From: Alcanivoracaceae bacterium
GTDB taxonomy: Bacteria > Pseudomonadota > Gammaproteobacteria > Xanthomonadales > Marinicellaceae
Assembly (NCBI GenBank): GCA_016763695.1
Contig: JAESTH010000284.1
Span: forward strand, 1-38,914
Direction: 5' to 3'
DNA: 38,914 nt
Part shown: positions 1 to 38,914 of the stretch, piece after piece
Position numbering within the stretch: the stretch's first letter is position 1
Layout: the number at the start of each line of letters is the position of its first letter
The notes under the pieces: model-generated
Seen by the model: only the letters and a program-made list of their open reading frames with translations
Told to the model about the DNA's origin: nothing
Databases searched by the model: none
Translations under genes and position numbers: made by a program

Positions 1-64
1 CTGGTTAAATAAGTTAGCCTATCTAAAAATTGACTCATTGTTAAACCCCTCAGTTTAAGTTATT

Positions 65-126
65 GTAAAGTGGGCCGCGCCCACCATTTTAATTTTTTCA
101 ATGGTGGGCAGAGCCCACCACCTTAC
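65..126. repeat. REP-like inverted pair of hairpins
   Basis: Two G+C-rich hairpins lie head to head. The first has arms GTGGGC/GCCCAC (70-84) around a 3-base loop. The second has arms TGGTGGGC/GCCCACCA (102-120) around AGA. The whole block is also an inverted repeat, since GTAA at 65-68 faces TTAC at 123-126 and CCACCATT faces AATGGTGG. This resembles a bacterial interspersed mosaic element. It starts 7 bases after the narK2-type stop codon, so it could also act as a transcription terminator or mRNA 3' stabiliser for that operon. Confidence 0.75.
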
Positions 127-132
127 ACATTT

Positions 133-1740
133 TTATGGATTATGGAACTCTGCACTAGGACGCATATAATAGAACCAATTCAATACCAAACATACTGCAT
201 AGAATATTGCAAAACCATACAATGCATATTCAGGAGTAGTTGCCTTAATCTGTTCACCAAGAATTTTAGGAATTAAAAAAGCACCATAAGCGGCAATGGC
301 AGCAGTCCAACCCAATACTGGGCCAGCTTGCTCTTTGTCAAAGATGGTTGCAATGGTTTTGAAAGTAGAGCCATTACCAATACCCGTGGCTGCAAACAAT
401 ACTAAAAATAACAATAAAAATGGCACAAAGAAATCTTGTGGAGTAGCACTGACATAAGCCTGTTGCATATAATATGCCACACCCAATGCGCTAGCAATCA
501 TAACAATTGACACATATTGTGTTACCTTAGCACCACCAATTTTATCAGCAATCATGCCACCAATTGGACGAATCAAAGCACCAATAAATGGCCCCATCCA
601 TGCCCACATAAGAGCACTTGGCCCATCAGGATTAGCCAAGTTATGAGTCATCACACCATCAACCATCACATGTTGATAACCAAATATAACCTTAATTGAT
701 AAACCAAAACCCACAGCATAACCAATGAACGATCCAAAGGTCATGGTATAAATCACAGTCATCACCCAAGTGTGCTTGTTTTTAAAGATTTTGTATTGTC
801 TGGTTAAGTTTTTACCTATCGCACCAGGGATCATTTTTAGTAAAAACACAGTCATGCCAATAACAATTGGTAGTACGATAAACTTATCTAATTCAAGGCC
901 TGAACCACCAATTTTTGCTGGTAACAATAACCACAAACCAAAAGCAGCAGTGATAAGACCAATAGCTAACATAAAGATGATTTTTGAGAAAGCCGATAAT
1001 GGATTGCCGACATTAGGTGAAACATGCTCATCAGCAATATTATTCATACCAAACCAGGTAGCCACCGCCAATGGCACAAGTAAATACAACCAAACAAAAC
1101 CTGCATTGTGTATATAAGTTTCTGTACCTGCTGGAATTTTACCGATTAATGTTCCACTGGTTGTTTCGAGAATCATAGGATCCCCTCCAAACAAGGCAAA
1201 AGTCATTACTAAGGGCACAACAATTTGCATGGTAGTCACACCAAAGTTACCCAGACCAGCATTCATACCCAATGAATATCCTTGGACTTTCTTAGGATAG
1301 AAATAAGATATATTACTCATTGATGAGGAGAAATTACCACCACCAAAACCAGATAGCAATGCCCATAACTGGAACTGCCATAAAGGCGTATCAGCAGACT
1401 GCAATGCAAAACCAACACCAACGGCTGGTATAATCAATAAAGCAGTGGTTAAAAATATTGTATTTCTACCCCCTGCAATACGGATAAAGAATGTACTGGG
1501 TATTCTTAATGTTGCACCCGACAAACCTGCAATTGCAGCCAGGGTAAATAATTCAGATTTTTCAAATGGGAAACCCAAATTCAACATCTGTACTGTAATA
1601 ATACTCCAGTATAACCATACGGCAAAACCGCACAATAAAGCTGGGATAGAAACCCATAGATTCCTGGTTGCTATTTTCTTCCCATATGATGCCCATTGCT
1701 GGTCATCTTCTGGGTTCCAATTTTTTAAGTCTTTAGCCAT
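133..1740 (-). CDS. narK: NarK2-type nitrate/nitrite transporter (MFS)
   Basis: This is a 535-residue inner-membrane transporter of the major facilitator superfamily, NarK/NasA family, predicted to move nitrate in and nitrite out. It has about 12 hydrophobic segments. A conserved arginine in the early part (R79, in LRIPSTFFIRIAGGR) and one in the second half (R391, in ALIRPIGGMIADKIGG) match the two arginines that bind the anion in NarK. The glycine-rich nitrate signatures are present near residues 131-167 and again around GNGSTFKTIATIF. It is longer than typical NarK (about 460), mainly through insertions near residues 184-213 and 355-378. The start is well supported by AGAGGAG just upstream. 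It lies 63 bases downstream of the second transporter gene and is probably in the same operon. The assignment to the antiporter type is inferred from length and pairing. Confidence 0.93.
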   Translation of the reverse strand: MAKDLKNWNPEDDQQWASYGKKIATRNLWVSIPALLCGFAVWLYWSIITVQMLNLGFPFEKSELFTLAAIAGLSGATLRIPSTFFIRIAGGRNTIFLTTALLIIPAVGVGFALQSADTPLWQFQLWALLSGFGGGNFSSSMSNISYFYPKKVQGYSLGMNAGLGNFGVTTMQIVVPLVMTFALFGGDPMILETTSGTLIGKIPAGTETYIHNAGFVWLYLLVPLAVATWFGMNNIADEHVSPNVGNPLSAFSKIIFMLAIGLITAAFGLWLLLPAKIGGSGLELDKFIVLPIVIGMTVFLLKMIPGAIGKNLTRQYKIFKNKHTWVMTVIYTMTFGSFIGYAVGFGLSIKVIFGYQHVMVDGVMTHNLANPDGPSALMWAWMGPFIGALIRPIGGMIADKIGGAKVTQYVSIVMIASALGVAYYMQQAYVSATPQDFFVPFLLLFLVLFAATGIGNGSTFKTIATIFDKEQAGPVLGWTAAIAAYGAFLIPKILGEQIKATTPEYALYGFAIFYAVCLVLNWFYYMRPSAEFHNP

Positions 1741-1765
1741 TATAAGCTCCTCTAATAATTAAAAT

Positions 1766-1791
1766 GCCATTCCTACTTGTGCAGGAATGGC
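1766..1791. repeat. Intercistronic REP-like hairpin between the narK genes
   Basis: Perfect 9-bp arms GCCATTCCT/AGGAATGGC flank an 8-base loop. The sequence resembles the common CATTCCTGC...GCAGGAATG type of repetitive palindrome. It sits in the 63-base gap between the two transporter genes. It could stabilise the upstream message or partly terminate transcription, which would lower expression of the distal gene. That role is inference. Confidence 0.6.
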
Positions 1792-1803
1792 GGTTATTTT
1801 GTT

Positions 1804-3099
1804 CTATTTAATGTTTTCCAATTCAGGTAAGAATTTAGATTTATCTGGATGAGATTTCTTCTCTGCTCTGAGAATTGCAAAGTGCATCCATATCAATGAC
1901 ACGGCGATAATGATAGAAAGCAACATAAAGCAACTTGTCCATACACCAATGTGATCGTTCATAACACCGAAGGTAATAGGTAGAATAAAACCACCCAAAC
2001 CACCGATCAAACCAACAATACCACCCACAGAACCAACATTGTCAGGGAAATAATGAGGAATATGCTTATAAACAGCTGCTTTACCAAGTGACATAAAGAA
2101 ACCGAGTATAATTGTCATGATTACAAATAACCACAATGGGATAGTTATATTAAATTCGATGGGTCCATTGATACCAGCGACAGTGTAATCAGTTGCAGGA
2201 TATGACATAACGATAGTACAAATCAATGTCACACTAAATGTCCAATACATAATTGTTCTGGCACCAAATTTATCTGACAACCAGCCCCCTAGAGCTCTAA
2301 ATACAGCGCCAGGTAGCGCATAAGCTGCTGCCAGCATACCAGCTGTGGCCAACTCAAGCCCGTAAGCCCCAACATAATATCTTGGCAGCCATAAAGCCAA
2401 AGCGACATAAGCACCAAACACAAAGAAATAATACAGAGAGAATCTCCAAACAATTAAGTGCTTAAGTGGTTTCATTTGTTCCATAAATGGTCTGGACTGT
2501 TGTTTAACTCCTGAATGAGCTGGGTCAGTTTTACTGAATAAGAAAAACAATACAGCAGTAGCTGCCAATATTGATGCATAAACGTAAACAACTGAACGCC
2601 ATTCACCACCCATGGCAACCAATAAAATCGGAGCGCCAAAGTTAGTAACAGCAGCCCCAACATTACCAGCTCCAAAGATACCTAAGGCTGTACCCTGTTT
2701 ATGATCTGGATACCATGATGAAACATAAGCAATACCAACAGCATATGAGCCGCCAGCTAAACCAAGCCCTAATGCACCAACAAGATACATCTCATAGGTA
2801 CTGGCATAAGTTAAGAAGAATGCCGCTAATGCCGATGTCAACATTTGCAATGTATAAATAATTCGGCCACCATATTGGTCAGTCCATATGCCTAAAAATA
2901 TACGGCTTAATGAACCTGTCAAAATAGGTGTTGCTACCAAAAGACCAAATTGTGTATCACTGAGGCCCAACTCAGCTTTAATTTTTATACCAATGATTGA
3001 AAAAATAGTCCACACAGCAAAACACACAGTGAATGCTAATGTACTGGTTGTTAATGCCCTGGCTTGATCACCTTTGGACACGTTTTCTAAATTTTTCAT
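1804..3099 (-). CDS. narK: NarK1-type nitrate transporter (MFS)
   Basis: This 431-residue major facilitator protein is of the nitrate/nitrite porter family and the size usual for the NarK1 (proton-coupled nitrate uptake) group. Conserved arginines are R66 (LSRIFLGIWTD) and R268 (GAVFRALGGWLSDKFGAR). The nitrate signature in the first half (GLAGGSYAVGIAYVSSWYP, about 113-131) and its counterpart in the second half (KAAVYKHIPHYFPDNVGS) are clear. It is the first gene of a leftward operon with the 535-residue transporter. A Shine-Dalgarno AGAAGGGG precedes the ATG. The FNR-type box and a matching -10 lie upstream, so induction under low oxygen or nitrate is likely. The split into uptake and exchange roles between the two proteins is known for other denitrifiers and only inferred here. 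Confidence 0.93.
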   Translation of the reverse strand: MKNLENVSKGDQARALTTSTLAFTVCFAVWTIFSIIGIKIKAELGLSDTQFGLLVATPILTGSLSRIFLGIWTDQYGGRIIYTLQMLTSALAAFFLTYASTYEMYLVGALGLGLAGGSYAVGIAYVSSWYPDHKQGTALGIFGAGNVGAAVTNFGAPILLVAMGGEWRSVVYVYASILAATAVLFFLFSKTDPAHSGVKQQSRPFMEQMKPLKHLIVWRFSLYYFFVFGAYVALALWLPRYYVGAYGLELATAGMLAAAYALPGAVFRALGGWLSDKFGARTIMYWTFSVTLICTIVMSYPATDYTVAGINGPIEFNITIPLWLFVIMTIILGFFMSLGKAAVYKHIPHYFPDNVGSVGGIVGLIGGLGGFILPITFGVMNDHIGVWTSCFMLLSIIIAVSLIWMHFAILRAEKKSHPDKSKFLPELENIK

Positions 3100-3136
3100 A
3101 ATTACCCCTTCTCGTAAATAACAAATTTATGAGGGT

Positions 3137-3142
3137 ATTTTA
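3137..3142 (-). promoter_or_regulatory. Predicted -10 of the narK operon promoter
   Basis: On the minus strand this reads TAAAAT. It is placed so that the FNR-type box centred at 3170.5 would lie about 41.5 bases upstream of a start near 3129, the standard class II activator position. No good -35 hexamer is present, as expected for an activator-dependent promoter. Confidence 0.45.
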
Positions 3143-3163
3143 TGCATTCTTAAAAATTTGGAC

Positions 3164-3177
3164 TTGACGGAAATCAA
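3164..3177. promoter_or_regulatory. FNR/DNR-type operator
   Basis: The sequence is TTGAC-N4-ATCAA, which matches nine of ten bases of the FNR consensus TTGAT-N4-ATCAA. It lies 65 bases upstream of the first transporter ATG and 125 bases upstream of the divergent regulator ATG. The neighbouring Crp/Fnr regulator carries the ExxSR recognition-helix pattern that reads this half-site, so it is the obvious candidate to bind here. A separate FNR protein is an alternative. Confidence 0.75.
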
Positions 3178-3301
3178 TAATCGATATTTAGTTGAATAAC
3201 CATGCCTTTTATTTGTTTATTAGTTCTTGTCTATCACGTGCTTCTCTATCAGGATTAGGGTAAAATGTTCGCATAACAAATAAAATAACCTTATATTGTC
3301 A

Positions 3302-4840
3302 ATGAATCAACTTTTAATATTATTGTGTAGATCTATCCATGCGTTTCAAAAAGAGCGAGGAAGCTTATGTTTATTTTTGTCCACTAAGGATGATTACAGC
3401 TTCAATAAGTTAATACATGCTTTTAAAAATAGCGATTTGTTAATCAAGGAAATTTTAGACTACGATAGCCTGAAAAACACCAAACTAAACAGTGAACAAA
3501 AAAAGAGCTACAAAAAACTGGCAAATATTTATAGTGGCTTCTTAAGCAAAGCTGCCTTTAGAGATAAAATTACAAGCATAGCAGATATAGATCATTGCGA
3601 TATAGATATTTTTGAAGTAACGCCGTTGTACACACACTGTATTATTATCCATTTAACTTATGTTTTGATCGAACTGGCTTTATTTGATACAAAAAACACA
3701 CCCTCTGATATAAGTGCTTTTTCGAATTTTATCAACTGGAAAGAGCGTATTGGTAGAGAACGCGCCTTGGGAATTGTTGGTTTTGCCCTCAATGAATTTA
3801 GCTCAGAACAGTTTAGCAGAGATTTTAAACTTTTATTGAGTGAACAAAGCATTAACGAACGCTCATTTTTGGCTTTAGCCAGCTTACAGCAGAAACAAAT
3901 CTTTACTAACAGCTTTATTAAAAACATTGAAATAGAAGATGTTCACCAGAAAATGGAAGCTGGGGAAATACCCAAAGTTAATGCGAAAAACTGGTTTCAA
4001 TTAGTAACTGCCAAAATGGAAATGATGCATGATATTGAACTGACCTTAATCAAACAATTTGATAACAAAAAAATCGTCATCACCAATACTTATCAAACAG
4101 CAATGAGTGATGATGATCGCCGTTTAATTCTTGATTTTCCTATTTTCAGAAATTTATCAGAAGAAACCACCCACGAGTTATTTAAATTAAGCAACATCAA
4201 AACCTATAAAAAAGGCAGTTTATTATTTTTGCAAGGAGAACAGGCAAGTAGAATTTATGTTATATTGAGTGGCTGGATAAAAATATTTAAAAGCACACCA
4301 GATGGCAATGAATCTGTAGAACAAATGTTATCAACTGGCAATATGCTTATTGAGTCATCCATATTTTCCAGCGAAAAATATTACAGCAGTTCACAAGTAA
4401 GCAATGACGCAAAACTATTATCATTTCCTGCTTCTATTTATAGAAATTTATTGACCAAAGATTTAGCTTTAACTTTAAACTCCTTAAAATATTTGTCACA
4501 GCATTCCAGAAGTTATTTAGACCAAATTGATAACAACAGACTTAAATCATCTAAAGAGCGTGTTGGCTGGTTTTTACTCAAACAGTTTATTGAGCAAAAA
4601 AACCCCAATACCATATTATTACCCTATGACAAGACCATCATTGCCTCTTTATTAGATATGAAACCAGAAACTTTTTCTCGATCTTTAAGATCATTTAAAA
4701 ACAGTGGTTTATCATCAGAAAAACATCAAATCCAAATTAAAGACATTAAATTATTGTGTAAATACTGTGACACAAGTTTAGCAACCCATTGCCATTTCAA
4801 AGATAATCATGACTGTAAATTCAAAAAAAAATCTCACTAA
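3302..4840 (+). CDS. NIT-domain Crp/Fnr-family nitrate-responsive regulator
   Basis: This 512-residue protein joins two modules. Residues about 8-255 resemble the NIT (nitrate and nitrite sensing) domain of NasR-type proteins: an N-terminal QKERGS segment (R19) and a central KERIGRERALG segment near residues 147-156, in a long all-helical region. Residues about 276-385 form a cyclic-nucleotide-binding-like beta roll, and about 413-483 a winged helix-turn-helix. The recognition helix holds E456-T-F-S-R460, the ExxSR pattern of FNR. The last 27 residues carry C486, C489, C497 and C505 plus several histidines, a possible metal or Fe-S site. There is no transmembrane segment, so it should be a cytoplasmic one-component sensor. 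I chose ATG at 3302; an in-frame TTG lies at 3296. The ribosome site is weak. Its last 32 bases overlap moeA, implying coupled translation. Confidence 0.82.
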   Translation: MNQLLILLCRSIHAFQKERGSLCLFLSTKDDYSFNKLIHAFKNSDLLIKEILDYDSLKNTKLNSEQKKSYKKLANIYSGFLSKAAFRDKITSIADIDHCDIDIFEVTPLYTHCIIIHLTYVLIELALFDTKNTPSDISAFSNFINWKERIGRERALGIVGFALNEFSSEQFSRDFKLLLSEQSINERSFLALASLQQKQIFTNSFIKNIEIEDVHQKMEAGEIPKVNAKNWFQLVTAKMEMMHDIELTLIKQFDNKKIVITNTYQTAMSDDDRRLILDFPIFRNLSEETTHELFKLSNIKTYKKGSLLFLQGEQASRIYVILSGWIKIFKSTPDGNESVEQMLSTGNMLIESSIFSSEKYYSSSQVSNDAKLLSFPASIYRNLLTKDLALTLNSLKYLSQHSRSYLDQIDNNRLKSSKERVGWFLLKQFIEQKNPNTILLPYDKTIIASLLDMKPETFSRSLRSFKNSGLSSEKHQIQIKDIKLLCKYCDTSLATHCHFKDNHDCKFKKKSH

Positions 4841-6110
4841 TAAAATACTGATAAACTATCAGCAAGCCCTTGATATTATTAAACAAATATCAAACAAACA
4901 TAAAGTAAAAAATATTGATAACATCCCATTAGTCGATGCTACTCAACGCTTATTGGCGGCAGATTATTTATCACCCATTAATGTCCCTCCATTCAACAAC
5001 TCTGCAATGGATGGTTTTGCCATCCAAAGAAAATCAGTTAATGAGTTATTTAATGCGCAAAAGCCCATTAAATTGCAGGTAACAGGTTCTATTCAGGCTG
5101 GTGACAATGCCGAAATTGTGGCACAAGCAAATACAGATAATGCATGGGAAATTATGACAGGCGCCCCTGTACCTTCTCCATTTGATGCCGTTATACAGAT
5201 TGAAAATGTCGAAATATCAGAAAATGAAGATGGGAAATTTATCACTTTCAATGAAGAAATTAAAGAAAATAGAAACATAAGAAAACTGGGGACGGATTAT
5301 CAGTTAGACCAATTAGTCACCAATAAACATACACAAATACAGGCTCAACACATTATGGCTCTAGCCACAGTTGGGATTGAAAACATTGATGTCTTATCTA
5401 GGATTAAAGTTGCAATACTATCTACTGGCAACGAATTGGCAAAAAAATCCGATCACACGCTCAACTCAGGAAAAATCCACAATTCAAACCAGCCTTTTTT
5501 AAAAGAATACTGCAAAAATTTAAATTGTGAGCCAGTCTTTGTTGGTCGCTGCAAAGATAATATAAAAGACTTTAACAAACTCATAGATTCAGCCATATCT
5601 AAACAGGTTAAAATTATATTTTCAACGGGTGCTGTATCGATGGGAAAACATGATTTTATTCCCCAAGCTCTCATTCAACGTGGGGCTAAAATTCATTTTC
5701 ACAAAGCCAAAATCAGACCAGGAAAACCCATATTATTTGCAGAACTTGCCAATAAAACCCTCTATTTCGGTTTACCTGGCAATCCAATTGCCGCAGCATC
5801 GGGCATGAGGTTCTTTGCTGCACCCTTAATCCGGAACATGTTGGGCTTAAGCACAGAGAAACTGATAAAGGCAAAACTATTAAATAATCTTGACAGCAAA
5901 CGGGGCTTTAGAACTTTTGCCAAAGCATTTGCAAGTATTGATAAACATGGTCAGCTATGTGTAGATATGTTACTTGACCAGGGCTCATACCAGTCCCGCT
6001 CATTCGCACAGTCAAACTGCTGGTTAATCATACCTGAAGATAGAGCCACCATTCACACTGGCGAACTCATTAATATTGCACCGATGATACCCAATCATAT
6101 GATTTTCTAA
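4809..6110 (+). CDS. moeA: Molybdopterin molybdenumtransferase MoeA
   Basis: MoeA inserts molybdate into adenylylated molybdopterin, the final step to Mo-molybdopterin. The 433-residue protein shows the family signatures: VPPFNNSAMDGFA near residue 58, the GAPVP segment near 117, ILSTGNEL at the start of the MoCF domain, STGAVSMGKHDF as the substrate-binding loop, and LPGNPIAA followed by the C-terminal beta domain. Length is normal for the family. It starts inside the 3' end of the NIT-Crp regulator gene and ends in a one-base overlap with mobA, so the three are probably cotranscribed. Placement beside nitrate transporters suggests that cofactor supply is tuned to molybdenum-dependent nitrate reductase. 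Confidence 0.95.
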   Translation: MTVNSKKNLTNKILINYQQALDIIKQISNKHKVKNIDNIPLVDATQRLLAADYLSPINVPPFNNSAMDGFAIQRKSVNELFNAQKPIKLQVTGSIQAGDNAEIVAQANTDNAWEIMTGAPVPSPFDAVIQIENVEISENEDGKFITFNEEIKENRNIRKLGTDYQLDQLVTNKHTQIQAQHIMALATVGIENIDVLSRIKVAILSTGNELAKKSDHTLNSGKIHNSNQPFLKEYCKNLNCEPVFVGRCKDNIKDFNKLIDSAISKQVKIIFSTGAVSMGKHDFIPQALIQRGAKIHFHKAKIRPGKPILFAELANKTLYFGLPGNPIAAASGMRFFAAPLIRNMLGLSTEKLIKAKLLNNLDSKRGFRTFAKAFASIDKHGQLCVDMLLDQGSYQSRSFAQSNCWLIIPEDRATIHTGELINIAPMIPNHMIF

Positions 6111-6685
6111 TGGAAAAATCAGATAAAATTGTAGGTGTCATCTTAAATGGAGGAAAGTCATCACGGATGGGGCAAGATAAATCTGCATTAAAACTGACAA
6201 ATACTACACTTTTAGAACACACAAAACAATTGTTCATTGATTCAGGACTTGAAGATATTTTTATCAGCGGCAAACATGGAATTGAGGACAAATATCAAGA
6301 CAAAGGTCCTCTGGCAGGCATCTTAGCCTGCTTAAACTATTTAACTGACCATGATTTTGTGCTATTTATCCCTGTCGATATGCCATTATTGACTAAAGAA
6401 ATAATCACCAAACTACAAAGCCATAAAAAAGCAACTGTGGTTTATTTTCAAAATTACAATTTACCATTAATGATAAAAAACAATAAGAAAATCAGAGCAT
6501 TGATTGAGAAACAAATAAAATCAGAAAAATTATCCATATATCAGCTGTTTGATTTACTAAAAGCAAAAGCCTTAGCAAACAACTACCCAAAAAAACTTTT
6601 TATCAATACAAACTCTCCTCAACAATGGCAAAATGCCAAGAAAATTTATACAGAGCTCAATTTAAACAAATCTAAGGTTCGATAA
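6110..6685 (+). CDS. mobA: Molybdenum cofactor guanylyltransferase MobA
   Basis: MobA transfers GMP from GTP to Mo-molybdopterin, giving the guanine dinucleotide form used by DMSO-reductase-family enzymes such as Nar and Nap. The N-terminal nucleotide-binding loop is LNGGKSSRMGQDKS, followed by GPLAGI near residue 65 and the metal-site segment PVDMPLL near 88. Its 191 residues are typical. The start codon overlaps the moeA stop by one base. The last 14 bases overlap the 3' end of the convergent phosphatase gene. An MGD-type cofactor fits the presence of nitrate transport genes upstream. Confidence 0.93.
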   Translation: MEKSDKIVGVILNGGKSSRMGQDKSALKLTNTTLLEHTKQLFIDSGLEDIFISGKHGIEDKYQDKGPLAGILACLNYLTDHDFVLFIPVDMPLLTKEIITKLQSHKKATVVYFQNYNLPLMIKNNKKIRALIEKQIKSEKLSIYQLFDLLKAKALANNYPKKLFINTNSPQQWQNAKKIYTELNLNKSKVR

Positions 6686-7373
6686 CAAGCACGGTAATAT
6701 TATCAGAACCACCAGACTTTAACGCCAGTATTGTTAATTGATCAGTGATTTCCTGCGGATTAATATCTTTTGCCATTATTTCCTGAATTTTTGTATCATC
6801 AACTTCCTCTGTTAAGCCATCACTACAAAGAAGAAATTTATCTCCAGCATTAATAGTCCCTTCAGATAAAGAAATTTTAATCTCATCATTATCAGTAACC
6901 CCCAAGGCCTGAGTGACTACATTTCGATGTGGGTGCGTGCGTGCTTGTTCTTCGGTGATAAGATTTTGATCTACCAGCTCCTGTACATAAGAATGATCTT
7001 TAGAGATTGTTGTTAACTTTTTATTTGAGAGTTTATAAATTCTACTATCACCAACCCAAGCAGCATAAAATTTATTTTTTTTGATTGCCAAAATTACGAT
7101 GGTAGTACCCATCGGTAAATCACCACCACGCTCATATGAACTATCAATAATGAGTTGGTTTGATTTAATTATACACTTTTTCAAAGACTCACCAGCCTTA
7201 TAAAAATGCAAAACAGCATCCCTCGCCATCGCACTGGCAAGCTCACCATGATCATGCCCCCCCATGCCGTCAGCTACCAGCCAGAGATCATCATCATGAC
7301 TGATACCATAAGTATCTTCATTATGATCTCTCTTGATCCCAGTATGGGTTCCATGTCCTATTTTAAAATTCAT
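6672..7373 (-). CDS. PP2C-family serine/threonine phosphatase
   Basis: This 233-residue soluble metal-dependent protein phosphatase resembles bacterial Stp/PrpC. All the metal and catalytic motifs are visible: RDHNED (D20), VADGMGGH (D36, G37), a GDSR segment with IYKL after it, LCSDGLTE and GGSDNIT near the C-terminus. It would remove phosphate from Ser/Thr residues, usually opposing a Hanks-type kinase, but no kinase gene of that kind lies in the window. It follows mltF on the same strand with a 75-base gap and could be cotranscribed with it. The 3' end overlaps mobA by 14 bases in convergent orientation. Its substrate is unknown. Confidence 0.92.
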   Translation of the reverse strand: MNFKIGHGTHTGIKRDHNEDTYGISHDDDLWLVADGMGGHDHGELASAMARDAVLHFYKAGESLKKCIIKSNQLIIDSSYERGGDLPMGTTIVILAIKKNKFYAAWVGDSRIYKLSNKKLTTISKDHSYVQELVDQNLITEEQARTHPHRNVVTQALGVTDNDEIKISLSEGTINAGDKFLLCSDGLTEEVDDTKIQEIMAKDINPQEITDQLTILALKSGGSDNITVLVIEP

Positions 7374-7448
7374 ATAATAATGTCATCTTCAACTCAATAA
7401 CATTCTATCATTAAACAGAGTACGAATAAATAATTTGATAGAAAAATA

Positions 7449-8807
7449 CTACTGCTGTTCCTTCCATTGCAATAAATTTTGATAAACCAGTATATTCTCA
7501 ACATACCTTACTGCCGTTCTACCATCTGCCTTAAACCCGTCCAAATCATTCAACAATGGTAAAAATAATTTAACATCACTCCATAGATCAGGGTTTTTTC
7601 CAGCTTTTTGAGTTAACACTCTGGCTTTTTCTAAGTGACCATAACCAACATTATAGGCAGCTAGGGCAAAATTTGTTCTATCAGGGTCAGTTATCCTTTG
7701 TGGAACCCTATCCTTCATTTTTAAAAAATATTGCGCACCACCTTGCAAACTTTGTAAGGGATCAAGCCTATTTGTTACATTTTGTTCTTTAGCCGCCGCT
7801 TTAGTCAGCATCATTAGACCTTTTACCAATGTAGGAGAGATAGCCTTGGCATTCCAGTGTGACTCCTGATAACTTATGGACCCCAATAATATCGGGCTCA
7901 TATTAAACTTTTCTGCTGTTGAGTATATTAACGGCTTAACTTTTGGCCATCTCTTTGCGTAATTTTTCAAAAAATATACAGTGTCAGCAGGTTTACTATT
8001 TGGTAAAGTATTAACGATGAATTGCTTGTATTCATACACCTTGTTATCAAGCTTATATTGATGAATAAATTTATCTAGTTTTGTTTTTAAAGAAACATCC
8101 CAATTAGATTTATCCTTACCATATGGTATCAAAAACACAAGCTTATGCATTTCCGACAGCTTTAAACCAATCCTTAATTTTGGTATATAAGCCTTATAAA
8201 TAGCAACCACATTAGAGTCCGCTAAAGTAAAATCTATACTGCCATCAGTAACCATTTGCAATAATTCGTATAAACTTTTTCCATCCAAACTATCAATACT
8301 GATATTATTATTGATCAAATCATCGGCAATTTCTTCATAAGATGAATTATTTAAAATCGCACCTTTAAAGTTTGTAAGCTCTGCTATAGACCTTATTTTA
8401 GGCTTACGTAAAGAGCTAATTAAACTAATGAAAGTTTCATCATAATCAATTGAGGTGATGTACTTTTCCAGCCTTTCTCTGGTTTGCGTTAAATTTGCAC
8501 CAGCAATATCAATATTGTAACCATCCAGCATTTCGAACAAGCCACCATTCGAAGGAGCAGTAATAACTGTCAGCTTAATATCGTGGCTATCACAAAACTG
8601 CTTTAATATGTCATACTCCAAACCGATTACACCATCTAAACTGGTATAATAGGTCAAAGGGCTGGGTCTGGTAATCCAGGTTAAGTAGCCTTTATCTTTA
8701 ATTTTTTGCCATTGATTGAGCCCATTTGCAGGGCTAATCAGAAACAAATATGATGAAATCAATAAAAAGATATGGATTAAATATTTTTGAGATACTAAAT
8801 TTAACAA
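7449..8807 (-). CDS. mltF: Membrane-bound lytic murein transglycosylase F
   Basis: MltF cleaves the glycan strands of peptidoglycan, leaving 1,6-anhydro ends. The protein has an N-terminal hydrophobic export segment (about 9-28), then a periplasmic solute-binding-like domain (about 35-265), then an SLT domain (about 285-450). The catalytic glutamate is E315 in SYQESHW, followed by the GLMMLT segment and FALAAYNVGYGH, both standard for family 1E transglycosylases. The order of domains and the 452-residue length are normal for MltF. The export segment lacks a lipobox cysteine. The opposite strand carries the DUF6524 gene, and the space between them contains a direct repeat that may be regulatory. 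Confidence 0.93.
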   Translation of the reverse strand: MLNLVSQKYLIHIFLLISSYLFLISPANGLNQWQKIKDKGYLTWITRPSPLTYYTSLDGVIGLEYDILKQFCDSHDIKLTVITAPSNGGLFEMLDGYNIDIAGANLTQTRERLEKYITSIDYDETFISLISSLRKPKIRSIAELTNFKGAILNNSSYEEIADDLINNNISIDSLDGKSLYELLQMVTDGSIDFTLADSNVVAIYKAYIPKLRIGLKLSEMHKLVFLIPYGKDKSNWDVSLKTKLDKFIHQYKLDNKVYEYKQFIVNTLPNSKPADTVYFLKNYAKRWPKVKPLIYSTAEKFNMSPILLGSISYQESHWNAKAISPTLVKGLMMLTKAAAKEQNVTNRLDPLQSLQGGAQYFLKMKDRVPQRITDPDRTNFALAAYNVGYGHLEKARVLTQKAGKNPDLWSDVKLFLPLLNDLDGFKADGRTAVRYVENILVYQNLLQWKEQQ

Positions 8808-8891
8808 ATTACAATTGATTATCTAAACAAACAGTCTAACCTGCATTGACAAAGATTGAAAAGCATTTTTTAGATTTTATAAATTTAGAAT

Positions 8892-8943
8892 AGCTAAATA
8901 AATATCAATTTTCTGACATTAAGCTAAATAAGTATGCAATTTT
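8892..8943. repeat. 30-bp-spaced direct repeat upstream of the DUF6524 gene
   Basis: Two near-identical 21-22 base copies begin AGCTAAATAA at 8892 and 8922. They differ by one substitution and one inserted base. The 30-base period is close to three helical turns, so a regulator could bind both on one face of the DNA. The second copy ends just before the TATAAT at 8948. Confidence 0.5.
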
Positions 8944-8947
8944 TTTG

Positions 8948-8953
8948 TATAAT
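8948..8953 (+). promoter_or_regulatory. Predicted -10 (TATAAT) for the DUF6524-DUF6165 genes
   Basis: A perfect TATAAT lies 27 bases upstream of the ATG at 8981. No convincing -35 hexamer sits at 17 bases spacing, and the direct repeat occupies that position, which suggests an activator or repressor acts here. Confidence 0.4.
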
Positions 8954-8980
8954 CACAATCCGTTTAAACAGGTAATACAC

Positions 8981-9385
8981 ATGAAAGCCAGTGGTTTTTT
9001 ATTAAGGTGGTTGTTTGCACTTTTGTTGGTACTCATCACCTTTAACCCAACACACTACTCATTATTTCATTGGCTATGGCCTTTGAGCAACGAGCAGTTA
9101 CCCTTAAAAATTCTATCCGTTTTAGTGATGCTGGTTATTTACATCATTTTCTTAAGAGCGACATTCCGCTCCATAGGCTTAGTGGGAGTTCTGTTCGCTT
9201 CAGCAATTAGTGCCACACTGGTTTGGCTATTTGTCGACCAGGGCTGGATGAGCATTGATAACACGACAGCACTAACTTGGATATTACTGATAGTAATAGG
9301 CACAATACTTGGTATTGGCATTTCCTGGTCACATATACGCAAGAAACTGACTGGACAATTTGATACAGATGATGTAGAGGAATAA
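8981..9385 (+). CDS. DUF6524 family membrane protein
   Basis: This is a 134-residue integral membrane protein with about four hydrophobic segments. It begins with the pattern FLLRWLFALLLVLITFNPT that I recognise from the DUF6524 family of uncharacterised small membrane proteins. The C-terminus is acidic and cytoplasmic or periplasmic (DTDDVEE). I chose the ATG at 8981, which has an AGGTAA just upstream and matches the family N-terminus. A longer frame from a TTG at 8945 would start inside the -10 region. It is followed after only 2 bases by the DUF6165 gene, so the two form one unit. No function is established. Confidence 0.78.
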   Translation: MKASGFLLRWLFALLLVLITFNPTHYSLFHWLWPLSNEQLPLKILSVLVMLVIYIIFLRATFRSIGLVGVLFASAISATLVWLFVDQGWMSIDNTTALTWILLIVIGTILGIGISWSHIRKKLTGQFDTDDVEE

Positions 9386-9387
9386 TT

Positions 9388-9780
9388 ATGAGCATGATTT
9401 CAACCCCCGTTTCTTACGGTGAAATACTAGATAAAATCACCATTTTAGAAATAAAAGCAGTTAATATTAAAGATGTTGAGAAACAAAAAAATGTTAAACA
9501 CGAACTGGTTATTTTACAAGACACATGGGACAAATATGTTGCTGCCTCTGATGAAATAAATACGTTAAAACAACAACTTAAAAAAGTTAACCAGGATTTA
9601 TGGAATATAGAAGATAACATCAGAATCAAAGAATCTAAAAAGGAATTTGATGATGAATTTATCCAAATTGCCCGCAGTGTCTACTTCGAAAATGACACAA
9701 GAGCCACGGTTAAAAAAGAAGTAAACTTACTACTGGGATCAGAACTGATTGAAGAAAAATCCTATCAGGATTACAGTTAA
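9388..9780 (+). CDS. DUF6165 family protein
   Basis: The 130-residue soluble protein matches the conserved DUF6165 pattern throughout: PVSYGEILDKITILEIK at the start, a central coiled-coil-like helix (about 35-80) and LWNIEDNIRIKE, FDDEFIQIARSVYFEND and EEKSYQDY towards the end. The family is uncharacterised but often lies near LPS or surface-glycan genes. Here a family 9 glycosyltransferase and the Kdo kinase are the next genes. The start codon is 2 bases after the DUF6524 stop, so translation is probably coupled. The 26-base palindrome follows the stop codon. Confidence 0.82.
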   Translation: MSMISTPVSYGEILDKITILEIKAVNIKDVEKQKNVKHELVILQDTWDKYVAASDEINTLKQQLKKVNQDLWNIEDNIRIKESKKEFDDEFIQIARSVYFENDTRATVKKEVNLLLGSELIEEKSYQDYS

Positions 9781-9807
9781 TTGAAAGCTGATGAATATTG
9801 ATTTTTG

Positions 9808-9833
9808 TAGAGACAAGGCATGCCTTGTCTCTA
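9808..9833. repeat. Perfect 26-base palindrome (REP-like, possible terminator)
   Basis: The arms TAGAGACAAGGCA and TGCCTTGTCTCTA are perfect and directly joined. It lies between two convergent genes. Neither side has a real U run, so it is a poor intrinsic terminator. It resembles the GTAGAGAC...GTCTCTAC class of dispersed palindromes seen in many bacterial genomes. Confidence 0.7.
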
Positions 9834-9858
9834 TCTGGGAAAGTGTCATTTCCTATTT

Positions 9859-10902
9859 TTAAGCAAAAACCCTATCAATCTTTTCCTCAACCATTTCAGT
9901 AGTTATCAAATCCATAACACCTTCCATCCTCACCTGACCACCCCATCGAATTTTATCAGCTGATTTATGCAGAAATTTTTGCGCTGCCTGCTCAAAACAA
10001 TCTATCACCAAATCCTGATGTCGATATGGACCACTGCGTTTAGCCGTTGATGTTGCATGCAAACCAATGACAGGCGTACCAGCTGCACTTGCCATATGCA
10101 TGGGGCCAGAATCAGGCGAAATGACCAAATCTACAATTTTCATTAATGCAAAAAGTTGTTTTAAAGTGTCTTTACCCGTGATATTGGTAACGGGATATTT
10201 TGACATCTGTTCAATTTGACTGGAGGTTTGTAGCTCATACTCACTTGGGCCACCGCATAAAATAACATTCACATCAAAGCGCTCTATTAAATAATTGATA
10301 ATATGTGCATAGCGTTCATCTGACCAGTTCTTTAACTTGACACTTGAACATGGGCTGATAATCACATTCTTCTTATCAGCATGGATATGCTGTTTAACCA
10401 ACTCATTATCACTTTCAGATGTGGGAATCTTCCATTCATAAACCACATCAGTTATCCCTAACACTTTAACAAACTCCATAAAACTATCTAATACATGCTG
10501 TTTTGCAACCGCCTTTATACGTTGAGTCAATTTAAAGCCGTGCAATTCTCTCGATCGCTCTTTATCGAAGCCAATGCGGTTTATGGCTTTTATCTTCCAG
10601 GCAGCTCGATTGGCGCGAAAAGAATATTGCATTTGCATTAACACATCAAATGTCTGGTTTTTTAATTTATGTTTCAATTCCTTGTATGCTTTACGCCCCT
10701 CTCTCTTATCGAATATCACAAATTTAACCCCAACCAAACCCTGCATTAACTTATATTCGAGCTTACCTATCACCCATGTGATTTCAACATGAGGATAAGC
10801 TTTTTGTAGTGTGGCAATTACAGGTAATACATGAGTCACATCACCAATAGCAGACAACCTTAATATACAAATAGATTTAACTTTCGCATCACTTTTTATC
10901 AT
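9859..10902 (-). CDS. Glycosyltransferase family 9 (heptosyltransferase-type)
   Basis: This GT9 enzyme of about 347 residues is probably an ADP-heptose:LPS heptosyltransferase building the inner core at the cytoplasmic face of the inner membrane. The N-terminal acceptor domain begins with ILRLSAIGDVTHVLP, the typical GDxxHxxP loop. The C-terminal donor domain has SPCSSVKLKNWSDERYA, LCGGPSEYE and SPDSGPMHMASA, which bind the ADP-sugar. I favour the ATG at 10902, whose N-terminus has the normal length; another ATG pair lies at 10929. Either way the start overlaps the end of a 48-residue upstream reading frame. The divergent neighbour is the Kdo kinase, which supports an LPS-core role. Whether it adds heptose I or another sugar is not settled by sequence. 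Confidence 0.85.
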   Translation of the reverse strand: MIKSDAKVKSICILRLSAIGDVTHVLPVIATLQKAYPHVEITWVIGKLEYKLMQGLVGVKFVIFDKREGRKAYKELKHKLKNQTFDVLMQMQYSFRANRAAWKIKAINRIGFDKERSRELHGFKLTQRIKAVAKQHVLDSFMEFVKVLGITDVVYEWKIPTSESDNELVKQHIHADKKNVIISPCSSVKLKNWSDERYAHIINYLIERFDVNVILCGGPSEYELQTSSQIEQMSKYPVTNITGKDTLKQLFALMKIVDLVISPDSGPMHMASAAGTPVIGLHATSTAKRSGPYRHQDLVIDCFEQAAQKFLHKSADKIRWGGQVRMEGVMDLITTEMVEEKIDRVFA

Positions 10903-11035
10903 TATCTTTTTTATCTTTTGAACCATCATTTTTCGTTTTTAAATACAAGTGAACAGCCAATAATTTAATAACTATTATGCCAACAACTATCGCTATAATT
11001 ACCTTTGGATTCCCCATAAAATCTACGTCACTCAT
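10889..11035 (-). CDS. Small single-span membrane protein, 48 residues
   Basis: A short frame begins MSDVDFMGNPKVII, has one strong transmembrane helix (about residues 11-32, VIIAIVVGIIVIKLLAVHLYL region) and ends in a lysine- and aspartate-rich tail (KDKKDNDKK). It overlaps the start of the glycosyltransferase gene by 14 bases, which favours translational coupling. No good ribosome-binding site is seen; the upstream sequence GATAATATAT could be a -10, so a short leader is possible. The layout (short N-terminus, one helix, charged tail) resembles small families such as DUF2897, but I cannot confirm membership. The coherent topology argues that it is real. Confidence 0.5.
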   Translation of the reverse strand: MSDVDFMGNPKVIIAIVVGIIVIKLLAVHLYLKTKNDGSKDKKDNDKK

Positions 11036-11064
11036 TTAAAATGAGCATATATTATCACAGATTA

Positions 11065-11082
11065 ATTACGCATTATCGTAAT
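11065..11082. promoter_or_regulatory. Inverted repeat upstream of kdkA (candidate operator)
   Basis: Perfect arms ATTACG and CGTAAT flank 6 bases in the space between the divergent small protein/glycosyltransferase genes and kdkA. It could be an operator for either direction. No match to a known regulator is recognised. Confidence 0.35.
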
Positions 11083-11123
11083 ATATGTTATCCTTACAAA
11101 CTTTATTTTTTTCATTCAATTAT

Positions 11124-11843
11124 ATGTCAGATAATATCATAACAGTTAATAACAATTGCTGGATAATTGCGCATGAAGAATATAAAAATGAAATAGACTC
11201 ACAATGGTTTAATGACAAATACTGGTTAAATCAGGGACGACTACTGGGCGCCAGCAGTGGCCGGGGTTCTGCCTGGATGATTAAATTCGCCAACATTAAA
11301 ATGATGCTAAGACATTATTACCGCGGTGGACTCCCTGCCAGATTCAATAAAGACAAATACTTATGGACAGGTTTAAACAAAACCAGAAGCTTTTGTGAAT
11401 ATAGATTACTGGTAAAAATGTATTCACTCAACTTACCCGTACCTGAACCCGTTGCCGCACAGGTATGTAAAATTGGTCTCTTTTATCAAGCCAATATATT
11501 AATAAAATATATCAATCACCAATCGACTTTTGCGGGATTGTTAAATATCAATTCATCAGCAGAATCATGGCAACAGGTAGGTAAAGTAATCGCTGACTTT
11601 CATAATCATGGTGTATACCATGCAGATTTAAATGCCAATAACATACTAATCGATGATAAACGGGTCTATCTCATTGACTTTGACCACTCAAAACAATGCC
11701 CGCCCAGAAAAATGTGGCAAAATGCAAATATGAGAAGATTAAAAAGGTCTATTGATAAACTCACAAACAATGACTATATAGGTACAAATGAAGAAAAATG
11801 GCAACTATTGCTACAATCCTACCAGAAAATAATTAAAAGATAA
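11124..11843 (+). CDS. kdkA: 3-deoxy-D-manno-octulosonic acid kinase (Kdo kinase)
   Basis: KdkA phosphorylates the Kdo residue of Kdo-lipid IVA at O-4 in bacteria that carry a single Kdo in the LPS inner core. The 239-residue protein has a kinase-like fold: LGASSGRGSAW near residue 42, the family segment LRHYYRGGLPARFNKD, the catalytic loop YHADLNANNILID (D168) and the metal-binding LIDFDHS (D185). I chose ATG at 11124 because the following residues align with the family start; an in-frame ATG lies at 11085. Neither has a clear Shine-Dalgarno. The stop overlaps the moaA start by one base, so moaA depends on kdkA transcription or translation. The divergent heptosyltransferase-like gene supports the LPS assignment. 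Confidence 0.88.
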   Translation: MSDNIITVNNNCWIIAHEEYKNEIDSQWFNDKYWLNQGRLLGASSGRGSAWMIKFANIKMMLRHYYRGGLPARFNKDKYLWTGLNKTRSFCEYRLLVKMYSLNLPVPEPVAAQVCKIGLFYQANILIKYINHQSTFAGLLNINSSAESWQQVGKVIADFHNHGVYHADLNANNILIDDKRVYLIDFDHSKQCPPRKMWQNANMRRLKRSIDKLTNNDYIGTNEEKWQLLLQSYQKIIKR

Positions 11844-12850
11844 TGAAAAACATTACAGACAAACTAAACCGTCCCATTAAAGATTTACGTATATCCGTTA
11901 TGGATACATGCAATTATCGCTGCCCCTATTGTATGCCCGAGGATAAATTTGATGAAAACTATCAATTTTTAAAACCACAGGAAAGACTCAGCTTTGATGA
12001 AATTTATCGCATAGTTAAAGTCTTCGCAGGCTTTGGCGTCAACAAAATAAGACTCACAGGTGGCGAACCTTTACTTCGAAAAAACTTACCTGAACTGATT
12101 ACAAAACTCAAAAGTATCAATGGTATAAAAGACATTGCATTAACTACAAACGGACAGTTATTACAAAAACAGTTACCGCAACTTATCGATGCTGGCCTGG
12201 ACAGGGTCAATATAAGTCTTGATACCATTGATAAAGACCTGTACTACCAGATGAGTGGCAACAAAGGCCATTTAAAAGTAGTATTGGCTGCGATAGAATC
12301 TGCCAGAAAATCATCCTTAAAAAGTGTAAAACTGAACTGTGTAGTACAAATTGGCGTTAATGATGATCAAATATTATCATTACTAAAAAAATACCAGGAC
12401 ACCGATGTTGTGGTCAGGTTTATAGAATTTATGGACGTTGGCAATAAAAATGGCTGGCAAAAAGACTCGGTATTACATTTTAAAGAAATTTTACAACACA
12501 TTGAAAAAGAATGGAAAGTCAATGCAATTGATCCTAATTACAAAGGAGAAGTTGCAGCCAGATATAAATATCAGGATCACTGTGGTGAAATTGGCTTTAT
12601 CACATCAATATCCAAACCATTCTGTAGAGACTGTTCGCGCGCGCGATTATCAGCCGATGGAAAACTCTACACCTGTTTATTTGCCAGCGAAGCCTTTGAT
12701 TTAAGAAAACACCTCAGAAATGAAGATGATATTTTCTTAAAACAGTACATACAAAATGTCTGGCAAAACAGAGAAGATAGATATAGTGAAGTCCGTCATC
12801 AGCTAAAAGGCCGCAAAGACAAGATTGAAATGTACGTGATAGGAGGATAA
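11843..12850 (+). CDS. moaA: GTP 3',8-cyclase MoaA
   Basis: MoaA is the radical SAM enzyme that converts GTP to 3',8-cyclo-7,8-dihydro-GTP, the first step of molybdopterin synthesis. The N-terminal cluster motif is CNYRCPYC (CX3CX2C), followed by LTGGEPLLR, which binds S-adenosylmethionine. The C-terminal second Fe-S site is formed by FCRDCSRARLSADGKLYTC (CX2CX13C). The protein ends in the functionally important Gly-Gly. Length (335) is normal. It overlaps kdkA by one base and is followed after 4 bases by moaC, giving the order moaA-moaC-moaD-moaE. moaB or mog is absent here. Confidence 0.97.
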   Translation: MKNITDKLNRPIKDLRISVMDTCNYRCPYCMPEDKFDENYQFLKPQERLSFDEIYRIVKVFAGFGVNKIRLTGGEPLLRKNLPELITKLKSINGIKDIALTTNGQLLQKQLPQLIDAGLDRVNISLDTIDKDLYYQMSGNKGHLKVVLAAIESARKSSLKSVKLNCVVQIGVNDDQILSLLKKYQDTDVVVRFIEFMDVGNKNGWQKDSVLHFKEILQHIEKEWKVNAIDPNYKGEVAARYKYQDHCGEIGFITSISKPFCRDCSRARLSADGKLYTCLFASEAFDLRKHLRNEDDIFLKQYIQNVWQNREDRYSEVRHQLKGRKDKIEMYVIGG

Positions 12851-12854
12851 TCAA

Positions 12855-13322
12855 GTGCCTGAATTAACCCATATAGACAAAAGCAACAATCCCACCATGG
12901 TTGATGTCAGTGATAAAAAAATCACTAAAAGAACAGCCACAGCAACCTCAACTGTGATATTTCCTGATGAGATTAAACATTATTTTCAGGATAATGAACT
13001 GGTCACCAAAAAAGGACCCGTATATCATACCGCTATTATCGCTGGAGTGATGGCAGCAAAAAAAACCCATGAGCTCATTCCTTTTTGTCATCCTCTAGCA
13101 ATTGAAAACTGTAAAATTGATATCAAGACCAATGACCAAGGCAATGCAGATATTACCTGCAAAGTCTCATTACACCACAAAACAGGTGTGGAAATGGAAG
13201 CATTAACAGGAGCGTCAATTGCGGCCTTAACCATTTACGATATGTGCAAGGCTCTGTCACATGATATTGTTATAACCGCTACTAAACTTGTTAAGAAAAC
13301 AGGCGGAAAATCGGATAAATAG
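12855..13322 (+). CDS. moaC: Cyclic pyranopterin monophosphate synthase MoaC
   Basis: MoaC rearranges the MoaA product to cyclic pyranopterin monophosphate. The 155-residue protein shows MVDVSDK near residue 15, KKTHELIPFCHPL with the conserved HP, TGVEMEALTGAS and the YDMCKA segment with the catalytic aspartate. It uses a GTG start at 12855, clearly set by an AGGAGG 8 bases upstream that lies inside the end of moaA. The stop is followed by a short low-complexity stretch of GATAAATA-like units before moaD. Confidence 0.96.
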   Translation: MPELTHIDKSNNPTMVDVSDKKITKRTATATSTVIFPDEIKHYFQDNELVTKKGPVYHTAIIAGVMAAKKTHELIPFCHPLAIENCKIDIKTNDQGNADITCKVSLHHKTGVEMEALTGASIAALTIYDMCKALSHDIVITATKLVKKTGGKSDK

Positions 13323-13353
13323 ATAAATAAATAGATAAACAACACTAAAGCTT

Positions 13354-13596
13354 ATGATAAAAATACAAGTACTGTTCTTCGGAAAACTCAAAGAAAGCTG
13401 GGGCACAAACAAACTGGAAGTAGAAACAGGTAGCCATAATATTGAAGACCTATATCTTGAATTATTAAACAAAGCTGCCAATATTCCACATAAAGAAAGC
13501 ATAAAAGTCGCCATCAATGATGAATTTGTTAACTGGGATACAACAATAAACAGTGGTGATACCATCGCTTTCTTGCCGCCTGCATCTGGAGGATAA
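13354..13596 (+). CDS. moaD: Molybdopterin synthase sulfur carrier subunit MoaD
   Basis: MoaD is the ubiquitin-like small subunit whose C-terminal glycine is thiocarboxylated and delivers sulfur to the pterin. The 80-residue frame starts IKIQVLFFGKLKE, has the expected beta-grasp size, contains GDTIAFLPPASGG at the end and finishes exactly at Gly-Gly. Its last codons contain the Shine-Dalgarno GGAGG for moaE, so the two subunits are translated in tandem. No adenylating MoeB gene is present in the window. Confidence 0.93.
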   Translation: MIKIQVLFFGKLKESWGTNKLEVETGSHNIEDLYLELLNKAANIPHKESIKVAINDEFVNWDTTINSGDTIAFLPPASGG

Positions 13597-13597
13597 C

Positions 13598-14011
13598 ATG
13601 TTTGATCTCAGTGAAAAAAAAATAAATGATAGTCAATTAAAAGCACAAACCCTTGACCCAAGCTCTGGTGGCTTTGTCTGTTTTGAAGGGTGGGTACGCG
13701 ACAACAATCAGGGAAAAGATGTACACAAGCTGGCCTATGAAGCCTACCCCAAATTAGCCATCAAAGAAGGCAATAAGATAATTGCCGAAGCCATAGAAAA
13801 ATATGACATAAAAAAAGCCCTGTGCACCCATAGAGTTGGCCTGCTTGAAATTGGTGACATGGCGGTATGGGTTGGCGTCTCGGCTGCACATCGTGATGCT
13901 GCTTTTAAAGCCTGTAGATACATATTAGATGAAGTTAAATCACGTGTGCCCATCTGGAAAAATGAATCCTGGACAGATGGTGAATCTGGCTGGGTGGAAC
14001 AAGAATCATAA
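13598..14011 (+). CDS. moaE: Molybdopterin synthase catalytic subunit MoaE
   Basis: MoaE is the large catalytic subunit that, with MoaD, inserts two sulfurs to make molybdopterin. The 137-residue protein shows GGFVCFEGWVRDNNQG, LAYEAYPKLA, the HRVGLLEIGDMAVWVGVSAAHR core and the lysine-containing VKSRVPIWKNE segment, all standard. I chose the ATG at 13598, with GGAGGATAAC before it, over a frame that opens at 13553 inside moaD. It lies 1 base after the moaD stop. The TPR gene follows 40 bases downstream on the same strand. Confidence 0.95.
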   Translation: MFDLSEKKINDSQLKAQTLDPSSGGFVCFEGWVRDNNQGKDVHKLAYEAYPKLAIKEGNKIIAEAIEKYDIKKALCTHRVGLLEIGDMAVWVGVSAAHRDAAFKACRYILDEVKSRVPIWKNESWTDGESGWVEQES

Positions 14012-14051
14012 GCATAAAATCATCAAAAACGTACCAAGGAGAACAAAAACC

Positions 14052-14783
14052 ATGCCAATTATTGGACTATCATTAATCATACAAATCGCCTTAGCCATAC
14101 ATGTGGTGAGAACTGGCAGAGATAGATACTGGATTTTTATCCTGCTGATGCCAGGAATAGGTCCAGCCCTGTATTTTTTCACCCAGGTACTACCTGATTT
14201 GGGTCAATCAAGAGGCGTACACAATGCCAAAAGTTCTTTACTTAAAGCCATAGACCCACAAAGAGAATTACGTAAAAAGAAAGCCCAACTACAACTGGCA
14301 AACACTTTGGACAACAAGAAAAAATTAGCAGAGGAATGTTTGGAATCTGGTATGCTGAGTGATGCCATCGAATTATTTCAGTCCTGCCTCAAAGGTGTGG
14401 GTGAGGGAGATAGCGATACCATGCTTAAACTGGCTCAGGCTTATTTTGCCAATGGTGATTATAAACTCGCAATACAAACACTTGATGATATCATCACCAG
14501 CAATCCACAGTTCAACTCTACCGATGGTCACCTGCTCTACGCTCGCAGTCTGGAAAAACTGCAAAGATTTGCTGAAGCCATAAAAGAATACCAGGTGGTT
14601 TCCGAAAACTTTCCAGGAGAAGAAGCTCGTGTCAGGTATGGTTTGCTATTATTACAGCAAGGCGAGACAGAGACTGCCAACGATGTATTTAACCTGACGA
14701 TCAGCCGCAGTAAACTAGCTCCTAAATTTTATCAAAAAAAAGAAAAATACTGGATTAAACTGGCCGAATCAAATCTGTGTTAG
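14052..14783 (+). CDS. Membrane-anchored tetratricopeptide repeat protein
   Basis: The 243-residue protein has two hydrophobic helices at the N-terminus (about 1-19 and 26-43) in a layout like the cardiolipin-synthase N-terminal (PLDc_N) domain, with GRDRYWIFILLMPGIGPALY between and within them. A helical linker follows, then about four TPR-like units (residues about 95-225), for example TMLKLAQAYFANGDYKLAIQ and LLYARSLEKLQRFAEAIKEY. TPRs mediate protein contacts, so this is probably an inner-membrane scaffold with a cytoplasmic repeat domain. The ATG at 14052 has AAGGAGA upstream. It trails the moa genes closely, but a link to molybdenum metabolism is not shown by sequence. Confidence 0.75.
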   Translation: MPIIGLSLIIQIALAIHVVRTGRDRYWIFILLMPGIGPALYFFTQVLPDLGQSRGVHNAKSSLLKAIDPQRELRKKKAQLQLANTLDNKKKLAEECLESGMLSDAIELFQSCLKGVGEGDSDTMLKLAQAYFANGDYKLAIQTLDDIITSNPQFNSTDGHLLYARSLEKLQRFAEAIKEYQVVSENFPGEEARVRYGLLLLQQGETETANDVFNLTISRSKLAPKFYQKKEKYWIKLAESNLC

Positions 14784-14808
14784 TTATAGAAGTGCGCCTG
14801 TGCAGAAA

Positions 14809-14838
14809 TTGACAATGTGAGTAGTTACTATTTATTTT
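14809..14838 (+). promoter_or_regulatory. Predicted sigma-70 promoter for the M49-type lipoprotein gene
   Basis: A perfect TTGACA (14809-14814) is followed after 18 bases by TATTTT (14833-14838, four of six matches). It lies about 50 bases upstream of the lipoprotein ATG. Confidence 0.45.
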
Positions 14839-14886
14839 ATCATTATGTTAAAATGCCCCATTAGTTATCAACCAACCGAGATAAAC

Positions 14887-16590
14887 ATGAATAAAAAATT
14901 ATTAATCGTCACTTTAATTTCTCTGGCATTATCAGCATGTCAGCAAGGTGAAGAGACAACAGTTGTAGAGGAAAAGCAAGCTGAAAACTCCATTACATTA
15001 GATTTCGAGAAGATTCCCGAAGTCGTTAGCATAGAAACACCTGACATCATCACCCCAAATGTTGCCGATATTTATGCCCAATTTACCTTAAGCACCGACT
15101 TAAGCCATCTAAGTGCCAATCAGAAATTAATGTTGCCTATTTTGATAGAAATTTCCACCATCATGGATGAGCTCTTTTGGTTGCAGTCATATGGTGATAA
15201 AGGCAGTTTATTAAATAGCATCGATAATGCCAATTTAAAAAGGCTGGTTGATATCAACTACGGTCCATGGGATAGATTAAATGGTGACGCGGCACTGGTA
15301 GCACAGTATGGTGAGAAAGCATTAGGGGCGAATTTCTACCCGAAAGACATGAGCAAGCAAGAATTTGAAGCCTCATCTGATGCCAACAAGGCCAATTTAT
15401 ACACCGTAGTCAAGCGTACTGATGATGGTGAACTGGTTTCTCAGTATTATCATGAAATATTTCCTGGATTATTAAATAAAGCCTCTACTCTACTACTTAA
15501 AGCTGCTGCATTAGCGGATGATGAAGGTTTTAAAAAATACCTGACCCTTCGTGCTAAAGCCTTATTGGATGACCAGTTTAAAGCCAGTGACTTAGCCTGG
15601 ATGGAAATGAAAAACAATGATATCGATTTTGTAGTAGGGCCAATTGAAAATTATGAAGACCAGTTATATGGTTATAAAACCGCCTATGAAGCCTATGTAT
15701 TAATCAAAGACAAAACATGGAGCGCAAGATTAGCGAAATTTGCAGCCTTATTGCCACAATTACAACGCGATTTACCCGTGGCTGACGAATACAAAACCGA
15801 AACACCAGGCACCGAGTCTGATCTCAATGCCTATGATGTCTTATATTATGCAGGACACTCAAATGCGGGCAGCAAAACCATAGCCATCAACCTGCCCAAT
15901 GATGAAACCGTACAATTAGAAAAAGGCACGCGCAGATTGCAGTTAAAAAATGCCATGAAAGCCAAGTTTGAAAAAATATTAGTGCCCATCGCCAATGAGT
16001 TAGTGCTACCTGAGCAAAGAAAATACATAACCTTCAATGCCTTTTTTGGTAACACCATGTTTCATGAAGTAGCACACGGTTTAGGCATTAAAAATACCAT
16101 TAATGATAAAGGTTCAGTCAGAACAGCTCTAAAACAGTTTGCCTCAGCACAGGAAGAAGGCAAGGCCGATATTTTGGGCTTATACATGGTTGAGAAATTA
16201 TTTACCATGGGTGAATTAACCGAAGGTCAGATTATGGATCATTATGTGACCTTTATGGCGGGTATTTTCCGCTCAGTGCGCTTCGGCTCAAGCTCAGCCC
16301 ACGGTATTGCCAATATGTTAAGGTTCAACTATTTTGCCGAACAGCAAGCTTTTAAATTTGATCCAGAAACTGGTTACTACTCGGTTAACCCCGAAAAAAT
16401 GTCCCTAGCCATCCAAAGCTTATCTAATAAAATACTGATCTTACAGGGCAATGGCGATTATGCTGGGGTTGAAGCCTGGGTCAAAGAACAGGGTAATATT
16501 TCTCCACAACTTAAAGCCGCTTTAGATAGATTACATAGTATTCCTGTTGATATCGTCTTTAATCAAGGTGTTGAGCAACTGGATTTGTAA
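14887..16590 (+). CDS. Dipeptidyl-peptidase III-family (M49-like) zinc peptidase lipoprotein
   Basis: This 567-residue protein starts with a lipoprotein signal (lipobox LSAC, C18), so it should be anchored in the envelope. The catalytic region contains FHEVAHGLG (H393, E394, H397) and downstream EEGKADILGLY with the third metal ligand (E424). This pairing, with the preceding INLPNDETVQLEKGTRR segment, matches the bacterial dipeptidyl-peptidase III-like family. Classical DPP III has the longer HEXXXH motif; this branch has HEXXH. It probably removes dipeptides from short periplasmic or extracellular peptides. The start at 14887 is set by the signal peptide; a longer frame from 14845 is unlikely. 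A terminator follows, and behind that lies a remnant of a second copy. Confidence 0.85.
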   Translation: MNKKLLIVTLISLALSACQQGEETTVVEEKQAENSITLDFEKIPEVVSIETPDIITPNVADIYAQFTLSTDLSHLSANQKLMLPILIEISTIMDELFWLQSYGDKGSLLNSIDNANLKRLVDINYGPWDRLNGDAALVAQYGEKALGANFYPKDMSKQEFEASSDANKANLYTVVKRTDDGELVSQYYHEIFPGLLNKASTLLLKAAALADDEGFKKYLTLRAKALLDDQFKASDLAWMEMKNNDIDFVVGPIENYEDQLYGYKTAYEAYVLIKDKTWSARLAKFAALLPQLQRDLPVADEYKTETPGTESDLNAYDVLYYAGHSNAGSKTIAINLPNDETVQLEKGTRRLQLKNAMKAKFEKILVPIANELVLPEQRKYITFNAFFGNTMFHEVAHGLGIKNTINDKGSVRTALKQFASAQEEGKADILGLYMVEKLFTMGELTEGQIMDHYVTFMAGIFRSVRFGSSSAHGIANMLRFNYFAEQQAFKFDPETGYYSVNPEKMSLAIQSLSNKILILQGNGDYAGVEAWVKEQGNISPQLKAALDRLHSIPVDIVFNQGVEQLDL

Positions 16591-16617
16591 AACTATTGTT
16601 TAAATAGATCACCACTC

Positions 16618-16642
16618 GCAGGGTGAAACCTTTTCACCCTGC
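16618..16642 (+). terminator. Terminator hairpin after the M49-type gene
   Basis: Perfect 11-bp arms GCAGGGTGAAA/TTTCACCCTGC surround a 3-base loop, 28 bases after the stop codon. The trailing sequence TATTTGTA has only a short U run, so termination may be moderate. Confidence 0.7.
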
Positions 16643-16662
16643 TATTTGTAAGATGACACATC

Positions 16663-16698
16663 ATCCCTGTTGATATCGTCTTTGCACAAGGAAAGTAA
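16663..16698 (+). pseudogene. 3'-end remnant of a second M49-type gene
   Basis: These 36 bases read I-P-V-D-I-V-F-A-Q-G-K-stop. They repeat the end of the intact upstream gene (IPVDIVFNQG...) with 18 consecutive identical bases (16543-16560 and 16666-16683). Nothing upstream of it continues the homology. The simplest reading is that a tandem copy was deleted, leaving its last codons, or that the 3' end was duplicated. Confidence 0.7.
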
Positions 16699-16832
16699 AC
16701 TATACCTATAAATCTGGAGCTTTATTACCCGATAAATATGCTTCTATAATACAACAATTTGATGTTTATCAAGTAAAAATATATTAAAGACCTGTACACT
16801 CCTGCTTCGATTTAAATGAAAAGTAAAATGAC

Positions 16833-17276
16833 ATGAGAGAAATAATTCAGAAACTAAGAAAAGCAAAAATGTCTCACAAAAGGTGGGTCGGACATGCTTC
16901 AGCCATGATTGAAGGTATTCCTATAGAAAAAGACCAGGTTCCTATCAATTACACTGACTGTGATTTTGGTAACTGGTATTATGATGAAGGACAAAATCTC
17001 TCTAGTCTGGATGAATTTAAAGAGATTGAAGATCCACATAAAGAATTACACAATATCTATATGAAAATATTTAAAATATTATTCGAGCAAAAGAAGTTAT
17101 CATTTTTTAGTAAATTAATAGGAAAATCTGCCACCATTAGTGAGCAGAATAAACAGTTAGCCAGAGCCAAGTTCCGCACATTGGAAGAAGTTTCCAGACA
17201 AATATTAAAAAGCCTAGATGCACTCGAACTCAAGTTAAAGCAGATGGGAGAAGAAGAAGTTGCAAAATTGTTTTAA
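16833..17276 (+). CDS. Standalone CZB (chemoreceptor zinc-binding) domain protein
   Basis: The 147-residue soluble helical protein consists of little more than a CZB domain. The zinc ligands of the family are all present: H15 (SHKRW), C43 (CDFGNWYY), H69 and H73 (PHKELH). In characterised CZB proteins this 3His-1Cys site binds zinc with very high affinity, or reacts with hypochlorous acid, and controls an attached chemoreceptor or diguanylate cyclase. Here no output domain is attached and no chemotaxis or GGDEF gene is next to it. The C-terminal part (about 75-140) is a long helix that could mediate dimerisation. The ribosome site is weak. It probably acts in trans or buffers zinc. Confidence 0.8.
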   Translation: MREIIQKLRKAKMSHKRWVGHASAMIEGIPIEKDQVPINYTDCDFGNWYYDEGQNLSSLDEFKEIEDPHKELHNIYMKIFKILFEQKKLSFFSKLIGKSATISEQNKQLARAKFRTLEEVSRQILKSLDALELKLKQMGEEEVAKLF

Positions 17277-17822
17277 CATATTTCAGACTCTCGTTATTTT
17301 GATTTACACTTGGCTCTAATCTCAATATAAAAACTCGAATTAGAGATCAAGCAATTGAGGTGCAAAGTTAATACAAAGAAAACTGAGTCGCCTCATGCGT
17401 TGGGTTGGCGCATCACTTTTATCCACCCTGAAGCTTTCAATACTGGTAAAATAAATCACTCGGCTGGCTAGAAATTATCTTAAGTATTTGATTAAGATTT
17501 TTTACAATGTAGCAAGATTTGTAAATAATTCAATGAGTTGTATTAACTACATTATATCAAATTGGGTGTGGAATCAGATCACGGATTCCAACTCTTTTTT
17601 GTTAAGGGAACTGTAACGGTTAACCTTAAACTAATAAGGTTTTTTCCATAAAAACTGTGAACCAGTCCAGCAATTATCTCTTTTACATACCGTATAATTT
17701 CCTTCATGATTCACCTACAATCTGAATTTTTAGATTGAGGTGTGTTCACATGTCATTCAGTAAGGTACTCAATAGTATTAACACTGTAATAAAATAAATT
17801 ATAATAAAAAAAGAGGAAGAAA
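17277..17822. other. 546-base intergenic space with hairpins
   Basis: No protein frame with support was found. The space holds an inverted repeat CTCTAAT/ATTAGAG (17314-17345), a short palindrome ATGCG/CGCAT around TTGGGTTGG (17395-17413), a hairpin GGAATC/GATTCC followed by six T (17570-17600) and a second terminator-like hairpin (17622-17647). AAGAGGAAGA just before 17823 is a strong ribosome-binding site for the amidase gene. A small RNA ending at one of the hairpins is possible but not shown. Confidence 0.5.
17622..17647 (+). terminator. Candidate intrinsic terminator upstream of the amidase gene
   Basis: Arms AACCTTA/TAAGGTT surround a 6-base loop and are followed by a run of T. The stem is short and A+T-rich. 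No gene ends just upstream (the CZB gene ends 346 bases before), so it may close an untranslated transcript. Confidence 0.4.
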
Positions 17823-19688
17823 ATGATAATCCCATCTAAAGCAATTAATATAACTGTTTCTAATGCAGATCTAAAACTAGGCGTATATCCTAAAATAGTA
17901 ACACGACCCCAAAAACACTTATATCAATTAGCTTGGCTAATACTACTATTTATCTATGCTTCAGTACACGCCAATCCCAATGAACTTAACCATCTTAATT
18001 ATTTTAAGTCAGCTTATCACGCTTATCCCAATATTCCAGCAGGATACTTAGAGGCCATGGCCTTTGTGAACACCAGGTGGCAACATATTATTCCTGATAA
18101 GAGCACAGACCATGGGCATCATGAACGGCCACAAGCTATAGGAATAATGGGCTTACGCAATGGCGAGTATGGCTATGTAAATCAGGTTAATGTAGCAGCA
18201 CAAGCACTGGGAATACAAGCTCAAGATTTAATTGATTCTGCTGAATTAAATATTTTAGCCACCGCAGCCCTGATCTCGAAACAGATCAATCACTCTGGTT
18301 ATAAAAAAATAAAACTTGAAGACATGGCAGAAATAACCACACATATGTTAGGCAGAAGTATTAAACAAAAATCTAGCCAGATCAGTGATTTCATTGCTGC
18401 CAGTCAATTTTATGATTTACTGTTGACACTGGATCGTGGTCAAGATGACCACGGTGTCTTTATTCTTGATAAAGCAATTAAGTGGGAACAAGCCTTCGAA
18501 CCTACAATGCTAATGAAACTAAAAGCCCCGGTGATTCGTATGAACCCTAAAACTGATAAAGTAATTGTCCCAGGTCTTGAAATCAATGTTTTAGACGAAA
18601 CTTATCAATCTCAATCCAACGACAAAGTGGCCTCTCCTGATTATGCCGATGCCAATTGGATTGCCTCGCCATATCATGGTACTAGATCTCAAGTGATCAG
18701 TGCTGTCGCCATTCATACCACACAAGGTTCTTATGCCGGGACTTTAAATTGGTTTCAAAATAATCCAAGTAGTGTCAGTGCCCATTATGTGATACGTAGT
18801 TCAGATGGCCAGGTAACGCAAATGGTACGAGAATACAGGCGAGCACATCATATAGGTGTCCATAACAGCGCAACATTGGGAATTGAACATGAAGGATTTG
18901 TAGACAATCCCGCTTGGTATACCTCAGCCATGTATAATGCATCAGCCAACCTCACCAAACACTTCTGTCAAAGCCATAATATCGATTGTGCCAGTGCCTA
19001 TAGTGGAGCAGCACATAATGGCGTGGTGGTTTTATCAACCAGCATAAAAGTCAAAGGCCATCAACATTACAGTAGCCAAAGCCACACTGATCCAGGTATT
19101 AACTGGAACTGGTCACAATACTATGATTTAATTAATGGTAGCAGCCCTTCTGTCAACTTAAACCTGGATGATTTCGAGCAAAATGAAGGCCATTTCAATA
19201 CAACCCCAAGCTATTCTGGTAGTACAACTGGTATTTCCACAGCATCATTTGCCGAAAGAACCAGTGCTATCAAGCACGGCGGTTCATATTCTGAACATGT
19301 ACAATTACGCGACAATACCAATAGCTCTGCCAATTGGTCAGTACGCTTATTATCAGGTTCAGGATCAACTTCAAACAATCTCAAATTAGGCAAATCAGGC
19401 GGGTATATTGGTTTTTGGATTTTAGCAACTGGCAGCGGTATGAGAGTTGCCATCGGTGTTGATGATTCTGATGGTACCGAACGTTCTGACAGTATTTCAT
19501 TAAATACCAATCAGTGGACCTATGTTGAGTGGCAACTGGATGACTCAACCCAGTGGAATACATGGTATAACGGTAATGGCGTTATAAACAGTGATGTCAG
19601 TATAGATGCCATTTGGTTGTTCCGTAACCAAACCAGCTATACCGTAAACATGTATATTGATGATGTTCAGTATAGATCTGGTCAATAA
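17823..19688 (+). CDS. Secreted N-acetylmuramoyl-L-alanine amidase with an N-terminal lysozyme-like region
   Basis: The 621-residue exported protein has an unusually long N-terminal tail before its hydrophobic export segment (about 35-50, ending VHANP). Residues about 55-225 look like a degenerate lysozyme-like domain (IPAGYLEAMAFVNTRW, QAIGIMGLRNGEYGY). Residues about 275-437 form an Amidase_2 (PGRP-type) zinc domain: AIHTTQG with H298, SAHYVIRSSDG, GIEHEG with E355, and GHQHYSSQSHTDPG with H413 or H415 and D423. The last 170 residues are a beta-rich module, probably binding carbohydrate. It would cut the amide bond between MurNAc and L-alanine, either in its own wall or in that of competitors. 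The AAGAGGAAGA site supports the start. A strong bidirectional hairpin follows the stop. Confidence 0.85.
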   Translation: MIIPSKAINITVSNADLKLGVYPKIVTRPQKHLYQLAWLILLFIYASVHANPNELNHLNYFKSAYHAYPNIPAGYLEAMAFVNTRWQHIIPDKSTDHGHHERPQAIGIMGLRNGEYGYVNQVNVAAQALGIQAQDLIDSAELNILATAALISKQINHSGYKKIKLEDMAEITTHMLGRSIKQKSSQISDFIAASQFYDLLLTLDRGQDDHGVFILDKAIKWEQAFEPTMLMKLKAPVIRMNPKTDKVIVPGLEINVLDETYQSQSNDKVASPDYADANWIASPYHGTRSQVISAVAIHTTQGSYAGTLNWFQNNPSSVSAHYVIRSSDGQVTQMVREYRRAHHIGVHNSATLGIEHEGFVDNPAWYTSAMYNASANLTKHFCQSHNIDCASAYSGAAHNGVVVLSTSIKVKGHQHYSSQSHTDPGINWNWSQYYDLINGSSPSVNLNLDDFEQNEGHFNTTPSYSGSTTGISTASFAERTSAIKHGGSYSEHVQLRDNTNSSANWSVRLLSGSGSTSNNLKLGKSGGYIGFWILATGSGMRVAIGVDDSDGTERSDSISLNTNQWTYVEWQLDDSTQWNTWYNGNGVINSDVSIDAIWLFRNQTSYTVNMYIDDVQYRSGQ

Positions 19689-19700
19689 ATATTTTTCTTT

Positions 19701-19737
19701 ACAACAAAACGTGGATTTTATCACCACGTTTTGTTGT
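19701..19737. terminator. Bidirectional terminator between convergent genes
   Basis: Perfect 14-bp arms ACAACAAAACGTGG/CCACGTTTTGTTGT flank a 9-base loop between the convergent amidase and S9 peptidase genes. On the plus strand the right arm contains TTTTGTTGT; on the minus strand likewise. It probably ends transcripts from both sides. Confidence 0.75.
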
Positions 19738-19766
19738 CCTAACAATTTTCTATACCCGAAGCATAC

Positions 19767-21955
19767 TTATTTTTTCTTAAGATGACGATTAAAAAACTCA
19801 ACCATCTTTTTGAAAGCAAAACGCCTTTGAGCGTCACCTTCATTATCCCAGCCATGACCACTGCCTGGTAATGTCACCAGTTCAAACATTTTTTCCTGGG
19901 CAATAAGCTTCTCAACCACAGAAATTGTATCCGAATACAAAACCACACTGTCTTTAGAACCATGAATAATCATTAATGGGTCGGTAAGACCACTGGTATG
20001 ATAGAGTGCAGACTGCTGTCTATAGCGTTCAGGCTGATCACTGCCTGTGGGCTCTCCCATCACCCACATTTGCCCAGGATAGGCATGTGCCACATTAGTT
20101 GCAGGCGCTCCAGCAATACCCGCAGCATAGACCCCCGGTTTTTAAACAGGGACATCATGGTCATAAGTCCTCCATAACTTGAGCCCCAAATTCCCACACG
20201 CTTTGCATCTACATAACCCTGCTCGACAAGATACTTGACGCCACTGTGCAAATCTTCAATATCAATGCCACCATAACTGTAACGCAAACCTTGATTATGC
20301 AGTCTCCCCTGCCCCCAACTACCCCGTACATTTACATTCAACACAATATAACCCTGAGCAATAAAATATTGATCCAGACCCCAGGTCGGATGATAATTCC
20401 GCCCACCATATTGATTGCGAACACTATCAGAATAAACCGACCCCACAATTAAAGGATAAGCTCGAGATGCATCATAATTTTCTGGCAAGCTCAATCGACC
20501 AATAAGCATCGCACCATCCACATGACTATTAAATTCAATATAAATGGTATTAGCCCAAGTCAACTGATCGAAACTAGCTTGAGGAGAATGGGTAACTGCC
20601 TCAGTGTCTTTATTGGCAAGCTTGATCATGTATAATTCTAGGGGTGTTGAATCATTAGAAAACAGTGTCGTTGCATGATTCATATCTGGGGAGAGCAATG
20701 GCTGGTGGGTGCCAGGTTTGGACGAGCTGATTCGCTCAATCTTGCCTCCTTGCATCGAAACACGATAAATTTGTCGTTCTGACAAATGAGATTTATTGGC
20801 CAGAAAGTAAATTTGCCCATGTAAATAATCAACCTTAAAATATGAAATCTCCCATTTGCCACTGGTCAATGCCTTGGGCTTACTATCCGCGGTCTTTTTA
20901 TGATAAAGGTGTAGATAACCATCCTTGTCAGTCAAAATAATTAAGCCTTCATCATTAGGAGCCCAAGCTACCTGCCAGTCAGGTCTTAAATGACTCGCAT
21001 CATACTCCCGATAAAAAACAGTGCGAGCAGCACTTTTAACATCGTAAACATAGATAATATGTTCCTTAACCAAGAGATCAGAACTATTGATAAAAAGTGT
21101 CTGAGCATCACTGGACAAGCCATAATTCCAAATATAATGTTTGTCATCTGGTCTTGCAAAAAATTGAACATTGCCCGAATCAAGTTGTATAACACCAATA
21201 CTAAACCGCGCCGTTTCATCACCAGGAAATGCACGAGAAACGTGACTATTTTGCACAGCCGAGTGCGCATAATAATGTATGTCCCGTTCTGGCAAAAAAC
21301 TGTCATCGGTTAATTTAAAAACAAGGCTATGACTATCATTCGACCATTCATAACTTTCAATATAGGCTTTTTTTGACTGACCTCGAGTAAGCAGTTGACG
21401 GGCAGAACCATGTACAGAAATTTCACTTGTACGCAGCCACAGGGCGCCATCTGCAATAAAGGCCAGATGCTGGCCATTTGGAGATAAAGTTAAACCTCTA
21501 ATCGCACCTTTATCCATCTCAATTTGCTGAGAACTACCATCAAGTCCTTGCACAAAAAGCTCAGCATCCAAAACATAAGCAATGTGTGTTTTTTCGGAAT
21601 CAAGCCATATGACTTCACTAATACCTGCATGTCTTTGCTCAGTGGGGGTTTTATTCGCATACTTGGTTAGACGTTTCTTAAGCCCTGTTTTTAAAGAGTA
21701 CATCCAAACATCACGAAAAGTATAGCCCTCTTCATTCCACAAGAAGACAACAGACTCAGCATCTTGAGACCAGACAACTGCCTGTGGAGTCGTGCCAATA
21801 ATACTGGGGTTTGAATAAAGCGTATCCAGATCAAATACATGATTGATATGATTGATATGATTGATATGATTTTCATCATTAGCTAAAATATTCTGACATA
21901 CTATCAATGCTAGTAATAAAACCGTTATTAACTTATACAAACCACATTTCAACAT
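19767..21955 (-). pseudogene. S9 (prolyl oligopeptidase/DPP IV-like) peptidase, frameshifted
   Basis: Joined across a frameshift, this would be an exported serine peptidase of about 729 residues. It has an N-terminal signal peptide, a beta-propeller-type region (about 40-460) and an alpha/beta-hydrolase domain. The nucleophile is in GIWGSSYGG (S593). The aspartate (HGSKDSVV) and histidine (GSGHGWDN) of the triad lie in another frame, reached only after the shift. The break is at a run of five C on the plus strand (20132-20136; G on the coding strand), where restoring one base gives NRG-VYAAGIAGAPATNVAHAYPG. The ATG at 21955 has AGGGTGAA upstream. It could be a recent inactivation, phase variation by slippage, or a sequence error. 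The undisrupted rest of the gene favours a recent event. Confidence 0.85.
21841..21867. repeat. Three tandem 9-base units within the S9 peptidase gene
   Basis: GATTGATAT is repeated three times, encoding the HIN-HIN-HIN stretch just after the signal peptide. It lies in frame, so copy-number change would alter the linker by three residues without breaking the gene. Confidence 0.8.
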
Positions 21956-22060
21956 AATATTTCACCCTATTTTTAGATAAATAAACCGTAACTATTCAGC
22001 GAGCTTGAACTCGTTGATATACTAGACCACAAACTGCTATCTCTCAAATTAATTTTTGAT

Positions 22061-23707
22061 TCACTTCAGCAACACTGGATATTTCAAACCCGTCATCTGC
22101 CACCTACTCAAGGCAATTGGGATATTACCAATCGCATTAAGTTCATCAAAAAAATCCTTAAGCCTAAACTCCTTTCCCTGTTTTTCTTTCTGTTGTGAGT
22201 AAGATGCCAACGTTTCTTCAAGTAAATATTTGCCCGTAATATAACTGCTACCATAACCAGGCTGACGTAAATAGAGATGTTGTTCAAAAATCAATAATTC
22301 CCGCTCAGTTTTCATCCAGCCACGTGGCGTCCATTCACTGTGGATTGCTCCCGCCTCTTGCATAGTCATGATATTGGCGTGAGCATAAAGTGAGCCCAAT
22401 CCCCTGGCAGCCCTTTGCGCTATCATTATCCAGACAATTTCACGAACACGTGGATTGTCATCATATAAACCAGCTTGCATAAACATCTCCTCAACAGCTG
22501 TTGCCGTACCCTCATTTCTGCTATCAAAAATATTATACAGTAAAGCCTCGCGACGGATAATACGGCTATGAGGAGTCTGTTCCATGCGAGCAAGTTCGAA
22601 CCAGTGATAAAAATGTGAATACAATGGCATGGGATTATAATGCATTGCAATATGGAAGAAATGACGCTTTTCTTGCGGAATAAAACCACCAATCTGTGCT
22701 TTTAAAGCCGGCTCAAAATAGTCCGCGACAGTCATGATCTCTTTATCATTTAAAAACCTTAAAAACTTTTCAACCGAAAGTTCAGCCAACATATTGTATT
22801 CATCAGGAGATGATACTGCCTTTAGCCTTGGCAAATGACGATTACGATGCTCTTCCAACTTCAGAGATGTCCAGGCACGAGACAGTTCCCTTTTAAGAAT
22901 CATGACCTCATCATCCCAGCTTAATGGCACCAAATGAACATTTTGCTGATACCAACTATAATTTTCTTTACCAATCCCTGATGGGCCTGTTTTTCGCGGC
23001 ACCTGCTGCTCAAGCCAACTAATCAGATCATCAGTTGCTGATATTGCTTGGGAGATGGTTGTTTGCAGAGCCTTACTGATATCATTACCGTTCAATTCAC
23101 TGATGCTACCCAAGTTCACACTTTGTTGTCTGATATCCCGAATCCCTGTTATCCATAGTTCTCTGGCATTTCCGGTGAGATTTATTTTGGCTTGCTTCAT
23201 TAATGGTGCAATAATATCGAGCTCTGTAATCAGACGATTCTCTTCACTTTTTGTCAGAGGAAAAGTATAACTCCACAGCTCTATAAGCGCATGGTGGCTT
23301 GGCCCTTCATGTGCTGGTACATCACTTTTATGCATCCAAATAGACTTGTAAAATGCAGGATCACGAGACCAGGGTTGCAAAATACGGTGATTAAAGTCAA
23401 AACCATTCATTTCAGCTGAGACGATTGACCAATCAATTTTTCCTGCGACTGATAGACTGTTTTTATTTATTTTATCCAATCGCTTTCTATATTCATGAAA
23501 AGAATCGTAACGTTTTACAAAAGTCTTTGCGGTATAATCTGGCGCACCATCCAGCATCGGTGGTCTTTCAAACTGTCGCCAGTCAAGAAATAACTGCACA
23601 AGGTTTTTATAACTTTCGGATTCTCCAGAATTAGCACTTAAAAGGCTACTATATACACAGAGCCAAAGAATAAGGTGGATATATATTGCAAAATTTTGTT
23701 TTCTCAT
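22061..23707 (-). CDS. DUF885-family exported protein
   Basis: The 548-residue protein has a signal peptide (hydrophobic core about 8-24) and the general layout of DUF885 proteins, which are helical, gluzincin-like putative metallopeptidases. The recognisable part is near the C-terminus: [30 protein letters not shown], where the NEGxA...E segment corresponds to the SEGWALYAE motif holding a metal ligand. The usual upstream HExxPGH motif is not visible; its place seems taken by [14 protein letters not shown], so metal binding and activity are uncertain. I chose ATG at 23707, which gives a normal signal peptide; an in-frame GTG at 23737 would add ten residues. It is transcribed just ahead of the broken S9 peptidase with a 105-base gap, possibly as one peptide-degrading unit. 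Confidence 0.72.
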
Positions 23708-23780
23708 TTTATTTATCTCATCAGTTTTAGTATTCACAATAAATTATTAGTAATTATTCAGCGTGTTTGAGGAGGCTTCT

Positions 23781-23914
23781 GTGAGATTGTGAAATAACTC
23801 ACGGATGCGAGACTTTAGTCTTGCCGTTCTCAATATTCTACTTCTAAATAACGAAGGTTAAGGCAGGGTTAAAACCCCGCATCCAAAAAATTCTGAGTTA
23901 CTTCACAAACTCTG
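23781..23914. repeat. MITE/BIME-like element with inverted REP hairpins
   Basis: Outer arms GTGAAATAACTCA (23789-23801) and TGAGTTACTTCAC (23894-23906) pair at 12 of 13 positions. Inside, GGATGCGAGAC...GTCTTGCC (about 23803-23824) and GGCAGGGTT...AACCCCGCATCC (about 23862-23884) are two diverged copies of the same hairpin in opposite orientation. The element lies between two divergent genes, each with its own start beyond the arms. Confidence 0.72.
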
Positions 23915-23992
23915 TTAGCCAACCTGAATAAACTAACTAAACAGTTACAATTATTGATACAATAAGACTTCTTAATAATTTAAACAACAGCC

Positions 23993-24958
23993 GTGAGAAT
24001 ATTAGTCAGCCTTCTTATTTTAGTTTCATTATCAATTTTAGCCAATGATTATAACAAAACCGAGAATAGAACGGAGAATAAAACCAACAACAATAATACA
24101 ATTAAATTGGTTGTTTTGGGAATAGCCCAAGATGCAGGCTATCCACAACTCAACTGCTATAAAGCGCATTGCATGCCAGGCTGGGAAAACCCCACATTGA
24201 AAAAACTAGCCACTTCATTAGCTCTTGTTGATGAAAGTAACAAAAAAAAATACCTATTTGAAGCGACTCCAGACATACGTCAACAGATGTACAATCTGCA
24301 TAAGATTGCAGCAGATGATGAATATTCATTAGCTGCTGTTTTTCTGACTCATGCACATATCGGACACTATACTGGCCTGATGCATTTTGGTAGAGAAGCC
24401 GCTGGGACTAAAAACATTAATGTCTTTGCCATGCCAAAGATGAAACAGTTTCTTATCAACAATGCCCCCTGGAATCAGTTGGTCACATTAAATAATATTG
24501 CTATTCAAGACCTAATCAACAACCAAAAACAAAGCTTCAATGACTCACTATCTGTAACGCCCATTTTAGTACCTCATCGAGATGAACTCTCTGAAACAGT
24601 TGGATTTAAAATATCTGGCCCTAATAAAACAGTGCTTTTTATTCCTGATATTAACAAATGGCAGAAATGGAATTTAGATATTTCAGAACAAGTGAAAGCA
24701 GTCGATTATGCCCTACTGGATGCAACTTTTTATGCCAATGGTGAAATCCCAAACCGCGATATGAGCGAAATACCCCACCCTTTTGTAGAAGAAAGCATGC
24801 AATTGTTTTCAAATTTATCTGCAACGGATAAAAGCAAAATATTCTTCATCCACTTTAATCACAGCAATCCATTACTACAAGCCAACAGTACCGCACAAAA
24901 AAATGTCGAACTTAAAGGCTTTAATGTCGCTTATGAGGGTATGGAACTTGAGTTGTGA
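23993..24958 (+). CDS. PqqB-like metallo-beta-lactamase-fold protein, exported
   Basis: This 321-residue protein starts with a signal peptide (about 1-17) and a low-complexity N/T-rich linker (about 19-36). It then follows the PqqB pattern: LGIAQDAGYPQLNC near residue 43, ATPDIRQQ near 96, and THAHIGHYTGL (HxHxxH), VPHRDELSETVGFKI, LLDATFY and FIHFNHSNP as the other metal-ligand regions. PqqB of the PQQ pathway is cytoplasmic, and no other pqq gene is present here, so this is probably an exported relative with hydrolase or oxygenase-type chemistry on an unknown substrate. The start is a GTG at 23993 with no clear Shine-Dalgarno; it is accepted because it yields the signal peptide. Confidence 0.8.
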   Translation: MRILVSLLILVSLSILANDYNKTENRTENKTNNNNTIKLVVLGIAQDAGYPQLNCYKAHCMPGWENPTLKKLATSLALVDESNKKKYLFEATPDIRQQMYNLHKIAADDEYSLAAVFLTHAHIGHYTGLMHFGREAAGTKNINVFAMPKMKQFLINNAPWNQLVTLNNIAIQDLINNQKQSFNDSLSVTPILVPHRDELSETVGFKISGPNKTVLFIPDINKWQKWNLDISEQVKAVDYALLDATFYANGEIPNRDMSEIPHPFVEESMQLFSNLSATDKSKIFFIHFNHSNPLLQANSTAQKNVELKGFNVAYEGMELEL

Positions 24959-25270
24959 ATCCCCAATACATCATTTGCTATAATCTTTAGTAACTTTTAA
25001 GTCCCTTTAACTTTAACTATGACTTTATTTCACTTGTGCAGCTCAACTTGAAATCCACTTGATTATGCCTTTATAACTCAAAATCTCACCAAAAAACAAA
25101 ATCGCTCTTTTCTATTCAAAAATAACATGACTCAAACCAGGTTTATTCAACAAACAGTTTTATATTGTAGCTTCTCCCTCACACAACCTAACCTTATCAG
25201 TTATTAAAAATTTACAACATTTGTGGAATCAAACACTAGTGATAAAATATTTGTCACTCCTCTACTCGAT
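24959..25270. other. 312-base space with no recognised feature
   Basis: This A+T-rich space separates two convergent genes. I see no convincing reading frame, promoter or strong hairpin in it. Confidence 0.5.
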
Positions 25271-25873
25271 TCAACTATGATTCCAGTCGTTTAGATCATC
25301 TGAATTATTCGGTGACAAGCCGATGTCATCGCCCACGATACTAACTCCCAATCCCAAAACGGTTCTATTGGCATAATTAAAGTAGGATGCCACCTGATTT
25401 ATTTCCAATATCTCACCATCGCCCCAGCCAGTATCTCGCATATTTTGGATATAACTTTGATCAAGTTTCGCAGGTTCAACAGTTAATTTATGGACATAAC
25501 TCAATGCAGATACCTGTTTCGGGTTTAACAATTGATACTCCCCTGACTTGAGTTCTGCTTTTATTATATCGGCTTTTTGCTGATCATTCATCAATCGGCA
25601 CATACCGCTAAAGTGATGATCGACACAATACTGACACCCATTCAATATACTGACATACACCCCCACACATTCCAAAAACCATTTATCCACGGTATTTTTA
25701 GGATGATGTAAAGTATATTTATAGAGAGTCATGTGACCCTGCATGGTATGGGGACGCAATGAATGAGCCATCATGATATTGTCTACATTGTTATCAGGCC
25801 CCTTGACCTGATTATACAGCTTTAGCAAATTTTTATCTGCTTCAGCATATTTTATGGTTTTAATCCAGCTCAT
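25271..25873 (-). CDS. AhpD/carboxymuconolactone decarboxylase-family peroxidase-related protein
   Basis: The 200-residue protein belongs to the AhpD-like fold. The redox-active pair is in GCQYCVDHH (CxxC followed by His), which in AhpD-type proteins reduces peroxides or a partner peroxiredoxin. The preceding MMAHSLRPHTMQGHMTLYKY region is typical of the uncharacterised peroxidase-related subgroup. It is soluble and has no signal peptide. I chose the ATG at 25873 (MSWIKTIKY); an in-frame GTG lies at 25888. It stands alone with a 187-base gap to the upstream cysteine-rich gene. Substrate and electron donor are unknown. Confidence 0.85.
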   Translation of the reverse strand: MSWIKTIKYAEADKNLLKLYNQVKGPDNNVDNIMMAHSLRPHTMQGHMTLYKYTLHHPKNTVDKWFLECVGVYVSILNGCQYCVDHHFSGMCRLMNDQQKADIIKAELKSGEYQLLNPKQVSALSYVHKLTVEPAKLDQSYIQNMRDTGWGDGEILEINQVASYFNYANRTVLGLGVSIVGDDIGLSPNNSDDLNDWNHS

Positions 25874-25960
25874 TTTTATCTCACCCACTTGAGTTATTTT
25901 AAATAACTGGAAACAGTTACCTATGAAAATACATAATACTAACTAACAATTGAGAACAGT

Positions 25961-25986
25961 AAAACACACCATAAATTTTTAAGGTG
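25961..25986 (-). terminator. Candidate terminator downstream of the cysteine-rich gene
   Basis: CACCATAAA/TTTAAGGTG pair at eight of nine positions, and on the minus strand the hairpin is followed by TG and TTTT. It lies 90 bases after the stop codon of the cysteine-rich protein. Confidence 0.4.
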
Positions 25987-26075
25987 GAATAACGACCATA
26001 TCCATGTCTTGCAACTGAGCGTAATAGCTGTTCTTTTAACGCCCAGTGTCTAACCATTCATTTTGTTTTAGGTTA

Positions 26076-26531
26076 TTATGCCTGATTTTGTATTTTTTTA
26101 CTGTTATCAACATACCCCTGACGACGCAGTAGTTCTTCTTGAGAAATTGATAATTTCTTTGCAACATCTATCCTTCCATGATGTTCTTCAAATTCACTGC
26201 GCGATAAGATAATATCTTTATCTTCCTTATTTTCTTCAATGATTTGCAACTGTAACCTTCTTAATTCAGCTCCATTTTCATCATTTTCACCAAAAGCCTT
26301 ACCTGATTTAGTTGCACTAGCTATATAACCTCGACATATTCTTACCTCCCCAGATTCAATACTATCAATCGTCATATCTTCTTTTCTTGCCATATGACAA
26401 CTAAACAGGTCTTCATTTTTCACTGATTCCAGCACGCCATCAATAGTATGGGCACCTAACCAGCCTTTTAAAGAATTTGCACTAAACGGGCATTCAACAC
26501 ATAATTTCGTACACATTGATAAATTCATCAT
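26076..26531 (-). CDS. Small cysteine-rich protein, DUF6283-like
   Basis: This 151-residue soluble protein has a clustered cysteine pattern in its N-terminal half: C7, C11 and C14 (CTKLCVECP), C45 with His in FSCHMARK, and C66 in ICRGY. The order CxxCP ... CH ... C-x-G-[WY] resembles DUF6283 proteins, many of which come from phages and actinobacteria, so a metal or Fe-S site is plausible. The C-terminal half (about 85-150) is highly charged and helical. An AGAGGAAATA site precedes two adjacent ATG codons (26531 and 26528). No neighbouring phage genes are visible. I do not know its function. Confidence 0.55.
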   Translation of the reverse strand: MMNLSMCTKLCVECPFSANSLKGWLGAHTIDGVLESVKNEDLFSCHMARKEDMTIDSIESGEVRICRGYIASATKSGKAFGENDENGAELRRLQLQIIEENKEDKDIILSRSEFEEHHGRIDVAKKLSISQEELLRRQGYVDNSKKIQNQA

Positions 26532-26845
26532 TATTTCCTCTTTTTATTTTATTATTAATGTAATGATCTATTTATAAACAATATACAGGACAGGCATATG
26601 AATAGCAACTTGCGACAACTAATATAAACATATTGCTCCTGTTGTATTAATCAAATTATAGTTTCAAAAGGAAAGAACCATGGCTTTAGTAAAAAAAGTT
26701 TTCAATAAATACATTGGCTATATAGTCAACCCCATCTGATTTTATGAAGAGTATGTAAATCCATATCTTCTTCTCATTTTCCTCACTTATTTTGCAGAAA
26801 TAAAAATGCTTGAGAATACCCGTCCCCTACCATCGCCATAAAAAA
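26532..26845. other. 314-base space with a possible 19-codon peptide
   Basis: The space separates two leftward genes. Its only notable content is a short rightward frame (26680-26739) with a strong AAAGGAAAG ribosome site; see that entry. No terminator for the upstream strand is obvious. Confidence 0.4.
26680..26739 (+). CDS. Possible 19-residue peptide with in-frame UGA read-through frame
   Basis: The frame reads MALVKKVFNKYIGYIVNPI and stops at TGA (26737-26739). AAAGGAAAG lies 5 bases before the ATG. After the TGA the same frame stays open for 33 more codons to a TAA at 26839-26841, with a hydrophobic stretch LLLIFLTYF. A hairpin starts 7 bases after the TGA (GAAGA-G-TATG with CATA-TCTTC, 26746-26770). 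It could be a tiny peptide, a decayed gene or chance. Confidence 0.25.
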   Translation: MALVKKVFNKYIGYIVNPI

Positions 26846-28756
26846 TCATTGTAATTTTTCATTTAATTGATGACACAATGATACATTATCGATGGCAATT
26901 CTTGAGATTGAGAAACTACCCGAAAGTCCTGCTGAAGGTATGTTATATTCAACCATGGCATTTGTACAGTCTGAAAATTTTATATTTATGGTGCCATCTG
27001 CAATATTTGTTACTGGGGTAGAGTTATCAAATAAGCCTCCTGTGGTTAAGCTAATGTTAACATTTGCCGTGTCATCAAAATATGGCCCCAATGCAGTCAA
27101 CCAGCGATGGTCAACATTCCCAACATGACTCATTAATTCTGGATCTGACGGTTCTGTCTCAAAAGTGAACCAGGCAATAAACATTGTTGAATTGTTGGGT
27201 AATACTTCAATTAACATGCCCTGACCAGGTGTTTGAGTATTGAACCAAGCACCATTTAAGCCAGAATTTATCTGGAATGTTGCTAAACTGGCACCTTGAT
27301 TACTCATGATGAAAATAACATCTGCCTGTTCATCAATAAGCACCATATCTAAATCCAGATCATTATCAATGTCAAATAATAGGGCACATGACGCAGCAAT
27401 AGGAGCATCAAATTTCTGATCAAAATCAAACCCTCCTGAACCATTATTTTTAAATAACATCCAATCACCACTAAAGCTGGATGTAACCCAGTCAAGATCT
27501 CCATCACCATCCAAATCACCCAAATCTGAGGCCAAAGGAAAAGCATCTGTAGCAGTTATTGTCGCAGTTAATAGTCGACCAGTACCATCACCTTTCAAGA
27601 TAGCACCATTATTATTGCTGCTATTTACAGCTGCAACATCTTCGTGTCCATCGCCATTAACATCACCTACAACCAACATCCAGACAGCTCCTTGCGCATT
27701 TTGAGAACCTATATTGGTAAAAACCTGTTTACCATTATTTTTTAAAACACTAATGGTTTGTGCATCCTGATTGCCCACCACTAAATCTAATATGCCATCC
27801 TCATCCATATCAGCAGCAGCCAATGCCCATTCTCCGCCTTCACCAGAATCAAAAAACTGTGCTTCAGAGAAAATACCATCACCATTATTAATTAATACTG
27901 ACATATTATCTGATTCATAATTGCTATTGACTATATCAATGTCACCATCCCCATCGACATCCAATACTGCGATGCCTCTTGGAGCATTACCAACGCTGAC
28001 ATTTTGTGCTGGCATAAAACTGCCATCACCATTACCCAACAGTATAGAAATGGTGTTATCATTAATATTGACTACGCATATATCCACATTACCATCATGG
28101 TTGAAATCACTGGGTTCTGAAGGACTGGCACGGTTTCCTACTGCTGTTGTGGGTTGCTTAAAGGCCTTAAAACTTCCTGTTCTATCAGCTTTATTCATAT
28201 AGATTCTCAAATCTGCGGTATCTTCATTGACAACAGTTACATCAAGCCAGCCATCATTATTTAAATCCGAGGCTATACCACCATAAGGTCGACTGGACTG
28301 ATTATTTGAATTGGTTGTCATAGTGGAAATTTGACTGAAAATTAGTTTTGATGGTTTACTCTGAACCCAAAACTGCCAGGAATAGCCTAAATCACGCAAT
28401 GCCCCCCCATCAGTGGCTTTAATATCATGGGATAAGATAACCATGACATTCTCCCCCGAAGAAAAGGTTTTATTTGGTGAAAATATGACTATTTTGTCAT
28501 TATTTGAAAAACTAAATGTTCCTGTTGCTGTACCACTCCATCTGCCAAAAGCCCAAAATGAAAGATTGGTAATTGTCTGCCTGTCTACAGCTTTATCAAA
28601 ATTAACAATAATATCACTTTGTCTGGTAGCACTTAAGGTTCGTGCTGTAGGAACAGTAGAGATAATATTTAGTTCTGAACCTTTATTATTTGTAGCGTAG
28701 CCATTAGAAATAACCAGAACGATCAATATATATGCAGATAAATTATATTTTTTCAT
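26846..28756 (-). CDS. Secreted FG-GAP/VCBS repeat protein
   Basis: The 636-residue protein carries a signal peptide (about 1-22), an Ig-like Big_5-type domain (about 30-130), and seven FG-GAP/VCBS-type repeats with calcium-binding loops such as DLNNDGWLD, DFNHDGNVD, DVDGDGDID, DMDEDGILD, DVNGDGHED, DLDGDGDLD and a degenerate DIDNDLDLD. These form a beta-propeller, usually for cell-surface or extracellular binding. The last 140 residues are a separate module (SGLNGAWFNTQTPGQGMLIE ... HRWLTALGPYF ... FSDCTNAMVEY) that recurs at the ends of many secreted proteins of Marinicella-like and related gammaproteobacteria. There is no sortase or known secretion signal. It lies alone and its ligand is unknown. 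Confidence 0.85.
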   Translation of the reverse strand: MKKYNLSAYILIVLVISNGYATNNKGSELNIISTVPTARTLSATRQSDIIVNFDKAVDRQTITNLSFWAFGRWSGTATGTFSFSNNDKIVIFSPNKTFSSGENVMVILSHDIKATDGGALRDLGYSWQFWVQSKPSKLIFSQISTMTTNSNNQSSRPYGGIASDLNNDGWLDVTVVNEDTADLRIYMNKADRTGSFKAFKQPTTAVGNRASPSEPSDFNHDGNVDICVVNINDNTISILLGNGDGSFMPAQNVSVGNAPRGIAVLDVDGDGDIDIVNSNYESDNMSVLINNGDGIFSEAQFFDSGEGGEWALAAADMDEDGILDLVVGNQDAQTISVLKNNGKQVFTNIGSQNAQGAVWMLVVGDVNGDGHEDVAAVNSSNNNGAILKGDGTGRLLTATITATDAFPLASDLGDLDGDGDLDWVTSSFSGDWMLFKNNGSGGFDFDQKFDAPIAASCALLFDIDNDLDLDMVLIDEQADVIFIMSNQGASLATFQINSGLNGAWFNTQTPGQGMLIEVLPNNSTMFIAWFTFETEPSDPELMSHVGNVDHRWLTALGPYFDDTANVNISLTTGGLFDNSTPVTNIADGTINIKFSDCTNAMVEYNIPSAGLSGSFSISRIAIDNVSLCHQLNEKLQ

Positions 28757-28902
28757 AATCTACTAAATATAATCTAGTTACAGAAAATTGTCAATGATAA
28801 GTTCTCATAGTATACAGAGCTGATAATTGTGTTAACTCAATAAATTCATTGAAAACTATTTAACCCTCTTGTGCCAATTTTCGTGCACTTAGTGGTGAAA
28901 AT

Positions 28903-29484
28903 CTACTTCCCATCTAAAAAATTCTGCAACATCTGATGTCCGTGCTCGGTTAAAATACTCTCAGGATGAAACTGCACACCCGATATAGCGTACTCCTTGT
29001 GTCTAAAGCCCATAATCTCATCAAAGTGACCATCTTCATCTTCAGTCCAGGCCGTTATTTCCAAAGCATCTGGCAATGTTGCTTTCTCCACCACCAACGA
29101 ATGATAACGGGTCACTGTTACTGGGTTTTCAATACCAGTAAAAATAGAATTATTGTGGTGATGAACCTTTGACGTTTTGCCATGCATAATCTTTTTTGCC
29201 GCAACAACTTGACCACCAAAAACCTGTCCAATGGACTGGTGTCCAAGACAAACGCCCAATAATGGGACGTTGCCCGCACAAGCCTTAATGATATCCATTG
29301 ATATACCTGCTAAATCGGGGTTACAGGGGCCTGGTGAGATAACAACCTGACTGGGATTGAGTTTTAATGCTTTTTCTACTGAAATTTCATCATTTCTAAA
29401 AACCTTAACTTCACAACCCAACTCTCCAAAATACTGAACCAGGTTGTAAGTAAATGAATCATAATTATCTATCATTAATAACAT
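28903..29484 (-). CDS. trpG: Anthranilate synthase component II (glutamine amidotransferase)
   Basis: The 193-residue class I glutamine amidotransferase supplies ammonia to TrpE for anthranilate formation in tryptophan synthesis. The nucleophile is the cysteine of [11 protein letters not shown], with the oxyanion segment SPGPCNPD and the catalytic HPES near residue 170. Because the gene starts in a one-base overlap with trpE, the trp role is clear; such subunits can also serve PabB in folate synthesis. trpD and trpC do not follow; 146 unremarkable bases separate it from the FG-GAP gene. Confidence 0.94.
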
Positions 29485-30965
29485 TATATCTCTCCTTTTG
29501 TGGCAATACGCACTGCATTGAAAACGGCTTTACCCTTGTTGAGAGTTTCTTGCCATTCTGTACTTGGATCACTGTCTGCGACCAAGCCAGCACCTGCCTG
29601 CACATGTAAAACTTCATCCTTAATAACCGCTGTTCGAATCGCTATCGCCCAATCCATATCATCGTGCCAGCCCCAATAACCTACTGCTCCAGCATAGACA
29701 TTGCGTTTGACTGGCTCTAGCTCAGCAATCACTTCCATGGCTCGTACTTTTGCCGCGCCAGATAATGTGCCCGCTGGAAATACCGCCTTAATCACATCAA
29801 TGTTGTCTTTATCTGCTTGTAACTTGCCCTGGACTTCAGAAACAATATGCATGACATGTGAATAGCGTTCAATTAACATTTTATCCACCAGTTCCACAGA
29901 ACCTATTTCTGCCACACGACCTATATCGTTTCTACCCAAATCAATCAGCATAAGATGTTCTGCTAATTCTTTAGGGTCATTTAAAAGCTCTTTTTCAAAC
30001 TGTTGGTCCTCTGCCTCAGTCTTACCTCTAGGCCTGGTGCCAGCAATAGGGCGTAAAGTGACGATATTATCATGCTTCCGAACCAATACCTCCGGCGACG
30101 AGCCAACCACCTGATAATCTTCAAAATCCATAAAATACATATAAGGGCTGGGATTTGATGCGCGTAAAGCACGATAAACATCCATAGGTCGTGCACTAAA
30201 AGGCATACTCATGCGCTGTGATAAAACCACTTGCATAATATCACCAGCAGTGATTAAGTCCTTACATTCAATAACCGCCTTTTCAAACTCCTCTTGAGTG
30301 AAACTCATTTTAATAGCAGAATCATCAACCACATTATGCTTAACCATATCGGCTGCATAACCGATTGATCCACTACGTAATCTATGACTAAGCTCATCCA
30401 GCCTTTTCTGTCCTTTGGCATAAGCCATATCATCATCGGTATGTGCATGAATGATTATCCAGACTTTTCCTGCCAGGTTATCAAATACCGCAATTTCTTC
30501 TGCTACCATTAGATTAACATCAGGGATATGCAACTCATCTTTGGGGGTTTTACCTTTTAGTTTATCTTCGATATGCTCGATTATCTCATAACCTAAATAG
30601 CCGACTAAACCACCATTAAATGCTGGAAGTTCCTCAATTTTGGGTACTTTATATTCATCCTTGATAATTCGTAATTCATCCAAAACATTATCACAGGAAT
30701 ACGATTCTTCAATCTCTCCCAAAACATATTTAGTGATTTGATTACCACGAGCAACATAACTGGTATCAGCCGAAAGACCAATCATTGAATACCTCCCCCA
30801 ACGCGAACCACCTACTACCGATTCCAATAAAAATGTGTTTTTTCCATTTGCCAACTTTAGCCATGCACTCAAAGGCGTATCTAAATCCGCTGAAACACAG
30901 CGATACATAGGGATGCGATTATAGCCTTGTTGTTGGTAATCATCGAACTGTTGTTGAGTAAGCAT
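29484..30965 (-). CDS. trpE: Anthranilate synthase component I
   Basis: TrpE converts chorismate to anthranilate with ammonia from TrpG. The 493-residue protein has the N-terminal tryptophan feedback site (FLLESVVGG, about 45-53) and the chorismate-binding domain (about 220-490), with the [39 protein letters not shown] and [16 protein letters not shown] segments. It is the first gene of a two-gene leftward unit. The ATG at 30965 has no obvious Shine-Dalgarno, and no leader peptide with Trp codons or attenuator hairpins was found in the 148-base divergent space to metG. Confidence 0.95.
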
Positions 30966-31094
30966 GTCAGTAAATATCTTATTAGTTATAGAAGTTTTTA
31001 TTTTATGCGTAAAATGGACAGATGCTAATTATTTTTTACTAAATCATCAATAAAAGCATTTAGCTCATATAATTTTAATGAGATAATGCATTTT

Positions 31095-31100
31095 TATAAT
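31095..31100 (+). promoter_or_regulatory. Possible metG -10 hexamer
   Basis: A perfect TATAAT lies only 13 bases before the metG ATG, so it would give a nearly leaderless message. The region is very A+T-rich and a chance match is possible. Confidence 0.25.
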
Positions 31101-31113
31101 TTTTAATAATCTA

Positions 31114-33147
31114 ATGACAGACCAGAATAAACTCTTTATCACCTCTGCCCTACCTTACGCTAATGGAGCCCTCCATTTAGGACACATGCTTGAGCACACA
31201 CAATCAGATATTTGGGCACGTGTTAATCGATCATTGGGTAGAGAAGTGCGTTTTTTATGCGCTGAGGATGCTCATGGTGCTCCCATTATGTTACGCGCAG
31301 AAAAAGAAGGCGTGAGCCCAGAAGAGTTTGTCGAAGGCACCAGAAAGGAACACTGGCACGTTTTGCAGGGATTTAATATTTCCTATGACCACTACCATAC
31401 TACTCATTCAAAAGAAAATCAGTTTATGGTGAATAAAATCTATAACCGTTTAAAAGCAAATGGACATATAGAGACAAAAGTGGTTGAACAATTGTTTGAC
31501 CCTGAAAAGAAAATGTTTTTGGCCGATAGATTTATTAAGGGTGAGTGTCCGAAGTGTGGTGCAGAAGATCAATATGGTGATAACTGTGAAGTCTGTGCTG
31601 CTACATACAATGCTACTGATGTGATTAACCCCCGTTCGGTTATTTCTGGGGCGACTCCCGTCATTAAGGAGTCATTGCATTATTTTGTCAATTTGAAAAA
31701 TTTCGAAGACATGTTACAGGACTGGATGAATAAAGGAGCCTTGCAGGATCAGGTTATCAATAAATTAAAAGAATGGTTTGAAGCGGGATTACAATCATGG
31801 GACATTTCTCGTGACTCACCCTATTTTGGCTTTAAAATCCCTGATACCGAAGACAAATATTTTTATGTCTGGTTGGATGCGCCTGTTGGTTATCTGGGTT
31901 GTTTAAAATATGTCTGCGAGCAAAATGGTGAAGACCTTGAAGACTGGATAGCCCCAGATGCCAGTACTGAGATGGTGCATTTTGTCGGTAAAGATATATT
32001 GTATTTTCACAGCCTATTCTGGCCTGCCATGTTACATGGTTCAGGAATCAAAGTACCCGATTCAGTTTTTGTGCATGGTTTTGTTACGGTTAATGGCAAG
32101 AAAATGTCAAAGTCACGTGGTACATTTATCAACGCCTCAACTTATTTAAAATATTTTCAGCCAGATTATTTACGTTATTATTATGCGGCTAAATTATCTG
32201 ATAAAATTGTAGATCTTGATCTGAATTTGGAAGATTTTGTAACCAAAGTTAATTCTGATCTGGTGGGAAAAATAGTGAACATAGCCAGTCGCTGTGCTGG
32301 TTTTATCAACAAGAAATTTGCAGGCAAATTATCATCTGAACTACACAACCCTGAGCTGTATCAACAATTCGTCGATAGCTCTACTGAAATCAGTGATTTA
32401 TTTATTGCCAGAAAATATTCTGCAGCGATAAGAATAATCATGGCACTGGCTGATAATGCCAATCAATATATTTCTGACATGGCTCCATGGCAGGCAATAA
32501 AGGATGAGGGCAGACAATTAGAAGTTCATCAAGTTTGCTCTTCAGGCATTAATCTATTTAGAATATTGATCACCTGGCTGGCTCCAGTGGTACCTGATAC
32601 GGCAAAAAAGGCCGCTGCATTTTTAAATACGGAACTAAATGACTGGAATTCAATCCAACTGCCATTATTAAACCATGAAATTAACAAATTTAAACCTTTG
32701 ATAACTCGCATAGAAATGAAAACAGTAGATTTGATGATAGAAGATTCCAAAGAAGACTTACAGTCCCTGGATGAACAGCAGCCAGAACTAACTGGCCCAT
32801 TGACTGATGACCCCATCAGTGCAGAAATTAACTTTGATGATTTTGCCAAAATTGATTTACGGGTTGTTAAAATCATTGATGCACAACATGTTAAGGGAGC
32901 CGACAAGTTGTTACAGTTAACACTGGATCTTGGTGGCTTACAAAAAAATGTATTTGCTGGCATAAAATCTGCTTATAAGCCAGAAGATCTGATTGGTAAA
33001 AATACAGTAATGGTAGCAAACCTTGCTCCCAGAAAAATGCGCTTTGGACTATCCGAAGGCATGGTATTATCAGCTGGGCCAGGCGCTAAGGACATCTATA
33101 TATTAGAACCTAATGATGGAGCGCAGCCAGGAATGAGAGTAAAATGA
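31114..33147 (+). CDS. metG: Methionyl-tRNA synthetase
   Basis: MetG attaches methionine to initiator and elongator tRNA-Met. The 677-residue class I synthetase has the HIGH-equivalent HLGH (about residues 21-24), a zinc knuckle with four cysteines ([17 protein letters not shown], about 146-162), and KMSKSRG near residue 331. The C-terminal tRNA-binding EMAP-like domain starts at IDLRVVKI (about 588) and supports dimerisation. Size and domain order match the long bacterial form. It is divergent from trpE and is followed 75 bases later by the DUF748 gene. Confidence 0.97.
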
Positions 33148-33222
33148 ATAAATGGAATAATTAAATGAAATCTTTACATACTGTTAACATATTATTAACC
33201 TGTTCTTATATACAATACATCT

Positions 33223-36045
33223 ATGGACAGTAAAAAGCCGCTTTATAAAACCATCACTTTTTGGGTGGTGGTTTTATCCCTCCTTTACTCTACTCTCGGG
33301 CTTTTTGCTGTCCCATATTTTATTGAAAAAGAACTCAAAAAAATTGCATCCAATGATTTAAACTCACAATTAACTGTGGCCGACATCAGTTTTAACCCCT
33401 ATACAATATCATTAGATATCATTGATTTAAAACTCCGTGATGAAGATAACAGTTTGTGGTTTAGTGCCGATAAAATCCACACAAATTTACACCTATGGAT
33501 CAGTATTTTTAAAAATTTAAGCCTGGCAAAAATACATTTACAAAAACCATATTTTTATCTCAAGACAAAAAAAACCAATGACAGCATCCAATTACAATAT
33601 CCACAGATAATAGCGACTAGTGATTCTCAGCAGTCTTCACAACTGGTATTGGATATTGATGATATTGAGATAAATAATGGTTCTATAAGCTATGATGATG
33701 ATTCCCGTGATAAACATATCAACTTAAACATCCAGGAAATAATATTTCACAATCAAAAATTTACTACCGCAGATAATGACAGTGAGTTTGATTTATCTTT
33801 TATTACGGAGAATAATGAAGAGACCCGACTTTCAGGAAAGTTTAATTTTTCGAAATCAAATTTAACTGCCATTTGGAGTTTAAAAAACTGGTCTACTGAC
33901 ACGATTTTTAATTTTATGTCGGATAAAGATAATAAGTTTTTAGGCTTTCAGAATAAATCTGGCCAGATTGATGCTGATGGTTCCTTAAATTTCACAGATT
34001 TCAAGAACTCTCTACCTAATATACTGATTAACTCACTGCAATTAATAAACTTTAGCACAAAGACAAACAATAATCAGCAACCAATAATTGCCCTACCACA
34101 ATTACAGCTAAGTCATGCTGAAGTTGATTTAAACAAACAGGCAATAATCATTGATAATATTGATTCTGAACAAACAGAAGTGACCATAAGTATTACAGAA
34201 GATTATAACTTACTAATTGATGATTTTGCACAAACAGCCAATCAAACTAATGACAGTAATGAACAAGCTTGGAATTTTCATATAAAGAATATCAATCTCA
34301 ATAGTGGCTTACTACACCTCTCTAAAGAATTTAAAAATGAGAACCATATAAATGACCTCAATTTCAACAACATAAATATTCTCAATTTAAGCAATAATCA
34401 ACAAAAATCTGACATCAATATCTCTCTAAATACCGATGGTGAAGGACAAATTGATATACAGGCAAAACTACAACTAACACCCCTGAATCTCAATTCGCAT
34501 ATTACTTTCAATGACACAAATATAGCGAAATGGCAGGCATGGCTTCCATCTGATATTAATCTCACCATTGATCAGGGTCTATTATCATTACAACAAAATT
34601 TAGTTTTTACTGATGACGATTTCAGCAGTGAAGGTCACTTTGTTTTTAATAACATAAAGTTGCTAGATAATAATAAACAACCATTTTTAAGCATCAATCG
34701 TTTAGATTTATCAGAATCTCACATTGATTCATCGAAAAAGAGCATCAGTTTAAACAATATCATACTTGATCAGGCACAAGGCACACTAACTGTTTCGGAT
34801 ACACAACAATTGAATATTGATACTATTATTTCCTCAAATGAAAGGACCAGAAATGAGAGTGAAATTGATACCAAAGGCAAAGATTGGGTCATTGAAATCA
34901 AGCAGATTGAGCTGATAGATTCACAAACCAAGCTCATTGACAAGAGTATAAAGCCCTCATATCACACTGAACTAAGCAAGCTAAATGGTAATATAAAGGG
35001 CTTATCAAGTAGCAATTTATCAAAAGCTGATATTGAATTAAGTGGGGTATTAGACACCTATGCAAAGATTAATATTAATGGACAAATCAATCTTTTAGCA
35101 GATGATGCCTACACTGATTTATCCATAAATATAGAAAACCTGAGCTTACAGAATTTTAGCAGCTATAGTGCTCAATATTTGGGGTTTCCCATTACTCGTG
35201 GCAAAGCTGATTTTGAATTAAACTACCAACTCAATCAAAATTTATTGCAAGGCATCAACAATTTAACTTTTAAGCAATTACAGTTTGGTGAAAAAAACCA
35301 CAATAAAGAGGCCATTAATCTACCATTGAAACTAGCCGTAAATTTACTCACAGATGGCAAAGGCATAATGAAAATTAATTTGCCAGTGAGTGGTAATATT
35401 GATGATCCAGAATTCAGTTATGGAGGCATTATTTTTAAGGCTATGTTTAAATTAATCACAGGTATTGTTGCCTCGCCATTTAAATTACTGGGTAAATTGA
35501 TACCTGGTGGCGCTGACCTCGATTTAAGCGGCATTCAATTTGAGGCAGGTAGTGTGACTTTAAGTTCTGGTGAAGAAGGCAAACTTAAAGCCATAAAACA
35601 GATAATCAAACAAAAACCTGCAATCATACTGGAACTAACAGGCATAACAAATACTATAAATGATAGCAAAGTACTACAACGACAACTGTTATTAAAATCT
35701 TTAAACCTGCCAAAGCAAATAAATTTCAGCAATGCATCTCTACAAACATCCATAAAAAAACTTTATATCTCAACATTTTCAGCAGAGAAATGGGCACAAA
35801 CAGAGACCAATGCAACAAAAGATCAGCATCTTGACAGTTTTCTTTTAACAGAAAATTGCTGGGATGAATTGTTAGCAGCTCAAGATATTATAGAGCAACT
35901 AGACCTATTGGCAAAACAGCGTGCACAATATATCCAACAACTACTGATAGAAAAACATGCTATCTCGCAAGATAAAATTTTCTTAAAACCCAGTGAACAA
36001 TCTGAAGACCTATATCCACAAGTCAAATTTGGGATTGGTATTTAA
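33223..36045 (+). CDS. DUF748 (AsmA-like) envelope protein
   Basis: The 940-residue protein has one N-terminal transmembrane helix (about 11-32) and a very long periplasmic part made mostly of beta strands, with signatures of DUF748: LTVADISFNPYTISLDI near the start and LPVSGNIDDPEFSYGGIIFK followed by SPFKLLGKLIPGG near 720-765. Large AsmA-like proteins of this type are thought to form lipid-conducting bridges between the membranes, which is family knowledge and not shown here. The last 150 residues (about 790-940) are helical and soluble. It lies behind metG and 27 bases before the astacin gene. Confidence 0.85.
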   Translation: MDSKKPLYKTITFWVVVLSLLYSTLGLFAVPYFIEKELKKIASNDLNSQLTVADISFNPYTISLDIIDLKLRDEDNSLWFSADKIHTNLHLWISIFKNLSLAKIHLQKPYFYLKTKKTNDSIQLQYPQIIATSDSQQSSQLVLDIDDIEINNGSISYDDDSRDKHINLNIQEIIFHNQKFTTADNDSEFDLSFITENNEETRLSGKFNFSKSNLTAIWSLKNWSTDTIFNFMSDKDNKFLGFQNKSGQIDADGSLNFTDFKNSLPNILINSLQLINFSTKTNNNQQPIIALPQLQLSHAEVDLNKQAIIIDNIDSEQTEVTISITEDYNLLIDDFAQTANQTNDSNEQAWNFHIKNINLNSGLLHLSKEFKNENHINDLNFNNINILNLSNNQQKSDINISLNTDGEGQIDIQAKLQLTPLNLNSHITFNDTNIAKWQAWLPSDINLTIDQGLLSLQQNLVFTDDDFSSEGHFVFNNIKLLDNNKQPFLSINRLDLSESHIDSSKKSISLNNIILDQAQGTLTVSDTQQLNIDTIISSNERTRNESEIDTKGKDWVIEIKQIELIDSQTKLIDKSIKPSYHTELSKLNGNIKGLSSSNLSKADIELSGVLDTYAKININGQINLLADDAYTDLSINIENLSLQNFSSYSAQYLGFPITRGKADFELNYQLNQNLLQGINNLTFKQLQFGEKNHNKEAINLPLKLAVNLLTDGKGIMKINLPVSGNIDDPEFSYGGIIFKAMFKLITGIVASPFKLLGKLIPGGADLDLSGIQFEAGSVTLSSGEEGKLKAIKQIIKQKPAIILELTGITNTINDSKVLQRQLLLKSLNLPKQINFSNASLQTSIKKLYISTFSAEKWAQTETNATKDQHLDSFLLTENCWDELLAAQDIIEQLDLLAKQRAQYIQQLLIEKHAISQDKIFLKPSEQSEDLYPQVKFGIGI

Positions 36046-36072
36046 ATTAACTCTCATTTTAAAATTAAACAT

Positions 36073-37500
36073 ATGAAACAATCATCCTATCTTTTACTAT
36101 TCATTATATTTTACAGTACTCTTGCCAGCTCTTTTGTTTTCTATGAAGACACAAAAATATGGAATCAGGAATCGATTACATTTTATTTTTTAGACGGAAC
36201 TTCACAACAGAAAAATGAAGTCATTAAATTTGCTAAATCATGGGAACGATATTCAGGGATTAAATTTAAATACAGCAGCAAAGAGCCTGCTATTTTTAAT
36301 TTTAACAAATATTACGAAATCACATTCAAAGGGAATGCCAATGAATCAACTCAAGGAGCCATAAATGGCATCATTCATTTTGGTAAACTTTCAGATAACA
36401 TTATCTTCAGAAAAACCACGATTTTGCATGAATTTGGGCACATGTTGGGTTTAGGCCATGAGCACCAAAGAGCAGACAGACCAAGGTCACTTAATGACCG
36501 AACCTTAGTCAAATCATGTATTGACAACCAACTTCAGTCCCAATTATGGTGTCAGGAAAATTTATTTAACAAGAATACTAACGAGGTATTTGTCAAATCT
36601 AAATATGATTCAGAATCTATTATGCATTATGAAATGAATAATATTACTGGAAAAAAGAACAAAGCCAATGATTATACTTTCTGGGAGAATATACATTCGC
36701 TATCCTATACCGATAAATATTTTATCTCCATGCTATACAACCAAAATATATCAGATAAAACTCTGGAGAGAATGCACAAACAGGATTTATGGCAGCAACA
36801 AAAATTTGAAGAGCAAGCAAACAAGGCAAGAGAAAAGGCTATTTTGAACTTAAGCACTTCAACCTGTGAAGTATTAAAATACCAGAATCAATCCAAGGAT
36901 GGAAAGTATTGTGATGCTGGATTTATGATCATTGGTAAGGATGGTTTGAGTTTCCCTGACCCTGAATTTAAAACCTGTTACGTTAGTTATAAAAACGTAA
37001 AAAACAAAATGGATCATCACCAACTATGTCAACTTAACAGCAGACAATTATCAGCAAAACGTAAATTATGGAGAAATGAATTTTCTCAATATGGAAATTG
37101 CAAAAGGCTGGAAACCAATATGAAAAACAATCAAGAGTATTCTTGTGGCGAAGGTTATTCATTCGTTACATTTAACAATGATTTAATTGGTGAAAAGACC
37201 CTCTGCTATGGCAGTGAAGAATCTGTATATCTTGCCATGAAAGACAGTAAAATCTGTAATTTAGATAAATTTAAATTCATTTCACATCAAAGACAAGTGA
37301 AGGAAGACCAAAAAAAACAAATGAAGAACGACTACTGTCAGGTCGTTAAGAAAAAGTATAGCCGAGTTAACTGTCCTGTTGATTATGACTATACCATCAT
37401 TAATATAGATATAAAAAATAGACCCATTAACAATAAATGTTTCGCCAGTAAATACCAGGCCATTAATGCCATGCAACAAATTCCCTTTTGTCAGAGCTAA
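36073..37500 (+). CDS. Secreted astacin-family (M12A) metalloprotease with three cysteine modules
   Basis: The 475-residue protein has a signal peptide (about 1-20) and a compact astacin catalytic domain (about 25-225). The zinc motif is HEFGHMLGLGHEHQRADR (H119, E120, H123, H129) and the Met-turn is SIMHYEM (M184, Y186). No propeptide of normal length is seen. After a charged helical linker (about 228-262) there are three tandem modules of 52-55 residues, each with four cysteines: C265/280/302/319, C343/358/378/395 and C422/434/456/473. Spacing is 14-21-16, 14-19-16 and 11-21-16. I do not recognise this module. It may bind substrate or cell surface through two disulfides. Translation may follow that of the DUF748 gene. 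Confidence 0.85.
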   Translation: MKQSSYLLLFIIFYSTLASSFVFYEDTKIWNQESITFYFLDGTSQQKNEVIKFAKSWERYSGIKFKYSSKEPAIFNFNKYYEITFKGNANESTQGAINGIIHFGKLSDNIIFRKTTILHEFGHMLGLGHEHQRADRPRSLNDRTLVKSCIDNQLQSQLWCQENLFNKNTNEVFVKSKYDSESIMHYEMNNITGKKNKANDYTFWENIHSLSYTDKYFISMLYNQNISDKTLERMHKQDLWQQQKFEEQANKAREKAILNLSTSTCEVLKYQNQSKDGKYCDAGFMIIGKDGLSFPDPEFKTCYVSYKNVKNKMDHHQLCQLNSRQLSAKRKLWRNEFSQYGNCKRLETNMKNNQEYSCGEGYSFVTFNNDLIGEKTLCYGSEESVYLAMKDSKICNLDKFKFISHQRQVKEDQKKQMKNDYCQVVKKKYSRVNCPVDYDYTIINIDIKNRPINNKCFASKYQAINAMQQIPFCQS

Positions 37501-37597
37501 AACATGAATGAGGGATATACCTGATATAATTTGCAATTTTATATGGTTGATGCATATAGATTACGCCAACTTTATAGGATAGACTATCTTAATATGA

Positions 37598-37804
37598 AAA
37601 AATAAATGTGGATCAATAAGCAATGATATTTCAGAAGTTTTCTGTCGTTTAAACCTGAATCCTTACAGTTGGCTTGATAAACTCAAGAGTTTTAAATCAA
37701 AAGGACGAACTGCGGTTGGCACTGTAGCCCAACTTAAACACTTTTGTAAGCGCATGAAAGCCAAGTGGCTGGTGACAAACACCTTAACTCCTGCCTTGGA
37801 ATAA
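37598..37804 (+). pseudogene. Orphan open frame, fragment of an unrecognised gene
   Basis: A 68-codon frame runs between a TGA and the TAA at 37802. It has no start codon near its beginning; the first ATG is at about 37754. The sequence (for example FCRLNLNPYSWLDKLKSF and VAQLKHFCKRMKAKWLV) looks like a real helical, basic C-terminus. A strong terminator follows 59 bases later, as expected at the end of a gene. I could not assign it to a family. It is probably the 3' remnant of a gene lost by deletion or insertion in this decayed island. Confidence 0.4.
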
Positions 37805-37862
37805 AAACAACAGACTCAAGATTGTTTATCAGTAACCACGCTGATGCATAACTTTGTATGAA

Positions 37863-37902
37863 AAAAGCCCAATTGTCTATTTTCAGAAACAATTGGGCTT
37901 TT
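37863..37902 (+). terminator. Strong intrinsic terminator
   Basis: Perfect 14-bp arms AAAAGCCCAATTGT/ACAATTGGGCTTTT surround a 12-base loop, with T-rich sequence after the right arm and A-rich before the left. It works in both directions in principle. It follows the orphan frame rather than any intact gene. Confidence 0.8.
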
Positions 37903-38002
37903 CTCTATTTTGTATCAGATTTAAAATAAATCAGCCATATTTTTAAGAGCAGAATCACCTTTTTATATCAAAATCACATTTCCAAAAAACGCCTGTCTAT
38001 GT

Positions 38003-38725
38003 TTATTCTGACCTGTTAAAATCACTTTTGGATGTGATATTGTCCAGAGTATCATAGGAGTATCTTTTGGCAACAGAACCTGCAAGGCCTGCTATTTTTA
38101 GTCTGTGTAGTGCATCATAGGTAAAGGTTTCTATGGCTGTTTCACTACCAGTGGTCAGATTATCTCTGTTTAGTTCCTGTTTGCTGATGTTACCCTAGAC
38201 ATCGTAATCATAGCTGAGTATTTCTAAACCATTATCAGCTGAAGAGTTGCGAATTTCGGCTATTTGCCCTGAGATGAATAGTAATCGGTTTCGCTGGTTA
38301 ATTTGGCATTGTTATTGAAGGTACGGCTGGTTTCCTGTCCTTTGGCGTTCCAGCTTGTGACTTCCATCAGGTTTTGTACCAGTAAGACCTTTTTGTAACG
38401 CGAGTGAACCGTATTTTGTATTGATCTTTTCTACCGAATAGCTATTGTCATAGATCACCTGTTTAACACGATTGCAGTTACCATAATAATACCGTGTGAG
38501 GTAGCTGGCATTGTCGTTGCCTAGATTATTGGGGATTTGAGTATGTGGGGTTAGGGCGTTGGTTAGAATAGTTGTTTCTGTTATAACCCGACTTTGGTTA
38601 TCGTATTTGAACTCTTTTCTGTAATGTTCCTGAAAGCAGTTTGTTATATTTGGCGGGTATTCATTATTGCCCATGTTGCTTAACTTAAGTGTCCATTGAA
38701 TTAGGGGCACCTCAGTCTGTCTCAT
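38003..38725 (-). pseudogene. Rhs/YD-repeat protein fragment, broken
   Basis: The minus strand encodes YD-repeat sequence in several frames. From right to left there are EFKYDNQSRVITET, TRYYYGNCNRVKQVIYDN, then WNAKGQETSRTF in a second frame, ILSYDYDV-stop-GNISKQE in a third, and ETFTYDALHRLKIAG, RYSYDTLDNITSKSDF up to a stop at 38003. At least two frameshifts (about 38340-38380 and 38262-38270) and one in-frame TAG (38195-38197) are needed to join them. Intact Rhs proteins are large toxin-delivery shells with a variable C-terminal toxin. Neither the shell's N-terminus nor a toxin domain is present. The 5' end meets an IS-like terminal sequence. Confidence 0.8.
38690..38714 (-). mobile_element. 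IS3-like terminal inverted repeat remnant
   Basis: On the minus strand this 25-base stretch starts TGAGGTGCCCCT and ends TGGACA, the general form of IS3-family ends (TG...GCCCC...TGGACA). No transposase gene follows. It sits at the 5' edge of the Rhs fragment, so an insertion and later deletion may have removed the rest of that gene. No matching second end was found in the window. Confidence 0.35.
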
Positions 38726-38772
38726 GTATAATTAAGTAGCAAGCAGTTAATTAAAAATCAGCAACTAAAACT

Positions 38773-38798
38773 AAAGCCGTTAACAAATTAACGGCTTT
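38773..38798 (-). terminator. Hairpin, candidate leftward terminator
   Basis: Perfect arms AAAGCCGTTAA/TTAACGGCTTT flank a 4-base loop. On the minus strand it is followed by AGTTTTAGTT, a weak U tract. It may end a transcript coming from beyond the right edge of the window. Confidence 0.55.
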
Positions 38799-38837
38799 GG
38801 ATTGGGTTTAGAAAAAGTAATGCTAGTCAAAGCACCT

Positions 38838-38914
38838 GGTCGAGTAGACAGGCACTTCTAAATAACAAAGTTTTACCTTTGAGATTGAGTTGTTAACCAT
38901 GCCCCTCACAGAAC
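38838..38914 (-). mobile_element. Possible 3' part of a group II intron
   Basis: The minus strand begins GTTCTGTGAGGGGCATGG at the window edge and continues to TGCCTGTCTACTCGACC (ending at 38838). These two blocks resemble the segment that follows the reverse-transcriptase gene in bacterial group II introns (a GGTTCTGTGAGGGG motif and a TCTACTCGACC motif). The reverse transcriptase would lie to the right, outside the window. This rests on pattern memory and is uncertain. Confidence 0.35.

Follow-up and report, generated by a model that had tools for sequence, protein, structure and literature searches.

The NasR protein of Klebsiella oxytoca is a soluble, one-component regulator of the response to nitrate and nitrite, in which an N-terminal NIT domain is joined to an ANTAR output that acts on nascent RNA, by antitermination, in the control of nitrate assimilation. 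The protein described here, which is encoded within a stretch of 38,914 nucleotides (referred to throughout as 'the window'), resembles NasR in its soluble, one-component form and in the position of its NIT domain, but differs from it in that its output is a DNA-binding module of the Crp/Fnr type and its gene is found beside respiratory nar genes; no match to an ANTAR domain was found in the fusion using Pfam, and a Crp helix-turn-helix was found instead. The same job that is presumed for the fusion, namely nitrate control of narGHJI and narK, is performed elsewhere by NarX or NarQ together with NarL or NarP. Those proteins constitute a membrane two-component system, whereas the fusion carries sensor and DNA-binding output in a single soluble chain.

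In Paracoccus, nitrate and nitrite control of the respiratory nar operon is exerted by NarR, a Crp/Fnr-family protein that replaces NarXL and that has been described as FNR-like without a [4Fe-4S] cluster (PMC8139620, PMC3541799), and in narR mutants effective denitrification from nitrate does not begin (PMC3541799). The fusion shares with NarR the presence of a Crp/Fnr gene beside narK and narG (NarR being compared here by description, not by sequence), and a description of the nitrate-sensing part of NarR-type proteins was not found in the literature searched. NarR is of ordinary Crp/Fnr size and has no known NIT domain. By analogy, the fusion would best be explained as a mechanistically explicit counterpart of the Paracoccus protein.

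Additional relatives are found among the Crp/Fnr proteins themselves. DNR/NNR and FNR have the Crp fold, the ETxSR recognition helix and the TTGAT-type box in common with the fusion, but they lack a NIT domain, the cysteines of FNR are N-terminal, and the fusions fall in a clade separate from DNR and FNR. The Fnr proteins of Bacillus subtilis and Bacillus cereus are Crp/Fnr proteins that, like the fusion, have cysteines in an extension at the C-terminus (PMC3520743), but with a different spacing, with three cysteine ligands and one aspartate ligand, and with no NIT domain. What is new here is a sensor-output combination within a known superfamily, set in an operon context that is conserved and accompanied by a second module, likewise conserved but unexplained, the four-cysteine (Cys4) tail. 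A preliminary description of the locus had held that a direct link between NIT and a Crp/Fnr effector was hardly described, and indeed no description of one was found in the open literature, as distinct from subscription papers and domain-architecture databases; the fusion extends the outputs joined to NIT sensors to DNA binding, beyond the ANTAR, kinase, cyclase and chemoreceptor outputs.

A NIT domain and a Crp/Fnr module in one reading frame

The regulator gene (Table 1) opens with an ATG codon that is also the start codon in close orthologues, and closes with a stop codon ending at 4840. Three Pfam domains are matched within this single frame above their curated cut-offs, as anticipated in the preliminary description of a NIT domain fused to an FNR-type DNA-binding module: NIT (78.2 bits against a cut-off of 24.9, E 1.6e-21), cNMP_binding (58.3 bits against 27.5, E 7.4e-16) and HTH_Crp_2 (40.9 bits against 27, E 2e-10). 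All three were matched in each of the nine close members. The KERG and KERIGRERALG segments that had been picked out by eye correspond to residues 17-20 and 147-157, and both belong to the conserved parts of NIT domains. The fusion was the only NIT protein found in a scan of its own whole genome. The protein is soluble, with its chain beginning at the first NIT helix; because no membrane helix precedes the N-terminal NIT domain, it would be expected to respond to nitrate or nitrite in the cytoplasm.

Table 1. Positions of the regulator, its domains and the neighbouring features in the window
Feature	Position	Strand	Evidence
narK2, NarK-type nitrate/nitrite transporter	133..1740	-	NCBIfam TIGR00886
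narK1, NarK-type nitrate/nitrite transporter, divergent	1804..3099	-	TIGR00886, 219.4 bits
Putative narK -10 hexamer, TAAAAT	3136..3141	-	sequence
FNR/DNR-type palindrome TTGACGGAAATCAA	3164..3177		centre 31 bp upstream of narK -10 hexamer
NIT-Crp/Fnr-Cys4 fusion regulator, 512 aa	3302..4840	+	ORF, Pfam, orthologues
NIT nitrate/nitrite-sensing domain, residues 12-252	3335..4057	+	Pfam PF08376, whole-genome match, NasR 4akk fold
Crp-type beta-barrel (cNMP_binding), residues 300-386	4199..4459	+	Pfam, FNR/CRP fold match
Crp helix-turn-helix (HTH_Crp_2), residues 419-487	4556..4762	+	Pfam, FNR-type recognition motif
Four-cysteine tail C486, C489, C497, C505	4757..4816	+	invariant across fusions
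moeA, molybdopterin molybdotransferase	4809..6110	+	Pfam domains over cut-off
mobA-like molybdenum cofactor guanylyltransferase	6110..6685	+	Pfam domains over cut-off

The genome in which the window lies is represented by an 85% complete assembly of 312 contigs, and in so fragmented a host assembly the fusion might represent two genes joined by an error of sequencing or assembly. That reading was ruled out, and its probability is negligible, because independent assemblies of 8 further close and 3 distant genomes display the identical fusion, as a single open frame in each.

Two structure models of the protein were compared with solved structures. The first, calculated from 9 close sequences, was confident in the NIT half only and was useless for the Crp half; its NIT half matched NasR (4akk) in a Foldseek search (E 3e-6, TM 0.60 by target length). 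The second, calculated from 49 sequences, reached a mean pLDDT of 88.4, with low confidence where the two halves meet (258-265) and in the last residues. A structural aligner superimposed residues 1-283 of this model upon NasR (Z 25.9 over 250 residues) and residues 269-492 upon the FNR of Aliivibrio fischeri (Z about 22), and thus both predicted halves agree with the folds expected of them. NasR is also the nearest solved sequence to the NIT half (E 3.7e-12, using a family profile). The preliminary description had staked its NIT assignment upon a search with PF08376, a fold comparison with NasR and the presence of conserved arginines; the family match and the predicted fold both came out in its favor, and R19, R154 and further arginines are present and invariant across the family.

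Conservation was assessed using a set of 65 NIT domains of other architectures, and the positions considered were those in the two signature segments and the core that are invariant or nearly so in that set. Kept in the window are H13, Q16, E18, R19, G20, R87, K147, E148, G151, E153 and R154, as well as A155, F161, Q182, F189, W231 and E246, while T28 and D30 deviate from the S28 and G30 of the general family. The residues that are invariant over eight diverse fusions include R19, R87, K147, R149 and R154. We take the nitrate-contacting arginines of NasR to be those in its KERG helix and its GQER segment, which would have R19 and R154 as their counterparts here.

A NIT match is itself no proof of a ligand, because the NIT domain of PA4520 from Pseudomonas aeruginosa bound neither nitrate nor nitrite, and the authors of that study suggest the existence of NIT subfamilies with different ligands (PMC6381276). 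The NIT domain of the fusion might similarly have lost nitrate sensing, so as to bind another small ligand or none, and might serve mainly in dimerisation or in signalling from some other cue. This we regard as improbable, given that all NIT-invariant residues have been kept over a deep divergence, that the locus is specific to nitrate, and that the closest solved relative is a nitrate regulator.

The recognition helix of the Crp half carries E456-T-F-S459-R460, which corresponds to the ETxSR motif of the FNR type. By sequence the Crp half is nearest to 3fx3 and DNR, and by fold to FNR/CRP. With the HMM for FNR proper (NF008365) the fusion scores 32 bits, far beneath the cut-off of 228, and it lacks an FNR-style N-terminal cysteine cluster, its four conserved cysteines being C-terminal. 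A tree of the Crp core unites all fusions with two stand-alone Crp proteins that carry the cysteine tail, in one supported group (95/90) that is separate from DNR, 3fx3 and FNR, which places the fusions outside DNR/NNR. This tree does not reject a single clade of fusions (p 0.18), and because the fusions group with two NIT-less proteins of the Cys-tail type, an old single origin of the fusion, followed by occasional loss of NIT, is possible.

Distribution of the fusion

The fusion represents a family, of which 12 sequences were examined. Full-length orthologues, 50-73% identical to the window protein, are found in 8 further genomes of the same taxonomic family, and C-terminal fragments at contig edges in 2 more; the named records among these relatives carry the labels Lysobacterales, Alcanivoracaceae or Gammaproteobacteria and are metagenome-assembled genomes. 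Three distant members, at about 32-34% identity, belong to other classes of the phylum and were recovered by a full-length profile search: G1066 (L160, 33%), G1117 (L161, 32%) and G1397 (L170, 34% over the part present, which is cut by its contig). Their recovery demonstrated that an assignment of the fusion to one taxonomic family was wrong.

The architecture is nevertheless rare, being present in 3 of 388 genomes in a sample of the phylum (its own genome included) and in 2 of 298 in a sample of the class of G1066. With a narrow peptide pattern, a single-protein scan of 84,980 species yielded no fusion and a NIT-profile scan yielded only the same close group. The other NIT matches in the order proved to be chemoreceptors or GGDEF proteins, or were spurious; none of the NIT loci examined from the class and phylum samples had a Crp half, and no fusion was found on plasmids.

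Association with nitrate respiration

The two divergent genes beside the regulator had been described as nitrate transporters, an assignment that stands in that both are of the NarK type by TIGR00886, though their scores (275.8 and 219.4 bits) are below the cut-off of 311.7. An overlap of the regulator with moeA-mobA had also been described; this is correct for moeA, by 32 bp (4809-4840), but not for mobA, which instead overlaps moeA by 1 bp. The overlap with moeA is also seen in locus L022, while in L023, L025 and L026 moeA begins just past the stop codon of the regulator.

This arrangement, in which a narK pair is divergent from the regulator and molybdenum cofactor genes follow it, is found in all 11 loci with both flanks visible; in the close loci of this kind (nine of nine, the window included) there are two divergent narK genes, and moeA comes after the regulator. 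Wherever the sequence extends far enough, narG (with narH) follows the transporters, so that narG comes after narK2 in relatives, a point overlooked in the preliminary description; narG is missing here because the contig ends just past narK2, and it was not found in the 85% complete assembly of the same genome. In the two distant loci L165 (G1066) and L166 (G1117), whose regulators are about 32% identical to that of the window, narK1-narK2-narG-narH-narJ lie on one side, and moaA and moeA on the other, joined in L166 by moaC, moaE and mobA. Within the window itself, a second molybdenum cofactor block, moaA-moaC-moaE, lies at 11843-14011, about 5 kb downstream of moeA-mobA.

When the remaining genomes of the taxonomic family were compared (the genome of the window being left out), the regulator was present in 10 of 11 that have narG and in none of 21 that lack it (Fisher p 1.7e-7, kinship ignored). 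The exception, G001 of a sister genus, encodes at the equivalent position, divergently from narK, a stand-alone Crp protein without NIT (L142:12590-13327), with the box TTGACCTAAGTCAA at 12470; the occupation of that position by such a protein suggests a need for a local regulator.

A PilJ sensor frame of NarX/NarQ size, as judged by PilJ matches and frame size, was not found in the fusion-bearing genomes, where PilJ-domain frames are about 673-688 aa with one exception of 861 aa. Two of these were inspected; one proved to be a chemoreceptor (MCPsignal) and the other, in the genome of the window, a PilJ-Hpt protein. The latter type of protein, PilJ-PilJ...Hpt (the 861-aa frame; G000:C20, L147), has a perfect FNR-type box just upstream, at C20 9008-9021, and is possibly a further nitrate-type sensor. 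The same genome encodes an FNR with N-terminal cysteines, beside a gene for a COX1-type oxidase, and, next to a cytochrome-cd1 gene, a DNR-like protein; together with the fusion, these correspond to the trio of oxygen, NO and nitrate regulators represented in Paracoccus by FnrP, NNR and NarR (PMC3541799, PMC8139620).

The operator upstream of narK

The palindrome TTGACGGAAATCAA was found exactly at the position given in the preliminary description. All nine close and both distant loci (11 of 11) have a perfect TTGA(C/T)-N4-(A/G)TCAA in the DNA that separates narK from the regulator, where the chance of its occurrence, estimated from shuffled intergenic sequence of equal composition, is about 0.002 per locus. 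In L028 and L029, the flanks of the box are 34-39% identical to those of the window and its spacer differs, whereas the half-sites are fully kept. Of the nine close loci, seven have a -10-like hexamer with five of six matches that faces narK at 31 bp from the center of the box, as does L166; a weaker one is found at 30-32 bp in L028 and L029, and none is clear in L165. This distance of 31 bp is that of a class II FNR/CRP site at -41.5.

The box cannot be assigned exclusively to the fusion, because FNR and DNR, both of which are encoded in the genome, should read the same type of box. Exact boxes are enriched in that genome (67 sites, against 27 for a reversed control), and boxes of this type are found on the contigs of the FNR and DNR-like genes. 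It could thus be argued that the narK box, which matches the FNR consensus, is served by FNR (with its N-terminal cysteine cluster) or by the DNR-like protein, and that the fusion has its targets elsewhere, or does no more than modulate FNR where the two share sites. That arrangement is unlikely, since the regulator lies beside the box in 11 of 11 loci across classes, its presence tracks that of narG, and in G001 it is again a Crp-type regulator that is encoded beside the same box.

The C-terminal cysteine tail

The Cys4 tail, which the preliminary description had overlooked, has the spacing C-x2-C-x7-C-x7-C in the window, with small shifts in other members; C486, C489, C497 and C505 are themselves invariant in every fusion, the distant ones included. 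No Pfam family over its cut-off and no solved structure was matched by the tail, and confidence in its model is weak (pLDDT about 60). Neither the FNR nor the DNR-like proteins of this genome and family carry such a tail. Judging from these cysteines, the tail is likely to coordinate a metal or an Fe-S cluster.

An extension of the NarR-like explanation, with which it is compatible, is that the fusion is a dual sensor, in which nitrate would be perceived via NIT and oxygen, NO or redox state via an Fe-S cluster on the Cys4 tail, so that nitrate and anoxia would be combined in one protein. The invariance of the four cysteines and their absence from FNR and the DNR-like protein point in this direction, as does the oxygen-sensing [4Fe-4S] cluster that B. 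subtilis Fnr carries on C-terminal cysteines (PMC3520743). Against this, the spacing in B. subtilis Fnr (C-x2-C-x4-C plus Asp) is different, an identical appearance would be expected of a structural zinc site, and the tail has neither a family or structural match nor a confident model; we therefore hold dual sensing to be a serious possibility, with the odds leaning somewhat against it. More doubtful is the combined proposal that an undescribed NIT-Crp-Cys4 family of dual sensors switches on narK-narGHJI and replaces both NarXL and a part of the role of FNR.

Stand-alone Crp proteins with an LC-x-FCD...C...C tail and no NIT domain were observed in L162, L175, L178 and L180. Those of L162 and L178 are the two that group with the fusions in the Crp-core tree, and L162 is apparently near cbb3-oxidase-like genes (by eye only).

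A proposed mechanism

The fusion is probably a one-component, cytoplasmic sensor of nitrate (and/or nitrite) that activates transcription of the genes for nitrate respiration. Its binding of nitrate and of DNA, like the role of its cysteines, is inferred, and the following sequence of events can be proposed. Nitrate imported by NarK would bind to the NIT helical bundle via R19, R154 and perhaps R87; the long terminal helix of NIT (228-255) is predicted to be connected by a short linker to the Crp half, where binding of the ligand would alter the Crp dimer such that the ETxSR recognition helix engages TTGA(C/T)-N4-(A/G)TCAA. Bound at about -41.5 of narK, the fusion would contact RNA polymerase as a class II activator. 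This would form a feed-forward loop, with nitrate that has been imported increasing both nitrate uptake and nitrate reductase, and the fusion would fill the regulatory position of NarXL, or of NarR in Paracoccus. A metal or Fe-S cluster on the Cys4 tail might provide a second input, from oxygen or redox state.

Because narGHJI is found after narK in relatives, the respiratory nitrate reductase operon is likely to be the principal target. The earlier suggestion that nitrate is tied to uptake and cofactor supply without a two-component system is thus supported in outline, with its emphasis moved to narGHJI; nitrate control of moeA-mobA finds no support here, because the box faces the narK promoter. 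Since nitrate-sensing and DNA-binding domains reside on one chain, beside a likely target promoter, the coupling of nitrate to DNA can be tested directly with one protein and one operator. The fusion could also be put to use as a compact, genetically encoded sensor of nitrate, and its tail offers a possible nitrate-and-anoxia logic within a single protein.

Additional features of the window

A prolyl-oligopeptidase-like protein at 19767-21955 (minus strand) is apparently split, by eye, into overlapping frames (20060-21955 and 19767-20093), which suggests a frameshift or an assembly error. A second perfect FNR-type box, TTGATGTTTATCAA, is present at 16759-16772, about 60 bp upstream of a gene (16833-17276) for a 147-aa protein consisting of a stand-alone CZB (chemoreceptor zinc-binding) domain.
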